Source: Thermoplasmata archaeon (GTDB lineage: Archaea > Thermoplasmatota > Thermoplasmata > Thermoplasmatales > Thermoplasmataceae). Taken from it: DNA of 64,000 bases. Where the stretch lies: positions 450,523 to 514,522 of the forward strand of contig JAJZZX010000001.1 of the NCBI GenBank assembly GCA_021797355.1. The letters run 5' to 3'. The first letter of the stretch is position 1. Every line of letters starts with the position of its first letter. The notes under the pieces were generated by a model that saw nothing but the letters and a program-made list of their open reading frames with translations, was not told the DNA's origin and did no database searches. Position numbers and translations under genes: made by a program. Positions 1-64,000 of this stretch are shown one piece after another.

Positions 1-1053
1 AAGCTTGCTGATATGGTATCGAATTCTGAGATCGATGCCAGGTACATAGAGGTTGAGAGCGAGCACAGCGCAATGGCTGCTGTATTTGCAAGTGAACTGG
101 CCGGCATCCGGTCATATACTGCTACGAGTTCCCATGGCCTCCTCTACATGCATGAGATGCTACACTGGGTTTCAGGCATGAGGCTGCCGCTTGTTATGAG
201 TGTGGTGAACCGTGCAATAGGGCCGCCATGGAACATATGGTCAGATCAGTCTGACAGTATGAGCCAGAGGGACACAGGATGGCTCCAGGTATACTGTGAA
301 TCCAACCAGGAAGCACTTGATACAATACTGATGGGATATAGGATTGCTGAGGATGAAAAGGTAATGCTTCCGTTAATGAGCATGGAAGATGCATTCATTC
401 TGTCACACACATCAGAGAAAGTTGAATTACCGGGACAGGATGATGTTGATTCATTCCTTCCAGAACTGAAACTGGGCTTCAAGGTAGATGCTAGCAATCC
501 GCTGGGATATGGATCGTACTCGACGCCCGATGGCCCATTCATGGAACTGAAGCGTGACATGATGGAAAGCATGTGGAATTCCAAGCCCATCATAAGGAAG
601 GTAACTTCCGAGTTTGCCGAAACGTTTGGCCGTGACTATGGCGGTCTTACGGAGGACTTTATGACTGAGGATGCTGATTATATAATAGTGGCTTCCGGCA
701 CAGTAGCTTCCACTACCAGGTACGTTGCTTCCAAACTGAGAAAGGAGGGAAAGAAGGTCGGCGTCGTGCGAGTAAGATACTTCCGCCCCTTTCCAGAAGA
801 GGAGATAAGGAAAGCGGTCTCAGGCGCATCAAAGATAGGCATAATCGACAGATCAGTATCATTTGGCGGGGCGGGTGCACTTAGCCTGGAAATAAGGTCT
901 GCACTGTTCAGGGCTAATGGTCCTGATGCAGTATCATTCATAGCAGGAATTGGGGGTAGGGACGTTAGGGAAATTGACATTAAAAATATGTTCAGAATGT
1001 TAGAGGAAGGAAATTCCGGCAATATCTTTATAAATTCAGGAGGGGTTAGTTGA
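1..1053 (+). CDS. porA: 2-oxoacid:ferredoxin oxidoreductase, alpha subunit (5' end outside window)
   Basis: Pyruvate/2-oxoacid:ferredoxin oxidoreductase alpha chain, which with the beta chain oxidises 2-oxoacids to acyl-CoA and CO2 and reduces ferredoxin in the cytoplasm. The reading frame is open to base 1, so the N-terminus is missing; about 350 residues are visible. The segment with 'ESEHSAMAAVFASELAG' and 'TATSSHGL' is the conserved N-terminal core of PorA (domain I), and the part with 'FRPFPEEEIRKA' followed by 'DRSVSFGGAGAL' is the usual C-terminal domain II. The stop codon overlaps the porB start (TGATG), so the two are co-translated. The gamma/delta subunits are not in view and probably lie upstream. 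Substrate (pyruvate versus another 2-oxoacid) cannot be decided from the sequence. Confidence 0.9.
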   Translation, partial: KLADMVSNSEIDARYIEVESEHSAMAAVFASELAGIRSYTATSSHGLLYMHEMLHWVSGMRLPLVMSVVNRAIGPPWNIWSDQSDSMSQRDTGWLQVYCESNQEALDTILMGYRIAEDEKVMLPLMSMEDAFILSHTSEKVELPGQDDVDSFLPELKLGFKVDASNPLGYGSYSTPDGPFMELKRDMMESMWNSKPIIRKVTSEFAETFGRDYGGLTEDFMTEDADYIIVASGTVASTTRYVASKLRKEGKKVGVVRVRYFRPFPEEEIRKAVSGASKIGIIDRSVSFGGAGALSLEIRSALFRANGPDAVSFIAGIGGRDVREIDIKNMFRMLEEGNSGNIFINSGGVS

Positions 1054-1940
1054 TGGCACTTTCAATACCTGCAGAGGAATACATGGATCCAGGGCATACC
1101 GCCTGCCATGGCTGCGGCGCTACGCTTGCAATGCGGTATGTTCTCAAGGCACTGGGACCAAAGACGGTCCTATCGGTCCCGGCATCCTGCTGGGCTGTCA
1201 TTCCCGGAGCCATGCCAAGCAGGACTGTAAGGGTAACAATGGTCTATACGCCATTTGCAGCCACAGGCGCATCCATTAGTGGGCTAAGGGAAGCGCTTGA
1301 CATAAGGGGAGATACAGACTACAATGTGGTTGGATTTGCTGGGGACGGCGGGACTGCTGACATAGGCTTCCAGTCGCTTTCAGGTGCCATGGAGAGGGGA
1401 CACAATGTTTTTTACATAATGTATGACAATGAGGGCTACATGAACACAGGAGTGCAGAGGTCAGGCAGCACCCCATTCGGTGCGGAAACCACCACGACCC
1501 CCATAGGGTCCCGCAGAACATTCAAGAGGGAACCCAAGAAAGTGGTGGCAGATATGATGGTAGCTCAGGGAGTGCCCTATGTTGCAACGGCAACAATCGC
1601 ATATCCAGAGGATCTAGTGAGGAAGGTGAAAGCCGCACAGAAAATTGATGGGCCTAAGTTTTTCCAGATTCTTAGCCCATGCCCTACTGGCTGGTACTAT
1701 CCTCCGGAAAAAACAGTGGAGGTGTCTCGCCTTGCGGTCCAGTCTAGAATGTTTCCCCTCTATGAGTACAACATGAAGCACTTCAGGCTTAGCAGGCCAA
1801 ACAAACCCATAACGGTGAGGGAATATATCGCGGGTCAGGACAGATTCTCTCATCTTACAGAGCAGGAAATTGCATCCCTTCAGGACCTTGTGGATGAAAG
1901 GTGGAACAGGCTTCTTCAACTGGAGAAGGATTTTCCCTAA
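1053..1940 (+). CDS. porB: 2-oxoacid:ferredoxin oxidoreductase, beta subunit
   Basis: Thiamine-pyrophosphate-binding beta chain of the same enzyme. The cysteines C18, C21 and C46 (CHGCGA, then PASCW) plus a later 'SPCPTGW' cysteine match the four ligands of the proximal [4Fe-4S] cluster of PorB. The TPP/Mg motif is 'GDGGTADIG' followed by 'YDNEGYMNTG'. Length, about 295 residues, is normal. I take the ATG at 1053, which overlaps the porA stop and lies 7 bases after a strong Shine-Dalgarno run (aggagggg, 1038-1045); an in-frame TTG at 1050 is less likely. Its 3' end overlaps by 4 bases, tail to tail, with the S53 protease gene on the other strand. Confidence 0.92.
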   Translation: MALSIPAEEYMDPGHTACHGCGATLAMRYVLKALGPKTVLSVPASCWAVIPGAMPSRTVRVTMVYTPFAATGASISGLREALDIRGDTDYNVVGFAGDGGTADIGFQSLSGAMERGHNVFYIMYDNEGYMNTGVQRSGSTPFGAETTTTPIGSRRTFKREPKKVVADMMVAQGVPYVATATIAYPEDLVRKVKAAQKIDGPKFFQILSPCPTGWYYPPEKTVEVSRLAVQSRMFPLYEYNMKHFRLSRPNKPITVREYIAGQDRFSHLTEQEIASLQDLVDERWNRLLQLEKDFP

Positions 1941-4900
1941 ATATCACTGGAGGTCTTCCTCCGCCTTCCCGTCAGATAGGAAACTGTCATGAAAATATAT
2001 ACTGCAATTCCTGAGATAATGACAATATTTACTGCCAGGTAGACAGGATTTCCATAGCCCATCCTGACTGTCTGAGACTGAAAAACCTCGCCGTTTGACA
2101 GCCTAAGCACAATGGTTGCGTAGTATGTATGCCCCGGATAGATACCAGAGATTACGGTTGACGTAGATGTATTTGACGTGAACGTCAGTATCTCTGGATT
2201 TTCGAATGATGGTTTTGAAGAAATGTAGAGCTGGTACTCAAGAAAGGAGTTCCCGGTATAACCGCTCCAGGTAACTATCCCCAGGAAGAACAAAAGAGGA
2301 AAGTACCGGGTTATTCGGATGAGCGGGAAGGAACTGATGTTTATATCAAGCGGCTTTAGGCTGAAATTCAGCTCAGTTATGCCCTTGAGGACCACACTTT
2401 CATGAACAGCCTGGTATAATGATGCGTTAACTGTAATGTTTGCGGTGCCGTTGTTCATGTACAAGATGTAGAAGCCCGAGGAATTGGTGAAGGTGTATGA
2501 ACTGTTTCCTATGGAAACGTTTGCCCCTGGAACTGGAAATGAATATATTGAATCCATCACATTTCCATAAATCTCAGTAAGGTGAGAGGATCGTGGTTTA
2601 AGTGATATCTGGCCTGTGTAATTAATTCCCGGCGGGAGGGAAACGTTTTCAGATACACTTTCGTAACCGGGCATGCTAGCATTGATCACCACATATCCCG
2701 GCTGCAAAAGTGCAGTATAAGTACCATTAATGGAGTAATATCTAGCCCCATTGAAAGTCACATTTGAGCCGGCAGGGAAAATGAATATGGAAACCCTGAC
2801 TGGCACTGGCACCAGCGTTACTGTCAGATTTCCCCTCTGGGCATCGGTAACTTCCTCAGTCTGGAAACCGGAAGACGAAATCCGCATGACATTGATCCCG
2901 TTCATAACCGTGACCACGTTGTTTCCATGGACGGAGAATCCATAGAAATAGTCAACCAGCAGTGAGGCTGATGGATTTTCATATCCTGGAACACCTGAAG
3001 AGACTGTTACATTTTGTTTCCGCAGCGAAGGTACTGATATATTGCGGGCAAGCTTAATAACAGAACCTCCTGCATCAATGGTGGCATTGATACGGTAAAA
3101 TCCCCCATATTCAGAGTAAAATGTGCCGGAACTGAGATTTTTGCCATTAACTTTCCACTTGACTCCCCCATGATACCCATTGATGTACAATGATATGAGT
3201 ACGGGGCTGGTGTAGGTCATATGGTATCCCAGGGTATATTCTGGGGCTGATGACCCGTTGATGAGTCTGTCGGTTTCATTCAACTGTTGCCCAAAATATA
3301 CAGTGCCATTTGAATAGCTGCCTCCAAGAGATGAGTAATTGGAACCAGCTCCTGAAAGCGTGGTGTAGTAAATGCCGGAAGTGCTCAGCACGGTTCCATT
3401 ATAATATGCATCAGTTCCGTAGAAGCTTGCATTGCCCGTGGATGTCGTATTCTGGAAAGAATCGTAGTTAATCAGTCCAAGGACCGGAGTCATATTCCCA
3501 AAATTAGCCAGGAAAGCCTGCATGCTGAAAACTACATTGCCATTAACCATGGCCGTTATGGTGCCATTCTTATACGTCAAAGATAGGGACAAGCCGTCAA
3601 CCTTGAAGATCGATCCTGTTGGCCTTCCTAAATAACTGGATTCTGCATAATAAATGCCGTCCTGGGTGAGGTGAAGTTCGTAATAAATCCCGGTATAATT
3701 TGCGGCAATTCCGAATTCAGTGCCGTTTCCCGTGCCACTCCGGAACCCGATGAACGAGAAATCAGTACCATTCATCCTCAGACTCGAGAGGGAAAGGGTA
3801 AAATTTAACTCTGATGCTATTTCATCAGCATAGCTTGAATTGCCGTATAACTCCGCAATTCCGCCAAATCCTTTCAGGATTTTTCCGGTTGCGTTCACAA
3901 GCCCTGACACCTTCGGAGTGCCAAGTCCTGTCACTGGATTCCATCCCGGCCCCGCACTGTAGTAGCCGTTTGTTCCGGCTGTGATCTGGGTGAATGAGCT
4001 CCCATAGAGGCCAGTACGTGAAATCTGGTAAAGGAGGGGGTCCAGGTTTCCCAGCCCCTTTCCATATCGCTGTTCAATGATTGCTCCTATTGCTGCCCAT
4101 ATGGGGGTGGCGATACTGGTGCCACCAACCTGATACTGGGCACCACCCGACACAACAACCATCCCTGTATACTGATTTGCATCCATGGAGACATCAGGCA
4201 CACCCCTATTTTTAGAATTGAATCCAGGGGCAGCCTGCCAGTAAGGCCGGCTGAAAAAATTGCTGAATCCTCCGCCACTGCCGACGCTTCTCCCCTCATA
4301 TTCCTCGCCCCAGGCAGTCTGGTTGAATTTACCGTCGAATAGATATAGGGAACTTCCGCCTACTGCAGTAACATAAGGGTCAGAGGCTGGAAAGTTCACC
4401 GAGAGTGTCGATACTCCACTACTGGAATAATAATATGAGCCATAATCCCCGGATGCCGCGAAGACCATTATTCCCTTCTGGTAAGCCTGCTGAAAAACTT
4501 CATTGTAGCCAATGGCCTGGGCATCCGTCATCTGTGCCTCAGCATTTCCCCAGCTTATGGAAATTATATTAGCTGAACCATTGGAAACCATTGAGCTCAC
4601 GGCGTTCATGAGATCAGCAGTGGAATCTGAGGGGGTTACGTACAGAATAATGCTAGCATTAGGAGCCATTGCATGGGCCCATTCCACATCTGTAGCCGTC
4701 TCTAGAGCCCATGTGGAATTTGCCACGGCAGGTTTCCCCTCAGGGTACGACAGCTGAATGTTAGGCGCAGGGAGACCATTTATTCTGTCAAATGCCATCA
4801 GGTCATACATCAAGTTCGGATCGCCGTACGCATCCACGATACCAATGGTTATCCCGCTTCCGGTCAAGCCACTGGCATAGGCAGGGTTGAAGCCGTACGC

Positions 4901-5335
4901 AGAAGCAATCTGAGAAGGCACATATGCGTATGGAATTACCGAATACTGGGAACTTCGCGTGAATGTTATGTAGGGGCTGCTTGTCAGTGAGCTGTTATCC
5001 TGAAAGAATACTAATCCAAGGGACTTCTGTGCTGATTTGAGATAGCCGGAAACATAATCCTGGAGTTCCGCAGGAACTGCAAGCTGCAAAAGCCCTCCAA
5101 ATATCTGCCCTCCAATCCCAGAGTGGGAAAGCCCTGTTTCTATTTCCCTCAGATTCTGGGTGGAGGATGAATATACCTCAAAATACTGTGTTTTCTGCAA
5201 TGGCTCTGCCAATGCTGCGGGAATGGCCGGAGCTGATGGTGCCAGGAGAGAGTGAATGACAGATATTGCTGCACCGGGCACGGGCGCCAATATGAGAAAA
5301 GCCAGCAGGATCGGCAGTATCTTTCTGAGTGCCAT
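1937..5335 (-). CDS. Secreted, membrane-anchored S53 (sedolisin/kumamolisin-type) acid protease
   Basis: About 1132 residues. Order: signal/TM segment near 3-23; a propeptide-like region to about 130; the S53 catalytic domain, about 140-490; a long Asn/Ser/Thr/Gly-rich extracellular part with many NxS/T sequons, including a PEGA-like and a carboxypeptidase-regulatory-like beta domain near 960-1030; and a C-terminal TM helix followed by a basic tail (RRRK). The sedolisin residues are present: Glu212 and Asp216 (ALETATDVEW), Asp297 (ASGDYG) and the nucleophile Ser407 (GGTSIATP), then the Ca-site-like 'GWNPVTGLG'. S53 enzymes work at acidic pH, which suits an acidophile digesting external protein. 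The ATG at 5335 lies about 29 bases from a TATA shared with priS; an in-frame TTG at 5350 is the alternative. Confidence 0.9.
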   Translation of the reverse strand: MALRKILPILLAFLILAPVPGAAISVIHSLLAPSAPAIPAALAEPLQKTQYFEVYSSSTQNLREIETGLSHSGIGGQIFGGLLQLAVPAELQDYVSGYLKSAQKSLGLVFFQDNSSLTSSPYITFTRSSQYSVIPYAYVPSQIASAYGFNPAYASGLTGSGITIGIVDAYGDPNLMYDLMAFDRINGLPAPNIQLSYPEGKPAVANSTWALETATDVEWAHAMAPNASIILYVTPSDSTADLMNAVSSMVSNGSANIISISWGNAEAQMTDAQAIGYNEVFQQAYQKGIMVFAASGDYGSYYYSSSGVSTLSVNFPASDPYVTAVGGSSLYLFDGKFNQTAWGEEYEGRSVGSGGGFSNFFSRPYWQAAPGFNSKNRGVPDVSMDANQYTGMVVVSGGAQYQVGGTSIATPIWAAIGAIIEQRYGKGLGNLDPLLYQISRTGLYGSSFTQITAGTNGYYSAGPGWNPVTGLGTPKVSGLVNATGKILKGFGGIAELYGNSSYADEIASELNFTLSLSSLRMNGTDFSFIGFRSGTGNGTEFGIAANYTGIYYELHLTQDGIYYAESSYLGRPTGSIFKVDGLSLSLTYKNGTITAMVNGNVVFSMQAFLANFGNMTPVLGLINYDSFQNTTSTGNASFYGTDAYYNGTVLSTSGIYYTTLSGAGSNYSSLGGSYSNGTVYFGQQLNETDRLINGSSAPEYTLGYHMTYTSPVLISLYINGYHGGVKWKVNGKNLSSGTFYSEYGGFYRINATIDAGGSVIKLARNISVPSLRKQNVTVSSGVPGYENPSASLLVDYFYGFSVHGNNVVTVMNGINVMRISSSGFQTEEVTDAQRGNLTVTLVPVPVRVSIFIFPAGSNVTFNGARYYSINGTYTALLQPGYVVINASMPGYESVSENVSLPPGINYTGQISLKPRSSHLTEIYGNVMDSIYSFPVPGANVSIGNSSYTFTNSSGFYILYMNNGTANITVNASLYQAVHESVVLKGITELNFSLKPLDINISSFPLIRITRYFPLLFFLGIVTWSGYTGNSFLEYQLYISSKPSFENPEILTFTSNTSTSTVISGIYPGHTYYATIVLRLSNGEVFQSQTVRMGYGNPVYLAVNIVIISGIAVYIFMTVSYLTGRRRKTSSDI

Positions 5336-5360
5336 TGAGCCACAACACAATGGTAAATGC

Positions 5361-5370
5361 TATTAATATA
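5361..5370. promoter_or_regulatory. Shared divergent TATA element (S53 protease / priS)
   Basis: TATTAATATA; its first eight bases are self-complementary, so they read the same on both strands. The centre is about 29 bases from the protease ATG (5335, minus) and about 25 from the proposed priS TTG (5389, plus), the spacing expected for leaderless archaeal transcripts on both sides. No second TATA-like element is visible in this 53-base gap. Confidence 0.5.
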
Positions 5371-5388
5371 TCATGTCATGGGCGACTG

Positions 5389-6549
5389 TTGCTTCAGTCC
5401 GATAGATCAGAAACAATTTTGAGGAATTTCTTCCAGGAATATTACGGAAACTGGAGGGCAGACCAGATAGACATAGTTTCTGCCAGGGAGATCGGATACA
5501 TACCATTCTTTGGCAGCATGATCAGGCACAGGGCCGTTCTGAACCTTGATTCCCTGACTGAAATGTTCCGCAGGATAGTCCCCAGGCATGCATATTACTC
5601 CACAGCATACTATTCCAGGCCAGAAGATAAGATCATGAAGGACAAGGGCTGGCTTGGCGCCGAGCTGATTTTCGACCTGGACGCCGACCATGTCAGTGGT
5701 GCGGAAAAGATGAGTTATGAAGAAATACTTAAGGAAGTGAAGAAGCACACAGAACGCCTTATTTTCAGATTCCTCATGGATGACCTGGGTTTCCAGGAGA
5801 AGGACCTAAAGGTATTTTTTTCTGGAGGTAGGGGTTATCATGTTCACGTTGTGGAAGATTCCATATACCAGCTCGGTTCAGATTCCAGAAGGGAGATCGC
5901 CAATTACATCAGAGGCGAGGGCATGAATGTTTATGACATGAGAAGGTCAATGCAGGAAGCTGCCGGGCTAGGCGGGGGTTGGAAATCAGAGATAGACAGC
6001 CGGCTGATCAGTTACATATCTTCCCTGGATGGATTGGAAGAGCCGGACGAAGGCCTTGTATCTGTATTTGGAAACAGAAGGATTGCAGCCTCATACCTCA
6101 AGGGGCTTGGCAGGCAGATAAACACGAACCCCCCATCTAGGAAGATCGAGCTGTTTTCCAGGCCCGGCCCTCTCAAATACAGATACATGGACAAAAACGA
6201 TGAAAAACTTCTGGAACACATTATTTCTCAGGCAAGAGATGAATTAGCCTGTGAGATCGATGAACCAGTGACAACCGATATTCACAGGCTAATCAGAACA
6301 CCCGGGAGCCTTCATGGTAAGACCGGCTTTGTTGTCAGGAGCATTCCCGTGAATAGTTTCAGGGATTTCGAACCCCTAAGGGATGGCATAAATGAAGGCT
6401 TTGATAAGCGCACATGCAGAATAGAGGTTATTAAGCCAGTTCGTATAGCATTGGGTGGCCAGCAATTTTCTCTGGACCCAGGGGAACATGAGGTTCCAGG
6501 AAGCGCTGCCGTTTACCTGGTTGCGTCCAGGCAGGCTAAATTTATATAA
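5389..6549 (+). CDS. priS: DNA primase small (catalytic) subunit PriS
   Basis: Archaeal/eukaryotic-type primase catalytic subunit, which makes primers for replication together with PriL (not in the window). With the start used here it is 386 residues. The metal-binding pair Asp96/Asp98 sits in 'LIFDLDADH', the nucleotide-binding motif is 'FSGGRGYHVHV', and the third motif 'DIHRLIRTPGSLHG' is in the C-terminal third. The frame is open upstream to a GTG at 5329, but that extension would run through the divergent promoter and is not primase-like; the TTG at 5389 lies about 25 bases after the TATA. Start uncertain, function clear. Confidence 0.9.
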   Translation: MLQSDRSETILRNFFQEYYGNWRADQIDIVSAREIGYIPFFGSMIRHRAVLNLDSLTEMFRRIVPRHAYYSTAYYSRPEDKIMKDKGWLGAELIFDLDADHVSGAEKMSYEEILKEVKKHTERLIFRFLMDDLGFQEKDLKVFFSGGRGYHVHVVEDSIYQLGSDSRREIANYIRGEGMNVYDMRRSMQEAAGLGGGWKSEIDSRLISYISSLDGLEEPDEGLVSVFGNRRIAASYLKGLGRQINTNPPSRKIELFSRPGPLKYRYMDKNDEKLLEHIISQARDELACEIDEPVTTDIHRLIRTPGSLHGKTGFVVRSIPVNSFRDFEPLRDGINEGFDKRTCRIEVIKPVRIALGGQQFSLDPGEHEVPGSAAVYLVASRQAKFI

Positions 6550-6614
6550 TTATTAATTGAGAATAAATCTCATAAAATTAATATACAATCAAAGGATTCA
6601 CTGTCGGTGTGTAA

Positions 6615-7034
6615 ATGGACCTGAAAAACAGCAAGACACTTGAAAATTTGAAAGCAGGATTTGCGGGTGAAAGCCAGGCTAACCGGAGATATCTTTACTT
6701 TGCCCAGAAGGCTGATGAGGAGGGATTCCAGGAAGTGGCATCCATATTCAGGTCAACAGCCGACGGTGAGACAGCTCATGCCTTTGGGCACCTGAAGTAC
6801 CTTGCCCAGGTTGGGGACCCGGTAACTGGAGAGCCAATAGGCACAACAGAGCAGAACCTCAAGTCTGCAATTGCAGGTGAGACCTATGAATACAGCCAAA
6901 TGTATCCCGGCTTTGCCAAGGTAGCTAGGGAGGAACACTTTGATGATATAGCACACTGGTTTGAGATTCTAGCCAAGGCAGAAAAATCCCACGCCAAGAA
7001 ATACGAAGATACGTTGGCAAAGCTCCCAAAGTAA
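6615..7034 (+). CDS. rbr: Rubrerythrin (erythrin-type, no rubredoxin domain)
   Basis: A 139-residue ferritin-like di-iron protein that reduces hydrogen peroxide. The four-helix ligands are visible: E19 (GES), E52 with H55 (GETAH), E89/E92 (GETYEY) and E123 with H126 (AEKSH). The C-terminal rubredoxin domain found in many bacterial rubrerythrins is absent, as in the archaeal sulerythrin type. An AT-rich TATA-like element lies at about 6579-6588. It is followed one base later by a DUF3501 gene, so the two are likely one transcript. Confidence 0.9.
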   Translation: MDLKNSKTLENLKAGFAGESQANRRYLYFAQKADEEGFQEVASIFRSTADGETAHAFGHLKYLAQVGDPVTGEPIGTTEQNLKSAIAGETYEYSQMYPGFAKVAREEHFDDIAHWFEILAKAEKSHAKKYEDTLAKLPK

Positions 7035-7035
7035 G

Positions 7036-7611
7036 ATGATTTGGATGCTCAGCATATCCATGGAGGACATAATTCCTCCAGACATTTTTGAAAAGCAGCG
7101 GGACGAAATAACCCGAAGGATAATAGAGATCAAGAAAATGCGGCGGGTTGAGACAAAGACCTTCAGTTTTCTCTTCGAATCGAGGGAAACCGTCCTGAAC
7201 CAGATCAATGAGATGGTGTACATCGAGAGAGTGAAAGATCAGGATGAGATAGAACGCCTCATTAGGGTTTACAGTGATCTTCTGCCAGGCCCCGGTCTTC
7301 TGAGCGTTTCCATGTTCATCGAGTTCAGGGATGAGAAGCAGCTTGTGCAGGAAATGAAAAATCTCACTGGAATAGAGGATACGGTGTATCTTACATTCGA
7401 CGGCAGCCAGCTTAAGGCAACTCCCGAAGAAGGAAGATCCACGGAGACCCTTGAGTCAACGCTGCAATACCTGAAATTCTCGTTTACATCTGAAATGGCA
7501 AGGAAATTCAAAGCAGCCGGCAACGTTTATATCGAAACAAGGAAGCCAGGATATTCAGAATCCGCCAGGATACCTGCGGTGCTTTTGGATCAGCTGAAAC
7601 TTGAAATCTGA
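7036..7611 (+). CDS. DUF3501 family protein, partner of rubrerythrin
   Basis: A 191-residue soluble protein that I match to DUF3501 by its conserved central block (ETVLNQINEMVYIERV) followed by a 'MFIEF' strand and 'GIEDTVYLTFDG'. In Proteobacteria this family is also found beside rubrerythrin-like genes, which makes a shared peroxide or iron role plausible; no catalytic residues are known to me. Met9 (base 7060, 'MEDIIPPDIF') is an alternative start and sits nearer the beginning of the conserved domain. The gene is co-directional with rbr with no promoter between them. Confidence 0.75.
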   Translation: MIWMLSISMEDIIPPDIFEKQRDEITRRIIEIKKMRRVETKTFSFLFESRETVLNQINEMVYIERVKDQDEIERLIRVYSDLLPGPGLLSVSMFIEFRDEKQLVQEMKNLTGIEDTVYLTFDGSQLKATPEEGRSTETLESTLQYLKFSFTSEMARKFKAAGNVYIETRKPGYSESARIPAVLLDQLKLEI

Positions 7612-7625
7612 ACACCCACAGACAA

Positions 7626-7633
7626 TTTATTAT
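7626..7633 (+). promoter_or_regulatory. TATA box of acyl-CoA dehydrogenase gene
   Basis: TTTATTAT centred about 25 bases before the ATG at 7655, so the mRNA probably begins at the start codon (leaderless). Confidence 0.5.
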
Positions 7634-7654
7634 TTTTGCCACCAATAATGGTTC

Positions 7655-8797
7655 ATGATAGAGGCAGCCATATCCCAGGAAGAAGCTGAAGTGCTCAGAT
7701 ATGTCAAAGAATTTGCCCAGAAAGAGGTTAAACCACTGGCTAGGGAAATCGACATCAAAAAGGAAGTCCCCCAAAAATTGATCCAGAGGATGAAGGAGCT
7801 AGGCCTTTTTGCTAGCTACATTCCCAAGGAATACGGTGGGGCAGGATTGAGCTTCAGTTTTCTCGTGAGGGTCATTGAAGAACTCTCAAGGGCATGCCCC
7901 AGCACAGCGCTAGTACTTGATGGTGCCTTAACATTATTCGCTGATCCGCTCATTATGTTCGGCAGCGAGGAGCTTAAGAGGAGATATCTGACAAAGGTTG
8001 CAGAGGGTGCAGTGGGTGGGCTTGCACTTACCGAACCAAATGCAGGAAGTGACGCTGCTGCCATAACGACTTCAGCAGTGCGCAAGGGCAATGGGTTTGT
8101 CCTAAACGGAAACAAGATATTCATTTCCAACGGAAGGATAGCTAAATTTTTCGTTGTAGACGCAGTCACGGATCCATCAAAGGGCCACCGTGGCATCTCA
8201 ACTTTTGTAGTGGATGCCGACACCCCAGGCTTCAGAATCAGCAGGGACATCCAGAAGCTCGGCATAAGGGGAAGCAGTACAGTGGAACTTGAATTCCACG
8301 ACGTCTTTGTGCCGGAAGAAAATATTGTGGGTGAGATAAACAAAGGGTTCAAGGTGGTTATGGACACACTGGATTCTGGCAGGATCGGAATAGCAGCCCA
8401 GGCTCTGGGGATAGCACAGGGCGCCCTGGAGGAGGCCGTAGATTACGTAAAGCAGAGAAAGCAATTCGGCCAGCGCATAGCAGATTTCCAGGGCATACAG
8501 TTCATGCTCGCCGACATGTCAACAAAGCTTGAAGCTGCAAGAATTCTTACGTATAAAGCTGCTGAGATATGGGACAAGCATGAGGACGCGGTTAGGATAT
8601 CGTCTCAGGCAAAGCTATTCGCCTCTGATGTTGCAATGCAGATCACAACCGACTGCCTTCAGTTGTTTGGAGGATACGGCTACACAACCGATCTTGACGC
8701 AGAGAGGCACATGAGAGATGCAAAGATAACACAGATATATGAAGGAACAAACCAGATACAGAGGGTCATCATCGCGAGAGATTTGCTGAAGCAATAA
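7655..8797 (+). CDS. Acyl-CoA dehydrogenase
   Basis: FAD-dependent acyl-CoA dehydrogenase, 380 residues, full length. It oxidises an acyl-CoA to the 2-enoyl-CoA and passes electrons to an ETF or other acceptor. Seen: N-terminal helical domain; the FAD/substrate strand 'GLALTEPNAGSDAA'; 'KIFISNG'; 'GIRGSSTVELEFHDVFVP'; the 'RKQFGQRIADFQGIQFMLADM' helix region; and near the C-terminus 'IYEGTNQIQR', carrying the catalytic Glu of the short-chain/butyryl type, with 'LFGGYGY' before it. Substrate could be a short or branched acyl-CoA from fatty-acid or amino-acid breakdown. The next gene begins two bases after its stop. Confidence 0.92.
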   Translation: MIEAAISQEEAEVLRYVKEFAQKEVKPLAREIDIKKEVPQKLIQRMKELGLFASYIPKEYGGAGLSFSFLVRVIEELSRACPSTALVLDGALTLFADPLIMFGSEELKRRYLTKVAEGAVGGLALTEPNAGSDAAAITTSAVRKGNGFVLNGNKIFISNGRIAKFFVVDAVTDPSKGHRGISTFVVDADTPGFRISRDIQKLGIRGSSTVELEFHDVFVPEENIVGEINKGFKVVMDTLDSGRIGIAAQALGIAQGALEEAVDYVKQRKQFGQRIADFQGIQFMLADMSTKLEAARILTYKAAEIWDKHEDAVRISSQAKLFASDVAMQITTDCLQLFGGYGYTTDLDAERHMRDAKITQIYEGTNQIQRVIIARDLLKQ

Positions 8798-8798
8798 C

Positions 8799-9614
8799 AT
8801 GATCTGGATAGGCTGCTCAGGTTGGTCTTACAAGGATTGGGGCGGGTTCATTTATCCAATGGGCACCTCCGGAAACCTGAAGCAATACTCATCTTTTTTC
8901 AACACTGTTGAAGTGAATGTTACATTTTACAGGGAGGTCAGCCCAACAACCGTAGCCTCATGGATAAGGACAGTGTCGGCAACAAAAAATTTCAGGTTTT
9001 CTGTCAAAGCACCTATGGAGATATCTCACAGGCTTATTATTACGGATACGAAAAGGGCGATCGAATCCATGCAAAGATTTAGCAGAACACATCTCTACCC
9101 ACTGCAGGAATCGGGATATGCAGGCATTCTACTTATTCAGCTGCCTCCCTGGTTCTCTTCCAGCAACTTACCGAAGCTCCTTGATTTTTTAAATGGTGCT
9201 GATTTTGGCGGAGTAAGGGTTGCCGTTGAATTCAGGAATTTGGAACTGCTCAGGTCAATTGAGATAAGGTCAGGAATCCAGGAGATTGGATTTACGGTCG
9301 CCGAGATTGACAGCCCTGATGGCACATTCATGTTTCGTGATAACGGCCCTGGCGCGCGGTATTATCGATTTCATGGAAGGAATCAGAAGTCATGGAAGGG
9401 TTTTTCGCAAAAACCCAGCGACCGCTATAATTACTACTACAGGCATGACGAGCTCGTAGCGCTGGCCCAGCTTGTCAGGAAAAGCATGGAGCGGGGAGAT
9501 GAGATATTTGTGTATTTCAACAACCATCCTTTCGGAAACGCCCCACGAAATGCTCTGGAATTCTCAGAAATAATGGGCACTGGAGGATCCGCCAGGCAGA
9601 AGCAGCTGATCTGA
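8799..9614 (+). CDS. DUF72 (YecE-like) TIM-barrel protein
   Basis: 271 residues of the DUF72 family. Recognised by the N-terminal 'WIGCSGWSYKDWGG', 'FFNTVEVNVTFYR', 'FSVKAPMEISH', 'VAVEFRN' and the 'ARYYRFHGRN' strand. The family has a TIM-barrel fold distantly like endonuclease IV, but its biochemical role is not established. It starts one base after the acyl-CoA dehydrogenase stop, so the two are probably co-transcribed, though I know of no functional link. Confidence 0.85.
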   Translation: MIWIGCSGWSYKDWGGFIYPMGTSGNLKQYSSFFNTVEVNVTFYREVSPTTVASWIRTVSATKNFRFSVKAPMEISHRLIITDTKRAIESMQRFSRTHLYPLQESGYAGILLIQLPPWFSSSNLPKLLDFLNGADFGGVRVAVEFRNLELLRSIEIRSGIQEIGFTVAEIDSPDGTFMFRDNGPGARYYRFHGRNQKSWKGFSQKPSDRYNYYYRHDELVALAQLVRKSMERGDEIFVYFNNHPFGNAPRNALEFSEIMGTGGSARQKQLI

Positions 9615-9725
9615 CAGGACAAAACGTGAAAAAATCCGCATAATCATGAAGTTTGGAATTAGGGGGCAAATGTGCGCATGCATACCATGGAAAATTAGAT
9701 GCCCTCCGTGATCATGTTAATTCAG

Positions 9726-10520
9726 ATGGAACGCAGGAGTAAGCGAATCTATGCTTCTCTGGTGATCTCAGCTGTTGTTTTGGCTTCCGCAATTCCATTG
9801 GTATATCAGGAGTGCGGGCCAAGATCTGAAGGTTTGGATCAACATAAACCGCTTGGCCTCCTGGTTCCACTGTATTTTGATCCTAACGGATCATGGGAAG
9901 AGCTAATTGCCGAGCACATTGATTATCCGCAGGTGCCTATCATTGCAATTATTAACCCTGACAACGGGCCAGGCAGCAATTATTCCAGCCAATACGAAAG
10001 CGGGATAAGTTCCCTTGAAAAGTCTGGCATAATGGTTGTTGGATACATTTACACATCCTACGGAAACGTACCATGGGAAAACATCAGCGCACAGGTTTTG
10101 GAATACAAGCATTTCTATAATGTCAGCGGAATATTTCTTGACGAAGTGGGTGACAATTCCACTACTGCGGCATATTATGGGAACATAACGTCACTGTGCA
10201 GATCACTTGGTGGGGAATTCATTGTGGGAAATCCCGGGACGTATTCTCCCGAATCGATTACGGGAGACTTCAATCTGACAGTACTCTATGAAAATCCCGG
10301 CCTTCCTGCACCGAACAATTTTTCAAGCATCACCAACGGCACTTCCAGAAATTCTTCTGCTCTTATTGCAGTCTCTTCAGGACTACCGGGTGAATCGTGG
10401 TTTCAATCGGCTGATATCCAGTTCTCATATGTCTATATAACGAACTTCGGCCTCCCCAATCCATATCTTTCCCTCCCAACTTACTTGAGGGCGGAAATGT
10501 CAGATCTATCACTTATGTAG
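9726..10520 (+). CDS. Exported spherulation-specific family 4 (spherulin 4-like) protein
   Basis: About 264 residues with a basic N-terminus and a single hydrophobic helix (IYASLVISAVVLASAIPLVY), so exported and perhaps membrane-anchored. The body resembles the spherulin 4 family (TIM-barrel, related to GH114-type glycosidases): 'LLVPLYFDPNGSWEEL', 'IIAIINPDNGPG', 'GYIYTSYGN', 'VSGIFLDEVGDN', 'FIVGNPGT'. The acidic pair in 'FLDEV' is where the related glycosidases place catalytic acids. A role in polysaccharide breakdown or surface remodelling is inference. Start codons at 9699 and 9714 are also possible; Met at 9726 gives the most typical signal-anchor. Confidence 0.65.
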   Translation: MERRSKRIYASLVISAVVLASAIPLVYQECGPRSEGLDQHKPLGLLVPLYFDPNGSWEELIAEHIDYPQVPIIAIINPDNGPGSNYSSQYESGISSLEKSGIMVVGYIYTSYGNVPWENISAQVLEYKHFYNVSGIFLDEVGDNSTTAAYYGNITSLCRSLGGEFIVGNPGTYSPESITGDFNLTVLYENPGLPAPNNFSSITNGTSRNSSALIAVSSGLPGESWFQSADIQFSYVYITNFGLPNPYLSLPTYLRAEMSDLSLM

Positions 10521-10559
10521 GATGTGATGTTTGATCAAAGAAATTAAAAGTTTAAGACA

Positions 10560-11831
10560 TTGGCAGAATATCTCCCCGGAGAAATCGCATTGACAGATAT
10601 CTCAGCGGGAAATGTTATAAGGTTCAATTATAAGGGTACTACATTCACGGGAACTGTTATAAGCGTGATGAACGGCGCTGTTAACCTTAAGCTCAGTAAC
10701 GGATACAACCTATCTGTCCCTCCAGATTCAATGGCTGACATAGAAATACTAGGAGAAACGCATTCTGTGCCTGAGGAACAGATCAGGGAGGCCTCAAAAG
10801 GTCCTGTTAATGTTGGAATCCTGGCAACCGGCGGTACAATAGCCAGCAGAGTAGACTATGTAACTGGAGCAGTGAAGCCCGTTCTTAATCCAGCTTTCCT
10901 GGAGGATAGTGTCCCAAACATCTCTGAATTTACGCTTGATCTTGATCTGATGGAACCTGTTCTGAGTGAGAATCTTCAGCCGGATGACTGGATTGCAATT
11001 GCCCGGCGCGCCAAGCGAATGCTGGACAAGAATGGCCGATGCATAATACTTCATGGCACTGACACAATGTCGTACACGGCGTCTGCGCTTTCATTCATGT
11101 TTTCCGAGCTGGCTGGGCCGGTTGTTATGGTCGGCTCACAAAGAAGTTCCGACAGGCCTAGCAGTGATGCATTTCTTAATCTGGAGGCTGCACTTGAGTT
11201 CTGTAGGGAAGAAATTGGGGAAGTTGGGGTGGCAATGCATGGTACCATACAGGAAAATGAGGTAGCACTTCACCGTGGCGTCAGGGTCAGGAAAATGCAC
11301 ACATCCAGACGTGATGCCTTTCGGACAATCGGTTCATCCCCTCTTGCAACCTATCAGGGCGGCAAGGTTACTTTCAGCCAGGATCCGTATAAACCATCTG
11401 ATAAATCAGCACTTATTGATAAGCTAGACAGAAATGTCTCATTGGTATATTTTCACCCTGCACTGGGTGAAAATGATCTGGGGCTGCTTCTTGAAAATAG
11501 GAGAGCAGCGGTAATAATGGGGACAGGGCTTGGCCATGTGGCTTCCCGTTTTTACCCGGTGTTAAGGAAGTCTATCAGGGACGGGACCCGGGTCATAATG
11601 ACTTCCCAGTGCATAGGTGGGAGTGTCAACATGAATGTTTATTCCACAGGCCGGGAACTTCTATCAATTGGTGTTATACCGGCAGGATCAATGCTTCCGG
11701 AAGTTGCAATGGTAAAGTCGATGCACATACTGGCCAATTACGATGATGAACATTTTACTGAAATCTTCATGAAAAACCTTCGCGGGGAATACCTACAGAG
11801 GGAATCAATGGCAGGGGTTTCGGTACCATGA
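10560..11831 (+). CDS. gatD: Glu-tRNA(Gln) amidotransferase subunit D
   Basis: Asparaginase-like subunit of the archaea-specific GatDE enzyme; it hydrolyses glutamine to supply ammonia. 423 residues: a small beta-barrel N-terminal domain (to about 60), then the L-asparaginase fold. Catalytic motifs are 'ATGGTIAS' (Thr93) and 'HGTDTMSYTASAL' (Thr167, Asp168), with a Lys in 'HTSRRDAF'-region context. It starts with TTG at 10560; an in-frame TTG at 10590 preceded by 'ggaga' is a second candidate and would better fit the TATA-like sequence near 10542-10549. It overlaps gatE by four bases (ATGA). Confidence 0.93.
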   Translation: MAEYLPGEIALTDISAGNVIRFNYKGTTFTGTVISVMNGAVNLKLSNGYNLSVPPDSMADIEILGETHSVPEEQIREASKGPVNVGILATGGTIASRVDYVTGAVKPVLNPAFLEDSVPNISEFTLDLDLMEPVLSENLQPDDWIAIARRAKRMLDKNGRCIILHGTDTMSYTASALSFMFSELAGPVVMVGSQRSSDRPSSDAFLNLEAALEFCREEIGEVGVAMHGTIQENEVALHRGVRVRKMHTSRRDAFRTIGSSPLATYQGGKVTFSQDPYKPSDKSALIDKLDRNVSLVYFHPALGENDLGLLLENRRAAVIMGTGLGHVASRFYPVLRKSIRDGTRVIMTSQCIGGSVNMNVYSTGRELLSIGVIPAGSMLPEVAMVKSMHILANYDDEHFTEIFMKNLRGEYLQRESMAGVSVP

Positions 11832-13633
11832 GCAACATAAAGATAGGCCTGGAAATCCACATTCAACTTGGGGGCAAGAAACTTTTCTGTTCCTGCCCGA
11901 CTGAATCTTCCGGTTCTTTCTCCGGGCAAATTTTCAGGAAGCTGTACCTTACAAGCGGAGAACTCGGAAATTTTGATCCCGCAGCAGTTTACGAGAAGGG
12001 AAGGGGAAGGAGCTTTGATTACCTGATTTCAGACAACAGCTGCCTTGTTGAATATGATGAGGAGCCACCTCATACACTGAACGAAACCGCACTCAAAAGA
12101 GGTCTCGCAATATCACTTTCGCTGCAATGCAAGACCGTGGATATCATAGAATACATGAGGAAAATAGTTGTGGATGGATCAAACACCTCCGGTTTTCAGA
12201 GAACTGCAATCATTTCATTCGGCGGCAAGTTAAGCACATCAAGGGGAGACGTGAGGATAGGAAGCATATGCCTGGAAGAGGACTCTGCAAGAAAGATTTC
12301 TGAGGAAGGTGGCAGTGTGCAGTATTCACTTGACAGGCTCGGCACCCCTCTCCTGGAAATCGCCACGGAGCCTGACATACTGGACCCGGAACATGCAGTG
12401 GAAACGGCAAGGGAGATTGGCGACATGATACTGCTATCAGGTTGGTCAAGAAAGAGCCCTGAAGCCATCAGGCAGGACGTCAATTTTTCAATGGGATATG
12501 GCAGGGTGGAGATCAAGGGGGTACCCAAACTAACGCTGATTAAGGAGTGCCTTAAGTACGAAATCTCACGTCAGGAAGCACTTTCAGAAATAAGCAAAAA
12601 GCTAGGCAGGGAATGGGATGATGGAATCTCATTTGTCGATGTTACCGAACTGTTCACAAATACCAGGTCAAGAACTATCTCACGATCAGTCAGCAGCGGC
12701 CAGCGCGTCTTCGCCTCCATTCTCCCACGCCTGAAAGGATATCTTAAAAACGGTAACTTCAGGCTTGGAAGGGAGCTGGCTGACGTAGCACGCCTCTACG
12801 GGTCAAACGGCATCATGCATTCCGATGAACTCCCAGGCTACGGAGTGGAAAGCGAGCTGCCATCTTTACTGGATATCCTGAAGCCAGGTCCGCAAGATGG
12901 ATTTTTGATCATAGTATCTCCGGAAAGCATAATACGGAGGATAGAGGGAGAAATGAACAAGAGGATGGCTAAACTTCTTTCTCTTGACCTTTCGGAGACA
13001 AGATACGCTACACAGGATGGTGAAACAAGGTTTCTCAGGCCACTTCCAGGTGGAGAGAGGATGTATCCTGAAACTGATGTTCCCCTCTATCCACTGAACA
13101 AGGAGGTATTGGAACAGGCAGAATCGATCAAGCCAAAGAGCAGGGCTGATCTTATTTCTGACCTTTCTGGAACCTGGATTGTTTCTCATCAAGATGCGGC
13201 TGCCATAGTTTCCGGAGGTCTTTCTGACGTAATGGAGGAATACGTTCGCATAATTGGAAACGGGAAACTGGCGGCCCGCTTGATCCTTCAGACGGTTCCT
13301 GAACTTGCCAAGAAATCAGGCAAGAATCTGGATCACACAGAAATAATAGACGCAATACGGCTGATACCAGCCAATGAGAGGCAGAGAGAATCAATTGAAA
13401 TGGCTCTGGAGCTCATGATGATGGAAGGAATGGAGCCAGCTGCTATAGCATCGTCAGATCTAATCAGGCCATTATCAAATGATGAGCTCAGGAAAGCTAT
13501 TGAGAGTCTAATTGCTGATGGATCGGTCAATGCCAGGAATCTCATTCCTGAAATGAAGAAGCGCATAAGGAGGCCATTCGATCCTTCTATGGCCATGAAA
13601 ATATTCCATAATATAACTGATGTTCGAAAATAA
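11828..13633 (+). CDS. gatE: Glu-tRNA(Gln) amidotransferase subunit E
   Basis: Kinase/amidotransferase subunit that phosphorylates and amidates Glu on mischarged tRNA-Gln, the archaeal route to Gln-tRNA. 601 residues. The GatB/E core begins at once with 'GLEIHIQLGGKKLFCSCP', then 'YDEEPPHTLNE', 'KIVVDGSNTSGFQRT' and 'LGTPLLEIATEP'. The AspRS-like insertion seen in GatE lies in the middle (about 290-410), and the C-terminal helical YqeY-like tail ends with 'AMKIFHNITDV'. Co-translated with gatD. Confidence 0.93.
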   Translation: MSNIKIGLEIHIQLGGKKLFCSCPTESSGSFSGQIFRKLYLTSGELGNFDPAAVYEKGRGRSFDYLISDNSCLVEYDEEPPHTLNETALKRGLAISLSLQCKTVDIIEYMRKIVVDGSNTSGFQRTAIISFGGKLSTSRGDVRIGSICLEEDSARKISEEGGSVQYSLDRLGTPLLEIATEPDILDPEHAVETAREIGDMILLSGWSRKSPEAIRQDVNFSMGYGRVEIKGVPKLTLIKECLKYEISRQEALSEISKKLGREWDDGISFVDVTELFTNTRSRTISRSVSSGQRVFASILPRLKGYLKNGNFRLGRELADVARLYGSNGIMHSDELPGYGVESELPSLLDILKPGPQDGFLIIVSPESIIRRIEGEMNKRMAKLLSLDLSETRYATQDGETRFLRPLPGGERMYPETDVPLYPLNKEVLEQAESIKPKSRADLISDLSGTWIVSHQDAAAIVSGGLSDVMEEYVRIIGNGKLAARLILQTVPELAKKSGKNLDHTEIIDAIRLIPANERQRESIEMALELMMMEGMEPAAIASSDLIRPLSNDELRKAIESLIADGSVNARNLIPEMKKRIRRPFDPSMAMKIFHNITDVRK

Positions 13634-13700
13634 GCATAAAGTTTGAAATACCTCATACCGGAAGCGCAAAATAAGGTAGAATCGGTACGATTAAACAATT

Positions 13701-13710
13701 CTTAAATAAT
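13701..13710 (+). promoter_or_regulatory. TATA box of the nuo operon
   Basis: CTTAAATAAT, centred about 25 bases before the nuoA ATG, implying a leaderless operon mRNA. I see no other promoter inside the operon, where most genes overlap or abut. Confidence 0.55.
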
Positions 13711-13729
13711 CTCTAACGATACTCCGCAT

Positions 13730-14167
13730 ATGTTAGACGGCTACATCCCATTGTTGATCACCCTTGTATTAATGGTGTTGGGGATGATTGGGCTGTATGC
13801 AATTTTGCCTACCCTTGGTGAAAGCAGATTCAGGAGAGACAAGAAGTTCAGCCTTAAGCCAGATGAGATTGTCAGAAACCTGGTTTTGGAGAGGTCACCT
13901 CCTGCAAAGGACGGGACTTACCTAGATCCGTACGAAACGGGTGAAGTTGCCAGGGGGGAAATAGGAAAATTCGTAACCGTACAATATTATGTCATCATTC
14001 TGCTTTTCATACTATTCGACGTTGATATGGTTCTTCTTTTCCCGTGGGCATTTGATTTTAAGGCTCTAGGTTTGATACCTTTCCTTGAGACTTTGCTGTT
14101 CTTGGCTATGCCGCTGTTCGTGGTATACTATGCGTTCAAGGAAGGCTACATGAGGTGGCAGAAATGA
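13730..14167 (+). CDS. nuoA: Complex I subunit NuoA
   Basis: First gene of the complex I operon; 145 residues, three TM helices. The loop after helix 1 carries '[15 protein letters not shown]' and a longer than usual insertion (about 60-75). Helices 2 and 3 contain '[18 protein letters not shown]', the conserved acidic motif of NuoA/ND3. NuoA lies at the junction of the quinone-binding and membrane arms. Overlaps nuoB (ATGA). Confidence 0.9.
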
Positions 14168-14628
14168 AGAGTGGAGAGGGTGGTGCACTTACCACCACCG
14201 TTGATAAGGCTATGGAATGGGCCAGGAGTAACTCTCTTTGGCCCCTGACATTCGGGCTTGCATGCTGTGCCATAGAAATGATGGCAATCCAGGCCTCAAA
14301 TCTTGATATTTCAAGGTTCGGGAGTGAGATTTTCAGAAATTCCCCCAGGCAATCAGACCTTATGATTGTATCAGGAACAGTTACAAAGAAGATGGCACCT
14401 AGGCTCAGGAGGATCTATGACGAGATGCCATATCCCAAGTACGTTATCGCCATGGGCGTATGCGTTATTCAGGGAGGTCCCTACCATATGGGCTATTCCG
14501 TAGTGCTTGGTGTCGACAGGGTAGTGCCCGTGGACGTTTATGTGCCTGGCTGCCCGCCAACTCCGGAGGCGCTTACTTATGGCATCATGCTGCTCCAAAA
14601 GAAGATAAGGAACGAGGCTGACAGGTGA
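14164..14628 (+). CDS. nuoB: Complex I subunit NuoB (N2 cluster)
   Basis: Carries the terminal [4Fe-4S] cluster N2 that reduces quinone. 154 residues. The adjacent cysteine pair C34-C35 ([10 protein letters not shown]), C100 (MGVC) and C130 ([11 protein letters not shown]) are all present. I start it at the ATG (14164) that overlaps the nuoA stop rather than at the GTG three codons upstream. Soluble, at the membrane interface with NuoD. Confidence 0.93.
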
Positions 14629-14634
14629 TCTGCA

Positions 14635-15093
14635 TTGATTGAGATTCTCGAGGAGACTAAGGGCAAGGACGGAAGACGGAACATTAGGGTTGCCAAGGAA
14701 AACCTTGTTGCTCTTATTGCAGAACTTAAGAGCCAGGGGTATGATCATCTCTCCCTCATCACAGGAATAGACAAGAAAGATAAGCTGGAGGTAGTTTATC
14801 ACCTGCACAATGTGAAGGAAAACCAGTATATCGTTGTACGCACTGAGACCAGCGACGAAAGGGTGCCAAGCATTTCTTCGCTCTACCCGTCAGCAAACTG
14901 GGAGGAGCGTGAGCAATATGACATGTTGGGGCTTGTTTTCGAGGGGCATCCAAATATGAAGAGACTATTTCTGCCAGAATCCTGGGTAGGGCATCCACTC
15001 AGAAAGAATTATGATCTCTCAAAGGTGCAATACGTTAACATGGATGAGGACGGCAATGATTACGCAACATTTGATCCGGGAGATGGGTGGTAA
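14635..15093 (+). CDS. nuoC: Complex I subunit NuoC
   Basis: 152 residues; the 30-kDa peripheral-arm subunit, separate from NuoD here. The family signature 'SANWEEREQYDMLGLVFEGHP' region and 'GHPLRKNY' are clear in the C-terminal half. It begins with TTG at 14635, six bases after the nuoB stop, and its stop overlaps the nuoD ATG (TAATG). Confidence 0.9.
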   Translation: MIEILEETKGKDGRRNIRVAKENLVALIAELKSQGYDHLSLITGIDKKDKLEVVYHLHNVKENQYIVVRTETSDERVPSISSLYPSANWEEREQYDMLGLVFEGHPNMKRLFLPESWVGHPLRKNYDLSKVQYVNMDEDGNDYATFDPGDGW

Positions 15094-16226
15094 TGGTAGT
15101 TCCTGATACCGCTCAGGATACCTCGAAGGACTGGGTGGAGCTGAATATTGGTCCACAGCATCCTTCTACACATGGCGTCCTTAGATTAAAGGTGAAACTT
15201 GACGGGGAGATCGTCAAGGATGTTGAGCCAATTATCGGCTATCTCCACAGAAACGCTGAAAAACTCTGTGAAATGGATTATTATTGCGACGCATTAGTTT
15301 ACTTTGACAGGATGGACTACGTTGGAGCCATGAACATGGAACTGGGATATCTCGAAGCTGCAGAGAAGCTGCTTGGGATTCCACCTCCTGAAAGGGCCCA
15401 GTGGATAAGGGTAGTGATGGCAGAGCTGAGCAGGATAGCATCGCACCTGGTATGGGCCGGTGCCTTTGGCCTTGATCTGGGAATGTTGACCCCGTTCTTC
15501 TACTGCTTCATAGAAAGAGAGAAAGTCCTTAGGATATTTACGGCGGTCAGCGGTTCACGCCAGCAGACCAACTATATGAGCATTGGCGGAGTTTACCAGG
15601 ACATAGACGATCAAATAATTTATGACATAGAGCAATTCACTGAGGAATTTCCCAAGAAGCTTGAAGAGATCTTCAATACTTTTGTCAAGAATGACATCTT
15701 CATCTCAAGGAATAAGGGCATAGGAATACTTGAGCCAGAAGTTGCCATACAGTATGGTGTGACTGGCCCGATGCTAAGGGCATCAGGCATAGAGTATGAT
15801 GTCAGAAAGGCTGAACCATACCTTGTTTATGACAAGATCAATTTTGATATTCCAGTATCATATAAGAAGGACAATCTCGCCAGGTTTCTTGTCAGATTTG
15901 AAGAAATGAGACAGTCCGTAAAGATCATAAAACAGGCTATAAAGAAAATCCCAGATGGTCCATACTTCAATCCAAAGGCGAAAAAATCACTAATGATAAG
16001 GCTCCGCGGAGAAGGGGAGGTTTATGCAAGGACTGAGTCCTCCAAGGGAGAATTTGGCGTTTACCTTGTCGGCGATGGAGGCGTGAAACCATACAGGGTC
16101 CATGTCAGAAGCCCTGCATTGAAGAATCTGAGCGTACTCCCTGTTCTGGCTAAGGATGTAATGATTGCTGATCTATTTGCAATATCTGGCACCATAGATC
16201 TGGTATTTGGAGAGGTGGACAGATGA
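15093..16226 (+). CDS. nuoD: Complex I subunit NuoD
   Basis: 49-kDa subunit forming the quinone pocket with NuoB; 377 residues. Motifs: 'NIGPQHPSTHGVLRLKV', 'GYLHRNAEKL', 'YVGAMNMELGY', and at the C-terminus 'DVMIADLFAISGTIDLVFGEVDR'. The [NiFe]-binding cysteine pairs of related hydrogenases are missing at both ends, so this is a true complex I subunit. Starts at the ATG overlapping the nuoC stop; overlaps nuoH by four bases. Confidence 0.94.
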   Translation: MVVPDTAQDTSKDWVELNIGPQHPSTHGVLRLKVKLDGEIVKDVEPIIGYLHRNAEKLCEMDYYCDALVYFDRMDYVGAMNMELGYLEAAEKLLGIPPPERAQWIRVVMAELSRIASHLVWAGAFGLDLGMLTPFFYCFIEREKVLRIFTAVSGSRQQTNYMSIGGVYQDIDDQIIYDIEQFTEEFPKKLEEIFNTFVKNDIFISRNKGIGILEPEVAIQYGVTGPMLRASGIEYDVRKAEPYLVYDKINFDIPVSYKKDNLARFLVRFEEMRQSVKIIKQAIKKIPDGPYFNPKAKKSLMIRLRGEGEVYARTESSKGEFGVYLVGDGGVKPYRVHVRSPALKNLSVLPVLAKDVMIADLFAISGTIDLVFGEVDR

Positions 16227-17263
16227 ATGTTCTGCAGAGGCTCCAGGCATTTTTTGCAATACTTGGCCATTATCCATCATATATACTTGCCTACTTCTTC
16301 GAAACTCTCTTCATGATAATATTTGTAACTGTGATGCTCATAGTTATGATTTACCTGTTCAGGAAATACATGGCTAGAGTGCAGTTGAGAATAGGGCCAA
16401 ACAGGGTGGGGAAATTTGGGTCTCTACAGCTAATAGCTGACGCTCTTAAGCTGGTTGGGAAGGAAAGCATACTTCCCAGGAAGAGAGATGATCTTCCATA
16501 CAGGGTTGCCCCAATTGTGGTTTTTCTCGGGCTTATCATGGCATTTGCCATAATTCCCTACGGTGATTTCTACTATATAGGCTCCCTGACCGTTACACAT
16601 TCCAATGTTTCTCTGCTGCTTCTGTTCGCTGCGATTGCAATAATGCCAATAGGAGAGGTTCTTGCTGGAGTGAGTTCAAATAACAAATATGCTGTAATTG
16701 GCGCTCTCAGGGGCGTGGCAAAGGACATATCCTTTGAGGTCCCAATGATGATGTCTGTCCTTGCATTGGTAATGATGGCATCAGCCAGGACTTCAGAACC
16801 ACTTAACCTCACCAACCTTATCTCCGTTCAGTCCATTCCATATGGCATACCACAGATAATTGGCCTGGGAGTTTTTTTCATAGCGATGGTGGCAAGGGCC
16901 TCATATTCTCCATTTGATATGAGCGAGAGCGACAGTGAGCTGGTTTCTGGGCATTCAATTGAATATTCGGGTATGCGGTTCGGAATGTTTTACATGGGTA
17001 TGTTTGGGAGCATTTTCCTGGGTTCAATGATAGTATCATTGCTATATCTTGGGGGTTACAACGGGCCTTTCTCAGGGGATGCTGGGTTCATATATCTCTT
17101 GATAAAGGCAATGATCCTGGTGATAATATCGTTCACAATATGGCTCTCTGTTCCAAGAATCAGGATTGACAAATTCGTTAACATGGGATGGAAATACCTG
17201 CTACCTGCGGCGGTAATAAATCTCGTTATTGCAGGAATACTTACGTTGGGGTTGTCTCTATGA
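16223..17263 (+). CDS. nuoH: Complex I subunit NuoH
   Basis: 346-residue membrane subunit with about eight to nine TM helices, linking the quinone pocket to the proton channels. Seen: 'RVQLRIGPNRVGKFGSLQ', 'DALKLVGKE', 'GVSSNNKYAVIGALRGVAKDISFEVPMM' and the acidic 'PFDMSESDSELVSGHSIEYSG' loop typical of NuoH/ND1. Stop overlaps the nuoI start (ATGA). Confidence 0.94.
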   Translation: MNVLQRLQAFFAILGHYPSYILAYFFETLFMIIFVTVMLIVMIYLFRKYMARVQLRIGPNRVGKFGSLQLIADALKLVGKESILPRKRDDLPYRVAPIVVFLGLIMAFAIIPYGDFYYIGSLTVTHSNVSLLLLFAAIAIMPIGEVLAGVSSNNKYAVIGALRGVAKDISFEVPMMMSVLALVMMASARTSEPLNLTNLISVQSIPYGIPQIIGLGVFFIAMVARASYSPFDMSESDSELVSGHSIEYSGMRFGMFYMGMFGSIFLGSMIVSLLYLGGYNGPFSGDAGFIYLLIKAMILVIISFTIWLSVPRIRIDKFVNMGWKYLLPAAVINLVIAGILTLGLSL

Positions 17264-17694
17264 TAGAAGTGAAGGAACCTAAAAAGGAAGTGCCGCTGAT
17301 AGGCACAATTAAGGCCATAGCAAGTGTTGGAAAGCACATATTCCAGAAACCAGTGACACTGCAGTATCCAGAGGAGAGGCCGAACTATCCAGATAGGTTT
17401 AGATACAGGATATTCCTCAGTCTTGATGATTGTGTTGGCTGCACCCTCTGCGAGCAGGTTTGCCCGAACAGGAGCATTACAATGCAGAAGGTTAACAGGG
17501 ATAACCCACGCAACAAACGGCACATCTACCCTGACGTGAACTTTGGCACTTGCACTGTCTGCAGAAACTGTGAGGAAATCTGCCCCACTGATGCTATATA
17601 CCTTACCCACACGTTTGAGCTTGCGAGAACTAGAAACAGCTTTACATATTCGCCGGAGGAGCTTTCCCTGCCCGAAGATGAGGTAATTAAATGA
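17260..17694 (+). CDS. nuoI: Complex I subunit NuoI (2x[4Fe-4S])
   Basis: 144 residues with two four-cysteine clusters: C58, C61, C64, C68 (CVGCTLCEQVC) and C98, C101, C104, C108 (CTVCRNCEEIC). These are clusters N6a/N6b, which pass electrons to N2 in NuoB. Because no NuoEFG is encoded here, NuoI is the probable entry point for electrons from an unknown donor. Start is the ATG overlapping the nuoH stop; an upstream in-frame codon at 17188 lies inside nuoH and is rejected. Confidence 0.94.
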   Translation: MIEVKEPKKEVPLIGTIKAIASVGKHIFQKPVTLQYPEERPNYPDRFRYRIFLSLDDCVGCTLCEQVCPNRSITMQKVNRDNPRNKRHIYPDVNFGTCTVCRNCEEICPTDAIYLTHTFELARTRNSFTYSPEELSLPEDEVIK

Positions 17695-17939
17695 TTTACA
17701 CAATAATATTCCTCATATTTGCGATAATCCTTATCCCCCTTGCTCTGAAAACTGTTTCTGAAAAGACTCTCTCCCACTCAGCTGTATATCTAATGGTGTT
17801 TCTGATTGTTCTTTCCGCCTTATTCATATTCCTGGGAGGATCAATAGTTGGAGCCATAGAGCTTCTTGTATTTGTCGGAGCTGTTGTCACATTGCTGGTA
17901 TTCACGCTTATGCTGACTGGAGGTAAGGAACTTGAATAA
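17691..17939 (+). CDS. nuoJ: Complex I subunit NuoJ, N-terminal part (split)
   Basis: 82 residues with three TM helices, ending 'LLVFTLMLTGGKELE'. It matches the N-terminal half of NuoJ/ND6, including the glycine-rich third helix 'AIELLVFVGAVVTLLVF' that carries the conserved pi-bulge region. The C-terminal half is a separate overlapping gene. Fpo complexes of Methanosarcina also have a two-piece J subunit, so this is probably a real split and not a sequencing error. Overlaps nuoI by four bases. Confidence 0.82.
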   Translation: MIYTIIFLIFAIILIPLALKTVSEKTLSHSAVYLMVFLIVLSALFIFLGGSIVGAIELLVFVGAVVTLLVFTLMLTGGKELE

Positions 17940-18150
17940 CAAAGCATCTGCGGCAGCAGCAATATTCTTCTTGGTTGTATTTGGAATTGAGGTGGCCAGG
18001 ATTAGCGGTTCGTTTGTCCCCTCTTCTCAACAAATCTCACAGATAGGCATCAGTCTGTTCGGAAAATACGTAATACCGTTTGAGCTACTATCACTCATTC
18101 TAGTTGCTGGAATAATCGGAATGTTCTATATTGCAGGGAGGGAAGACTGA
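17932..18150 (+). CDS. Complex I subunit NuoJ, C-terminal part (split)
   Basis: 72 residues, two TM helices; the second contains 'YVIPFELLSLILVAGIIGMFYIAGRED', the usual end of NuoJ ('lPFelasvlLLvAliGA'). Start is TTG at 17932, eight bases inside the upstream half-gene in another frame, preceded by 'aggtaagga'. It is followed by nuoK with a one-base overlap (TGATGG). Confidence 0.8.
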   Translation: MNNKASAAAAIFFLVVFGIEVARISGSFVPSSQQISQIGISLFGKYVIPFELLSLILVAGIIGMFYIAGRED

Positions 18151-18449
18151 TGGAAATAATGCTCGTAAGTATGCTTTCCCTCATTCTGTTTGTTATTGGT
18201 CTCTATGGAATAATGACATCCAATGTGGGAATCAAGATGCTTATCTCACTAGAGATAATAATCAATTCCGCCATTCTGAATCTTGTTGCTGTGGCAGTGG
18301 CATATTCTTCGGTTGACCCCATAATACTGGCTCTTTTTGGAATAGCAATTGGGGCAGTGGAGTCTGTGGTTGGCCTTAGCATTCTGACTGCCACTTACAA
18401 GAAAGTTGGAAAAATTGCAATCTCCCTGCTTAAGGAGATAAGGTGGTAA
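18150..18449 (+). CDS. nuoK: Complex I subunit NuoK
   Basis: 99-residue, three-TM antiporter-adjacent subunit. Conserved glutamates are present in helix 2 (LISLEIIINSAILNL) and helix 3 (AIGAVESVVGLSIL), which form part of the proton path. Starts on the ATG that overlaps the preceding TGA. Confidence 0.92.
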   Translation: MEIMLVSMLSLILFVIGLYGIMTSNVGIKMLISLEIIINSAILNLVAVAVAYSSVDPIILALFGIAIGAVESVVGLSILTATYKKVGKIAISLLKEIRW

Positions 18450-18450
18450 A

Positions 18451-20388
18451 ATGTATCTGCCTGGATGGTTTATCTTCCTCAGCCCTCTTATAGGTGCTCC
18501 CGTTGCACTCGGCATTGGTAGGAAATATAGGAATCTTGCCGGCATAATCGCAAGTATAGCGGTGGGCGGTGCCCTGATTGCCTCCATAATTACATTCTTC
18601 TACGTTGATAGCGGGACGGTAGTGTCAAATAGCTCAAAACTTTACATACTTACCGGGAACTACGCGTATAACCATTATCTGTGGTTCCTCAATATAGACG
18701 CCGGAATATTCATCGATCGTCTGGCTGTAGTCATGGCCCTCATGGTATCGTTTGTATCGTTAATGATACATCTGTTTGCCATCTATTATATGAAGAATGA
18801 TCCAAACAGGCACGTTTATTTTGCGGAAACTTCGCTATTCACCGCCGGAATGCTCGGGCTTGTTGTGGCATCCAATCTTGTTCTGTTCTTCCTCTTCTGG
18901 GAGCTTGTTGGGCTCTGTTCATACCTCCTTATTGGATTCTGGTTCTTTAAGCCAAATGCCACTGCTGCTGCAAAGAAGGCCTTTATTGTCACAAGGGTAG
19001 GCGACTTGTTGTTCCTAGTTGGCATGGCAATCCTTTACGATTCACTGGTAAACTTCAGTGGGCTTGGCAATAACAGCCCACTCAGCATCCCATTCCTCAT
19101 ACAGAACGCCCCTGCCATCGCATCATACATTGGAAGGAATACGTTGGGGATAATAGCTGTGCTATTCCTGGCAGGAGCTGCTGGAAAGTCCGCCCAGTTC
19201 CCGCTGCATGTGTGGATACCGGATGCTATGGAAGGTCCAACTACCGTTTCAGCACTGATCCATGCAGCAACCATGGTCACCGCCGGCGTATATCTGGTGG
19301 CCAGGGTGTTCAACATATTTTACGCAGCAGCACCGTTTGCGCTTTATTCAGTTGCAATCCTGGGAGCTTTTACTGCGGTCTTTGCAGGCATAATAGGGAT
19401 ATTTGTCAACGATATCAAGCGGATACTTGCATATTCGACAATAAGCCAGATAGGATACATGCTAGCTGCAATAGGGCTAGGCGGTCTCTTTGGATATGGC
19501 GCGGTTCCCCTGGGGATGTTCCACCTTGTAGTGCACGCTGTATTTAAGGCGTTGCTCTTCATGGCGGCCGGGGCAATTCTGATAACTCTGATGGATCTCA
19601 GGGACACCAGGGAAATGGGCGGTCTCTGGCGCAGAATGCCAATGACCATTACGCTGCTGTTCATCGGATCGCTTGCCCTAATTGCGTTTCCTGGAACATC
19701 AGGGTACTTCTCAAAGGATACCATAATATCGGCATCATGGGTCTATTTCACTCAATATCACACTGCAGCCAGCTTTCTGCCCTGGTTATTTCTTGCCACA
19801 GGGGCACTGCTGACTACTCTCTATACATTCAGAATGTTCTTCAGGGTGGCAATCGGAAAACCGAGATCACATCTGGCTGAACACGCAAAGGACCCTTCAG
19901 TTTTTCCTTTGATCCCATTATTCATACTTGCAGCAGGAGCACTACTTCTTGGCCTGATACAGGTTCCTTTCTATAAATTCATCACCCCAAACTACGAATT
20001 CCCCGTTGTGCCCATCTACATTGAAGCTATCCCAATAACTCTTGTTGCGGTTGGGCTCATCGTCACGTATCTAATATATGGCACGGAAAGATGGACGAGA
20101 ATGGAATTCAGCCGGAATCACATTTATCGGCTCGCCAAGAACAAGTTCTACCTTGACACCATTTTCACAAATATTATCGCCGAAAGGGTCATAGCCCCAG
20201 TATCAGGTACATTTGCCAGATTTGAGGACCGTTACAATGCTGCCGTAGACGGGTTGGGAAAAGGAACATTGACACTGGGTGCGCTGTTCAGGAGAATCCA
20301 GGACGGTGTGGTTGAAAACTACTTTGTTGTGCTCATTGTGGGTATTTCTGTAGTTTTCATAATAATGGAACTTGCGGGGTTGATGTGA
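18451..20388 (+). CDS. nuoL: Complex I antiporter-like subunit NuoL
   Basis: 645 residues, about 16 TM helices; the distal proton-pumping subunit. Key motifs: 'LFFLFWELVGLCSYLLIGFWF' (helix-5 Glu), 'AGKSAQFPLHVWIPDAMEGPTTVSALIHAATMV' region with the helix-7 Lys and helix-8 His, and 'LAYSTISQIGYML'. The C-terminal part extends into the long lateral helix and final anchor helix (after residue 560), as in true NuoL and unlike NuoM/N. One base separates it from nuoK. Confidence 0.94.
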   Translation: MYLPGWFIFLSPLIGAPVALGIGRKYRNLAGIIASIAVGGALIASIITFFYVDSGTVVSNSSKLYILTGNYAYNHYLWFLNIDAGIFIDRLAVVMALMVSFVSLMIHLFAIYYMKNDPNRHVYFAETSLFTAGMLGLVVASNLVLFFLFWELVGLCSYLLIGFWFFKPNATAAAKKAFIVTRVGDLLFLVGMAILYDSLVNFSGLGNNSPLSIPFLIQNAPAIASYIGRNTLGIIAVLFLAGAAGKSAQFPLHVWIPDAMEGPTTVSALIHAATMVTAGVYLVARVFNIFYAAAPFALYSVAILGAFTAVFAGIIGIFVNDIKRILAYSTISQIGYMLAAIGLGGLFGYGAVPLGMFHLVVHAVFKALLFMAAGAILITLMDLRDTREMGGLWRRMPMTITLLFIGSLALIAFPGTSGYFSKDTIISASWVYFTQYHTAASFLPWLFLATGALLTTLYTFRMFFRVAIGKPRSHLAEHAKDPSVFPLIPLFILAAGALLLGLIQVPFYKFITPNYEFPVVPIYIEAIPITLVAVGLIVTYLIYGTERWTRMEFSRNHIYRLAKNKFYLDTIFTNIIAERVIAPVSGTFARFEDRYNAAVDGLGKGTLTLGALFRRIQDGVVENYFVVLIVGISVVFIIMELAGLM

Positions 20389-20389
20389 T

Positions 20390-21871
20390 ATGTTCATACT
20401 CATAATCTTCATTTTAATGATTCTGGCCAGCATTGGATCTTTTGCCTTCAATCAGAAAAGGAGGACATTTGTGGTGGCATCTACGGGTATCTTCCTTATC
20501 CTTACCATAGCATACAGCATACTGAGGTTTAGTTCCGGATACTCATCTGGCGGCTTTATGTCAGTGGAGAATTACGGAATTGCAACTTCAATAGGAATTT
20601 CATTTTCCATTGGTGTAAGCGGGTTGGCTGACGCACTGTTGATTCTTTCCGCGTCTGTCATATTCATATCAGCGTTTATAGGGGAGAGCCACGATTACAC
20701 ACCCACAATTTATTCATACATCCTTCTGGCTGAAGTGGGGCTCTTTGGAATCCTGATATCCAGGGATTTCCTGTTCTTCTATATATTCTGGGAGGTTGTG
20801 TTAATACCGGTATACTTCATGGTCGCACAGTACGGTGGAAGAAACAAGGATCATGTATCATTGAAGTTCTTCGTATATACCCATATCGGGTCTGTCTTCC
20901 TCCTGCTTTCAATATTCACAGTATATGCATATCACTATACCAGCACAGGCGTGTTCACATTCCAGATCAGCGCACTTATGCAGAGCAAATACATTGAGCA
21001 AATTCCGACATATCTTAGAGACTTTGCCATATTTGGCTTCCTATTTGCTTTTCTGGTAAAAATGCCATCTTTTCCAGTTCATTCATGGCTGCCTGATACG
21101 TATGAGACATCACCTTATCCTGGGACAGTGATTCTTGCAGGTGGGCTGTCTCTAATGGGTGGCTTTGGACTGTTCGGAATACTTTTGCCAGTCTACTCGG
21201 CCCTTGGAACACTGACTCTGCAGATACTGGTGGCTCTAGGCATAATAAGCCTGCTTTACTTTTCATTCACAGCCCTGATCCAGAAGAATCTCAAGAGAAT
21301 GATGGCGTTTGCCAGTGCAGGTGCCATGGGGTTTGTGACCCTTTCATTCGGTGCTGGCCTTCTGGAAGGAAGTGCATATGATGCAAACCTTGAGCTTGCA
21401 GGTGGAATGTTCCAGATTGTAGCCCATGGCCTAATAATGGCAATGGTCTTTACAGCACTATATTTCATAAAGAAATCTACCGGCAAGGAGACGACCTATG
21501 GATTGGGAGGAATATACAGGGAGGCGCCAATGTTGAGCACGTTTTTGCTTGCGGGGCTTCTCGCGTCTCTTGGCCTTCCAGGCCTTGCTGGCTTCATTGG
21601 AGAGTTCTCAATTCTGGTGGGCTCATTCAGTGCCATAGGGTGGCTCATTATTCTAGTCATACTGGCAATGATAGTCACAGCTTCTTATCACATATGGGCA
21701 GCGCAAAAATCCCTCTATGGGCCATATAACGAGAATTTGGGAAAAATTTCAGATATTCCAGCACACAGGTTCGCCATACTGCTGGGGACATTTGCTGGAA
21801 TATTCATTCTCGGTGTGGTACCAAACCTGATCTATGGCATCCTTGTTTCATACTTGGGAGGTATAATCTAA
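20390..21871 (+). CDS. nuoM: Complex I antiporter-like subunit NuoM
   Basis: 493 residues, about 14 TM helices, proton-pumping subunit. Seen: 'FFYIFWEVVLIPVYFMVAQYG' (Glu of helix 5), 'FLVKMPSFPVHSWLPDTYETSP' (Lys of helix 7) and 'KNLKRMMAFASAGAMGFVTL'. It overlaps nuoN by one base (TAATGA). Confidence 0.94.
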   Translation: MFILIIFILMILASIGSFAFNQKRRTFVVASTGIFLILTIAYSILRFSSGYSSGGFMSVENYGIATSIGISFSIGVSGLADALLILSASVIFISAFIGESHDYTPTIYSYILLAEVGLFGILISRDFLFFYIFWEVVLIPVYFMVAQYGGRNKDHVSLKFFVYTHIGSVFLLLSIFTVYAYHYTSTGVFTFQISALMQSKYIEQIPTYLRDFAIFGFLFAFLVKMPSFPVHSWLPDTYETSPYPGTVILAGGLSLMGGFGLFGILLPVYSALGTLTLQILVALGIISLLYFSFTALIQKNLKRMMAFASAGAMGFVTLSFGAGLLEGSAYDANLELAGGMFQIVAHGLIMAMVFTALYFIKKSTGKETTYGLGGIYREAPMLSTFLLAGLLASLGLPGLAGFIGEFSILVGSFSAIGWLIILVILAMIVTASYHIWAAQKSLYGPYNENLGKISDIPAHRFAILLGTFAGIFILGVVPNLIYGILVSYLGGII

Positions 21872-23316
21872 TGACAGCACCTAATTTACTTGCCGGACCG
21901 CAAATACTTCTGAGTTTCACCCCTGAGATTTTCCTTGGTCTGGTAGGCTTCGTAATTCTGGCACTTGGCGTATTCCGCATCCAGAAGCAGGTGATGGCGT
22001 GGGTCACATTCGGCTCGCTAGGCATATCGGCCATTCTTGTATATCTTATGTCCCCAGTGGATCACAGTGTATTCCAGGGGACTTTCACTTACACATATTT
22101 CGGCATCTATTTCGCTGTGGTAATGATTCTTTCCGGAATGCTAATTTCTTATCCCGCTACCCGGGCAATAAGATCGAGAAGTGAGGTCTTCTATGCCACC
22201 CTGCTCTTCGTCACAGTAGGGATGATTTTTGCTGCCTTCAGCTATAACATAATAACGCTGTTCATCGCTTTTGAATCGGTCAGCATAGGTACTTATATTC
22301 TTGCCAGTTTTGGAAAGACCAGAAGAAGTCTTGAGGGCACAATCAAATACTTCTTCACAGGCACAATTGCCACAGCTTTCATACTTTTTGGCGCTTCTTT
22401 CTTCTTCATAGATACAGGTACATTCAATCTGTCTGTCCTTCCGAGCGCATCACCCACTCCGGAACTCGTGCTAGCACTGACATTCCTGGTTATAGGCTTC
22501 GGTTTCAAGCTAGCAATTTTCCCAATGCACCAGTGGGCTATTGATACGTATGATGGCACGGAAAACTCAATTTCTGCATATCTTGCAGCTGGAAGCAAGG
22601 TGCTGGCATTCCTTGTGGTCCTGAAGATATTTCTAGTGGGCTTTTCCTCAGACTTCAGGGACGTGGGGTACCTATTTGTCATACTCTCCATACTGACAAT
22701 GACATACGGGAACGTTTCAGCACTGTCCCAGAATAACCTGAAGCGCCTTCTTGCTTATTCCAGTGTTGCCCAGGCTGGCTATCTCATCCTGGTGCTGGCA
22801 GTGGTGGCCCTAGTCGGCAATCCATCATCTCCAGTAGTTGGCGTTGCGGTAGCAGCTGGAATGTTCTATTCTCTTGTGTACATTTTCATGAAGGGCGGGT
22901 CATTCATAACCTTGAATACGGTCAAGAAAGATAACGTCCTTGTTAGCGACGTTTCTGGCCTTGCAAAGAAGTCGCCCTCCGTTGCTGTCAGCTTCTCAAT
23001 CCTGCTTCTTGCACTTGCAGGAATCCCCATAACTGGAGGATTCTTTGCAAAGTACCTGCTCTTCCTCTCTCTGGTTGAGGGCAACCTCTGGTGGCTGGCA
23101 GTTATTGCCATTCTTAATAGTGCAATTTCTGTCTTCTATTACTTCAGGGTAATACTTTATATGTTCGGAAAGGAGGCATCTTCATCAGAGCCATTTGATC
23201 TGTCAGCATTTGCAAGGGTTCCTGTATATGCCTCGGCATTAATCACTGTTGCCCTTTCTGTTGTAGTTGTATGGTGGCCAAATCTCATAGGCTTTGCCGG
23301 AGGGCTGTTTGGGTGA
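21871..23316 (+). CDS. nuoN: Complex I antiporter-like subunit NuoN
   Basis: 481 residues, about 14 TM helices; the third antiporter-like subunit. 'LFIAFESVSIGTYILASFGK', 'FGFKLAIFPMHQWAIDTYDG' and 'NLKRLLAYSSVAQAGYLI' carry the conserved Glu and Lys. Last recognisable nuo gene; two small unknown genes follow at 7 bases and by overlap. Confidence 0.93.
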   Translation: MTAPNLLAGPQILLSFTPEIFLGLVGFVILALGVFRIQKQVMAWVTFGSLGISAILVYLMSPVDHSVFQGTFTYTYFGIYFAVVMILSGMLISYPATRAIRSRSEVFYATLLFVTVGMIFAAFSYNIITLFIAFESVSIGTYILASFGKTRRSLEGTIKYFFTGTIATAFILFGASFFFIDTGTFNLSVLPSASPTPELVLALTFLVIGFGFKLAIFPMHQWAIDTYDGTENSISAYLAAGSKVLAFLVVLKIFLVGFSSDFRDVGYLFVILSILTMTYGNVSALSQNNLKRLLAYSSVAQAGYLILVLAVVALVGNPSSPVVGVAVAAGMFYSLVYIFMKGGSFITLNTVKKDNVLVSDVSGLAKKSPSVAVSFSILLLALAGIPITGGFFAKYLLFLSLVEGNLWWLAVIAILNSAISVFYYFRVILYMFGKEASSSEPFDLSAFARVPVYASALITVALSVVVVWWPNLIGFAGGLFG

Positions 23317-23323
23317 GATAAGT

Positions 23324-23689
23324 ATGAATATTGACAGCGATATGGAAATCATCAAAAGCGCCCTTATTTATGGGGATATGGATGATGCTGAGAACATTAT
23401 CCAGAAAAGGATCGTGGAAATGAAATTCCTCCTGAAGAGGCACAAGAACCAGATATACCAGTCTTACCTGTCATTCCTGCAGGCACTGGACAGCTTGCTG
23501 AGAGTGCAGATCGATCTTGAATCTTTCAAGCAGCAAGTAGGAAACATACATGGCATCGAAAATTTGCTGGAGGGAAATGCCGGTGAGCACGGGTACCTCA
23601 GTTCATTGTTTTATCTTCTCCAACTTTCTATGGACCGTTACAATGTAGCCTATCCAAAATACGACATGAAGAGGTGTGATGATCTTTGA
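23324..23689 (+). CDS. Unknown small protein at the end of the nuo operon (1)
   Basis: 121 residues from the ATG at 23324, seven bases after the nuoN stop. Soluble and predicted mostly helical; heptad-like stretches (AENIIQKRIVEMKFLLKRH; SYLSFLQALDSLL) suggest a helical bundle or coiled coil. No cysteines except one near the C-terminus and no motif I recognise. Position suggests a complex I accessory, assembly or electron-input factor. A longer frame from 23294 would overlap nuoN and is less likely. Confidence 0.65.
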   Translation: MNIDSDMEIIKSALIYGDMDDAENIIQKRIVEMKFLLKRHKNQIYQSYLSFLQALDSLLRVQIDLESFKQQVGNIHGIENLLEGNAGEHGYLSSLFYLLQLSMDRYNVAYPKYDMKRCDDL

Positions 23690-23940
23690 AAGCTAGATTT
23701 GATCAGTGTTTTTCTCATCTTGAAGAGGACGAGGAATCAGCGGCGGAATGCATTCACTGCCTAAAAAAATATGGCGAACAGATTTTCTTCGATCAGGCCC
23801 AAGGAAGGCTGGTAATGGGCCGCGAAATGTACGATGACAGCTACTCCGGTGCAATGAAAACCCTTACGGACATCCTGAAGATAAAGACAAGGGCAGATTA
23901 CGAAAGCATGGACAGGAAATACAACCTGACAATGTACTGA
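23686..23940 (+). CDS. Unknown small Cys-containing protein at the end of the nuo operon (2)
   Basis: 84 residues, start TTG at 23686 overlapping the previous stop (TTGA). Cysteines C8, C22 and C25 with His24 (ECIHCLKK) could bind a metal or Fe-S cluster, or form a redox-active CxxC. The rest is acidic/helical and ends 'RKYNLTMY'. I do not recognise the family. Overlap with its neighbour and the lack of a promoter put it in the nuo transcript. Confidence 0.62.
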   Translation: MKARFDQCFSHLEEDEESAAECIHCLKKYGEQIFFDQAQGRLVMGREMYDDSYSGAMKTLTDILKIKTRADYESMDRKYNLTMY

Positions 23941-23994
23941 AAAGATTAGAACACAGGTCAAAAATTTAAATCATCTTATCCTCTCTTGCAAAAC

Positions 23995-24732
23995 ATGCCC
24001 TTGGATTTCTCGCCGTCCATAGTCTTGAGGAAGGATGAAGGTCTGAACAGGATAATAATTTCAAATGGAGTGAACAATGGAATCAGCAACCAGGGACTGC
24101 GGGAAATGCTGATGTCTCTTACGGATGCCATGTCGGATAACGAAAATCCCATTCTTATAACCGGGTCAGGGGATAAGGCATTTTCAATGGGGTATACTGC
24201 AAACTGCACAAAGATATCAGACAAGATACATCTGGAGGAGGCTTACCATCTGGGGACAAGTGTGGCCAGAATCCTTCTCCGCAGCCAGGTTCCCATAATG
24301 GCTGCAGTAAACGGCTACGCGTTGGGACTTGGGCTGGAGATAGCACTCTGTTGCGATTTCGTAATCGCATCTGCAAAGGCGAAATTCGGCATGCCGGAAA
24401 TCAAGTACGGCATCCCCTCTCTGACAGGTTTTGTCCCTGAACTGACTGAGAAGTACAGCGGAGCACTCTATGCAAGGGTGAAGAGTGGGGAAATTTTCGA
24501 TGCAGAAGAAGCCAAGAAACTTGGCATGATAACATCAATCCTGCCGGCGCTAAATTTCAATAAGGCGGCGATTGAATACGCGCGGAAATTGAAACCTGAC
24601 CTGGTTAAGATGCTTAAGCCGGAAGAAAAGGTAAGCCAGTACCGAACGGCCATAGATTCTATGTTCTTTCGCCTCTATAATCCTACATGTTCAACCATGA
24701 TGGAGTTAGAGAGGTTCAGAAACAGTATTTGA
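23995..24732 (+). CDS. Enoyl-CoA hydratase/isomerase (crotonase) family protein
   Basis: About 245 residues. Crotonase fold: 'PILITGSGDKAFSMG' (first oxyanion strand), 'VPIMAAVNGYALGLGLEIALCCDFVIA' (second), 'AKFGMPEIKYGI'. The usual hydratase Glu positions are not plainly matched: the residue pair after 'GYALGLGLEIAL' has one Glu, but the second (normally in 'GMPEi.lGl.P') is in a shifted setting ('FGMPEIKYGIPS'), so hydratase, isomerase or another crotonase reaction are all possible. A TATA-like 'aaatttaaat' lies about 28 bases upstream of the ATG; a TTG at 23986 is the alternative. Overlaps the 3' end of tatC tail to tail. Confidence 0.8.
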   Translation: MPLDFSPSIVLRKDEGLNRIIISNGVNNGISNQGLREMLMSLTDAMSDNENPILITGSGDKAFSMGYTANCTKISDKIHLEEAYHLGTSVARILLRSQVPIMAAVNGYALGLGLEIALCCDFVIASAKAKFGMPEIKYGIPSLTGFVPELTEKYSGALYARVKSGEIFDAEEAKKLGMITSILPALNFNKAAIEYARKLKPDLVKMLKPEEKVSQYRTAIDSMFFRLYNPTCSTMMELERFRNSI

Positions 24733-25533
24733 ATCGGTAGTCCCGTACTTTCTTTCATACCTCCTTGAAAAGTATGCCCCCGCGAAATAAAGAGCAATCA
24801 TGGGAAGTGCCATCACCATCATAGTGAACCCCAGGACTCCTGGTGAAAATATCATCCCGAAAATCAGGGAGCCAACGACCGCATATCTCCAGTGCTTGAA
24901 CCATGTATCAGATTGCACAATTCCCGACCTGGTCAGCCCATACATAAATACAGGGATCTCGAAAGCAAGCCCAAAACTCACCACGTAAAGGAGGAGGAAG
25001 GACACGAAGCTCATGATACCCATGCTTGAGTCTGCTCCGAGGCCAACGTTGAAGTTATGGAAGATGATGAATAGCTCCGGTGCCACAAACCAGAGCCCCA
25101 TAAAAGCTCCGGCAGCAAACAGTGCACTGGCCGGAACTGTAACAGTCCTGATAAGGGCCTTCTCACTCTTTTTCAGGGCTGGGCCGATAAATTTCCCGGA
25201 TTGATATACTATATTTGGCATGGAAAATATCAAGGCGAGGAACAAAGCAGTGTAAACGTTTGCGGAAACGCCGTCAGTAGGCTTAAGGACAAGAAGTGTT
25301 GTTCCTTTTGGCAAAATATGGGCTTCAAGCATCTTTAACAGTTGTGCAGGGATGTTGTGGTATACATTGAAAGCCAGGAATGGAAAAGTATACCCGAAAA
25401 GTGTGTAATATCGGATTTCAAAAATCAGGAAGAATATAAAGAAAAACCCGAAAACCTCCAGTATGCGGATCAACCTAAACCTGAGTTCATCCACATTCCT
25501 GAATATTATCGGCAGGAATTCTTCATCGCTCAT
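24706..25533 (-). CDS. tatC: Sec-independent (Tat) translocase subunit TatC
   Basis: 275 residues, six TM helices; receptor for twin-arginine signal peptides. The N-terminal 'DELRFRLIRIL' corresponds to the family's HLxELRxRL motif, although the usual His is replaced (NVDELR). Later: 'SFGLAFEIPVFMYGLTRSGIV' and 'WRYAVVGSLIFGMIFSP', typical TatC. Starts within the tatA stop (four-base overlap), so the pair is co-translated. The extracellular loop between helices 1 and 2 (about 45-95) is longer than in bacterial proteins. Confidence 0.9.
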   Translation of the reverse strand: MSDEEFLPIIFRNVDELRFRLIRILEVFGFFFIFFLIFEIRYYTLFGYTFPFLAFNVYHNIPAQLLKMLEAHILPKGTTLLVLKPTDGVSANVYTALFLALIFSMPNIVYQSGKFIGPALKKSEKALIRTVTVPASALFAAGAFMGLWFVAPELFIIFHNFNVGLGADSSMGIMSFVSFLLLYVVSFGLAFEIPVFMYGLTRSGIVQSDTWFKHWRYAVVGSLIFGMIFSPGVLGFTMMVMALPMIALYFAGAYFSRRYERKYGTTDSNTVSEPL

Positions 25534-25835
25534 TGGTTGTTAATTTTAAGTTTCTCGGCAATCTCCTTTGTCAGCTGTTCCTGAGACTTGTTTGCGGGAT
25601 CTATGCCGAGCCCCCTGGCAACCTCAGCGTAGTCCAGGGGTTTCTCCGCAGCCTGCGAAGTTTGCTGTGGATTCATTGCCTTCTTGATTTCATTTTCAAG
25701 TTCCATTTGGCCTCTTTTGAATTCTCCGGTAGCCTTACCAAGGTTTCTGGCGAACTCCGGTATTTTCTTCGTGCTTCCAAAGAGCAGGAGAATGACCGCC
25801 ACGACTATTAGCCACTCAATTGGCGAATCAAACAT
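25530..25835 (-). CDS. tatA: Tat translocase pore subunit TatA/E
   Basis: 101 residues: TM helix (IEWLIVVAVILLLFGSTKKIPEFARNLGKATGEF region) with the hallmark 'FGsxKiPeFaRnlG' hinge and amphipathic helix, then a polar Q/E-rich tail ending in a TatA-unrelated 'GLGIDPANKSQEQLTKEIA' segment. Forms the translocation pore with TatC. TATA at 25855-25863 lies 24 bases from its ATG (leaderless). Confidence 0.9.
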   Translation of the reverse strand: MFDSPIEWLIVVAVILLLFGSTKKIPEFARNLGKATGEFKRGQMELENEIKKAMNPQQTSQAAEKPLDYAEVARGLGIDPANKSQEQLTKEIAEKLKINNQ

Positions 25836-25854
25836 AGCATTGTAATAAAAGATC

Positions 25855-25863
25855 GTTATTTAA
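25855..25863 (-). promoter_or_regulatory. TATA box of tatAC
   Basis: ATTAAATAAC read on the minus strand, centred about 24 bases upstream of the tatA ATG at 25835. Confidence 0.45.
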
Positions 25864-25900
25864 TCTTTTATGGTGGAGAAAAAATCTATTATTTTGGGTC

Positions 25901-26245
25901 TCAGGGCTGATCCAAATCGAGGTCCACGGTATATGATATCTTCCGGAATTCATCGGCAGCTGCCCTTATTGAAGAAAGGATATTGCTGTCAACTGCAGAA
26001 AATGATAGTGAAATTATCTTCTTCTCAGAGTTAACCACAACAAAGCCCACGGTCTTGTCATCAGGCTTGACTTCATCCGTCCTGGCGTAAGTCTCTATGA
26101 ATTCCTGCAGAGATTCCTCGACATATTCGCTCGAAAGTATCTGCGGTAGAGATAGAAGGGAATCAGGCAGTCTGGAGAGTTCCACGCATATGACTGCCGG
26201 GTGCCGCCCCTTGATGGCAATGTTGTACATTGCACACTGGGTCAA
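25901..26245 (-). CDS. Unknown small protein downstream of peroxiredoxin
   Basis: Up to 114 residues (TTG start at 26245) or 109 from the ATG at 26230. Mixed alpha/beta composition with no TM segment and no recognised motif; the strand 'KTVGFVVVNSEKKIISLSFSAVD' looks like a central beta hairpin. It begins five bases after the peroxiredoxin stop, so the two are probably co-transcribed. Function unknown. Confidence 0.6.
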   Translation of the reverse strand: MTQCAMYNIAIKGRHPAVICVELSRLPDSLLSLPQILSSEYVEESLQEFIETYARTDEVKPDDKTVGFVVVNSEKKIISLSFSAVDSNILSSIRAAADEFRKISYTVDLDLDQP

Positions 26246-26250
26246 TCAGA

Positions 26251-26865
26251 TCACGCTTTAACTCTCTTCAAGTACCAGCGCTCTGCGCCCTCTTCTTTTT
26301 CTCTTGTCAGGGCATCCTTGAACGTGGAAGGAGCCGATGCAATACCTTCCTTTCCTGGTTCCCAGTTTGCAGGGGTCGCGAGCTTCTTTTCCCAGTTGAA
26401 CTGAAGGGCCTTAATGACACGTATTATCTCCCTGATGTTTCTTCCAGTCTCTGCAGGATAGTAAATCATCCACCTGACAACCTGATTAGGATCGATGATG
26501 AAAACCCCTCTAACAGTGGTCCCAACCTTTGGATCAATCAGATTGTACTGGGTAGCAACCTCTCTCTCAAGGTCCGCCAAGACCGGGAATGGAACCTCTA
26601 TCCCGTACTTATCCTTTATGTCCTTAAGCCATGCAATGTGCGAATAAATGCTGTCTACGCTAAGTCCAATCAATTCCACTCCAAGCTTTTTGAATTCGTC
26701 ATAGGATTCTGAGAAAGCCATGAATTCTGTTGTGCATACCGGAGTAAAATCTGCGGGATGCGAGAAAAGCAATACCCACTTCCCCTTATAATTGGAAAGG
26801 GTTATCGGCCCCTGAGTGGAGTTCACGGTAAAATCCGGCGCTTTTTGTCCCAATGTCACTGCCAT
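26251..26865 (-). CDS. Peroxiredoxin (1-Cys, Prx6-like)
   Basis: 204 residues. Thiol peroxidase reducing H2O2 and organic peroxides. The peroxidatic Cys44 sits in 'HPADFTPVCTTEF' with Thr41. It is the only cysteine in the protein, so there is no resolving cysteine: a strict 1-Cys enzyme that must rely on an external thiol. The Prx6-type C-terminal domain (TPANWEPG) is present. On the minus strand 'ggtgat' about eight bases before the ATG and a TATA-like 'ttaatatatc' at 26897-26906 indicate a short leader with a ribosome-binding site. Confidence 0.93.
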   Translation of the reverse strand: MAVTLGQKAPDFTVNSTQGPITLSNYKGKWVLLFSHPADFTPVCTTEFMAFSESYDEFKKLGVELIGLSVDSIYSHIAWLKDIKDKYGIEVPFPVLADLEREVATQYNLIDPKVGTTVRGVFIIDPNQVVRWMIYYPAETGRNIREIIRVIKALQFNWEKKLATPANWEPGKEGIASAPSTFKDALTREKEEGAERWYLKRVKA

Positions 26866-26931
26866 TTTTTATCACCAAATAGTTATTGTTTTTTGATATA
26901 TTAAATAAACAGGTTGGTGCAAACTTTTGCC

Positions 26932-27891
26932 TTATAGCTTCTCAGCCAGGTATTGTGCGAAGTAAGTTATAACCATGTCTGCTCCAGCCCTGAAAATAGA
27001 TCCTATGGCCTCATTTATGACACTTTCCCCCAGGTTCCCCGAGCTAACGGCATTCTTGATCATGGTGTATTCTCCGCTTACGCTGTATGAAACAATGGGA
27101 AGATCAAACCTCTGCCTTGCCTCTCGGAGCACGTCTAGATAAAAGAGAGCTGGCTTTACCATAATCATGTCAGCACCCTCGTTTATATCCAGAGTTATTT
27201 CCCTCATGGCCTCCCTTATATTCCTTGGGTCCATCTGGTAACTTTTTCTGTCTCCAAAGCCGGGCTTTGAATCCGCGGCATCCCTGAATGGGCCATAGAG
27301 TCCTGATGCATATTTGGCGCTGTATGCAAGAATTGAAATATCCTTGAAACCATTTTTGTCAAGAGCAGTTCTAATCCTTCCAACCTGTCCATCCATCATT
27401 CCGCTGGGTGCCACGATATCAGCTCCAGCTTCAGCATAAGTCAAAGCTATCTTGGCGTAGACGTCAATAGTAGCGTCATTATCAACTACATCCCCTTTCA
27501 GGATTCCGCAGTGTCCATGTGAGGTATATTCGCACATGCAGAGATCGGCCATTGTTATGAGTGTTGAACTTTCCTTGGCAATCCTTATTGCTTTCTGGAC
27601 AACCCCGTTTTCATCATAGGCACTGGTCCCCACCTCGTCCTTGGAAGATGGGATTCCAAATAGGAGTATGCTTCTAACGCCTGAGGATTCAAGAGAATTA
27701 AGATAGTCAGCAAGTCCGGATATGGGATATCTAAAAATCCCAGGCATTGAAGGTATGGGCTTAGGGCTGTTTGCATTCTCGTCTACAAAAACTGGCATAA
27801 TGAGCTTATTGGGCTGAATGGTACTCTCAGATACCATATCCCTCATTTCCTGCGATATTCGAAGCCTCCTTGGCCTGGTTACCGGAAACAT
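26932..27891 (-). CDS. hemB: Delta-aminolevulinic acid dehydratase (porphobilinogen synthase)
   Basis: 319 residues; condenses two 5-aminolevulinates to porphobilinogen in tetrapyrrole synthesis. Zinc-type active site with C118, C120 and C128 (DLCMCEYTSHGHC); Schiff-base lysines K193 (YSAKYASGLYGPFRDA) and K246 (MIMVKPA). No other hem gene is in the window. A minus-strand TATA (GTATTAAAT, 27912-27919) lies about 25 bases before its ATG. Its presence implies haem or sirohaem proteins in this organism. Confidence 0.95.
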   Translation of the reverse strand: MFPVTRPRRLRISQEMRDMVSESTIQPNKLIMPVFVDENANSPKPIPSMPGIFRYPISGLADYLNSLESSGVRSILLFGIPSSKDEVGTSAYDENGVVQKAIRIAKESSTLITMADLCMCEYTSHGHCGILKGDVVDNDATIDVYAKIALTYAEAGADIVAPSGMMDGQVGRIRTALDKNGFKDISILAYSAKYASGLYGPFRDAADSKPGFGDRKSYQMDPRNIREAMREITLDINEGADMIMVKPALFYLDVLREARQRFDLPIVSYSVSGEYTMIKNAVSSGNLGESVINEAIGSIFRAGADMVITYFAQYLAEKL

Positions 27892-27911
27892 ACTGGTTCA
27901 TTGCAACCTCG

Positions 27912-27919
27912 ATTTAATA
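27912..27919 (-). promoter_or_regulatory. TATA box of hemB
   Basis: TATTAAAT on the minus strand in the 29-base gap between hemB and the divergent unknown gene, centred about 25 bases before the hemB ATG. The neighbour's own promoter must lie inside the hemB coding region. Confidence 0.45.
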
Positions 27920-27920
27920 C

Positions 27921-28349
27921 ATGGCGACTGTCCTCCAGTGCAAGTATTTTGATTGGCTTCGCAATGTACAAATGACGGCAATGTACGACCTGGAATCTCG
28001 CGGAACCTTGGTAATGCCTGCTGAGAAGATCTCCACACTCATTGAACTCTCTGGAAAAGACGGCGACGTCTTTCAGGCTGTTAGGGAAACTTCAATGGAG
28101 TCCCACGAAAATCTATGCCTGGCAGGAAAACCACATATTAAATTCGAGATCAGCGGAAACAGGATAGAAACAGTAGTTACTGCTTCATCTGAATTCGCCA
28201 AGGATGCCATTAGGAGGATGATTGACATTGCTTACACAGTTCTGCGGGATCTTGCATTTTCTGTCCTTGATGAAAATTCAATGGACGAATCGAAGACTTA
28301 TGTAGTGCTGAAAGACATCGCCCTAACGCGATTTCGTAAGAAACCGTGA
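27921..28349 (+). CDS. Unknown conserved-looking protein divergent from hemB
   Basis: 142 residues, soluble, alpha/beta. Contains 'HIKFEISGNRIETVVTASSEFAKDAIRRMIDIAYTVL' style alternation consistent with a two-strand/helix unit, two cysteines (C7, C66), and a basic C-terminus (LTRFRKKP). I do not recognise the family. It sits between hemB (divergent) and the P-loop ATPase gene (convergent, ten bases between stops). Confidence 0.6.
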   Translation: MATVLQCKYFDWLRNVQMTAMYDLESRGTLVMPAEKISTLIELSGKDGDVFQAVRETSMESHENLCLAGKPHIKFEISGNRIETVVTASSEFAKDAIRRMIDIAYTVLRDLAFSVLDENSMDESKTYVVLKDIALTRFRKKP

Positions 28350-28359
28350 ACAGCGGGAC

Positions 28360-29805
28360 TCATACAATTTCAAATAGTTTCACATCAGGCCACTGCGAAT
28401 TGTCATACTCCGGAATTGCAGCATATGAAATCCTCGGTGCAGAGTTTACTACGGCGTATCCGCTGACTTCCTTGAAATGTATCGAGAGATTTGAGTAATG
28501 GCTTATCTTCCCGTAATATTCGTCGTCAGCAATTATTATCGTGGCACCAGTCGGCCTGATCCCGTTAATCAAATTAACGAGATCCCCAAAAAAGTTCTGC
28601 CCATAAGTGAACATCAGGAAATCCGTGGAAAAGAAGTAAAGATTTGGCCTTGACGACGAAGACATGAAGAAATCTATGACATCATTAGGAAAATCCTCAA
28701 CAATACTTTTTCCCTCAAGATTAATGACAAAGGAGTTTGCCCTCTTTGACTTTTCTGCAGTGATGTAATGTTTCATAGTCTCAGGATCCATGACGTTTAC
28801 CAGTATACGGGATGTTTCATAGCTGCTGGATGTTGCATCAATTACCCCCCGTCCCTCTGATATTGCCTCCCTTATGAGATTATTCTTCACGAGGTTAACA
28901 ACATCATTAACAACATTGGAATTGTCCTTCCTGTGAAACATTATCACTGATCCAAGTGGAACTGACTTTGTGCCTGTTGGGGTGAGCCTTGGAAGATCCG
29001 ACGTATCCAGAGGTACCTCAAACTCTTCCTGCCCACGGTCAATCCTGTACTGAATTCTCTTTTCAGGATAAATAACAAGATTTTGCTTGAAAGGTAGGAA
29101 TGTGCCGTCCTTGAGTGTATACAGATACACTGGTGTGGAACCTAGGGAAACCCCTCTTAATTTTTCAACAACAGCCTTTCTGACCAGAAAATCTGATTCC
29201 ACGAAATAGTCCATGGAAACAACACCATCGGAGAAGTATTCAAGCTTCTGGTTCTCCTTTGCTTCCAGTATTATTATGAGATTGGCCCCTGACCTCTCTA
29301 CAAGATCGGAATGTATAACAGAGAAAAGGGTAAGGCTACTCATATCATATTTTTCAGAAAGGGCTTCCATTGAATCGATGACGATAAGAGGCGAGTTACC
29401 GTAGTTCCTGTCTACAAATTCATACATACTCCTTATCTCGGGAAGAAGATCAGAAATGTTGAGTATCAGCCCTTTGTTTATGGAGCTGGATATCTGTCCC
29501 TCTTCGATCATCCTTTCAAGCTTCTGCAGCGATTCTTTGCTTACATTCACCGTTTCACCGTGATTCCCATTTGACATGTTGCGTATGGAAACATCTTTAA
29601 GCCAGGGAAACGGTTGGAAGAGTGAATCATCAGAAAACCTTGAGGAAAGGTAACACACTGGTACCTCTTTCAGGACGCCCTCCAGATATCCAAGGGCGAA
29701 GGTTGTCTTACCTGCCCCCGGCCTTCCCTTTACCACAAGGGATTTGCCAAATTTCTGTCCGAAAAATGTATCCATAAGTCCAAGCAAACCTTCTCTCTGT
29801 TTCAA
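28360..29805 (-). CDS. RecA-superfamily P-loop ATPase, GvpD/KaiC-like
   Basis: 481 residues. Walker A GRPGAGKT (27-34) near the N-terminus, Walker B-like 'SPLIVIDSMEAL', and a following 'ANLIIILEAKENQ' strand place it among KaiC/GvpD-type RecA ATPases. The C-terminal half (about 280-470) has a second alpha/beta region with 'GATIIIADDEYYG' and no second Walker A. GvpD is known as a regulator of gas-vesicle genes in haloarchaea; no gvp structural genes are visible, so a regulatory ATPase of other output is more likely. It follows the DUF835 gene by six bases on the same strand. Confidence 0.72.
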   Translation of the reverse strand: MKQREGLLGLMDTFFGQKFGKSLVVKGRPGAGKTTFALGYLEGVLKEVPVCYLSSRFSDDSLFQPFPWLKDVSIRNMSNGNHGETVNVSKESLQKLERMIEEGQISSSINKGLILNISDLLPEIRSMYEFVDRNYGNSPLIVIDSMEALSEKYDMSSLTLFSVIHSDLVERSGANLIIILEAKENQKLEYFSDGVVSMDYFVESDFLVRKAVVEKLRGVSLGSTPVYLYTLKDGTFLPFKQNLVIYPEKRIQYRIDRGQEEFEVPLDTSDLPRLTPTGTKSVPLGSVIMFHRKDNSNVVNDVVNLVKNNLIREAISEGRGVIDATSSSYETSRILVNVMDPETMKHYITAEKSKRANSFVINLEGKSIVEDFPNDVIDFFMSSSSRPNLYFFSTDFLMFTYGQNFFGDLVNLINGIRPTGATIIIADDEYYGKISHYSNLSIHFKEVSGYAVVNSAPRISYAAIPEYDNSQWPDVKLFEIV

Positions 29806-29811
29806 TTAACA

Positions 29812-30678
29812 TCATTCCTCTAAGTCACTGATCTTATTTGGAGACCATTCATAGCAGTACCTTGTGATCTGACCGAACTGAATGTGGTCCATAGATTCAT
29901 CGCCGAAAATTAGCACGAGATAAGCATCCTTTTCCATTGCAGTGCTCTTGATGAGCTCAAATGACCGTGCAACATCATAAAAAGAGTGATAAACAATCAT
30001 CAGGTCAAAAATATCAATGAAGATAAGAAATGTTGAACCCTCATTGATTCTCTTGATGATGCTGTCAACGATAAAGGTAAGATTTACGGGCCTATTACGC
30101 TGGGCACCAATTGAATCGGTAACCCAGATGAAGTTCCTCTCATTGAGGATTTCAGGCATTTCAAGCTTGAGGTTGAACCTAGAAACGATAAGGGCTTTGT
30201 CTCTATCGATGTGCTTTGATATTAGCATTGAAAGGAATAAATTGGTTTCTTCGGGGCTTGCAAAATAGGTATTTCCAGGATATAGGCCATTTTTAGCCAG
30301 ATAAATAGAGGTGTCGGTTATATTTTTTAATTTCCTTACCGTGTGGCTGGATAGCGCCTTTCTTAGCCGGTCTCTTGTCTCCTCTATGTTCGACGGATCG
30401 ACTTTCACCAGTTCTGATGAATATCGTATCCTCTCATTGAGATTTGGCTCATTCTCTGACATTATAATAAGCAGAAATTCCCTTCTCTGGCGGAGAAACA
30501 GTTTTTCATCTTCCTCCGAAAGCGAATCCTTCAGGAAGCAGATAATGGAAGTCGGGCTTAACTCTTCTATTATTTGATGGGACAGCTTCTTCAGGATCTG
30601 GTACTCCATGCCAGTTGGGGCCATGACTTCCCTGAGCAGCTTTTCCTGATCCCCACTTCCATCATATACTAAAATCAT
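29812..30678 (-). CDS. Pseudo-receiver plus DUF835 protein
   Basis: 288 residues, two parts. About 1-115 reads like a degenerate response-regulator receiver (ILVYDGSG; TSIICFL; EFLLIIMSENE; LVKVDP), but the strand that should end in the phosphorylated Asp ends 'SIICFLKD' without it in place. From about 130 the DUF835 pattern appears: 'NTYFASPEETNLFLSMLI', 'KALIVSRFN', 'FIWVTDSIG', 'STFLIFIDIFDLMIVYHSF', 'AYLVLIFGDESM'. DUF835 is an archaeal domain often found in signalling proteins. First gene of a pair with the ATPase. A minus-strand TATA-like 'tgtataac' (30699-30705) lies about 24 bases upstream. Confidence 0.7.
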   Translation of the reverse strand: MILVYDGSGDQEKLLREVMAPTGMEYQILKKLSHQIIEELSPTSIICFLKDSLSEEDEKLFLRQRREFLLIIMSENEPNLNERIRYSSELVKVDPSNIEETRDRLRKALSSHTVRKLKNITDTSIYLAKNGLYPGNTYFASPEETNLFLSMLISKHIDRDKALIVSRFNLKLEMPEILNERNFIWVTDSIGAQRNRPVNLTFIVDSIIKRINEGSTFLIFIDIFDLMIVYHSFYDVARSFELIKSTAMEKDAYLVLIFGDESMDHIQFGQITRYCYEWSPNKISDLEE

Positions 30679-30717
30679 CGTCTTCTAATTAAAGTTATAC
30701 ATTATTTAATTTTTGCC

Positions 30718-30772
30718 ATTGTAAATACATTTTTCCCAGACTTATGGTGATATATCTGCATTTATTTACAAT
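30718..30772. repeat. 10-bp inverted repeat between DUF835 gene and mdh
   Basis: ATTGTAAATA (30718-30727) and its exact complement TATTTACAAT (30763-30772), 35 bases apart, in the 210-base divergent intergenic region. A weaker pair GCATTT/AAATGC overlaps the right arm. Possible regulator-binding site for either promoter, or chance in AT-rich DNA. Confidence 0.35.
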
Positions 30773-30860
30773 AAAGTACTCAGAAATGCATAGTGCAAAA
30801 TAAATAACATCGCTGAATTGGATCATTACTCTAGCTTCCGATAGACAAAAGAAGCACAAC

Positions 30861-30866
30861 TTTAAG
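30861..30866 (+). promoter_or_regulatory. TATA-like element of malate dehydrogenase gene
   Basis: ACTTTAAG context, centred 25-26 bases before the mdh ATG at 30889; consistent with a leaderless transcript. Confidence 0.4.
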
Positions 30867-30888
30867 TTAGCATGAGTGATTTTGAATT

Positions 30889-31863
30889 ATGGTAAGAAAG
30901 AAGATTTCAGTTGTTGGTGCCGGTAATGTTGGTGCTACGGTTGCACAATTCATAGCACTGAAAGAACTGGGCGATGTATATCTTTTTGATGTTGTTGACG
31001 GAATTCCTGAAGGGAAGGGATTGGATATCTTTGAGGGTAACCCGCACTGGGGATCTGACGTAGAGGTCAAAGGCTTCACAACAACCAATCCTGATGCTTA
31101 CAAGAATCTTGAGAATTCAGATGTAATAGTAATAACAGCTGGGCTTGCCAGAAAGCCAGGCATGAGCAGAGATGACCTGCTGAACAAGAATGTTGAGATT
31201 ATGGCAGACGTGGCAAGAAACGTAAAGAAATATTCTCCGAATTCCCGGGTGGTTGTAGTATCAAACCCTGCAGACATTATGGCATATGCGTTCCAGAAAG
31301 TCTCAGGTGTTAAGCCTGAATATATAATGGGCCTCGGCGGTTCGCTTGACAGTTCTAGGTTCCGTACATTCCTTGCTGCCGAATTAAATGTATCTGTTGA
31401 AGACGTCAACGCATTTGTCATAGGAGGACACGGAGACGACATGGTTCCATTCATTCGCTACTCAAACGTTGCTGGAATCCCGATTACCAGCCTACTCTCA
31501 AAGGAAAAGATAGAAGAAATTGTCAAGAGGACTAGATTTGGCGGGGGCGAAATTGTCAACTACCTCAAAACTGGAAGTGCCTACTATGCGCCCGGGATCT
31601 CAATTACTGCCATGGTTGAGTCCATCCTAAAGAACAAGCACAGGGTAATCCCATGTGCCGCCTACCTTGACGGGGATCATGCCAAACACTATGGCGCAGG
31701 TGGAATTTTCATAGGTGTTCCTATCAGCATAGGCGAGAATGGTGTGGAGAGAATATTTGATATGGATTTCACCCCTGAGGAGAAGCCACTATGGGAAAAG
31801 ACCGTAAAGGGTGTTCAGGAAAACTGCAAAAAAGTTGATGATTTCCTAAGTTCAAAACATTAA
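30889..31863 (+). CDS. mdh: Malate dehydrogenase
   Basis: 324 residues, LDH/MDH superfamily; interconverts malate and oxaloacetate in the TCA cycle. Rossmann motif 'VVGAGNVGATVAQ' with Asp at the end of beta-2 (YLFDVVDG), which favours NAD. 'GLARKPGMSRDDLL' carries the substrate-binding Arg of the MDH type, 'VVVVSNPADIM' and the catalytic 'VIGGHGDDMVPF' (His) follow. The Arg in 'ARKPGMSR' fits malate better than lactate. Its last 12 bases overlap queC on the other strand. Confidence 0.92.
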   Translation: MVRKKISVVGAGNVGATVAQFIALKELGDVYLFDVVDGIPEGKGLDIFEGNPHWGSDVEVKGFTTTNPDAYKNLENSDVIVITAGLARKPGMSRDDLLNKNVEIMADVARNVKKYSPNSRVVVVSNPADIMAYAFQKVSGVKPEYIMGLGGSLDSSRFRTFLAAELNVSVEDVNAFVIGGHGDDMVPFIRYSNVAGIPITSLLSKEKIEEIVKRTRFGGGEIVNYLKTGSAYYAPGISITAMVESILKNKHRVIPCAAYLDGDHAKHYGAGGIFIGVPISIGENGVERIFDMDFTPEEKPLWEKTVKGVQENCKKVDDFLSSKH

Positions 31864-32571
31864 TCTATTTTTTTTCAAGAATTCCCTGTAGAAGCCTGGA
31901 AAGTCTTCATATTCAATGGGATCTGGTATACCTGCTTCCATGAACCCCTGCAGCCTGAGAAGGCATGAATCGCACTTTCCGCAGGCTTTCTCCTGTCCCC
32001 TGTAGCAGGAAGTTGTGAGATGATAAGGCACCCCGAGTTTAACGCCGGTTTTGATAATCTCCGCTTTGGTCAGATACTGTAAAGGAACATGTATTCTGAA
32101 TGGTTTTATTTCCCCGGCAACTGTACCGATGTTCAAAGCACTTTCAAATGCATTGTAGAAAGCTGGTCTGCAGTCGGGATATCCGGAATAGTCAACTGCA
32201 TTTGCACCTATGAATATGTGGCGTGCCCCTATGGATTCAGCATATGATGCTGCAATGGAGAGGAATATTATGTTTCTGGCAGGGACGTAAGTGTTGGGTA
32301 TGCTCTTAGATATATCCTCAAGAGGGCGATTATCTATCTCCGATTGACCGGTCAAAGCACTGGACGTAATATCTGATAGATTTATTGTTGCAACCCGTCT
32401 CTGTATTCCATAAAATTTTGCAATATCTCTTGAGGAGTCAAGCTCCCTGCTGTGTCTCTGGCCGTAATCAAAGCTTAATGCTGAGCAATCATATGCCTGT
32501 GAAAGTGCAATGCCAACGACCGTAGATGAATCTATTCCTCCTGAAAGAAGGCACACGGCTTTTTCACTCAT
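31852..32571 (-). CDS. queC: 7-cyano-7-deazaguanine (preQ0) synthase QueC
   Basis: 239 residues. Converts carboxy-deazaguanine to preQ0, the precursor of archaeosine in archaeal tRNA. PPi-loop 'LSGGIDSSTV' at the N-terminus, 'ALSFDYGQRHSREL', and the C-terminal zinc site 'CYRGQEKACGKCDSC'. Starts eight bases inside the end of queD. Its 3' end runs through the T8 tract that may terminate mdh. Confidence 0.94.
   Translation of the reverse strand: MSEKAVCLLSGGIDSSTVVGIALSQAYDCSALSFDYGQRHSRELDSSRDIAKFYGIQRRVATINLSDITSSALTGQSEIDNRPLEDISKSIPNTYVPARNIIFLSIAASYAESIGARHIFIGANAVDYSGYPDCRPAFYNAFESALNIGTVAGEIKPFRIHVPLQYLTKAEIIKTGVKLGVPYHLTTSCYRGQEKACGKCDSCLLRLQGFMEAGIPDPIEYEDFPGFYREFLKKNRLMF
31868..31875 (+). 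terminator. T8 tract after mdh
   Basis: Eight T residues five bases after the mdh stop, the usual archaeal intrinsic terminator form. It lies within the coding 3' end of queC on the opposite strand (two Lys codons there). Confidence 0.4.
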
Positions 32572-33040
32572 CTTTTGAGGCCTCGGAACAAGCGCCCTGT
32601 CCTGGGCTCTCGAAGACGCACACGGTTATCCTGCGGATATTCTTCTGCGAAAAAATTTCACCCTTGAGCCCGTCAAGGATGCTTTCCGACAGAAGCTCAC
32701 TGGAGCTCATCTCCTTATCCAGAAAGTACACATCTGACACAGGAAAGACAAACGTCTTTCCATTGTACGAAACCTTGCAATAATCGCCGTCAATATCACA
32801 GGTAGAATACCTGGAACTCCGGGGGACAATAATCTTGTGATCAATTGCATCAACTGATTTCCTGCAGGCAGTCTTCAATAGTCCGTAATCAATCAATATT
32901 CCTTCTAACGGCTCTCCGGAGACACTAACCTTTAGATAGTAATTATGCCCATGGAGCCTGGAGCATTTCTCAATGGTTGGAATGAAGTGAGCAGCTGAGA
33001 AATCAATGTGGTTCAGCGAACCGTCAATACTTAGTTCCAT
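32564..33040 (-). CDS. queD: 6-carboxytetrahydropterin synthase QueD
   Basis: 158 residues of the PTPS family, second step to preQ0. Zinc ligands H18 (FSAAHF), H30 and H32 (LHGHNY), catalytic Cys26 (EKCSRLHGH) and 'IDYGLLK' are all in place. Overlaps queC by eight bases, so queDC is an operon; queE is not in the window. Upstream 'ggtaac' is a weak ribosome-binding site and a minus-strand TATA-like 'aattaag' is near 33070-33076. Confidence 0.92.
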   Translation of the reverse strand: MELSIDGSLNHIDFSAAHFIPTIEKCSRLHGHNYYLKVSVSGEPLEGILIDYGLLKTACRKSVDAIDHKIIVPRSSRYSTCDIDGDYCKVSYNGKTFVFPVSDVYFLDKEMSSSELLSESILDGLKGEIFSQKNIRRITVCVFESPGQGACSEASKDE

Positions 33041-33070
33041 GTTACCGATTCTGGGATTGCTCCAATGTTC

Positions 33071-33265
33071 TTAATTTTTGATGATGCGCTCCGGATGATG
33101 TAAATTGTAAACTGGTTTCAAATGATCAAAGAAACGTTTCATCATGGATTGCACATTGTAACCATAGAACGCAGCCGTGCTGAAATTGGGAAGCATCGTT
33201 TCAATGGGCACCATTGGTTCAAACAGTTTTTTGTTTTTCCGGGTACCGAGAAAAGGTCACCCTAA
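33071..33265. other. Unassigned 195-bp stretch with short ORFs on both strands
   Basis: Between queD and tRNA-Arg. Minus strand, 33214 to 33071: 47 codons from ATG ending 'FFDHLKPVYNLHHPERIIKN', open a little further upstream. Plus strand, 33122 to 33265: also 47 codons, His-rich. Neither matches anything I know, and at most one can be real. Could be a small protein, a gene relic near a tRNA, or non-coding DNA. The rest of the 33041-33330 gap shows only the tRNA promoter. Confidence 0.25.
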
Positions 33266-33293
33266 CTAATGTATCCGCACTAATGTGAGGTTG

Positions 33294-33306
33294 AAATATA
33301 TACAAG
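33294..33306 (+). promoter_or_regulatory. TATA box of tRNA-Arg
   Basis: GAAATATATACAAG, centred about 31 bases before the mature tRNA 5' end, leaving a few bases of 5' leader for RNase P. Confidence 0.5.
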
Positions 33307-33330
33307 TTAGTGATTATGTTGAGCTTGCGT

Positions 33331-33405
33331 GGGCGCGTGGCCCAGTCAGGATATGGCAGCAGCCTCCTAAGCTGCAGATCAGGGGTTCGAATCCCCTCGC
33401 GCCCG
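33331..33405 (+). tRNA. tRNA-Arg(CCT)
   Basis: 75 bases, no encoded CCA, no intron. Acceptor GGGCGCG pairs with CGCGCCC (33398-33404), discriminator G. Anticodon stem GCAGC/GCTGC encloses loop CTCCTAA, anticodon CCT at 33366-33368, reading AGG. T arm AGGGG-TTCGAAT-CCCCT is perfect; the D stem has one C-T mismatch at 13-22. AGG is a commonly used Arg codon in the surrounding genes. Confidence 0.95.
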
Positions 33406-33411
33406 CTCGTA

Positions 33412-33416
33412 TTTTT
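33412..33416 (+). terminator. T-tract after tRNA-Arg
   Basis: ATTTTTCTTT directly after the tRNA end, the usual archaeal T-run terminator. Confidence 0.4.
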
Positions 33417-33484
33417 CTTTGTCCAGTTAACCCCTCTTGAGGTGGAAAATAACTTTACGGAAAAGTTTTGAATGTCAAAACCAG

Positions 33485-33510
33485 AATCGATAGAAACTCT
33501 GTTATCGATT
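33485..33510. terminator. Hairpin between tRNA-Arg and pcn 3' ends
   Basis: AATCGATA and TATCGATT, an 8-bp perfect inverted repeat with a 10-base loop, lying 33 bases beyond the PCNA stop in the convergent gap. Could be a 3' RNA hairpin for PCNA or a protein site; no strong T-run follows immediately on the minus strand. Confidence 0.3.
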
Positions 33511-33542
33511 GAAAAATAATAGAGGAAGATTCTTTGGACTGA

Positions 33543-34292
33543 CTATTGCTCCATTCTTGGCGCAAGCAGAAAAGATCCCTTAATTACTCCTGGCTGGGAG
33601 CCCTTTGCCTGGCCAAATGTAAATTCTATATTGAGGGGATAATCGTCCTTGAAGCTAAGCTTTATCTCATCAGATGTTGTGAGCGATTTTACAAGCTTGA
33701 GCAGATACTCAAGAGGATATGAACTCTTGATTGTAGAGGCGCATTTTATATCCTTAAGCATGTCCTTGGTGAGAACCATTTCAGATTCCTCAGAGTCAGA
33801 CGATGATTTCGCCCTGAATTCGTCTGAACTCAGGATCAGCCGTATTGAATCTGATACATCCTCAGCAGCCCTGAGACCTCTTTCAAACTCTGTCTTGCTT
33901 ACTATGACGTAGTTCTCAGATGTTATCACTGGAACACGAGGTGTTACCACAGTGTTGTTATCCAGAAGGGCTATGCTCTTGCTTATGTTGTTAATTTCAA
34001 ATTTTAATTTCTCCTTCTCTTTGGACAGTGTCACCTGATCGTTAGAATTCGCAAGGCGAATTACCGATTTCATTCTCTCAACATCAAGTGCAAGTTCCTC
34101 ATCTCCGTCGATCTGATACTCAACGAATGCCTCTTTGGGGATATCGAGACAAACCATTGCTACGTGAGCTGGATCAACAACTTTTACCGAGATTAATCCA
34201 GATTCTATCTTGAATTTTGCTTCCGTTACCACTGTATTCAGCAAATCAGCTATTTCCTTCAGGTTCTTTACAGAAATCGTAAGTCTAAGCAT
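33543..34292 (-). CDS. pcn: PCNA sliding clamp
   Basis: 249 residues; DNA polymerase sliding clamp, acting as a ring-shaped trimer. Typical beginning 'RLTISVKNLKEIADLL', 'ISVKVVDPAHVAMV', 'LDVERMKSVIRLA', the interdomain connector region 'VVTPRVPVITSENY' and C-terminal 'IEFTFGQAKGSQPGVIKGSFLLAPRM'. On the minus strand 'ggtg' lies about seven bases before the ATG and a TATA-like 'attaattatg' near 34340-34350, so a leadered mRNA of about 25 bases is likely. Confidence 0.95.
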   Translation of the reverse strand: MLRLTISVKNLKEIADLLNTVVTEAKFKIESGLISVKVVDPAHVAMVCLDIPKEAFVEYQIDGDEELALDVERMKSVIRLANSNDQVTLSKEKEKLKFEINNISKSIALLDNNTVVTPRVPVITSENYVIVSKTEFERGLRAAEDVSDSIRLILSSDEFRAKSSSDSEESEMVLTKDMLKDIKCASTIKSSYPLEYLLKLVKSLTTSDEIKLSFKDDYPLNIEFTFGQAKGSQPGVIKGSFLLAPRMEQ

Positions 34293-34367
34293 TTACAACA
34301 CCAGTCTAATGACTTGTTTCCGGATAATTTCTTTGATCATAATTAATACTTTTCACTCTCTCAAGTT

Positions 34368-34383
34368 ATGAAGCTAGCTTCAT
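34368..34383. repeat. 16-bp perfect palindrome upstream of pcn
   Basis: ATGAAGCTAGCTTCAT, fully self-complementary, in the 258-base gap between the divergent PCNA and DUF998 genes. It is about 20 bases upstream of the PCNA TATA. The rest of the gap shows no ORF. Confidence 0.4.
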
Positions 34384-34550
34384 TATACCGGAATTCACCG
34401 CTCTTCATTTTCCGTCATACGAATCCGCGGGTCTAAATTAGAGCCTATTTCAGATTATTCTATTATTGCATTACTATCTATAGGTTCATTAAAAACCCCA
34501 CATAGGTCGGATATGCAAACATTAAAAAGCAAAATAATGTAGGTACCTCC

Positions 34551-35120
34551 ATGCTTAATAAACTTGAAACGAAACTTGCTGGAGTAATATTCTTTGTTGC
34601 CATAGCTCAGTTCATACTGGCAATGTTGCTTGCGGAAGTTTTGTATCCCGGATACAGCGTATCAGGAAATTACATAAGCGATCTCGGCGTAGGATCAACT
34701 GCCTTTATCTTCAACACTTCCATAGTAATTCTTGGTTTGCTTCTCATTGCCGGGGCTCTTCTGACCAGGAATGTGAGCAAGGCATTTGCCGTAATAATGG
34801 TGCTTGCAGGCATTGGGGCAATGGGTGTTGGCATATTCCCAGAAACAACCGGCAGTCTCCATGTGTATTCGTCTCTGCTTGTGTTCCTAATGGGGTCTAT
34901 AGCTCCTATTCCACTTTTGTTAAAGATAAGGAATGTGCTGGCGCTCACCTGGGTAATTCTTGGGGCGCTGGGTTTCGTTTCGCTGATTCTTTACGCGACT
35001 GGCCATTACATGGGGCTTGGGCACGGAGGAATGGAACGCTTCATAGTATATCCCGATCTGCTCTGGGGTATGGCTTTTGGAGGCTGGCTTGCGGGGAATG
35101 CGGAAAAACCTGAAAAGTAA
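34551..35120 (+). CDS. DUF998 membrane protein
   Basis: 189 residues with six TM helices. The first external loop has the DUF998 signature 'LYPGYSVSGNYISDLGVG'; helices 2-3 contain 'FNTSIVILGLLLIAGALL' and a glycine-rich 'GIGAMGVGIFPETTGSLH'. The family is widespread in archaea and its function is unknown. Monocistronic by context, downstream of a 258-base gap. Confidence 0.8.
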   Translation: MLNKLETKLAGVIFFVAIAQFILAMLLAEVLYPGYSVSGNYISDLGVGSTAFIFNTSIVILGLLLIAGALLTRNVSKAFAVIMVLAGIGAMGVGIFPETTGSLHVYSSLLVFLMGSIAPIPLLLKIRNVLALTWVILGALGFVSLILYATGHYMGLGHGGMERFIVYPDLLWGMAFGGWLAGNAEKPEK

Positions 35121-35256
35121 TGATGTTCTGCATTTGCATATTTATGCTACTTTCCTATTTGGTGTATTTCACAAAGTACAATTCTTTAGATTCTGTAATC
35201 AGCCAAAAGGATTTCACGTATATTCTGGCTTTGCATGACCTGTTGCAATAATTGAG

Positions 35257-35289
35257 TATGGCGAGACAATATAGCTCATGCCATATTGT
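35257..35289. promoter_or_regulatory. Two interlocked inverted repeats upstream of gdhA
   Basis: TATGGC (35257-35262) with GCCATA (35280-35285), and ACAATAT (35266-35272) with ATATTGT (35283-35289); the arms overlap, so only one pairing can form at a time. They sit 12 bases upstream of the gdhA TATA (35301-35310, TTAAATTATA), where an archaeal activator or repressor would bind. Confidence 0.4.
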
Positions 35290-35362
35290 ATCGTGAAAGC
35301 TTAAATTATATCCACAGGATTACCTGCCGTCTTCATCCGAAGTGAAGATATTAGGTGAAAAA

Positions 35363-36613
35363 ATGCCAGAAGATTTGGACCCATTTGATATTGCAGTAAA
35401 GCAGCTGAAAAAAGCAGCAGATGTCATGAAGCTGGACAAGCAGACTTTTGAGATGCTTAGCCACCCAATGGCCATACTTCAGGTGAGTATACCTGTCAGG
35501 ATGGACAATGGCGAAACTAAGGTATTCACCGGGTTCAGGGTGCATTACAACAATGCACGAGGACCGGTAAAGGGAGGTATACGTTTCCATCCAGATGAGA
35601 CCCTGTCAACCGTAAAGGCTCTGGCCGCATGGATGACATGGAAGACCGCAATAACCAATCTCCCCCTCGGCGGAGCAAAGGGTGGAGTTATCTGTGATCC
35701 AAAGTCAATGAGTCAGGGTGAGCTTGAGAGGCTCAGCAGGGGGTATGTACGTGCAGTGGCTGATTTCATAGGCCCAGAAATAGACATTCCTGCACCTGAT
35801 GTATACACAACGCCACAAATAATGGCTTGGATGATGGATGAATACGAAACAATAGTAAGGCATTCTGCTCCCGGAGTCATAACTGGAAAGCCTTTGGAGA
35901 GCTGGGGATCATTGGGAAGGGGAGACGCCACAGCAAAGGGCGGAATGTATGTACTGCGCGAAGCTGCAAAGACCATGAATATGGATCTTTCCAAGGCAAA
36001 AATTGCCATACAGGGATTCGGAAATGCAGGGCAGTTTGCTCTGAAGCTGGTCACTGAAATGTTCCATTCAAAGGTGGTTGCAGTTTCCGATACTAAGGGA
36101 GGAATATATTCAGAGAATGGCCTGGATTACCAGAAGCTCATGGATCATAAAAAGAAGACGGGAACTGTACAGAATTTTCCCGGCACGAAAAACATATCAA
36201 ATGAAGAACTGCTAGAACTCGATGTGGACGTCTTGATACCAGCTGCAATAGAGAATCAGCTCAGATCTGACAACGCCAACAAGATTAAGGCTAAAATAAT
36301 ACTGGAACTAGCCAATGGGCCAACCACGCCAGATGCAGATGAAATATTCTTCAAGAAGAAGATACTTGTTCTTCCAGACTTCCTTGCCAACTCTGGCGGC
36401 GTGACAGTCTCATACTTTGAATGGGTACAGAACCAGGCCGGGTATTATTGGACTGAGAAAGAGGTGTATGAGAGGCTGGACCAGAAGATGACTGAGGCAA
36501 CCCATGCCGTTCTCGATGCAGCTAAGAAATACAATGTAGATCCAAGGACTGCAGCTTACACAGTTTCTGTAAAAAGAGTTGCAGACGCCATGAAAGCAAG
36601 AGGCTGGGTATAA
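35363..36613 (+). CDS. gdhA: Glutamate dehydrogenase
   Basis: 416 residues; reversible oxidative deamination of glutamate to 2-oxoglutarate, linking amino-acid use to the TCA cycle. Motifs: '[13 protein letters not shown]' and '[10 protein letters not shown]' (active-site lysines), 'DIPAPDVYT', Rossmann '[14 protein letters not shown]', and '[20 protein letters not shown]'. An Asp/Ser at the end of the NAD-binding strand (VAVSDTKGG) leaves the NAD/NADP preference open. The start is set by 'aggtga' seven bases before the ATG at 35363; the in-frame GTG at 35342 is too close to the expected transcript start. Confidence 0.94.
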
Positions 36614-36641
36614 ATCCACCTCAAACACTTTTTATATCTCC

Positions 36642-36649
36642 TTTTTTTT
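36642..36649 (+). terminator. T8 tract after gdhA, overlapping tRNA-Gly promoter
   Basis: Eight T residues after the gdhA stop; the same AT-rich block includes the TATA-like TTTTTATATC (36629-36638), centred 28 bases before tRNA-Gly. Terminator and promoter are thus packed into about 25 bases. Confidence 0.45.
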
Positions 36650-36661
36650 AACCCAGATATT

Positions 36662-36733
36662 GCGGGTGTAGTGTAGGGGTTATCACAGGAGCTTCCCAAG
36701 CTCTTGACCCGGGTTCAAATCCCGGCACCCGCA
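36662..36733 (+). tRNA. tRNA-Gly(CCC)
   Basis: 72 bases, no intron, no encoded CCA. Acceptor GCGGGTG/CACCCGC, discriminator A. Anticodon stem GGAGC/GCTCT (one G-T pair) with loop TTCCCAA, anticodon CCC at 36695-36697 reading GGG. T arm CCGGG-TTCAAAT-CCCGG. A T5 run follows at once, then T6 at 36744-36749. Confidence 0.93.
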
Positions 36734-36749
36734 TTTTTAGGCGTTTTTT
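36734..36749 (+). terminator. T-tracts after tRNA-Gly
   Basis: TTTTT (36734-36738) and TTTTTT (36744-36749) directly after the tRNA. Confidence 0.45.
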
Positions 36750-36860
36750 CTCTAGTAATGATTACCGGCATTAAATGTACTTCAAAAATATGGATTACAC
36801 TAATATAGTAGATTGAAATTAGTTACCTAATTAACAAAATAGATTAAGCAGGGGAATATA

Positions 36861-37784
36861 ATGGAAAAAGCGAGCTTGAAGAAAATTGATAGAATCTTTC
36901 CAGGAAACGAAACAATTGATGGGGCAGGCGTTAGACTTCGGAGAATGTTTGGAGGGCATGCCACTGCCACTTTCACAGATCCGTTCTTGCTTCTGGACCA
37001 TTTTGGTTCCGACGATCCTAAGGAGTATATTTCAGGATTTCCCTGGCATCCACACAGGGGCATTGAGACTGTGACCTACCTTATGGAAGGGAAGGTTGAA
37101 CATGAAGACAGCGAGGGGCATAAGGGTACAATATATCCTGGCGATATACAGTGGATGACAGCGGGAAGCGGCATATTTCATCAGGAGATGCCTAAGCCGC
37201 TAGATCATAAGAATCCGGAAGAAGCAATAAAAATAACTGGGATGCCAAATTCGGTGGTAGGACTCCAACTCTGGATAAACCTACCGGCCAACCTCAAGAT
37301 GACAACGCCCGCATACAGAAGTATCACAGGGAAAAGCACGCCAATAGTTGATGATGATAGTGGAAACAGTATAAGAATTGTCGCCGGCCACTATGGAAAC
37401 CATGAGGGGGCTTTCAGCGGAAATGCGCGAATTGACCCAATATATCTTGAGGTCAGAATGCCTGAGGAGTCTGAATTTAGATTTGAGGTAAAGGATCATT
37501 ATACAAGCATAATAAACACACTAAGAGGGAGAGTGTACGCGGGAAAAGATGAGAAACTTGTTGATCCCAGATCGGCGGTTGTTTTCAGCCAGTCCGGAAG
37601 TGAGATATTGGTAAAGACTGACGAGGAAAAGGCTAGTTTCATATTGTTATCAGGAAAGCCACTTCAGGAGCCCATTTACTGGTACGGACCAATAGTGATG
37701 AACTCGCAGGAGCAGATAAACGAAGCGCTCCTGGATCTGAGACGAAACACATTTGTCAGGGAGAAGGAGCCTATATTTCAATGA
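36861..37784 (+). CDS. Pirin family bicupin
   Basis: 307 residues. N-terminal cupin with the iron site H63 and H65 (FPWHPHRGIETV), H107 and E109 (GIFHQEMP), all intact; the C-terminal domain has 'YLEVRMPEESEF'. Pirins have been linked to quercetin 2,3-dioxygenase activity and to redox-sensing in other organisms; role here unknown. 'caggggaa' upstream of the ATG could act as ribosome-binding site. Confidence 0.88.
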   Translation: MEKASLKKIDRIFPGNETIDGAGVRLRRMFGGHATATFTDPFLLLDHFGSDDPKEYISGFPWHPHRGIETVTYLMEGKVEHEDSEGHKGTIYPGDIQWMTAGSGIFHQEMPKPLDHKNPEEAIKITGMPNSVVGLQLWINLPANLKMTTPAYRSITGKSTPIVDDDSGNSIRIVAGHYGNHEGAFSGNARIDPIYLEVRMPEESEFRFEVKDHYTSIINTLRGRVYAGKDEKLVDPRSAVVFSQSGSEILVKTDEEKASFILLSGKPLQEPIYWYGPIVMNSQEQINEALLDLRRNTFVREKEPIFQ

Positions 37785-38719
37785 AAGTCCACCTCAATTG
37801 CCTCTTTTGATACTTTTTAATTATGAGATGCGCCAGGAAAGCGTATCCAGTTAACCGATGAGATTATCGGCAATATTGTTTCGTATGTTTCAATAAAGAA
37901 AAGGTGCACCGATCGGCAGATTATGTATCTTCCTGTTTCAAACCTGCAAGAACTCCACTGCAGCTAGAAATTCCGGGAAATTACGACGATCCGGATATCT
38001 GATGGTTCAAAACCACAAAGAGTGGGCATATGGCAGGAAATGCTAAAATGCCACTCGGCACAAATCCCTTCCTGATCGTGGATTGGACCATAATCAGAGG
38101 AACATCTATGATACGATCGTTTCTGGGAAAGATTTCTCCTATACCTTGGGGATAGTTCCCGCAAAGGAAGCTACAGACGCTAATGACAATGTGTTTGAGA
38201 ATTCATATGCCCTTCGCTTGATTGATACTAGCAGTATGATATGCATTGTTCCTGAACGATTATCAACGAAGAGCAGGTTTAGAATTGATCTCAGAAAAGA
38301 ATACCAGTAACCATATTCCTATAAAAAATAATGCCATTCTCCGGCTTTAGGAGAGCCTTAAACGTAGGAATATATGGTATACGAGGAAAATATATTATGA
38401 TAATACAATGGGTCTAAAGGCCACTCCTTAAAATCTCAACGTCATCGTGAACAGGGAAGCACGAGAAAGGCACAAGGCAGATAATGAAAATAGTCGCTTG
38501 CTAAAACATGGTACAACCCAGGATCTTCATTTATAGATCTACCAATTTAGCTTAATTCTGTGTCTAATGTCAGGATTGACGCGAGGTGAGTCATAAATTT
38601 TTACTTCTTTTAATATTAGAACATATCTATTGTGTAATAACGGACGATATATTTTATATAATACTATGTGCATCTTCATGATGGATAGGAAATTTTTCCT
38701 TCCATGGAGGATATTATAA
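37785..38719. other. Gene-poor 935-bp stretch
   Basis: The longest stretch in the window without a convincing gene. All reading frames are broken by stops; the best frame on the plus strand is described separately as a possible transposase relic. The last 80 bases hold the promoter of the acetate transporter (TATA-like ATTTTATATAAT, about 38651-38662, and GGAGG at 38706-38710). No tRNA, clear repeat or hairpin seen elsewhere. Confidence 0.6.
38074..38310 (+). pseudogene. Possible relic of an IS4/IS1634-like transposase
   Basis: An open frame of 78 codons with no good start, beginning 'DRGLDHNQRNIYDTIVSGKDF' minus its last residue, then 'VPAKEA', and ending 'RFRIDLRKEYQ'. This resembles the DDE-transposase segment around the second catalytic Asp ('DRGF.s.eNI..m...g.dFi.g.p') and the later 'pER...e..rF..dL...' part. 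Upstream frames carry stops and no complete transposase or terminal repeats are visible. The resemblance is by eye and could be chance. Confidence 0.35.
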
Positions 38720-39325
38720 ATGGCAGAAATGAATGAAAGTCCATTTGCAAAGGCACTTAGTGCAGATCCAGCACCTCTCGGGCTAGCAGGATTCGCCTTC
38801 ACGACATTCCTGCTCAGTTTTGTGAACGCGGGTTTTATAACTTCTGCATCGGTTAATGTAGTGGTCCCTCTTGCAGTGGCCTACGGGGGACTAGCTCAAC
38901 TGATTGCAGGATCTTGGGAGATGCGGCGCGGGAACACATTTGGCTTTACGGCATTCACCAGCTATGGTGCATTCTGGGAATTCTATGCGTTACTCGTAAT
39001 ACTGGCTGACCTGCACATAATTAGTAGCATTCCTGCAGTTGGCATAGGATGGGCACTTGTTCTATGGGGGATATTCACGCTTTACATGTGGGGCGGAGCT
39101 ATGATGGCAAATACAGCGCTGAATCTTACTTTCCTGACTCTGTTTCTTGCCTTCTTCACCCTGGGCTTTGGCAATATGTACAGCAACACAGCTTTGCTGC
39201 ACGCCGGAGGTTACTTCGGAATCCTCGCTGCTTTCTTTGCCGCGTATACAAGTTTTGCCATAATTATCAACTCAATGAGGCCTAATACGATACCTCTTGG
39301 GCCCGGTCTAGGAAAGAAGTCATGA
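38720..39325 (+). CDS. satP: Acetate/succinate transporter, GPR1/FUN34/SatP family
   Basis: 201 residues with six TM helices. The family's N-terminal motif appears as 'DPAPLGLAGFAFTTFLLS', followed by 'GGLAQLIAGSWEMRRGNTFGFTAFTSYGAFW', both diagnostic. It probably imports acetate (or another short acid) for the acetyl-CoA synthetase encoded next. Start is supported by GGAGG nine bases upstream. At acidic external pH undissociated acetic acid also enters freely, so the direction of transport is uncertain. Confidence 0.88.
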   Translation: MAEMNESPFAKALSADPAPLGLAGFAFTTFLLSFVNAGFITSASVNVVVPLAVAYGGLAQLIAGSWEMRRGNTFGFTAFTSYGAFWEFYALLVILADLHIISSIPAVGIGWALVLWGIFTLYMWGGAMMANTALNLTFLTLFLAFFTLGFGNMYSNTALLHAGGYFGILAAFFAAYTSFAIIINSMRPNTIPLGPGLGKKS

Positions 39326-39374
39326 TTTCCAGACTACACATATTTATTTTTACTTAAAGGCATTTAATAACAAA

Positions 39375-39383
39375 CATATAAAT
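39375..39383 (+). promoter_or_regulatory. TATA box of acs
   Basis: CATATAAAT centred 26 bases before the ATG at 39406, which decides that start over the in-frame ATG at 39385. Confidence 0.5.
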
Positions 39384-39405
39384 AATGGTTTGCAGTTTTT
39401 CATTC

Positions 39406-41358
39406 ATGGCAGAAGAAGACAGAAGCAAGGATGTCCTTCCAACATCGGAGGTTTATCATCCCGGAATAGGAAGTTACCAGCAGGTTTATCGTGAATCACT
39501 GGAGAGCCCTGAAGACTTCTGGAGCAAGCAGGCCGGAATACTGGACTGGCACAAGCGCTGGGACAAGGTTCTGGATGACAGCAATCCACCATTCTACAGA
39601 TGGTTCGTCAACGGCAAGCTAAATGCATCTTATAATGCACTGGACAGACACCTGCTTCATGGTAGGAGAAACAAGGCGGCATACATCTGGATTGCTGAGA
39701 ATGGAGATGAGAAAATTGTCACCTATGATGGATTATACAGAAGGGTCAACAATTTTGCCAGGGCTTTAATTGACCTTGGAATGAAGAAGGGGGATAGGGT
39801 GATCATCTACCTTCCAATGATTCTTGAGGCACCAGTAGCAATGCTTGCTGCTGCACGGCTAGGTATAGTTTTCTCCTTTGTGTTTGCTGGGTTCGGAGCT
39901 GGTGCATTGGCGGAAAGGATAAATGACTCAGGAGCAAAGATGGTGATAACTGCTGATGGCGCCTTCAGGAACGGCAAGGTTGTGGAGCTAAAGAAGATAG
40001 TGGACGAGGCATTGGAATCAACTTCCACGGTAACAACAGTTGTTGTAGTGAAGAGGACAGGAACAGATGTGCAGATGGATGAGGAGAGGGATATATGGTG
40101 GCATGACGTCATGAAGGATTCCTCAACATATGTGGAGCCAGAATGGATGGATTCCAACGATCCTCTTTACATATTATACACTTCAGGAACAACTGGAAAA
40201 CCAAAGGGAGCGGTTCACGGAAATGGGGGCTATTCTGTCTGGGTTGCAAATACACTCAGGTGGGCGTTTGATCCCAGGGAGGATGACAGGTGGTGGTGCG
40301 CTGCTGATATAGGCTGGGTAACTGGCCACAGCTATATCGTTTTCGCCCCGCTTTTCCTGGGCCTAACTTCAATCATGTATGAAGGGTCCATAACCTATCC
40401 GGCGCCTGACAGGCTATGGGAAATTATTGATAGGTACCGCGTGAATCTACTTTACACGTCGCCAACCGCCATTAGAACCCTTATGAGATTTGGGGAAAAA
40501 TATCCAAAGATGCATGATTTGTCCTCTTTAAGGGTGCTTGGAACTGTCGGGGAACCAATAAATCCAGCAGCGTGGAAATGGTATTACGAGCATATAGGGC
40601 ACTCCAACTGCCCCATCATAGATACATATTGGCAGACGGAAACCGGGGGCTTCATGATTGCACCCCCCCTCGCCCTAGGTTTACCGCCCCTTAAGCCTGG
40701 TTCCGCCACATTCCCTATGCCAGGAGTTGATCCGGTCATTCTGGATGAGCACGGCAAGGAACTGAAGGCAGAAGAGAAAGGTTACATTGCATACAGAAGA
40801 CCTTGGCCGGGCATGTTCCTTACCCTCAACAATGACCCCGAGAGATTCAAGAAGGTGTATTTTGAGAAGTATCCAGGGAAGTATTTCTGCGGAGACTATG
40901 CAATAAGGGACAGTGATGGATACTACTGGCTGCTGGGAAGGGCAGACGAAGTACTTAATGTTGCAGGGCATAGACTTGGTACCATCGAGGTTGAGGATGC
41001 ACTTATCAGTTCAAAGGAGGTGGCGGAATCCGCTGTTTTTGGAAAGCCAGATCCCGTGAAGGGGGAGGTTATAGTTGCCTTCGTTGTTCTAAAGGAGCAG
41101 TATCAGGACGAGCCTGACATCGTAGCAAAGCTCAGAAAGAGAATAAGGGAGGACCTTGGTCCAATCTACGTGCCAGAAGAGATTCATATCGTAAAGACCC
41201 TTCCGAAAACCAGGAGCGGCAAGATAATGAGAAGAGTCGTAAAAGCTGTGGCCCTGAACCAACTCCCAGGAGATATAAGCACACTGGAGAATTCTGCTTC
41301 CGTTGACGAAGTAAAGGCAGCAATAGAGATATTTTCCAAGGAGACCAGGAAAAAATAG
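39406..41358 (+). CDS. acs: Acetyl-CoA synthetase (AMP-forming)
   Basis: 650 residues; acetate + ATP + CoA to acetyl-CoA via acetyl-AMP. Seen: 'YTSGTTGKPKGAVHGNGG' (AMP-binding P-loop), 'DIGWVTGHSYIVFAPL', 'DTYWQTETGG', 'GDYAIRDSDGYYWLLGRADEVLNVAGHRLGT' region, and the C-terminal 'KTRSGKIMRR' with the Lys that is acetylated in bacterial Acs. The W-containing 'DTYWQTETGG' fits the acetate-sized pocket. The TATA position favours the ATG at 39406 over one seven codons upstream. Confidence 0.94.
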   Translation: MAEEDRSKDVLPTSEVYHPGIGSYQQVYRESLESPEDFWSKQAGILDWHKRWDKVLDDSNPPFYRWFVNGKLNASYNALDRHLLHGRRNKAAYIWIAENGDEKIVTYDGLYRRVNNFARALIDLGMKKGDRVIIYLPMILEAPVAMLAAARLGIVFSFVFAGFGAGALAERINDSGAKMVITADGAFRNGKVVELKKIVDEALESTSTVTTVVVVKRTGTDVQMDEERDIWWHDVMKDSSTYVEPEWMDSNDPLYILYTSGTTGKPKGAVHGNGGYSVWVANTLRWAFDPREDDRWWCAADIGWVTGHSYIVFAPLFLGLTSIMYEGSITYPAPDRLWEIIDRYRVNLLYTSPTAIRTLMRFGEKYPKMHDLSSLRVLGTVGEPINPAAWKWYYEHIGHSNCPIIDTYWQTETGGFMIAPPLALGLPPLKPGSATFPMPGVDPVILDEHGKELKAEEKGYIAYRRPWPGMFLTLNNDPERFKKVYFEKYPGKYFCGDYAIRDSDGYYWLLGRADEVLNVAGHRLGTIEVEDALISSKEVAESAVFGKPDPVKGEVIVAFVVLKEQYQDEPDIVAKLRKRIREDLGPIYVPEEIHIVKTLPKTRSGKIMRRVVKAVALNQLPGDISTLENSASVDEVKAAIEIFSKETRKK

Positions 41359-41417
41359 CCCCTTGGGAAGTTTAACGCTATCGTCACATCTATTTATTTT
41401 TCCAGCATATCTTTAGC

Positions 41418-42767
41418 ATGGAAGGGAACCGTTTCATTATAATAGGCGGAGACGCCGCTGGCATGAGTGCAGCTTCAAGAATTCGTAAAAGGCGCCCCGA
41501 ATCAGAGGTTGTTGTTTACGAAGCTGGAGAATACGTCTCCTATTCTGCATGTGGTATGCCATACCACATTGGGGGCATTGTACGGGAATTTAATGATCTT
41601 ATTCACTACGATGTTGCAAAATTCAGAGAGGAAAGGCACATAGAAGTTCACTTAAAATCTAAAGTTACATCAATAGACCCCAAGTCACGAACCATCGTTT
41701 TCCAGAAAGGTGGGAATGAGTCCACTGACAGATATGACCGGCTAGTGATCGCAACTGGAGCCAGTCCAAAGGTGCCAGATTCACTCAAGGCAGTATCAGG
41801 TGTGTACACACTAAGGACACTTAATGATCTCATACCATTCGAAGGAGCAATTGCGGCATCCAGGCATGTGACAGTTGTCGGGGCAGGTTATATTGGACTT
41901 GAGCTTTCCGAGGCCCTCAGGAGCAGAGGCAAGGAGGTTACTATTGTCCAGCATTCGGGAAAATTGCTCCGCGGTTACGATTCGGAGCTATCCTCAGCCA
42001 TAGAAAAGGAGCTTTCAGATCATAAAGTGAACCTGGAAATGAATTCGGAAATCTCGCAGGTTATCGGCAAGGAAGGTGATCTCACAGTAACTACAACTTC
42101 CGGAAACAAATTTAAAACAGACATAATAGCCGTTGCAGTCGGTGTATCACCTAACTCACGGATTGCCGCCGAAGCGGGCATCATCCTGGGAGAATCAGGT
42201 GCCATACGCGTTAACAGACTGATGGAAACAAACATACCTGGAATATATGCTGCTGGAGATGTTGCAACTACATTCAACAGAATAACCGGAAAGGAGATGT
42301 ACATGCCCCTTGCAACTGGGTCAAACAAATCTGGAAGGGTTGCAGGAGAAAATGCAGCAGGTGGCCACAAGGAATACCCCGGAATCACTGGGACAGAGGT
42401 TGTTAAGGTCTTTTCCCTGGAGGTGGGGAAAACCGGACTTGATGAAACAACTGCATCACATGAGGGTTTTGATGTGGTTTCTGCAACAATCACTTCAACT
42501 TCCAGATCCTCGTACTACCCTGGCTCGCAGAAGATCACCATAAAGATTGTTGGTGACAGGAGATCAGGAAAGCTGCTGGGAGCGGAAATGATTGGCAAGG
42601 AGGGCGTTGCTAAGAGAATCGATATAGTTGCAGCTGCGCTCTATTCCGGCCTCAGTGTTGAAGATATGACTGGTATAGACTATTCCTATTCTCCACCCTT
42701 TGCACCTACATGGGAACCCATACTGGTTGCAGCGGACGTATTGCTGGGAAAAATGCAGAAAATGTGA
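41418..42767 (+). CDS. CoA-disulfide reductase / NADH oxidase-type flavoprotein
   Basis: 449 residues, pyridine nucleotide-disulfide oxidoreductase class III. FAD motif 'IIIGGDAAGMSAASRIRK', single redox Cys45 (YSACGMPYHIGG), NAD(P) motif 'VVGAGYIGLELSEAL', 'IYAAGDVATT' and the dimerisation domain with 'SPPFAPTWEPIL'. One cysteine in this setting is shared by CoA-disulfide reductases, NADH oxidases and polysulfide reductases, which cannot be told apart here. Placed 59 bases after acs, with a possible own promoter. Confidence 0.85.
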   Translation: MEGNRFIIIGGDAAGMSAASRIRKRRPESEVVVYEAGEYVSYSACGMPYHIGGIVREFNDLIHYDVAKFREERHIEVHLKSKVTSIDPKSRTIVFQKGGNESTDRYDRLVIATGASPKVPDSLKAVSGVYTLRTLNDLIPFEGAIAASRHVTVVGAGYIGLELSEALRSRGKEVTIVQHSGKLLRGYDSELSSAIEKELSDHKVNLEMNSEISQVIGKEGDLTVTTTSGNKFKTDIIAVAVGVSPNSRIAAEAGIILGESGAIRVNRLMETNIPGIYAAGDVATTFNRITGKEMYMPLATGSNKSGRVAGENAAGGHKEYPGITGTEVVKVFSLEVGKTGLDETTASHEGFDVVSATITSTSRSSYYPGSQKITIKIVGDRRSGKLLGAEMIGKEGVAKRIDIVAAALYSGLSVEDMTGIDYSYSPPFAPTWEPILVAADVLLGKMQKM

Positions 42768-42874
42768 AAAGGCAACTTAAAGGCACAAAACTCCCCAGGA
42801 ATGGTCATATAAACATTAAAATTTCAAATAATTTTTAATAAGGATTATTCAACACAAGCCTGATTTATCTCTAG

Positions 42875-45541
42875 ATGAATCCTTCAAAATTCGTGTTGAA
42901 TCATAGAGTAATGATCATATCAATTTGGATTATTGTTATACTGGCCATGACGCCAGCCATAATTGGATATTCACACTATCTAACTTATTCCAGTCCCAGC
43001 ACAAATAACAAATCTACAGAATCCGCTAAAGTTCAGTCCATATTCCAGTTAGGCAATAAATCAAATTCCACGGAATTCATAATAGTAACTGAGAATCCGT
43101 ATTCAAATCTCTCTGTCGTCAACAGAACACTGTTGCTCCAGAATAAAATTCAAGCAGGCCACATAGTGGATCTTGCCTCAACATCGTCAGTATTTTCAGC
43201 ATATGCAGATTTCCTTAACGGAATTATCGGTTCAAGGGCCAAAATTATTGCACATCTGTATAATGAAACGCTCATTAATGCTAGCGTGATGTACAGTTTT
43301 CCAGCCTCATTTTATGCTAATTGGTCTACATACTCATTCGAATATAATGATATATTCAAAGCCGCACAAATCTCAGGCTTCAATTCTGCGGACGCTTACG
43401 AGAAGAATTTCATTGACGAATTAAACCTCACCGCGTCTGCCAATAATGTTTCAGGTAACCTATCGGTATCCGAGCCAGTACTTGCAGTTAGGCAGGCCAT
43501 ATCAGCAGCATACAATGAAACGTTTCCAGAAAATATGATAACGCCATATAATCCTGGGAGTTTCATATCTTTCCGGTATCTGAATATCAACAATTATTCC
43601 ATTAATATTGCGAATGCTGTAGCACAGTATCTTAAGCCCTACTATCCCGTTAGCGGTGACATAGTGAATGCATCACTGAATGGTGGCAATATAGGCCTCA
43701 GGTACGTCGAGGAATATGGTATTTCAGGGATACCATCGTTTATCCTTGACCAATACGTTAGCCCGGACAAGTCTTCATTCCTGGTAGTTATAACATTCTC
43801 AGTGCCGTCAGGGTACATTGGCCCAAACGACTTCCAGCCATCTGTTGCTGCCACTCCATATGTTGAAAATGAGTCAAAAGTAATATTTGGAAATGAAGCC
43901 CTGGTCACTGGGAACGGCCCTATCACAGAACAGACTCAACAAGTGACCCAGAAATCCGCATATGTATTCGGGATTCTTTTTGTAATTCTGGCAATAGCTG
44001 TGTCAATAACCCTCGTGTCATGGAAGTCTGCCATCATTGCCCTCATTTTTGTATCCCTGGCCACCATTCTCGGATATGTGTCAATATTCATAGCAGGTTT
44101 GTTACTCCATGGTGTAAACTATATCGTAAACTACACCCTTACTGCAGTGGCAGTCGGGGTATCCACAGATTTCCTGATCTTCATTGCTTCAAGATACAGG
44201 CAAGAACTGAGGGAGGGGGCATCACATGAACATGCAATAGAAACTGCCACCTCCAGGGCAGGAAGGGCGGTACTGATCAGCGGCCTAACCGTAGGACTCA
44301 GCCTATCAATGTTTTCATTCATACCAGGCTTCATAAGCTGGGGGGTGGTTCTTCTTCTGGCCATCCTGATGATCGCTGCGCTGGAAACAACTCTTTTCCC
44401 TGCCGTACTCTCACTATTTGGGCCAGGTTTTTACACACGAAAATCAATCGCACGGGTTCAGGAAGGATATCAAGCTAATTCAGCATTCCACAAAGCTGCA
44501 AAGTTTTCCTATAAAAGGAAGGTTGAAGTTATGGCAGTAGTTTTCATAGTCGGGCTTCCTGCAGCGTATTTTTTCATTAATGTTCCTACCTCTTATAATT
44601 TCAACACGGGACTGCCAAACAGTTTACCAGCAGTTAGAGCTCTGAACGTTCTCGAAGAAAAATTTGGATCAAACCTCTTGTATCCCATACAGGTAATCCT
44701 TCCACTGAATGCCTCGGGGAACAATTTAACCCCATCAGAAAACCTTACCATTGTCGAAACAACGTCTTACCTATTAAATTTCAATGGCGTCGCCAAGGTT
44801 ATAGGACCCTATAGCAATGGAACATCGCTGTCGTACAACGTAAGTCCAGGGACTTATTCGCTTGATAATGGAAAATACTTCTATTATCTTGTGTATAGCG
44901 CTTATTCGCCATATTCAGGGCAGGCAATAAAGCAGGTAAATGAATTGAGATCAAACCATTCAATCCTTGTTGGTGGTGTGACATCATCTGTCATAGATCA
45001 GGAGTCACAGAACGCTGTGATATATCCGGAACTTGAGATTCTCATAATTGCCGTGATATTTGCAGTGCTTTCGGTCTCATTCAGAACACCAAAGTACAGT
45101 TTGATCTCACTTATTGGGGTATTCTTTAGCATATCGTGGACCACTGCCATACTCTATCTCATTTCCAGATTTTTGCTGCACCAGGCCCTAATATACTTAA
45201 TTCCAATAATACTTTTCATAATATTGATGTCACTTGGCAACGACTATACAGTCTTCATAGTTTCAACCATTAAGGAATATGAAATGAAAATAGGATTCCG
45301 GGAAGGCTTGCCGCGGGGAATGGCAAGTTCCGGAAAAGTGGTAACCTCGCTTGGGCTTATTCTTGCCACATCCCTAGGTTCACTGGCACTCATTCCAGAT
45401 GGCTTCCTTCAGCAGCTTGGCATAGCTTTTTTTATATCACTTGTCATTGATACATTCATAATTCGTACATTTTTCTTTCCCGCAATGCTGTCTGTTCTTC
45501 ATAAAGATCAAGATTCAAGAATAATTCGTGAGGATTTGTGA
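42875..45541 (+). CDS. MMPL/RND-family membrane transporter
   Basis: 888 residues. TM1 (MIISIWIIVILAMTPAIIGY), a large Asn/Ser-rich external loop to about 355, then five TMs with 'VGVSTDFLIFIASRYRQEL' in the position of the family's proton-relay helix; TM7, a second external loop (about 570-720), and five more TMs with 'MSLGNDYTVFIVSTIKEYEM'. The Asp of 'STDFLIF' and 'GNDYTVF' matches MMPL proteins, which export lipids or other hydrophobic compounds. Substrate unknown. Monocistronic. Confidence 0.88.
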   Translation: MNPSKFVLNHRVMIISIWIIVILAMTPAIIGYSHYLTYSSPSTNNKSTESAKVQSIFQLGNKSNSTEFIIVTENPYSNLSVVNRTLLLQNKIQAGHIVDLASTSSVFSAYADFLNGIIGSRAKIIAHLYNETLINASVMYSFPASFYANWSTYSFEYNDIFKAAQISGFNSADAYEKNFIDELNLTASANNVSGNLSVSEPVLAVRQAISAAYNETFPENMITPYNPGSFISFRYLNINNYSINIANAVAQYLKPYYPVSGDIVNASLNGGNIGLRYVEEYGISGIPSFILDQYVSPDKSSFLVVITFSVPSGYIGPNDFQPSVAATPYVENESKVIFGNEALVTGNGPITEQTQQVTQKSAYVFGILFVILAIAVSITLVSWKSAIIALIFVSLATILGYVSIFIAGLLLHGVNYIVNYTLTAVAVGVSTDFLIFIASRYRQELREGASHEHAIETATSRAGRAVLISGLTVGLSLSMFSFIPGFISWGVVLLLAILMIAALETTLFPAVLSLFGPGFYTRKSIARVQEGYQANSAFHKAAKFSYKRKVEVMAVVFIVGLPAAYFFINVPTSYNFNTGLPNSLPAVRALNVLEEKFGSNLLYPIQVILPLNASGNNLTPSENLTIVETTSYLLNFNGVAKVIGPYSNGTSLSYNVSPGTYSLDNGKYFYYLVYSAYSPYSGQAIKQVNELRSNHSILVGGVTSSVIDQESQNAVIYPELEILIIAVIFAVLSVSFRTPKYSLISLIGVFFSISWTTAILYLISRFLLHQALIYLIPIILFIILMSLGNDYTVFIVSTIKEYEMKIGFREGLPRGMASSGKVVTSLGLILATSLGSLALIPDGFLQQLGIAFFISLVIDTFIIRTFFFPAMLSVLHKDQDSRIIREDL

Positions 45542-45590
45542 GAATATGTTTGTTTAAGAATAGGATTTTCTTAAGGAGCAGACAGCCGGA

Positions 45591-46724
45591 TCAAGGTACG
45601 GTGAGTTTCTCCAAGTCTTCAAATATTTCTTCCGGGTCCTCGAGGCCTACTGAGAGTCTGAATGTATATTCAGAAAAGCCCACATCTTTCCTCTCACCCG
45701 ATGAAAGTGACCTGTGAGACATTGTAGCTGGATGCGAAATGGTCGTGTTGACTCCGCCAAGGGTATTCGCTGCCTCAATTTTCCTTAAAGACCTGAACAT
45801 TCTAGCTGGTTCTCCCCTCATGTTTGGAAGATCAAAGGTTATCACGCCACCAAACCCATGGAGTAGCCGCTTTGCAACAGCATGATCCGGGTGGCTCGTC
45901 AGTCCAGGATACCTAACATTATGGAATCTCCTGTCATTCTCAAGAGTTCTTGCCAGTTTTAGAGCATTGCTGTTTATCCTGTCCATTCTGATTTCGAGTG
46001 TCTTGATCCCCCTGATTGTAAGAAAAGCCGTGTTAGGGTCCATGGATGCCCCAAGTGTCCGGCGAAGATTATCAATATCAGAGATCAACTCAGTGCAGCC
46101 AGAAGCTGATCCACCTATTATGTCATTATGGCCGGAAATGAATTTGGAAAGACTGTGTATTACAATATCGGCTCCCAGTTTCAGAGGTTTCTGGCAAATA
46201 GGCGTTGCAAGTGTGGAATCTACAATTAGCTTGCAGCTTTCAAGCTTTTCTGCGGACAATCTTTCTATGTCATAGACCCTCAGGACCGGATTTGAGATAC
46301 TTTCTACGAAAATAGCATCTGAAGATCTGGATGCTGCTAACAGGTTTTCTGTTCCAGGGCTTGACACTATCACTTTCACACCGAACCTAGCAAGGAAATC
46401 GGTGGCAAACCTGAAAGTTCTGGCGAAGCAATCTCTCGTGACTGCAAGAGTGTTTCCCGGCCTAAGGACATTGAGCAATGTTGTCGTGATGGCACCCATG
46501 CCGGAGGAAAACGGTGAAGTCATTTCAGCACCTTCAAGCACTGATATGATCCTGCCAAGTTCCGAGACTGTAGGGTTTGCCTCCCTGCTGTATCTGAATT
46601 TTTCACCATCAGGCATTCTGTATGCGCTGGTCTGATAGATTGGGAATACCAGGGATCCGGTGGCTGGATCAACCGACTCTTTTATGGTGCCGTGTGAGTC
46701 AGTCAGAGGAAGTCCCTCCAGCAA
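45591..46724 (-). CDS. Trans-sulfuration PLP enzyme (cystathionine gamma-synthase/lyase or methionine gamma-lyase type)
   Basis: 377 residues. PLP-lysine K194 in 'IHSLSKFISGHND', Asp169 in 'IVDSTLATPICQKPL', phosphate-binding 'SPFSSGMGAITTTLL', N-terminal 'IYQTSAYRMPDGEKFRYSREANPT' as in the Cys/Met metabolism family. The neighbour homoserine kinase makes cystathionine gamma-synthase with O-phosphohomoserine, or a sulfhydrylase, a reasonable guess. Starts with TTG and overlaps the thrB end by 26 bases. Confidence 0.86.
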   Translation of the reverse strand: MLEGLPLTDSHGTIKESVDPATGSLVFPIYQTSAYRMPDGEKFRYSREANPTVSELGRIISVLEGAEMTSPFSSGMGAITTTLLNVLRPGNTLAVTRDCFARTFRFATDFLARFGVKVIVSSPGTENLLAASRSSDAIFVESISNPVLRVYDIERLSAEKLESCKLIVDSTLATPICQKPLKLGADIVIHSLSKFISGHNDIIGGSASGCTELISDIDNLRRTLGASMDPNTAFLTIRGIKTLEIRMDRINSNALKLARTLENDRRFHNVRYPGLTSHPDHAVAKRLLHGFGGVITFDLPNMRGEPARMFRSLRKIEAANTLGGVNTTISHPATMSHRSLSSGERKDVGFSEYTFRLSVGLEDPEEIFEDLEKLTVP

Positions 46725-47625
46725 GGTTAGATATGACTATGTTAGACTCAATTCCTATTGATTTCAGGTATTCGGCAGCCTCCTTACGTATTCCCCTTAC
46801 GTTGGTATCGCGATCCACGACGCCCATTATACTTGGCCCGGCCCCGCTCAGGCATGCCCCCGCAGCATTATTCCTGATCATAATCCTTTTGACTGCATCA
46901 TAAAATGGAAAGAGCGGTTTCCTAGCCTCTTCAACAATCGCGTCATTCATTCCTGATCTGACAAGTTCCCTGTCCCCAGTGATCAGGCCCGAGGTTAGCT
47001 CAGCTATATATCTGGCATTTTCAACGTATTTCTGAATGGAAACTGCCTGGGGAACCAACCTTCTTGCTATTCTCGTTTTGTCATGTATCCTGAAATCTGG
47101 AATAATTGTGATGAAAGAAAATTCTTCGGAGATCCTTATCCTTCTGACTTTAATTGGAGAGATAGATTCAACTACAACAAATCCCCCGTATATGCTGGCT
47201 GCAACATTATCCGCATGCGGCGTGCCGGACGAAGCAACCTCTCCAGCCATTGAAAATTCCACCTTTTTTTCCGGCGAAAGGCCCAGGTTGAAAAGCCGAT
47301 CGATTGCGGCTACTGAAGCAGCTGCTGAAGCGCCGCTACTCCCTAAACCATATCCAGCCGGAACTCCCTTCATGATATGAAGGTCTATGGAATCCCTTAT
47401 GTCCATTTCTTTGAGAAGCCTATAGGCTGCAAGCCCAGCTGTATTCCGAAGGGGATCAAGGGGCTCCGCCATACCGTGAAGCCTGATACCTCCCTCGATA
47501 TTAGTGTCTGAAATGCTGGCAGTAATGCGGTCATGAAATGCATTATGGGCTATAGCAAGTATATCGAAACCAGGGCCAAGATTGGCAGTTGAGGAATAGG
47601 CTATTGCCTCCGCGGATTCCATCAA
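46699..47625 (-). CDS. thrB: Homoserine kinase
   Basis: 308 residues, GHMP kinase family; makes O-phosphohomoserine for threonine synthase. N-terminal 'AYSSTANLGPGFDILAIA', the ATP-binding 'PAGYGLGSSGASAAAS' and C-terminal 'AGACLSGAGPSIMGVVD' are all typical of ThrB. Operon with the downstream trans-sulfuration enzyme; hom and thrC are nearby in separate units. Confidence 0.9.
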   Translation of the reverse strand: MMESAEAIAYSSTANLGPGFDILAIAHNAFHDRITASISDTNIEGGIRLHGMAEPLDPLRNTAGLAAYRLLKEMDIRDSIDLHIMKGVPAGYGLGSSGASAAASVAAIDRLFNLGLSPEKKVEFSMAGEVASSGTPHADNVAASIYGGFVVVESISPIKVRRIRISEEFSFITIIPDFRIHDKTRIARRLVPQAVSIQKYVENARYIAELTSGLITGDRELVRSGMNDAIVEEARKPLFPFYDAVKRIMIRNNAAGACLSGAGPSIMGVVDRDTNVRGIRKEAAEYLKSIGIESNIVISNLAGGTSSD

Positions 47626-47763
47626 GGGGTAAATATGCCTTCAAATAATATTTTTCATTAATAACCTATGATTGCAGATCATTTAAAACTACGACAATCT
47701 TTACCCAAATTACGAAACTCATTTTTCCGGTATATTCATATTTAATTGTCATATGGACAAGAA

Positions 47764-47782
47764 ATAATAATATTCTTATTAT
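47764..47782. repeat. AT-rich inverted repeat upstream of cyclase operon
   Basis: ATAATAA and TTATTAT with a 5-base spacer, about 36 bases upstream of the operon's TATA (47818-47825). The remainder of the 220-base gap shows no ORF. Possible operator, weak because of its base composition. Confidence 0.3.
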
Positions 47783-47817
47783 GAGATTACACCTACTCAT
47801 ATTTTTTGACAAATAAA

Positions 47818-47825
47818 TTTAATAA
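47818..47825 (+). promoter_or_regulatory. TATA box of cyclase/permease/aldolase operon
   Basis: TTTAATAA centred about 25 bases before the ATG at 47846. Confidence 0.5.
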
Positions 47826-47845
47826 TTCATAGATCATTCGATTCT

Positions 47846-48499
47846 ATGGATGTCAAGAACTATTATGACCTGAGTGTGACATTGAAGACAAACATGCCAA
47901 TATGGCCGACTAATCCACTCGTAAGTGTGACGCCTGTAGGAACGGTAGCACGGGATGGATACAGTGTGGAAAGCTATTCCTCAGTTACGCACAGCGGCAC
48001 ACATATTGATGCGCCATATCATATGATAGAGAGTGGCACAACAGTGGACAATATACCATTAAGGCAGATAATTGGGGAAGGATACTGCATTCGGCCTCGC
48101 ATTAAGGGGAAAGAGATAACACTGAAGATGCTGGAAGAGGTATGGAAGCCGGAGTACGACGGGAAGATAATCCTTATAAACACAGGATGGGACAAGAAAC
48201 GATCATTCACCAGGGAGTTCCAGTTCGATTTCCCGGGCCTTTCAATGGACACGGTTGATTTCCTTTTGTCCCACAAACCTGCTGTCATAGGCATTGATAC
48301 GCTCGGAATCGAGCCATATGATCACAGCGACTTTGCTGTGCATAAGGCGCTATTGAAACACGGCATGGTATTTATCGAGGACCTGGCCAATCTTCATCAG
48401 CTCAAGGAGGGAAAGCCATACCTGGTTGCAGCATTGCCTCTGAAGATAGAAAACGCCAGTGGAGCAATGGCCAGAGTGGTGGCCCTGGACATATACTGA
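47846..48499 (+). CDS. Cyclase / kynurenine-formamidase-like metal hydrolase
   Basis: 217 residues of the cyclase family (PF04199 type). Metal-binding motif 'THSGTHIDAPYHM', with N-terminal 'YDLSVTLKTNMPIWPTNP' and later 'VIGIDTLGIEPYDHSDFAVHKALLKHGMVFIEDLANL', all characteristic. Members hydrolyse N-formylkynurenine, isatin or cyclic amides. Nine bases before an amino-acid permease gene; probably acts on the imported compound. Confidence 0.85.
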   Translation: MDVKNYYDLSVTLKTNMPIWPTNPLVSVTPVGTVARDGYSVESYSSVTHSGTHIDAPYHMIESGTTVDNIPLRQIIGEGYCIRPRIKGKEITLKMLEEVWKPEYDGKIILINTGWDKKRSFTREFQFDFPGLSMDTVDFLLSHKPAVIGIDTLGIEPYDHSDFAVHKALLKHGMVFIEDLANLHQLKEGKPYLVAALPLKIENASGAMARVVALDIY

Positions 48500-48507
48500 G
48501 GGATATC

Positions 48508-50094
48508 ATGGAACAGAAAAACACTTACAGGAAGGGACTGGGTTTCTGGCATGTGGTATTCCTGACAATAGGAGCCATACTTGGTCCAGCAGTCGCGTAC
48601 GTGCCTGTAACGGTTCTGGCTGACGGCGGTCCCGCAGGCATACTTGCCTGGCCAATTGCCTTTATTCTCATCGTGCCAATAGCTTTCGTTTACGTAGAGC
48701 TTGGCACAATGTGGCCTAGGGCCGGTGGTGTGGCATACTATCCAGCAAGAAGCCACGGATCTATTGTAGGCACTCTTAACGGCTGGTCCGCCTTCGTTGG
48801 CTATTCCCTTGCAATGCCTGCAGTTGTGGCTGCAATAGTACAATACGGCAGCTATTTTGTCCCGGCCTTCAGCACAAGTTCAGGAACCTTGTCATATATC
48901 GGAATACTAACTGCAATTGTGGCAGTTGCAGTTATCTTTCTAATAAACTTGAGAAGCATCAACATCATGGGTGATGTGAATAACGGTCTGACCATTTTGA
49001 AAGTCCTCATAGTTATGGCTGTGAGCATTGCCCTGCTCGCATTTTTCCACTCATCCAACTTTTCACGGCTCGGAGGATTTGCACCACTGGGCGTAAGCGG
49101 CATATTTCTGGCAATATCCGCCACAATTTTTGCTTATGCCGGATTCAGGCAGCCCATTGAATACGCTGAAGAAGTTCATACGCCAGAAAAATTCCTTCCC
49201 CGCGCAATTCTTGTGTCTCTGATCTTTGTTATGGTATTCTATATGATCGAGAGTCTGGCATTCCTAGGGACGGTTAACTTCAACTATCTCATTGGAGTTA
49301 TAAAGCCGTCTTCCACGCCCTCCACGTTTGCCGCGAAATGGGGACTCCTGACTCAACTAAGCTACCCTTATGCGTCAAATTCCCTTTATGTAGGGCTTGG
49401 CATATTTGCCATACTTGCAATAGTTGGAGTGATAGTGGCATCATTCAGCGATGGTATTATCTATTATGGAGGGGCTGCAAGGGTTGGCAATACACTTTCT
49501 AGGTATGACGATTATTTCCCAGGAATCTTCTCGCGCATAGATTCAAGGGGAATACCTAGATATTCAGTCTTCCTTGTCCTGGTGATATCGATCATATACC
49601 TTGTGCTGCTGCCATCATTCCAGTCAGTACTGTCTGTGTTCGTTGATGCAGTAGTCTTTTCGTATGCACCTGCCGCAATCAGCCTTGCTGTGTTCAGGAG
49701 GAAATACCCAGATGTCAGGAGACCATTCAAATTGCCAGCATACAAGATTCTGTCGCCTGTTGCATTTATAATTGGTGGGTTGCTGATATACTGGTCCGGA
49801 TTTCAATATGTTCTCATTTCGATGATCTCTGTCTTTGTTGGGCTACTGCTGCTAGCGTTCTACCACAGGAAGAGAGGGATTTCCAGGGAGGACGTCAAGG
49901 CAGGCATATGGCTTCCCATATACATGATTGCTGTGCTTCTTCTTTCATACGCCGGGTCATCAGACTTTGGCGGAACCAACCTAATTGTATTTCCGTATGA
50001 TGTGGTAGTCTTTGTCTTTGTCACTCTTGCGTTCTACTTCATCGGCTATTATTCAGGGATAAGGTATTCTGGCAAGGGAGTAGAGGATGCATGA
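48508..50094 (+). CDS. APC-family amino-acid permease
   Basis: 528 residues, about 13-14 TM helices. TM1 has 'VVFLTIGAILGPAVAYVP' in place of the usual 'GxGIGSG' unwound segment, then 'ELGTMWPRAGGVAYYPARSHG' (the E..xxPxxGGxY motif of APC transporters) and 'FAYAGFRQPIEYAEEVHTPEKFLPRAI'. Probably an amino-acid or related substrate:proton symporter. It overlaps the aldolase gene by four bases. Confidence 0.88.
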   Translation: MEQKNTYRKGLGFWHVVFLTIGAILGPAVAYVPVTVLADGGPAGILAWPIAFILIVPIAFVYVELGTMWPRAGGVAYYPARSHGSIVGTLNGWSAFVGYSLAMPAVVAAIVQYGSYFVPAFSTSSGTLSYIGILTAIVAVAVIFLINLRSINIMGDVNNGLTILKVLIVMAVSIALLAFFHSSNFSRLGGFAPLGVSGIFLAISATIFAYAGFRQPIEYAEEVHTPEKFLPRAILVSLIFVMVFYMIESLAFLGTVNFNYLIGVIKPSSTPSTFAAKWGLLTQLSYPYASNSLYVGLGIFAILAIVGVIVASFSDGIIYYGGAARVGNTLSRYDDYFPGIFSRIDSRGIPRYSVFLVLVISIIYLVLLPSFQSVLSVFVDAVVFSYAPAAISLAVFRRKYPDVRRPFKLPAYKILSPVAFIIGGLLIYWSGFQYVLISMISVFVGLLLLAFYHRKRGISREDVKAGIWLPIYMIAVLLLSYAGSSDFGGTNLIVFPYDVVVFVFVTLAFYFIGYYSGIRYSGKGVEDA

Positions 50095-50840
50095 TTGTGC
50101 GGCATGATTTCCAGAAAATAAGGGAGTGGATGCTGGGATCTGCAAATATTTCAGCACCACTTATTACCATACGTGATCCAACAGTTGTTGAGACTTTACT
50201 CAACGCCAGCCCTGACATGTTGATCGTTGATCTTGAGCATTCCGTAATTGATACTGCTGATCTTCAGAGTATGGTAATGGCTGCTGGAAATGTCCCATTG
50301 CTGGCCAGGATTAGGGGACTGGAAAAAAACGAGATCAAGAGGGTACTCGATACCGGAGCTGCTGGAATCATAGTGCCAGGGATAGAATCAGCAGAGGATG
50401 CCGCAAAATCTGTCCAATGGGCAAGATTTTATCCAGAGGGATCAAGGGGAGTTGGACCTGGAAGAGCGTCAGGCTTTGGTTACAGCTTTGCACAGTACTC
50501 AAAGCAGAGCCCTCTTGTCTTTGTGCAGATAGAAACTCCACAGGCACTCAGGGATGTTGAGAGAATATCAGAAGTCAAGGGTCTTGACGGCTTATTCATA
50601 GGGCCAGTGGATCTGTCCACGTCTCTTGGGATAGAATTCTCATGGAATAACCACGATTTTGTTTCAGCAGTTGACACCATAAGAGGTGCGGCCAGAAATC
50701 GCGGGCTTGTTGTTGCTATATACTCGCCACTGAACGAAGCTTTACTGGCCGAAGTCAGGAGACGCAATTTTAATTTTGTAATGCTTGGCATGGATCGGGA
50801 GGCTATTTTGCAAACATACACGAGATTCATTAAGAAGTGA
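50091..50840 (+). CDS. HpcH/HpaI-family 2-keto-3-deoxy aldolase
   Basis: 249 residues, class II metal-dependent aldolase of the 4-hydroxy-2-oxo-heptanedioate type. 'MLIVDLEHSVIDTADL' holds the base His, 'LARIRGLEKNEIKRVLDTGAAGIIVPGIESAEDA' region holds the pyruvate-binding Arg, 'RGVGPGRASGFG' and 'VFVQIETPQALRDV' the metal Glu, 'GLFIGPVDLSTSLG' follows. It splits a 4-hydroxy-2-oxo acid to pyruvate and an aldehyde, or runs in reverse. Last gene of the operon. Confidence 0.87.
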   Translation: MIVRHDFQKIREWMLGSANISAPLITIRDPTVVETLLNASPDMLIVDLEHSVIDTADLQSMVMAAGNVPLLARIRGLEKNEIKRVLDTGAAGIIVPGIESAEDAAKSVQWARFYPEGSRGVGPGRASGFGYSFAQYSKQSPLVFVQIETPQALRDVERISEVKGLDGLFIGPVDLSTSLGIEFSWNNHDFVSAVDTIRGAARNRGLVVAIYSPLNEALLAEVRRRNFNFVMLGMDREAILQTYTRFIKK

Positions 50841-50930
50841 GCAAAATAACATTTTATTACATATTATCAGGATAGACACTGCCCTGTTCAAGCATAAACA
50901 GATTTTTAGGATCACTTTCCATTACTCATC

Positions 50931-51890
50931 GTGAACATGTCAGTCAAGAAAATTATGGTTATTGGATTTGGGACTGTGGGACAGGGTTTCTTCGAAATGC
51001 TAAGAGCCAAGGGAAAACTTAGTCCCTTTAGCGGGGCAAAAATTGCTGAAATTGTAGATATGAAAATTGGGCACATAAGAGAACCAGGTCCTAATGTAAT
51101 TGATGAGATAAAAGGAGGCAAGCGTTTTCAACAGAAAGACGTGGTCGAGGCAATAAAGGAATCTGATGCTGATATTGTCTGCGAATTCACTTGGGTAAAC
51201 TTCAAGGATGCCGAGCCGGCCCATAAGCACATGATTGCTGCTCTTCAGAATGGAAAGGATGTTATCACAACTAACAAGGGCCCGATTGCCCTAAGGTATG
51301 GCGAGCTTATGGCTGAGGCTGCAAAGAGAGGGCTACAGGTAAAATTTAAGGGCACGGTCATGGCCAGCACCCCCTCATTCAACATAACTCGCCTCATACC
51401 CGGGGCCGAAGTTACAGGAATTCGTGGAATTATGAACGGCACAACTAACTATATACTGGCAAGAATGGCTGAGGGGATGGCATTCTCAGCCGCTCTGAAG
51501 GAAGCCCAGGAAAAAGGATATGCGGAGGCTGATCCAACAAATGACATCGATGGATATGATGCCGCTGCCAAGGCAGCTATTCTATCCAATGTGTTTGGCT
51601 GGGGCCATACCATGAGTAGCATTTCTGTTAAAGGAATAAGGGACGTTACGCCTGAAGAAGCAGCAAACGGCACCAAACTCCTCGTTAAGGTTGATGCGAA
51701 GCAGGCATCTGTTTCTCCTGAAAAGCTGCAGGATTCAGACATCCTCAGGCACGTTAATGGTGTCATGAATGCGATTGAGATAAGCACAGATACACTTGGG
51801 AAGATATATTCGCTTGGCCCCGGGGCAGGAAAGAGCGAAACCGCCCAGGCTGCCATGTCGGACCTTGCAGAAATACTGAATGAAAATTAG
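50931..51890 (+). CDS. hom: Homoserine dehydrogenase
   Basis: About 319 residues; reduces aspartate semialdehyde to homoserine. 'VIGFGTVGQGF' nucleotide motif, 'FKGTVMASTPSF', 'GIMNGTTNYILARM' and 'EADPTNDIDGYDAAAKAAIL' with the catalytic Asp and Lys. No regulatory ACT domain, and no fused aspartate kinase. A TATA-like 'GATTTTTAGG' about 26 bases upstream favours the GTG at 50931; the ATG at 50937 is nearly as good. Confidence 0.92.
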   Translation: MNMSVKKIMVIGFGTVGQGFFEMLRAKGKLSPFSGAKIAEIVDMKIGHIREPGPNVIDEIKGGKRFQQKDVVEAIKESDADIVCEFTWVNFKDAEPAHKHMIAALQNGKDVITTNKGPIALRYGELMAEAAKRGLQVKFKGTVMASTPSFNITRLIPGAEVTGIRGIMNGTTNYILARMAEGMAFSAALKEAQEKGYAEADPTNDIDGYDAAAKAAILSNVFGWGHTMSSISVKGIRDVTPEEAANGTKLLVKVDAKQASVSPEKLQDSDILRHVNGVMNAIEISTDTLGKIYSLGPGAGKSETAQAAMSDLAEILNEN

Positions 51891-51946
51891 TGAAGGTACT
51901 CAGATCATTTATCCACGTAGTTAGGGCCATGGCTAGAATGCCACTC

Positions 51947-53368
51947 CTATTTCCTGAAAATGGCTAGCCTAAGCTCAGTCATCGATTCCATAGCAAACCT
52001 AATTCCTTCTCGGCCAATTCCGCTCTTTTTTGTTCCGCCAAAGGGCATGGAGTCAATTCTGAAATCTGAAGTGTCATTTATGAGGACGGTTCCGTAATCC
52101 AGGACATCAATGGCCTTCATGGCAAGATTGAGATCGTCGGTGAAAACTCCGGCCTGTAGACCATATGGCACCTCATTTGCAATTCGGAATGCTTCCTCTG
52201 GCGTGGAAAACCTTATGAAAACTGTTGCAGGGCCAAAAACCTCCTGGGAACGAATCTTTGAAGACCTATCCACATTCTCAAGCACGGTAGGATGTACAAT
52301 GCTGCCTTCAATTTTTCCACCCATCAGCATCTGGGCACCGCTGTCAATGGCTTCTTCTATCCACTTTATCACCCTTTGGGCTTCCCCAACAGATATCATT
52401 GGGCCTATGTCTGTACTCTCATCAAGTGGATTTCCCACAACAAGCCTTGAAGCAGTCTTCAGGAAAATATCGGTGAAGCTGTCATAAATGGCATCATCGA
52501 TCAGGAACCTCTGGGCATGAATGCAGTTCTGCCCCTGTGATTCAAATGCAGCATCCACCATATCCCCAATTCTTTCCTCCCAGGCTGAATCCTTGAAGAC
52601 CAGAACAGGGGAGTTGCTTCCGAGCTCCATGGAATATGGCCTTGGGCCAGCTTCTGAGACAAGTTTCGTGGCAGCTTCATAGCCGCCTGTGAAAGTTATC
52701 TTCCGTATGTCGGGGGAATGAAGGAAGAATTTTGTGGCTTCGGAATTGCCCCCGCTGATAATATTCTGGAAAGAATGCTCAGGAAAGCCGGTATCGCTTA
52801 TGGCTTCCGCCAGTTTCAGCGACGACAGCGGGGCTAAAGTTGTTGGCTTGTTTACAATACTGTTGGCGGAACCAAGTGCCGGACCTACCTTATGAGCAAC
52901 CAGATTGAGCGGGTCATTGAATGGAGTTATGGAAAATACAGGACCCATTGGCTTTCTTACGTAGTAGGAAAATCTTCCCTTTCCCCTTGGCTCTACGTCC
53001 AAGGGAACAACCTCCCCGCCAAGTCTCGTGGCTTCTTCAGCTGAAATCTTCAGGGTAAAGGCAGCCCTCTTTGCCTCTTTCCTTGAATATTTGATGGGCT
53101 TGCCGGATTCCATTGCAATGGTCCGTGCAAAATCCTCAGATAGCCTTGACAGGCGGGCTGAAGCCTCGAGGAGAGATTCCTGCCTTTCGTAGGCGCTCAT
53201 GCCTTGAATGGCCTGGAAGGACTTTTTGGAATTTTCCAGAATAACATGCGCTGATTCAATGCTGTTTTCTTCTAGCTGGGCTATTATTTTTCCATCATAC
53301 TTATTCCTGACTGTGATCATAATTAATCCTGGATTAGGTAGCATTAGTACGGGAATAAATCTTGTCAT
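51947..53368 (-). CDS. Aldehyde dehydrogenase (NAD(P)-dependent); candidate glyceraldehyde dehydrogenase
   Basis: 473 residues, ALDH superfamily. 'ITPFNDPLNLVAHKVGPAL', 'NKPTTLAPLSSLKLAE', 'ITFTGGYEAATKLV', Glu in 'SMELGSNSPVLVF', nucleophilic Cys in 'ESQGQNCIHAQRF', and 'EVFGPATVF'. Known work on Thermoplasma and Picrophilus shows an ALDH-family glyceraldehyde dehydrogenase in the non-phosphorylative Entner-Doudoroff path; this gene could be it or a lactaldehyde/semialdehyde enzyme. TATA at 53388-53395 is 24 bases before the ATG at 53368, supporting the long N-terminus over Met17. Confidence 0.87.
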   Translation of the reverse strand: MTRFIPVLMLPNPGLIMITVRNKYDGKIIAQLEENSIESAHVILENSKKSFQAIQGMSAYERQESLLEASARLSRLSEDFARTIAMESGKPIKYSRKEAKRAAFTLKISAEEATRLGGEVVPLDVEPRGKGRFSYYVRKPMGPVFSITPFNDPLNLVAHKVGPALGSANSIVNKPTTLAPLSSLKLAEAISDTGFPEHSFQNIISGGNSEATKFFLHSPDIRKITFTGGYEAATKLVSEAGPRPYSMELGSNSPVLVFKDSAWEERIGDMVDAAFESQGQNCIHAQRFLIDDAIYDSFTDIFLKTASRLVVGNPLDESTDIGPMISVGEAQRVIKWIEEAIDSGAQMLMGGKIEGSIVHPTVLENVDRSSKIRSQEVFGPATVFIRFSTPEEAFRIANEVPYGLQAGVFTDDLNLAMKAIDVLDYGTVLINDTSDFRIDSMPFGGTKKSGIGREGIRFAMESMTELRLAIFRK

Positions 53369-53387
53369 TGTTTTTTTAATGGAAATA

Positions 53388-53395
53388 ACTTATAT
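53388..53395 (-). promoter_or_regulatory. TATA box of aldehyde dehydrogenase gene
   Basis: ATATAAGT on the minus strand, centred about 24 bases upstream of the ATG at 53368. Confidence 0.45.
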
Positions 53396-53424
53396 TTCAA
53401 AATTTTTTCTGGAAATAATCACAA

Positions 53425-53550
53425 TTTGCCGGTAATTAAACATTCACTCCCGAGGTTTTACAATTTCTGGTTGCAACTTGGGCTTTTCTGGGGGTATGCA
53501 CAATATCTTTGCCGGAAAATTTTATGCCTGCGGCTAAAAAAATCGGCAAA
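53425..53550. repeat. Repeated TTTGCCGG element between aldehyde dehydrogenase and thrC
   Basis: TTTGCCGG at 53425-53432 and again at 53508-53515, and the inverted CGGCAAA at 53544-53550, in the 267-base divergent gap. The second and third copies form a 7-bp inverted repeat 28 bases apart, 86-128 bases upstream of thrC. No ORF in the gap. Confidence 0.4.
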
Positions 53551-53635
53551 ATTCCACTGTTTGGGCTGCTGCGATACTTAATGTCAGCTTTTTAATCAAT
53601 GAATTTTTATTGCATTATATACATCAGCGGTTCAT

Positions 53636-54844
53636 ATGGATAGGTTGGAGAATCCAAGCCTGAGATGTATAAGGTGCGGATCCAGCTTCGGAATTGATAG
53701 GAAGAAGTATTCATGCGATAAATGCGGTGCCCTGCTTGAAGTTGACCAGGGAGAAATGGTTTTCAGGCACGACACCAAATTCAAAGGCGTATGGTCCTAT
53801 CGTGAGTTGATACACAGGGGCCTGAAGCCAGAGAAGATTGTTACCCGCGGGGAAGGTTCAACAAAACTTTACAGACATGAGAAGGTCTCAGAATGGACTG
53901 GTGTCGGGAACCTGTACATGAAACATGAAGGTGAAAATCCAACGGGGAGTTTCAAGGACAGGGGGATGACTGTTGCAGTTTCAGAAGCACTTCGTCTTGG
54001 AGCAACCGAGACCATATGTGCATCCACGGGAAACACTTCAGCTTCAGCAGCCTCTTATAGCGCACTGGCAGGGATAAACAGCAGTGTAATGATACCTGAG
54101 GGTGGCATATCACTATCAAAGCTGTCGCAGGCAATAGCCTACGGCGCCAGGATCATAAGTGTTCCTGGCGACTTTGACCTTGCAATGTCACAAGTGCAGG
54201 ACATTTCACTGTCTGAATCCAGATACTATATACTCAACTCCATAAATCCGTGGAGAATAGAAGGGCAGAAGACAATAGCCTACGAGATAATGGAGGAACT
54301 GAAAAGTTGTGATTTTATTTCTCTTCCGGCTGGAAATCTGGGAAATACCAGCGCAATTGGGAAGGCTCTCGCTGAACTAAGGTCAATGGGTTTCATCGAA
54401 GAAATTCCGAGAATAATTTCAGTGCAGGCAGAAGGCGCCAGCCCCTTCTATAATCTCTGGGCGGGGAAACATAACTATCTGCAGCCTGTAAAGGCAGATA
54501 CGATTGCCAGTGCAATAAGGATTGGAAACCCTGTAAACTGGGAAAAGGCACTCAGGGCAATTAGGGATACTGACGGACTCGTTGTCAAGGTGAGCGACAG
54601 TGAAATTATTTCCGCCAAGAGGATCATTGACAGGTCAGGGATAGGCTGTGAACCAGCATCTGCTGCTTCTGTGGCTGGCGTGAAGAAACTCAATGATGAA
54701 GGAACAATAGACCACAGTGATAGAGTTGCAACAATCCTGACAGGGCACATCCTGAAAGATGCTGCCAACATTGCGGCGGATTCTTCGAGGATAACCCTGG
54801 AGGAGTTCATGAAAGAATCAGGAAGGGCTCTCAGGGCATTCTGA
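53636..54844 (+). CDS. thrC: Threonine synthase
   Basis: 402 residues, PLP fold type II; O-phosphohomoserine to threonine. N-terminal zinc ribbon with C11, C14, C27 and C30, as in archaeal ThrC. PLP-lysine K107 in 'ENPTGSFKDRGM', 'CASTGNTSASAASY', phosphate loop 'LPAGNLGNTSAIGKAL', and 'GCEPASAASVAG'. Works after the homoserine kinase at 46699. AT-rich promoter at about 53600-53622. Confidence 0.92.
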   Translation: MDRLENPSLRCIRCGSSFGIDRKKYSCDKCGALLEVDQGEMVFRHDTKFKGVWSYRELIHRGLKPEKIVTRGEGSTKLYRHEKVSEWTGVGNLYMKHEGENPTGSFKDRGMTVAVSEALRLGATETICASTGNTSASAASYSALAGINSSVMIPEGGISLSKLSQAIAYGARIISVPGDFDLAMSQVQDISLSESRYYILNSINPWRIEGQKTIAYEIMEELKSCDFISLPAGNLGNTSAIGKALAELRSMGFIEEIPRIISVQAEGASPFYNLWAGKHNYLQPVKADTIASAIRIGNPVNWEKALRAIRDTDGLVVKVSDSEIISAKRIIDRSGIGCEPASAASVAGVKKLNDEGTIDHSDRVATILTGHILKDAANIAADSSRITLEEFMKESGRALRAF

Positions 54845-54967
54845 CGGTGAAAACCCTGTCTCTATGATGTGTTCAGACTATCCAGGCATAGCGCCAGATC
54901 CATATTCCGCATCTAAATATTATGCAATGGGAAGTGGTATTTACCTCTCTTTGCATTAACAATAGGC

Positions 54968-56701
54968 ATGATCAATGAGGAAGTAGCTGAACTGTTTGAA
55001 GAATTGGCTGATATGGAGGAGATTGAGGGAAACAGATGGGAGTCTATAGCCTACCGAAAGGCAGCAGGCTCCATCAGATCCCTATCCATCGATTTGGAGC
55101 AGTTATACAGGGAGAACAAGCTGAGGGAAATTGATGGAGTCGGGCAGGCCATTGAAAAGAAGATAATTCAGTATATTACAACTGGGTCCATAGAAAAATA
55201 CCTGGAATTAAAAAGAAAATATCCGCTGGATTTCAGGAATCTCAGAAGAATACAGGGGCTTGGCCCAAAAAAGATATATGCACTGTACAGGTCGCTGGGA
55301 GTTAAGGAGTTGGCCGATCTCAGGGAAGCCGTAGAGAAGCACAGCATAGCCTCAGTTCCAGGTTTCGGGGCAAAATCGGAGGCTAACATTGCATCCGAAC
55401 TAAGGAGGCTTGAGAGCCTTTCTACTGAACGGGTTCCGCTAGCAAGGATATTTGATTATGCCACAGGTATAAGGGACAAACTTATCTCAAGCGGAAAATT
55501 CAGGGTGGTGGAGCTGGTAGGCTCATTCAGGAGAATGAGAGATACCGTAGGTGACCTTGATATTTTGGCAGTGTCGGACGATCCGCCTTCGGGGTATGGG
55601 GTCTTTCTCGGGTTAAACGAGATCACCGGAATAATTGTGAAGGGCGAATCCAAGGTATCCGTAACCCTGGATGCAGGGGTTAACTGTGATTTCAGGATTT
55701 TTAATGAAGAATCCTTTGGGGCTGCCATGCAGTATTTCACTGGAAGCAAACAGCACAATATCAGATTGAGGGACCTGGCAATTGACAATGGAATGAAGCT
55801 TAATGAGTACGGGCTTTTCAAGGGTGAAACAAGGGTAGCAGGAAGAACAGAGGAGGAAGTCTACACGAATCTCGGTATGCAGTGGGTGCCCCCTGAACTT
55901 AGGGAAAACATGGGCGAAATTGAGCTTGCTCTTGCAGGTAGATTGCCTTCGCTGGTAAATGAGGTCGCCTGCGATATGCACATAAACATTCCTGCTGGAT
56001 CGTCCGCAGAATTCATGGAGCAACTCACGTCTGGGCTAGGTTCAGGAAACGTTAAAGGCGGAGCATTTCTTCTGAGCGCAGATAAAAACGAGCCTGTGAA
56101 ACAGTCTGGCCATGTCAGCAAGGAGGACATGGAGAAATTCCTAGAAGCAGCATATTTGCTTAGTCCGCAAATAAGGGAAAATATTCTGATAGGCGCTCAG
56201 CTGGATCTGCTTTCTATTGCAGAAAACAGATATCCGGCAGATCTTTTGGCCAGATTCGACTATATTGTTGGCTCAGCATCTGCCCTTTCAAATGACGATA
56301 TTAAATCCAATACTGACCTATATTTAAAAGCAATTGAGACTCGCTTCATTGATGCAATAGCACACCCCACAGGAAGGATAATTGGCAAGATACCACCGGC
56401 ACCAATTGATTTTAGCAGGCTCTTCACGGCATGCAGGGAAAATGGGGTATGGCTAGAAATCAATGGATTTCCAGAAAGATCTGACCTTCCTGCAGATATA
56501 GTGAGGCGGGGCAAAGATGCAGGGGTAAAGTTTGTCATTGGTAGCGGAGCTACTTCATATACTGAGCTTAGGTACATCAAATTTGCCGTTTATATTGCCA
56601 GGCGCGGATGGCTGGTACCTGAAGATGTTGCCGGTTCCGGCACCATCGGATCGGTTAGGGCAGCCCTGATGAAGAGGAAGACTCTAAAGTTAATCAAGTA
56701 A
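54968..56701 (+). CDS. polX: Family X DNA polymerase with degenerate PHP domain
   Basis: 577 residues. N-terminal helix-hairpin-helix DNA-binding part (about 50-150; 'IDGVGQAIEKKI', 'IQGLGPKKI'), then the polymerase palm with D196/D198 (VGSFRRMRDTVGDLDIL) and D241 (CDFRIF) intact, and 'TGSKQHNIRLR'. The C-terminal PHP domain (about 332-577) is present in shape, but most metal ligands are replaced: 'DMHIN' for DxHxH, Q411 for Glu, 'GSASA' for the S-x-H strand, and 'GSGATS' for TDAH; H338 and H466 (AHPTGR) remain. Gap-filling repair polymerase; the 3'-5' exonuclease/phosphatase function of PHP is probably lost. Confidence 0.9.
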   Translation: MINEEVAELFEELADMEEIEGNRWESIAYRKAAGSIRSLSIDLEQLYRENKLREIDGVGQAIEKKIIQYITTGSIEKYLELKRKYPLDFRNLRRIQGLGPKKIYALYRSLGVKELADLREAVEKHSIASVPGFGAKSEANIASELRRLESLSTERVPLARIFDYATGIRDKLISSGKFRVVELVGSFRRMRDTVGDLDILAVSDDPPSGYGVFLGLNEITGIIVKGESKVSVTLDAGVNCDFRIFNEESFGAAMQYFTGSKQHNIRLRDLAIDNGMKLNEYGLFKGETRVAGRTEEEVYTNLGMQWVPPELRENMGEIELALAGRLPSLVNEVACDMHINIPAGSSAEFMEQLTSGLGSGNVKGGAFLLSADKNEPVKQSGHVSKEDMEKFLEAAYLLSPQIRENILIGAQLDLLSIAENRYPADLLARFDYIVGSASALSNDDIKSNTDLYLKAIETRFIDAIAHPTGRIIGKIPPAPIDFSRLFTACRENGVWLEINGFPERSDLPADIVRRGKDAGVKFVIGSGATSYTELRYIKFAVYIARRGWLVPEDVAGSGTIGSVRAALMKRKTLKLIK

Positions 56702-56709
56702 GTGATAGG

Positions 56710-56715
56710 TTATAT
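56710..56715 (+). promoter_or_regulatory. TATA box of isochorismatase-like gene
   Basis: TTATAT centred about 25 bases before the ATG at 56737. Confidence 0.45.
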
Positions 56716-56736
56716 GTAATTTAACAATATTCTTTT

Positions 56737-57312
56737 ATGCCAGTTAGAAAGATTCTCTCAGATTTTAAGGAGATTGTTGATCCAAAACATACTGCCTTAG
56801 TAATCTGGGACGTTCAGAACCTACTCGTTTCCAGGATATTCAACAGGGAAGAATTTCTGAAGAATGTGACAGAACTGATTGCAAAAGCCAGGAAAGCAGA
56901 CATTCCAATATTCTTTACGAAGATCACGCCTCTGCCTGAACGCTTCGAATCAGCTCCGAGGCTATCGCAAAGGAGATTCCCCGGCGGATTAACCCCGGAG
57001 CAAATGGAACTTTCTATCAGGCCAGCTGAGGGGGACGTGGTTCTTTTGAAGAATACTGCAAATATCTTCATAGGCACCAACTTTGAACTTATGATCCGCA
57101 ATGCAGGCATCCAGACCATCGTATTTTCAGGGATAGCTACGGAAATCGGCATAGAATCAAGTGCCAGGGATTCACTAAACAGAGGGTTTTACACAGTGGT
57201 AGTTGAAGATGCTGTTTCATCTGCAGACAAGGCGGCGCATGAGAGATCTCTCGCAAACATGCGCAATATGTTAATTGTGAAAGGGACATCTGAAATTGCC
57301 GAAGCTTGGTAG
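56737..57312 (+). CDS. Isochorismatase-like hydrolase lacking the catalytic Cys
   Basis: 191 residues, isochorismatase fold. Asp25 (VIWDVQN) and Lys105 (LLKNTANIF) of the triad are present, but the position of the nucleophilic Cys is Gly138 ('SGIATEIGIESSARD'). The same replacement is known in true isochorismatases such as EntB and PhzD, which do not need a thiol, while nicotinamidases and other amidases require Cys. Function thus may be vinyl-ether or other hydrolysis, or a non-catalytic role. Monocistronic between polX and citrate synthase. Confidence 0.8.
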   Translation: MPVRKILSDFKEIVDPKHTALVIWDVQNLLVSRIFNREEFLKNVTELIAKARKADIPIFFTKITPLPERFESAPRLSQRRFPGGLTPEQMELSIRPAEGDVVLLKNTANIFIGTNFELMIRNAGIQTIVFSGIATEIGIESSARDSLNRGFYTVVVEDAVSSADKAAHERSLANMRNMLIVKGTSEIAEAW

Positions 57313-57390
57313 TAGCCTGAAAGCCTCTTTTTAATATTTTTGATCAATCATATGCAGATATTCTCATATTTCATCATATTGAAGTAAACA

Positions 57391-57400
57391 GATAAGTATA
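57391..57400 (+). promoter_or_regulatory. TATA-like element of citrate synthase gene
   Basis: GATAAGTATA centred about 24 bases before the ATG at 57419. Confidence 0.45.
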
Positions 57401-57418
57401 GTCAAATGATATCCCACC

Positions 57419-58573
57419 ATGGCAGAAGAAAACATTACTATCAGCAAAGGTCTTGAGGGTATCTACATAGCTGATACCACACTTTGTAAAATTGACGGGC
57501 AGAATGGAAAGCTCTGGTACAGGGGATATCCAATAGAGACACTAGCCGAAAAGTCAACGTATGAGGAGGTAGCCTTTCTGTTGCTGTACGGTCACCTTCC
57601 AACCAGAAAGGAGCTGGACACTTTCACGCAGAAGCTGATCTCCGAGAGGGAAGTTCCTGATGCAATTGAGAATATTATAGCGGATTTTTCTGGCAGGATG
57701 CACCCCAATGATATTCTAAGAACATGTGTATCAGCATTACCGTCTTTCGATACCGATATGGCAGACAAGTCATCAGACGCTAACTTGGAAAGAGCAATAA
57801 AGCTTACAGCAAAGATGCCAACAATTGTCGCCATGATCGGCAGATACAAGCAAGGCAAGCCAGTTCTGCAGCCATCAGCAAAACTCTCTCATTCCGCAAA
57901 CTTCCTTTACATGCTCACTGGAAAGGAACCTGACAAGGAATCCTCAAAGCTAATTGATCTAATGTTCATTCTTCATGCTGAACATGGAAGCAATGCTTCC
58001 ACTTTTTCGACGCTCGTAACAGGATCTACCCTGGCTGATGTCTACGCTGCCGTTGTAGCTGGAATATCAACACTAAGGGGTCCGCTTCATGGAGGCGCGG
58101 ACGAAGCTGCGCTTAACATGATGAAAGCAATAGGAGAGCCTGACAATACGGAAACATACATTGAAGATGCTCTGGCAGGAAAACAGCGCATTATGGGTTT
58201 CGGCCACCGTGTATACAAAGCATATGATCCTAGGGCAAAGATAGTATATAATTACCTGAAGTCATTCATGCAAAAGACAACAGACCCAAAAATAGAAAAG
58301 TTGCTGGAAATAGCAATAAGGGCCGAGAAACTGATGGAAGAAAAGCTGAGCAAGACGAAAGGGATATGGCCGAACATAGATTTCTTTGCAGGGCCCTTAT
58401 ACACTGCCATGGAAATACCGTCTGACCTATTCACCCCGGTGTTTGCTGCTTCAAGGGTAGTCGGCTGGACAGCACATCTATTTGAATACTGGCAGAACAA
58501 CAGGCTCTTCAGGCCGCTCGATCACTATGTCGGTCAGCTTGATCTCAAGTATGTTCCTATCGATCAGAGATGA
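57419..58573 (+). CDS. gltA: Citrate synthase
   Basis: 384 residues, the short type II-like archaeal/Gram-positive form. 'LHAEHGSNASTFSTL' (His), 'RGPLHGGADEAAL', 'GFGHRVYKAYDPRAK' (His and Arg) and 'WTAHLFEYWQNNRLFRPL' are the catalytic and substrate-binding blocks. Condenses oxaloacetate with acetyl-CoA, linking acs/por to malate and isocitrate dehydrogenases, which are also in the window. Could in principle be a 2-methylcitrate synthase. Confidence 0.94.
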   Translation: MAEENITISKGLEGIYIADTTLCKIDGQNGKLWYRGYPIETLAEKSTYEEVAFLLLYGHLPTRKELDTFTQKLISEREVPDAIENIIADFSGRMHPNDILRTCVSALPSFDTDMADKSSDANLERAIKLTAKMPTIVAMIGRYKQGKPVLQPSAKLSHSANFLYMLTGKEPDKESSKLIDLMFILHAEHGSNASTFSTLVTGSTLADVYAAVVAGISTLRGPLHGGADEAALNMMKAIGEPDNTETYIEDALAGKQRIMGFGHRVYKAYDPRAKIVYNYLKSFMQKTTDPKIEKLLEIAIRAEKLMEEKLSKTKGIWPNIDFFAGPLYTAMEIPSDLFTPVFAASRVVGWTAHLFEYWQNNRLFRPLDHYVGQLDLKYVPIDQR

Positions 58574-58630
58574 ACCAATTCTTCCATAATAATTAATTTT
58601 CATTAGATTTAGTCTGATAAATTTATTAAT

Positions 58631-58735
58631 TTAATCGAAGCCGCATCCGCATTGGATTGCTTCTATTTCCGTAACATGCTCCGTTCCGCACATTTCGCAT
58701 TCGTATTTTCCATTAACCAACTTTCTTGCATCCAT
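58631..58735 (-). CDS. 34-residue zinc-ribbon protein
   Basis: ATG at 58735, stop at 58631. Sequence features: a 12-residue basic/neutral lead, then 'CEMCGTEH', a nine-residue linker and 'CGCGFD' at the C-terminus. The four cysteines (CxxC...CxC) look like a minimal zinc ribbon, similar to the small zinc-finger proteins common in archaea. 'agagaaaa' lies just before the ATG and a TATA-like 'ttttttaaa' about 30 bases upstream on the minus strand. Convergent with citrate synthase, divergent from the ABC genes. The rest of the 357-base gap (58574-58930) holds the ABC promoter. Confidence 0.6.
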   Translation of the reverse strand: MDARKLVNGKYECEMCGTEHVTEIEAIQCGCGFD

Positions 58736-58906
58736 TTTTCTCTTAATACAGTCAAAAATTGGAGTTTAAAAAATTTACGATCTATACCTACGACAATTGC
58801 AGAATTTAGGCGATATTACGTCTTCAAGCCAAAATACAGCTAACCTCACACAATGAAGGTTTCCCCATAATATTATCTTTGCTCTCTAGCCATATTTCAA
58901 GTGACA

Positions 58907-58916
58907 TTTTAAATAA
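58907..58916 (+). promoter_or_regulatory. TATA box of sugar ABC operon
   Basis: TTTTAAATAA, centred 25 bases before the TTG at 58937, making that codon the likely leaderless start of the first permease. Confidence 0.45.
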
Positions 58917-58936
58917 TATGGTTAGATCAAGTGCAG

Positions 58937-59857
58937 TTGGAGAAAATGAACGATGCAGACTCTTTCTCGACGCCTGATGTTGATCGGAGAAATGGAGGGA
59001 TCCGGAAACAATTTCAGTGGAAGGAGACATACACATATTTCATGTTCATAGTTCCTGCACTTGCATATGTAATAGCTCTGTCGTTTTATCCTGCAGCAGA
59101 AGCTGTTTTCGGCAGCTTTCAGACTCCGACAAAGCATTTCGTTCTTAGTAATTACAGTGCTGTAGTGAGCATGGGGCTTGTTACATCAGTTGTTGATACT
59201 GTGATTGTAAGTATCGGTGCTCTCGTAATCCAGTTTCTGCTGGCACTTGCCATTGCAACCATACTCACCAAGAAATTTGTTGGGAAGGGCGCCTTTTCGA
59301 CACTTATCATTCTTCCGTTTGGCGTTGCTACTGTTGTGTCTGGTTTCATATTTTCCATAGTCTTTTCAGCAGTTGGCGGTTATGCAAATTCATTCTTGGT
59401 ATCTCTCGGGCTTCATCCCGTGAACTGGTACTCTAACAGATACTCAGAAATGGTAATAGTTATGTTTTCGGATTCCTGGAAAAATACGCCCCTTGTAGCT
59501 TTGATCCTGCTATCTGGGCTCACAAGCCTGTCACCAACGTTGAGAGAATCTGCCATGGTAGACGGTGCCGGTCCCTTGCGGAGATTTCTATATATTACTG
59601 CGCCCAATGTAAAGGGAACAATGGCCATAGCCATGATGATCAGGGGCGTCAGTGAATTTAACATTTTTGCACTCCCGCTAATACTGATCGGATATCATCC
59701 AATTCTGCTCACAACATTAGTTTACGAAAATTACAACCTTTCATCCGTTACATTATATTATTCTTATGCTGCCGCAGTGTTTCTCCTCATCTTTATTCTC
59801 GTTTTTTCCTCAGTCATCATTTGGGCAGGAGGTGTGAAATCATATGCAAGTTCGTGA
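58937..59857 (+). CDS. ABC importer permease, MalF/UgpA type
   Basis: About 306 residues, six TM helices after a 35-residue cytoplasmic tail. The coupling-loop EAA motif is 'LRESAMVDGAGPLRRFLYITAPNVKG', typical of carbohydrate-type (CUT1) importers. Start: TTG 58937 fits the TATA spacing; GTG 58931 and ATG 58946 are alternatives. Overlaps the second permease by 14 bases. Partners are the ATPase downstream and the solute-binding protein at 61837-63276. Confidence 0.87.
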   Translation: MEKMNDADSFSTPDVDRRNGGIRKQFQWKETYTYFMFIVPALAYVIALSFYPAAEAVFGSFQTPTKHFVLSNYSAVVSMGLVTSVVDTVIVSIGALVIQFLLALAIATILTKKFVGKGAFSTLIILPFGVATVVSGFIFSIVFSAVGGYANSFLVSLGLHPVNWYSNRYSEMVIVMFSDSWKNTPLVALILLSGLTSLSPTLRESAMVDGAGPLRRFLYITAPNVKGTMAIAMMIRGVSEFNIFALPLILIGYHPILLTTLVYENYNLSSVTLYYSYAAAVFLLIFILVFSSVIIWAGGVKSYASS

Positions 59858-60656
59858 AATTGGCCTCTATGCTGTGGTATTTATCCTTGCGGTAATTTTT
59901 GTTTACCCGCTTTATGTATTGTTTCTGATCTCCTTTGTCCCTGTCACATATACGTTTGGTCAAATATACCCCGCACAGTTTCCTGTGGCCCTCACCTTAC
60001 AGAATATTATTACGTCATTTCACACTGTGAGCCTGGTTAATCCGCTAATACGTAGCTTTGAGGTAGCCCTAATGGTGGCTACCCTCTCGCTTGCCATGGG
60101 CATTCCTGCCGGGTATGGTCTGAGCAAGATAAAGTCTGGAATAGCCAACATCATAGTTGTCCTGCTTTTCTTTGTCAACATGATGCCCGGCATCGTCGTA
60201 GCCATACCCATTGCTGCTGAATTCATCAGAGTGGGGCTTTACGACAACCTTGTTGGAATCGCGTTATCGCAGGAGCTAGTTGTTTTGCCACTCTCTGTTT
60301 TCATAATGCTTGGCGGCTTCAGGTCTATCCCCAAGGATCTTGATAATCAGGCACGAGTTGACGGTGCTGGTCTGCTAACCTCCTTGGGTCGAATTTCCAT
60401 ACCCCTTGTCGTTCCGGCAGTAATAGTCACCTTTCTTCTGTCATGGATGACGTCATGGGATGAGTTCACATACGCAGTCATAATATCACCAGGAAACCCA
60501 ACGTTTCCCGTCCAGCTCTACAATTACGTTACCAGGGCACTGCCATATGAAGCCAGTGCATTTGCTCTTATTGTGACCATCCCAGTCATAATACTTGCCG
60601 CAATTTTGCAAAAATACCTTAAGGGAGAGTATCTCACGGGAGGATTAGTAGGATGA
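59844..60656 (+). CDS. ABC importer permease, MalG/UgpE type
   Basis: 270 residues, six TM helices, EAA motif 'LDNQARVDGAGLLTSLGRISIPLV', preceded by 'IFVYPLYVLFLISFVP' TM1. The 'SWDEFTYAVIISPGN' motif near the C-terminus is characteristic of MalG-type subunits. Forms the transmembrane pore with the upstream permease. ATGA-type four-base overlap with the ATPase gene. Confidence 0.88.
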   Translation: MQVREIGLYAVVFILAVIFVYPLYVLFLISFVPVTYTFGQIYPAQFPVALTLQNIITSFHTVSLVNPLIRSFEVALMVATLSLAMGIPAGYGLSKIKSGIANIIVVLLFFVNMMPGIVVAIPIAAEFIRVGLYDNLVGIALSQELVVLPLSVFIMLGGFRSIPKDLDNQARVDGAGLLTSLGRISIPLVVPAVIVTFLLSWMTSWDEFTYAVIISPGNPTFPVQLYNYVTRALPYEASAFALIVTIPVIILAAILQKYLKGEYLTGGLVG

Positions 60657-61636
60657 CAGCAAAATTGGAACTTAGGAATTTGACGCAGATATTCGGACAG
60701 AAAGTGGTTCTCGATCATCTCAATCTTGCAATAGAGGACGGAGAGTTCTTTGTAATATTGGGCCCTTCTGGAACAGGAAAATCGACATTGCTTAGAACCA
60801 TAGTCGGTATAGAAAGGCCAGTTTCCGGTCAGATATTTGTTGACGGGCGTGATGTCACTGGCCTACCTCCTAACAAGCGTGATATTTCCATGGTTTTCCA
60901 GAACTACGCTCTTTACCCCAATATGACCGTATTTCAAAATATAGCGTTCCCACTTAAGATGGCAGGACTGGACAAAAACAGCATTAAGGAAAAGGTAACT
61001 GAAATTGCTACAAAACTCAATATAGTTTCAGAACTGGACAAGAACGTTACACTTCTCAGTGGAGGCCAGAAACAGAGGGTGGCACTGTGCCGCGCTCTGG
61101 TAAGGAATCCGGCAATGTTCCTGCTTGATGAGCCACTTAGCAACCTGGATGCAAGAGTTCGCTACACAGCCAGGGAAGAGCTTAGGAAGATACAGAAGGA
61201 ATTCGATCAGACTTTCGTATATGTTACACACGATCAGAGTGAGGCACAGAACCTCGCCGACAGAGTCGGGGTGCTGAGAAACGGAAAAGTGGAGCAAATT
61301 GGTTCATACAGGGATCTGTATGAAAAGCCTTCGACAAAGTGGGTCGCCGATTTCATAGGAGAATATCCCATGAATTTTATAGACGGTCCCCTAATGGGGC
61401 TGGACGAAAGTTTGGAAATAGGCTTTAGAGCTTACTGGGTTGAAACCGGATCTGGTGATCTAGAAGCAACAGTCATGGCTTCAGAGCTTGTTCACGAGAC
61501 CTATTTTGTATATGCAAAGATGGGTGATCGCAATCTCGTTCTGAAATCATCATTCAGGCCTGAAAACGGTTCTCGGGTTTCCTTCAGTGTAAAGAAATTC
61601 AATATTTATAAGGATGGGAAAATAGTGGAAAACTAG
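60653..61636 (+). CDS. ABC importer ATPase, MalK/UgpC/MsmK type
   Basis: 327 residues. Walker A 'GPSGTGKST' (37-45), Q-loop 'MVFQNYALYPNMTV', signature 'LSGGQKQRVALCRAL', Walker B 'MFLLDEPLSNLDARVR', H-loop 'VTHDQSEA'. The C-terminal TOBE-like domain (from about 235) is shorter than in MalK. Energises sugar uptake through the two permeases. The following 200-base gap (61637-61836) between convergent genes contains no ORF. Confidence 0.93.
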   Translation: MTAKLELRNLTQIFGQKVVLDHLNLAIEDGEFFVILGPSGTGKSTLLRTIVGIERPVSGQIFVDGRDVTGLPPNKRDISMVFQNYALYPNMTVFQNIAFPLKMAGLDKNSIKEKVTEIATKLNIVSELDKNVTLLSGGQKQRVALCRALVRNPAMFLLDEPLSNLDARVRYTAREELRKIQKEFDQTFVYVTHDQSEAQNLADRVGVLRNGKVEQIGSYRDLYEKPSTKWVADFIGEYPMNFIDGPLMGLDESLEIGFRAYWVETGSGDLEATVMASELVHETYFVYAKMGDRNLVLKSSFRPENGSRVSFSVKKFNIYKDGKIVEN

Positions 61637-61836
61637 CACATATTATTTCTCTTCGGATGTCGAGATTAGGCTTCAATAATTTTCCTGTCCCCACTGAAAA
61701 GGTCTCGAGTGTGTATTTTCCATATAATGGCGAGATTATGTAAATTTTGGAGTCAATCAATTTTAATCAGATGATTCATCATTAAAATAATCTAAAGAAA
61801 AATGAAAAAATTGGCTTTTAAATATATTTGGGAATT

Positions 61837-63276
61837 TTAGACTTCAAGGGGCTTGTAGCTTCCATTCTCGTAGTTGGACGCCACCGTTGGACCGTAGTTT
61901 GACTCCAGGAAGTTGTAAAGCTGCTGGTTTTCATGACTCAAGACGCTCGCAATCTGTGTGTAGCTTCCGCCATCAACTATGAGAGTTGTCCATGCATCGT
62001 CTATGAGTGTCTGCCATTCGGATATCCATGGAACCGGTGTCCTTAGAAAAACACCCTCCTTGATTGCCTGTTCTGATACGTTTGCAACAGAGACGTTGTT
62101 CTCGACCTTCATTCCTAGAGCCGTCAGGTTAACTGATCCAGGCCATTGATAGTCCATTACAGTGTACTTATTGCTAGCAAGTCCTTTATAGGTGGCCCAG
62201 TACGAAGTCTTATATTCTGGGCTGAAGTATTTGCTCAGGTTATAGATGTATTCCATTGCCTGAATATCCCCGGTATCATTGAAATTCAGGGGATTCCCTC
62301 CAAACTGTACCATCCACTGGTAAAGTTCGGTTGCAGTGCTTGCTCCTCCGTGACCCTGGAAATTTATCATTCCGATTCCGTACTTGTTATAGAGAATCTT
62401 AGCGTCTGTCAGCAGGGCGCTGTCGTTATTGGGTAGGTTGGAAATTCCGGCATTCTTCAGGGCAGTATAGTTTATCCAGACTAGCGGGATGTTTACCCTC
62501 TCTGTAATGAAGTATATGCCACCAAATACTGCTGTCTCGTAGTTTGTAACCTGGGATATGGACGATATAATGTCGCTGGGCATTACTGTAGATGCCATGC
62601 TGGTCAGGTTTGCAAGATCATTGTCGTAAAACAGTGTTCCAACATCAAGATTGTCAATGCTCATTACTATCGCCCTTGAGATTGCGAAGCTAGATCCACT
62701 TCCTGTCCCAGCAGCTTCAAATGACTGAACTCCAGAAACAATATCTGTAGCAGGCTCGTTCACGTAGTCAACCTTAATATTTTTGAACTCGCTTTGGAAA
62801 GCATTAATAATGCCCTGCACAAATGTGGCGTCAGTTGGAGTGATATCGTCATAGTAGTATATTGTAACAGTGGCATTGGACGCAGAATATATGCTGCTGT
62901 CAAAGGAATTCTGGGAAGCGCTCATTCCACCGTAAGCATTCTTGTCCACTGGTATGAAGCCGGTGGCATTAAGGTATTCTTGCTGTACATAGGGGGACAT
63001 CATGTACGCTAAAAACTGCTCAATGGCGGTCATGTCAGGAGATCCCCTCGCTACAGCAAGAACATCTCCGCCCACCAGATGTGCACTGTTATTCACTCCT
63101 GCCGGGCCGGGATATACCGCAAGGTATTGTGGCTGGGTAGTTGTAGGGGTAGTCTTAGGTTTGCTAAGTTCATATCCTACAACCGAACCCACCACAATGA
63201 TCACAATGGCAACTGCAATTATTGCACCTAGGGTTTTACTAGGCATTTTTTTCTTTTCGGGTTGAGGTTGTTCCAT
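61837..63276 (-). CDS. Membrane-anchored ABC solute-binding protein with rearranged segment order
   Basis: 479 residues: basic cytoplasmic tail (KKK), TM helix about 15-35, Thr/Pro linker (about 38-50), then the binding domain. No lipobox, so held by the uncleaved helix. Residues about 51-130 ('PGPAGV', 'LVGGDVLAVARGSPDMTAIE', 'FLAYMMSPYVQQEY', 'ATGFIPVDKNAY') read like the part that normally lies near the C-terminus of CUT1 binding proteins. The usual N-terminal opening ('VTIYYYDDITPTDATFVQ', 'FKNIKVDYV') follows at 136, and the protein goes from 'DYQWPGSVNL' (375-384) straight to the final 'FLRTPVPWISEW' region (410-421). Faces the permease/ATPase operon on the other strand. Confidence 0.82.
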   Translation of the reverse strand: MEQPQPEKKKMPSKTLGAIIAVAIVIIVVGSVVGYELSKPKTTPTTTQPQYLAVYPGPAGVNNSAHLVGGDVLAVARGSPDMTAIEQFLAYMMSPYVQQEYLNATGFIPVDKNAYGGMSASQNSFDSSIYSASNATVTIYYYDDITPTDATFVQGIINAFQSEFKNIKVDYVNEPATDIVSGVQSFEAAGTGSGSSFAISRAIVMSIDNLDVGTLFYDNDLANLTSMASTVMPSDIISSISQVTNYETAVFGGIYFITERVNIPLVWINYTALKNAGISNLPNNDSALLTDAKILYNKYGIGMINFQGHGGASTATELYQWMVQFGGNPLNFNDTGDIQAMEYIYNLSKYFSPEYKTSYWATYKGLASNKYTVMDYQWPGSVNLTALGMKVENNVSVANVSEQAIKEGVFLRTPVPWISEWQTLIDDAWTTLIVDGGSYTQIASVLSHENQQLYNFLESNYGPTVASNYENGSYKPLEV

Positions 63277-63295
63277 GTTTTTGCCAACAAAATCA

Positions 63296-63308
63296 TCTTT
63301 TAAAATAT
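63296..63308 (-). promoter_or_regulatory. TATA box of solute-binding protein gene
   Basis: ATATTTTAAAAG on the minus strand, centred about 26 bases before the ATG at 63276. The rest of the 291-base gap to icd shows nothing else I can support. Confidence 0.45.
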
Positions 63309-63567
63309 TTTCCGTCCGGGCAGGGCAGAATTATTGCGCTAATGCTGCATAACAAACATTGGTGTTATTATATAATTTTTACAATTAAAATTATTTTCTT
63401 TAGAGTGATATTGAAAGCCAAAACCTTAAGATTAACGAATGAAGCATAAGGTCACCTGGTAAGTCAAAAATCAGACGGTACTCAATTAGAAGGCACCGTC
63501 CTTGGTAAGGTCTCATTAAAGGGCTATGGTAATTAATTTCAAATTTGATTAGCTATATGGTAAAGGG

Positions 63568-64000
63568 ATGAAAGCAAATTCTGTGTCAGCGAATGAGGTG
63601 CCGATAACAGTCGCATATGGTGATGGTATTGGTCCTGAGATAACGAATGCCACTCTGAAGATAATCACAGCAGCCGGCGCAAGGCTCAAAATTGAGGAAA
63701 TAAAGGTTGGAGAGGAAGTATATAAAAAAGGGATCTCCTCAGGAATAGAACCATCCGCATGGGAATCACTGAGAAGAACACGTGTTTTTCTGAAGGCTCC
63801 TATAACAACACCAGAGGGCGGAGGCTACAAGAGTCTCAATGTCACCATAAGAAAGACACTGGGCCTTTATGCTAATGTGAGGCAATGCCCTTCTTACTAT
63901 CCGTTTGTAAGTACCAAACATCCAAAGATGGATGTAGTAATAATAAGGGAGAATGAAGAAGATCTTTACGGGGGAATCGAGCACAGGCAGACTGGCGATG
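63568..64000 (+). CDS. icd: Isocitrate dehydrogenase, NADP-type (3' end outside window)
   Basis: First 144 residues. 'ITVAYGDGIGPEITNATLKII' region minus its ends is the usual opening; 'LKAPITTPEGGGYKSLNVTIRK' holds the isocitrate-binding Ser and Arg of IDH, then 'TLGLYANVRQCPSYYPFVSTKH', 'DVVIIRENEEDLYGGIEHRQ'. The KSLNVT-IRK block and 'ENEEDLY.GIEHRQT' favour isocitrate over isopropylmalate dehydrogenase, of the Thermus/mitochondrial-like subgroup. Start is the ATG at 63568; an AT-rich element at about 63540-63548 lies 25 bases upstream. Confidence 0.88.
   Translation, partial: MKANSVSANEVPITVAYGDGIGPEITNATLKIITAAGARLKIEEIKVGEEVYKKGISSGIEPSAWESLRRTRVFLKAPITTPEGGGYKSLNVTIRKTLGLYANVRQCPSYYPFVSTKHPKMDVVIIRENEEDLYGGIEHRQTGD

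Follow-up and report, generated by a model that had tools for sequence, protein, structure and literature searches.

Two small order-specific genes close the complex I operon of Thermoplasmatales and may code for accessory proteins of its membrane arm

Two short genes located immediately downstream of nuoN in the window, which is the whole 64,000-nucleotide stretch of DNA analyzed here, are real, are specific to one order of acid-loving archaea, and track the respiratory complex I of Thermoplasmatales. The products of these genes (ORF1 and ORF2) would be soluble, order-specific accessory proteins of this enzyme that are expressed from the nuo transcript with coupled translation. Most likely they are supernumerary subunits of the membrane (proton-pumping) arm that would sit on its cytoplasmic side, where ORF1 would go with the antiporter-like subunits NuoL and NuoM and ORF2 with NuoN or the core side, each protein probably being anchored through an invariant C-terminal tail. 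Judged as a whole from sequence comparisons, this model of lineage-specific accessory subunits of the membrane arm is the one we favor, and we regard it as close to an even call.

The genes upstream of ORF1 are arranged in the order nuoA-B-C-D-H-I-J1-J2-K-L-M-N, and the NuoB, NuoD, NuoI, and NuoN proteins of the window match their models (Table 1). A first-pass annotation of this DNA had placed ORF1 and ORF2 directly after nuoN with a 7-nucleotide gap and a 4-nucleotide overlap, and these coordinates are exact, the gap separating the nuoN stop at position 23316 from the ORF1 start codon at position 23324. The overlap suggests that translation of the two ORFs is coupled. The nuo transcript probably ends with ORF2, since the sequence TTTAAA, which is TATA-like on the basis of the archaeal TATA consensus, precedes the ATG of the next gene at position 23995. 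That gene (23995-24732) codes for an enoyl-CoA hydratase-like protein and apparently has a leaderless start and a TATA-like element of its own, and a homologue is frequently the next gene after ORF2 in relatives. In the window, nuoJ is divided into two genes (17691-17939 and 17932-18150), like the published nuoJJ of Cuniculiplasma.

The operon codes for the same enzyme, in the classic gene order, as the 11-subunit complex I that lacks NuoEFG in archaea and bacteria (nuoABCDHIJKLMN), as given in the accessible text of PMC3750248, which also describes AMD plasmas with NuoABCDHIJKLMN. Unlike that enzyme, the Thermoplasmatales operon is closed by two extra order-specific genes. The corresponding portion of PMC5155288 lists only nuoABCDHIJJKLMN for Cuniculiplasma, with ORF1 and ORF2 left unlisted.

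Table 1. Positions and main characteristics of the genes and sequence elements discussed. Positions refer to the window unless a locus is named.
Feature	Position	Strand	Remarks
ORF1	23324..23689	+	ATG start, 121 aa, soluble, all-helical; invariant C-terminal signature R105-Y106, P111, R117, mostly C118
ORF2	23686..23940	+	TTG start, 84 aa, soluble alpha/beta; covarying C8/C25, invariant C-terminal N80-x-T82-x-Y84
ORF1-ORF2 start/stop overlap, 4 nt (TTGA)	23686..23689	+	kept in 69/73 adjacent pairs
nuoN, partner gene directly 5' of ORF1	21871..23316	+	
nuoM, antiporter-like subunit	20390..21871	+	moves with ORF1 in genus g19
nuoL, distal antiporter-like subunit	18451..20388	+	moves with ORF1 in genus g19
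nuoA-B-C-D-H-I-J1-J2-K, remainder of NuoEFG-less operon	13730..18449	+	
TTTAAA, TATA-like	23965..23970	+	25-30 nt 5' of ATG at 23995; next gene enoyl-CoA hydratase-like
NuoF-family protein and formate dehydrogenase alpha	L278 6367-7845 and 3638-6379		contig C7
Cassette B NuoM	L199 5697-7175 (G019) and L091 (G036)		Ala for His346

The two ORFs are not chance reading frames, because each is present in 57 of the 61 genomes of the family sample, in all 32 genomes of good quality, and in all 19 genera. The four genomes without matches are 62-83% complete. In a class sample of 400 genomes, a profile search for ORF2 identified 78 carriers, which comprise 60 of 62 genomes from the window's own family (f1), five of five from f3, and 13 of 14 from f4, with none among the 319 genomes of other families. 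The ORF1 profile identified 81 genomes, consisting of the same 78 and three weak matches in family f2 (G214, G241, and G263; E 4e-5 to 8e-4). These three lie inside frames of 266-1147 aa and were taken as chance, as was an ORF2 match (E 3e-4) inside a 336-aa frame of genome G418.

Presence of the pair follows presence of the enzyme. A Thermoplasmatales-type NuoD, defined by a score of at least 452 bits, occurs in all 62 f1 genomes, in five f3 genomes, and in 13 f4 genomes, and the one f4 genome in which both ORFs are missing also lacks NuoD. Both ORFs are found in 78 of the 80 sampled genomes that carry this type of NuoD. The two misses, both in f1, are trivial because the contigs stop inside the nuo operon, in nuoN for G038 and in nuoL for G044. 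The class sample includes 302 genomes from other orders, and none of these gave a credible match to either ORF. The 292 genomes of the phylum samples, searched with profiles to which f3 and f4 sequences had been added, yielded no credible new lineage. Of 13 loci from other orders of the class, seven extend past nuoN, and the ORFs read there are unrelated. A scan of viral contigs returned nothing. Scanning named genomes turned up 61 loci, with carriers that include Ferroplasma acidarmanus, Acidiplasma aeolicum, Thermogymnomonas acidicola, Thermoplasma, and Cuniculiplasma; the other loci belong to uncultured clones or metagenome bins, almost all of which carry the label Thermoplasmata, Thermoplasmatota, or a group inside one of these. 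Co-occurrence with the core enzyme, combined with no credible match elsewhere in the class sample, is the distribution expected of an accessory subunit.

Gene order is also conserved. ORF1 lies directly between nuoN and ORF2 at 73 of the 76 ORF2 loci, and the three exceptions are two genomes of genus g19, described below, and genome G049, whose locus contains a run of N. In the latter assembly (L063), NuoN and ORF1 appear to be fused, with X in the translation, which we consider an artifact of the run of N, and this row was excluded from the ORF1 counts and from the synteny count. The spacing between nuoN and ORF1 is -4 to +12 nucleotides at 73 of 73 loci, and the overlap between ORF1 and ORF2 is exactly 4 nucleotides at 69 of them. 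Other Thermoplasmatales had been named in the first-pass annotation as the place to look for both genes after nuoN, and that is where they are found. Co-transcription of the pair with complex I, as proposed there, and a dedicated link to the enzyme gain strong support from this order-wide synteny and from co-occurrence with the NuoD type.

Neither protein has a hydrophobic stretch or is hydrophobic enough to span a membrane, the maximum Kyte-Doolittle value over 19 residues being 0.73 for ORF1 and -0.03 for ORF2 versus 2.41 for NuoN. ORF1 evolves fast (mean column identity of 41%), as would suit a peripheral protein better than a core one. Near its C terminus, R105, Y106, P111, and R117 are invariant in all 77 sequences and C118 is retained in 68, and ORF2 similarly ends with N80, T82, and Y84, which are invariant in all 76. 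The AlphaFold model of ORF1 contains six helices and a poorly predicted C-terminal tail (pLDDT 81.9, pTM 0.77), and that of ORF2, which is confident, has a beta hairpin between two pairs of helices (mean pLDDT 88.6, pTM 0.74). The ends are the lowest-confidence parts of both models. Termini that are conserved yet least ordered would fit tails that fold on, or bind, a partner.

Neither protein matches a Pfam or NCBIfam family, Foldseek returned nothing below an E value of 1 for either model, and searches of PDB sequences gave only weak and unrelated matches, such that neither protein has a confident PDB match by sequence or by fold. The best family matches for ORF2, zf-BED (E 0.14) and FMN_red (E 0.2), are sub-threshold and at chance level, and its score against the NCBIfam FMN reductase is 17.8 bits, with a cut-off of 225. 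A comparison of the ORF2 model with the Aquifex NuoEF chain 9heg_A (Z 2.2, 62 aligned residues, rmsd 3.6) was rejected as a fold assignment because the score is at chance level and ties with unrelated rows.

The first-pass annotation had drawn attention to C8, C22, and C25 of ORF2, which are present in the window's protein together with H24 and form a C-x13-C-x2-C pattern, and had offered the protein as a candidate for electron input, cluster assembly, or docking. Among the 76 ORF2 sequences, 56 have both C8 and C25 and 20 have neither; one is never found alone. Of the 56 with the pair, 42 have a cysteine at the intervening position 22 and 14 have A, V, or T there, and all three cysteines are found together in 42 of the 76. 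All 58 sequences from f1 keep H24, but all 18 from f3 and f4 have Arg instead. The 20 sequences without the pair consist of all 13 from f4 and seven from f1 of the E-plasma and Cuniculiplasma type, the latter forming one clade in the NuoM tree. In f4, the N-terminal helix that bears C8 is missing and no cysteine occupies the aligned positions in any of the 13 sequences, and both genes are nevertheless still in place. The cysteines are therefore not conserved among orthologues, a refuting condition that the first-pass annotation itself had set, and the proposed role in electron input or cluster assembly through them is not supported.

An ORF2 that substitutes for NuoEFG as an electron input or Fe-S docking partner, using cluster-binding or redox cysteines, would suit an operon that lacks nuoEFG, and it would suit the 42 sequences that carry all three residues. 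The accessible text of PMC5155288 doubts NADH oxidation by the Cuniculiplasma enzyme and leaves its electron donor open, and that of PMC11238625 describes the donor of 11-subunit complex I enzymes as unknown. We consider this role very improbable, given that 20 of the 76 proteins have neither C8 nor C25, that C22 is often A, V, or T, that the gene stays put after the cysteines are lost, and that searches of Pfam, NCBIfam, and PDB sequences gave no ferredoxin, thioredoxin, or NuoE match. Thus, ORF2 has neither the conserved cofactor ligands nor the sequence match to a family that would mark an electron-input subunit. The replacement of C22 in 14 of the 56 proteins that keep the pair similarly argues against a CxxC thiol-redox or structural zinc protein.

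Instead, C8 and C25 look like a structural pair that was lost at least twice, rather than a cofactor site needed by the enzyme. They would probably form a disulfide or provide two metal ligands, in either case joining helix 1 to helix 2 in a manner that is dispensable. A protein stabilized in this way by zinc or a disulfide might serve as a regulator, or as an anchor between complex I and some other membrane or cytosolic partner such as the real donor, with no transfer of electrons. The strict joint presence or absence of the two residues in all 76 sequences and the compact, confident model of ORF2 are compatible with this idea, as is the zf-BED match, weak and at chance level as it is. However, no partner came out of the analysis, the cysteines are dispensable, and there is no fold match, and we view a regulator or anchor as improbable.

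The statement in the first-pass annotation that NuoEFG is missing holds for the operon but not for the genome, where a NuoF-family protein is encoded on another contig. This protein of 492 aa scores 397 bits against the NuoF model (cut-off 559), and its gene adjoins one for a formate dehydrogenase alpha subunit (775 bits, cut-off 666). The NuoF-family protein carries an N-terminal extension that bears cysteines, and its formate dehydrogenase neighbor has a NuoG-like N terminus. A search for NuoE (PF01257) gave no match. NuoF-like proteins are patchy, being present in 24 of the 61 family genomes, and so are not a general donor for this enzyme; this distribution, and the adjacent formate dehydrogenase alpha subunit gene, led us to reject the NuoF-like protein as a universal donor.

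The best clue to the working partner of ORF1 is the gene layout of genus g19 REARRANGEMENT, which points to NuoL and NuoM. The nuo operon of genome G019 reads A-B-C-D-H-I-J1-J2-K-N-ORF2 and is without nuoL, nuoM, and ORF1 (L200). The same genome has two standalone nuoL-nuoM-ORF1 cassettes (L198 9012-12658 and L199 9037-5350), each flanked by genes on the opposite strand. Against NCBIfam models, the M proteins of the cassettes exceed the curated cut-off for NuoM, and the L proteins exceed that for the NuoL subfamily. In the second genome of the genus, G036, ORF1 also follows NuoL/NuoM-type genes at two places (L090 and L091); the whole core operon is seen in G019 only, as that of G036 is cut by a contig end. 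ORF1 has been relocated and copied together with nuoL-nuoM, and ORF2 has been kept with nuoN and the core, in what amounts to one event in one genus represented by two genomes. The cassettes are native copies because both group with the Ferroplasma/Acidiplasma clade in the NuoL and NuoM trees (support 0.999 and 1.0). Both cassettes retain the invariant charged residues, save for three conservative Arg/Lys exchanges in the NuoL of cassette A and one change in the NuoM of cassette B. There, both genomes carry Ala in place of His346, numbered on the window's NuoM fragment, a residue that is His in all 73 other rows.

This layout suggests that any role of ORF1 in assembly or docking would be directed at the distal antiporter arm (NuoL/NuoM) and not at the electron-input side. 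It also bears on the possibility that ORF1 and ORF2 are passengers with unrelated functions that are simply carried along by the nuo transcript, which is conceivable in that the case for an interaction is built from genomic patterns. Passengers would hardly be expected to be absent without this complex I and present wherever it is seen whole, or to have moved and been duplicated with nuoL-nuoM as ORF1 has, and we judge this to be the least probable of the explanations considered.

Cyanobacterial NDH-1 offers a parallel, in that small lineage-specific proteins are tied to its distal antiporter-like subunits (the accessory subunits NdhP and NdhQ; the exchangeable distal modules NdhD1/F1 versus NdhD3/F3 with CupA/CupS), according to the accessible text of PMC7021789. 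Genus g19 likewise has a small partner for each of its two alternative L-M pairs. The gene order of an exchangeable distal module of the cyanobacterial type, with at least two L/M sets that each have their own partner and a single core, was found in g19 only. In contrast to soluble ORF1, both NdhP and NdhQ lie in the membrane with a single helix, and homology was not detected; moreover, the module exchange in g19 is read solely from gene order. A bolder model holds that both ORFs code for new complex I subunits and that the g19 enzyme is modular, with one core and two exchangeable nuoL-nuoM-ORF1 arms, in which ORF1 would act as a clamp specific to its arm, marking or seating it. This is rather unlikely in our estimation. 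If true, the cassette arms may differ in pumping stoichiometry, as one NuoM has lost a histidine, and the genus would provide an archaeal parallel to the module switching of cyanobacterial NDH-1.

A more serious competitor is that both proteins are dedicated assembly factors that leave the enzyme, with ORF1 acting as a small helical chaperone in the insertion or holding of NuoL/NuoM and with ORF2 acting on NuoN or the core. The synteny, the co-occurrence, and the g19 cassettes are equally expected of such factors, and the ORF1 model bears only a loose resemblance to TPR-like helical domains, its best comparison being with 5v5t (Z 8.6, 98 aligned residues, rmsd 3.1), a score in the range that is non-specific for helical models. 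Although the genomic pattern is the same for stable subunits and transient assembly factors, coupling and operon position lead us to prefer subunits: the conserved 4-nucleotide overlap and the last place in the operon suggest that the two proteins are made in roughly equal amounts, which suits subunits better and is not decisive. Assembly factors are a possibility to be taken seriously, and we rank them as less probable than accessory subunits.

Evolutionary-rate covariation was also considered. The branch rates of ORF1 and ORF2 tracked those of NuoL, NuoM, and NuoN and not those of NuoH and NuoI. This link to the pump arm was rejected because the unrelated flanking control genes GatD/GatE gave higher partial rho values (0.54 and 0.48) than did the pump arm (0.24 and 0.06), in a comparison that dropped taxa lacking one or more of the 14 genes and kept 38 of 56.

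FpoO is a small extra subunit of the F420H2 dehydrogenase of methanogens whose gene is located at the end of the fpo operon. ORF1 and ORF2 resemble it as small extra genes that close a complex I-like operon at its 3' end, and they have no Fpo-type match in Pfam or NCBIfam, the comparison being made through family models. In Helicobacter and Campylobacter, replacement subunits are encoded at the E and F positions of the operon. ORF1 and ORF2, in contrast, come after nuoN and are without conserved redox motifs. The likeness lies in the absence of the NADH module from a complex I without NuoE/F, an analogy drawn in the accessible text of PMC5155288.

We found no paper on either gene in the open-access literature searched. 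The accessible text of PMC5155288, PMC3750248, PMC11238625, PMC7021789, PMC12524180, and PMC11349054 mentions neither, and that of the last two treats complex I in general terms only. If ORF1 and ORF2 are subunits, they are missing from the published inventories (PMC3750248 and PMC5155288, in their accessible portions) and would provide handles for purification of the complex. The g19 arrangement, in turn, is a natural test of how a complex I could detach and exchange its distal pump arm. Elsewhere in the class, three loci from other Thermoplasmata orders (L211, L213, and L214) carry two consecutive NuoM-type genes in a complex I-like operon.

Follow-up and report, generated by a model that had tools for sequence, protein, structure and literature searches.

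The gene at positions 61837-63276 of the window, i.e., the whole 64,000-nucleotide stretch analyzed in this work, encodes a substrate-binding protein (SBP) whose three homologous segments are arranged in the order B-A-C, and not in the A-B-C order of its canonical relatives. This arrangement has a single origin, all of its segments are under purifying selection, and the gene has been inherited together with the genes of a transporter. Most probably, segment B of an ancestral A-B-C gene was moved once, and the resulting protein is predicted to retain the usual two-lobed fold and to act as a working Venus flytrap.

Gene, Protein and Its Segments

The open reading frame begins with ATG and contains no internal stop codons; an intact frame had been claimed in a sequence-only reading of this DNA. 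The product is a membrane-anchored SBP of the CUT1 type, which would serve an ABC importer and probably binds a sugar. For profile comparisons, relatives were aligned in two sets, A1 (25 permuted relatives) and A2 (25 canonical relatives), and a third profile, A3, comprised B alone. The following parts were distinguished:

61837-63276, minus strand: permuted substrate-binding protein gene, anchor-B-A-C, 479 aa (open reading frame, Pfam, blastp)
63166-63237, minus strand: hydrophobic membrane anchor or signal segment, residues 14-37 (model helix and sequence)
62932-63126, minus strand: segment B, residues 51-115 (Pfam SBP_bac_8, hhalign, PDB matches, hinge map of PMC13084667)
62875-62931, minus strand: new B-to-A linker, residues 116-134 (alignment A1)
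62107-62874, minus strand: segment A, residues 135-390, ending at QWPGSVNLTALGM (Pfam SBP_bac_1, hhalign)
62089-62106, minus strand: A-to-C junction, residues 391-396, the site of B in canonical relatives (A1-A2 profile alignment)
61840-62088, minus strand: segment C, residues 397-479, C-terminal C-lobe helices (GVFLRTPVPWISEW...) (hhalign, blastp)

The N-terminus consists of a charged stretch, a single hydrophobic helix (residues 14-37), and a Thr-rich spacer, and the membrane anchor is conserved in both canonical and permuted relatives (alignments A1 and A2). Segment B carries the motifs YLAVYPGPAG, GGDVLAV..., and MSPYVQQEY..TGFIPV. It is joined to A by a linker of about 20 residues, within which '(V)P.IYS.SNAT' is conserved across the permuted clade (alignment A1). 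Segment A comprises the first N-lobe segment, hinge I, and the first C-lobe segment.

Segment Order Revealed by Domain and Profile Comparisons

Homology to the CUT1-type (cluster D) SBP families SBP_bac_1 and SBP_bac_8 was found with Pfam, and the matches were crossed: positions 206-266 of the SBP_bac_8 profile mapped to residues 50-115, and positions 4-232 of SBP_bac_1 to residues 145-374. For the window protein, the former match was over the cut-off (3e-8) and the latter reached 25.5-25.7 bits (cut-off of 26); among the permuted members, SBP_bac_1 was matched by 21 of 25 and SBP_bac_8 by 18 of 25. The same crossing was visible within single PDB targets in a phmmer search; in GacH, for example, residues 25-176 aligned with residues 137-301 of the query and residues 276-348 with residues 52-124. 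The canonical linear order of segments (N-I, C-I, N-II, C-II) is thus broken, B preceding A in all permuted members.

The Pfam scores of four of the six possible arrangements of the pieces were compared. The real order, B-A-C, gave two separate stretches (SBP_bac_8, 34.1 bits; SBP_bac_1, 25.7 bits), and rewriting the protein as A-B-C gave a single continuous match with a gain of 10-12 bits (45.7 and 35.6 bits, respectively). The A-C-B and C-B-A orders scored 34.1/26.9 and 36.6/27.6 bits (SBP_bac_8/SBP_bac_1).

For the profile tests, the protein was split into B (residues 50-134), A (135-396), and C (397-479). Profiles A1 and A2 aligned in hhalign as one colinear match spanning A through C (E 1.5e-97), with a gap of about 80 columns where the canonical proteins hold B. 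B alone (profile A3) matched columns 316-382 of the canonical profile (probability 98.5, E 1.6e-15), and its search against all PDB sequences returned only substrate-binding proteins, in the segment of about residues 230-376 (best E 9.5e-7). The significance of the former match and the restriction of the latter to substrate-binding proteins show that the similarity of B to the canonical segment is not due to chance. Moreover, 11 columns of B are occupied by an identical residue at a frequency of ≥80% in the permuted as well as in the canonical group, and the mean protein lengths are 475 aa (permuted) and 471 aa (canonical). Every full-length open reading frame was either B-A-C or A-B-C, and no second copy of A, B or C and no duplication intermediate was present in any of the frames examined.

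The B-A-C order proposed in the sequence-only reading, its three recognizable homologous pieces, and its statement that nothing stands in the place of B between A and C were therefore all confirmed; the comparison of B with the canonical segment, which had been set beforehand as a check, gave a clear match and did not refute the claim. The segment limits required minor correction: B (there extended to residue 130) has its core at about residues 51-115, followed by the linker (116-134), and A and C occupy about residues 135-390 and 397-479.

Distribution and Single Origin of the Permuted Order

Relatives of the protein were identified in 50 of the 117 genomes of the order Thermoplasmatales. The full-length permuted gene was present in 26 genomes representing 10 genera of acid-loving archaea, all of them from the window's own family (f1), and two of the genomes with the permuted order (G048 and G069) are single contigs. 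Among the named permuted relatives are a Cuniculiplasma MAG and Thermogymnomonas acidicola, the latter with a broken form of the gene. Outside the family, the permuted order was found neither in the order (117 genomes), nor in the class (400 sampled), nor in the phylum (390 sampled), and wherever the order of a match was visible, it was canonical.

The canonical relatives, at about 33-48% identity in segment A, occur within the window's own genus (G105) and further genera of its family, in another family (f5) of the order, in families f14 and f15 of the class, and on contigs of Nitrososphaeria, Bathyarchaeota, and Sysuiplasma. Genome G079 (99% complete) holds both a near-canonical and a permuted copy (loci L057 and L068), and G049 has one permuted and one distant canonical copy. 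The window's own genome encodes two other SBP_bac_8 proteins, each matching the profile in one continuous stretch.

In the maximum-likelihood tree based on A and C, with B left out, the 26 permuted rows formed one clade (support 100/99), and the segment order changed only once. The permuted proteins were also a single clade in the tree of B alone (99/95), in which permuted and near-canonical B segments together split from the distant canonical group at 100/99. This grouping, the same as in the A+C tree, places B in one subfamily with A and C. The permeases of the permuted loci likewise clustered into one clade (SH-aLRT 100). The agreement of the three trees points to one origin without reversal; independent origins or reversals were rejected, as a single change suffices on the A+C tree. 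Since the permeases adjacent to the permuted genes form one clade, the binding protein and the transporter have been co-inherited.

Within the permuted gene of T. acidicola JCM 13583 (NZ_BBCP01000008.1; L013, L047, and L079), which was left out of the trees, the sequence is broken across several frames and doubled prolines are present (YPPGPAG, SPPDMS, and TPPTDASF). These frame breaks look like sequencing errors of the draft genome and not like a real pseudogene.

Variation of cysteines was also seen in alignment A1. In the columns 'HLLGG[CD]V', most permuted members have Cys after GG, and the window protein and the canonical relatives have Asp; many permuted members carry a second Cys in the B helix ('VQ..[C]'). 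The paired cysteines in B might form a disulfide, although their presence is inconsistent across the permuted clade.

Gene Neighborhood and Selection

The binding-protein gene is adjoined by genes for two permeases and a MalK-like ATPase (58931-61636), i.e., by the gene set of a CUT1-type transporter:

58931-59857, plus strand: ABC permease 1, GlcT/UgpA/MalF-like, presumed partner (Pfam PF00528; NCBIfam GlcT-like, below cut-off)
59844-60656, plus strand: ABC permease 2, GlcU/MalG-like, presumed partner (Pfam, NCBIfam, conserved neighbor)
60653-61636, plus strand: ABC ATPase, UgpC/GlcV/MalK-like, convergent with the binding-protein gene (Pfam, NCBIfam, conserved neighbor)

By NCBIfam matches, all of which (UgpB, GlcT, GlcU, and UgpC) lie below the cut-off, the permeases are closest to archaeal GlcT/GlcU and the ATPase to UgpC/GlcV/MalK. 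The transporter genes were kept in the permuted loci wherever the contig shows the region. In the canonical loci examined (L048-L067), the binding-protein gene is followed on the same strand by the genes of permease 1 and permease 2 and, if the contig extends far enough, of the ATPase, whereas in the permuted loci (L019-L043 and L068-L081) the same three genes are accompanied by the binding-protein gene in at least three arrangements. In some loci, including the window, it converges with the ATPase gene; in others, it is divergently oriented on the permease side, or it closes the cluster on the common strand.

The transporter cluster of the window is flanked by putative citrate synthase-like (57419-58573) and isocitrate dehydrogenase-like (63568-64000) genes, as read from the sequence, and loci L053, L054, and L081 likewise have a relative of the latter gene upstream of the one for the binding protein.

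For most of the close permuted pairs compared, dN was well below dS in each of the segments B, A, and C. For segment B, the dN/dS values were 0.019/0.115 in the pair L020-L021, and dN of 0.10 and dS of 0.85 were obtained for L036-L040. The result is a qualitative one, because dS was saturated in some pairs and the contrast was weaker in L037-L040. Purifying selection acts on segment B as it does on A and C. Together with the 26 full-length genes of a single clade, found in the search for homologs of the same order within Thermoplasmatales that the earlier reading had recommended, this bears out its view of a stable rearrangement and not decay.

Predicted Structure, Hinges and Anchoring

AlphaFold2 modeling gave a pLDDT of 71.9 and a pTM of 0.71 for the permuted protein, which is moderate (the five models span pLDDT 50 to 72), and 78.0 and 0.78, respectively, for a canonical relative. 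The secondary-structure elements of both models correspond nearly one to one, in the permuted order: two strands (295-298 and 310-317) and two helices (325-336 and 338-347) of the canonical model are matched by strands 50-55 and 69-76 and helices 82-92 and 95-105 of the permuted one, ahead of the elements of A. In the sequence-ordered Foldseek search, the canonical model matched TMBP (1eu8) at E 1.3e-19, with a TMq of 0.72 and an rmsd of 3.6 A, and the permuted model retrieved CUT1 SBPs from the PDB with a best E of 1.1e-6, TMq of about 0.5 or less, and rmsd mostly of 6-17 A. Such a poor superposition would be predicted by the permutation, but a badly packed model would give the same result.

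Since the profile alignment to Escherichia coli MalE gave no usable match (probability 0.1), TdCIBP and TMBP were used for mapping. TdCIBP (9XF5), which the canonical profile matched best in the PDB, is composed of an N-lobe (residues 53-168 and 320-385) and a C-lobe (172-315 and 394-432) joined by hinges at 169-171, 316-319, and 386-393 (PMC13084667). When it was aligned to the permuted profile, hinge II of the window protein mapped to approximately residues 65-68. This implies that B starts with the last strand of the C-lobe (YLAVYPGPAG) and continues through hinge II into the second segment of the N-lobe; hinge III is near the 3' cut. If the limits of TdCIBP are applied, the helix opening C could still be a part of the N-lobe, while the CMMBP boundaries (PMC7676653) place it within the C-lobe. 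The permuted chain would accordingly cross between the lobes twice (CMMBP) or up to four times (TdCIBP), and we favor two crossings.

Proposed Rearrangement and Alternative Explanations

According to the explanation that we consider most probable, an ordinary A-B-C gene was present in an ancestor within one Thermoplasmatales family, and its segment B was moved, once, to the place between the membrane anchor and A. This could have happened by in-frame tandem duplication to A-B-A-B-C, from which the first A and the second B were subsequently lost; direct transposition is the other possible route. From the anchor, the chain would then pass along the last strand of the C-lobe and hinge II into the second N-lobe segment and the linker, and further through the first N-lobe segment, hinge I, and the C-lobe to the C-terminal C-lobe helices. 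B would dock in cis at its canonical position, so that the usual two lobes form. If the lobes are crossed twice, two of the three interlobe hinges would remain, hinge III would be replaced by the B-to-A linker within the N-lobe and a short A-to-C linker within the C-lobe, and the anchor would be shifted from the first N-lobe strand to the side of the C-lobe and hinge II. The protein would deliver its ligand to the neighboring permeases as a normal Venus flytrap.

At the level of the gene, an assembly artefact or a decaying gene is brought to mind by the frame breaks in the one Thermogymnomonas draft, but its probability is negligible: this order recurs in 26 full-length genes of 10 genera, taken from independent genomes of which some are single-contig, and is no assembly error, and with dN well below dS in most comparisons and the gene retained beside the transporter genes in a conserved neighborhood, both error and decay were rejected. 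The origin of B by fusion, i.e., its acquisition from a different binding-protein gene with loss of the original B, is a more serious although rather doubtful alternative. Paralogs of canonical order suitable for such recombination exist in the same family and even in the same genome (G079), yet the B segments of permuted and near-canonical proteins group together to the exclusion of the distant canonical ones, as in the A+C tree. A near-canonical paralog could have been the donor, as the sequence trees do not separate this source from an intragenic move.

Two further alternatives concern the fold and not the origin. A homologous, functional B might dock in the N-lobe of a neighboring molecule, giving a domain-swapped dimer or chain at the membrane. 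Conservation of both new linkers in the permuted clade would fit this, and the single-chain modeling, with a monomer model of only moderate quality, is compatible with exchange in trans; we nevertheless find it unlikely, since the linker of about 20 residues looks sufficient for docking in cis and the solved relative TdCIBP has only one protomer in its asymmetric unit, and the two lobes of that protomer are complete (PMC13084667). It is still less probable that B serves separately as an additional N-terminal domain (e.g., a membrane-proximal spacer or docking module) and that A and C work without a second N-lobe segment. B does adjoin the anchor, and the superposition in the sequence-ordered search was only partial. 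Against this stand the lack of any other copy of B in the protein, the canonical motifs retained in B, and the unchanged protein length; moreover, because the second N-lobe segment belongs to the N-lobe in the solved members, A and C without B should have a hole in that lobe.

Comparison with Known Systems

All three pieces are homologous to those of the canonical CUT1 (cluster D-I) SBPs of the SBP_bac_1/SBP_bac_8 families, such as TMBP (1EU8), TdCIBP (9XF5), GacH (3JZJ), and MalE, and like them (in archaea) the protein is membrane-tethered, with the genes of two permeases and a MalK/UgpC-type ATPase next to its own. It differs from them in the position of B before A instead of between A and C, and in a hinge III that presumably no longer joins the lobes; its gene, unlike those of the canonical loci examined, is not the first of an SBP-TM1-TM2-ATPase operon.

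A natural circular permutation of an SBP has been described for TpMglB-2 (Tp0684) of Treponema pallidum ('Type Ic/Cluster Bc'), in which glucose binding is retained and for which anchoring was suggested as the reason for the permutation (PMC4990184). In both cases a tethered sugar-binding protein is permuted naturally and clade-wide, with the two-lobed fold kept (sugar binding and fold are predicted for the archaeal one). TpMglB-2, however, is a Cluster B protein with N-lobe strands at the C-terminus, four interlobe crossings, and a poorly conserved permuted part, whereas the archaeal protein belongs to cluster D/CUT1, has two predicted crossings, a clearly homologous permuted part, and close canonical relatives for comparison. 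It does not fall into Cluster Bc, its sequence being of the SBP_bac_1/8 type and B-A-C being no cyclic shift of A-B-C. Engineered permutants of periplasmic binding proteins and permuted halves of the ribose-binding protein are reported to show that the fold tolerates re-ordering (PMC6335823, PMC9815098); those are man-made, and the archaeal permutation is natural.

A search of the open-access literature returned no paper on permuted cluster D/CUT1 binding proteins, so within that literature the earlier statement that no example is described holds for this SBP class, 'undescribed' being provisional. To our knowledge, natural re-orderings other than circular shifts are rarely documented. The protein may well represent the first segment transposition of the MalE/TMBP class that is natural, conserved over a long time, and non-circular, with two instead of three crossings, a relocated anchor, and preserved function. 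If this is true, the tethering of a flytrap, and perhaps also its closing and docking, was changed without loss of function. The coexistence of related canonical and permuted proteins, about 40% identical in A, in one family, and even in one genome, is a natural experiment on chain order, hinge number, and anchoring. Other permuted proteins may be hidden, because ordinary domain annotation sees only two weak fragments, and a naturally tolerated cut-and-paste site may be practically useful, as the fold is a standard biosensor scaffold. The canonical and permuted copies of G079 are a natural pair for biochemical comparison.
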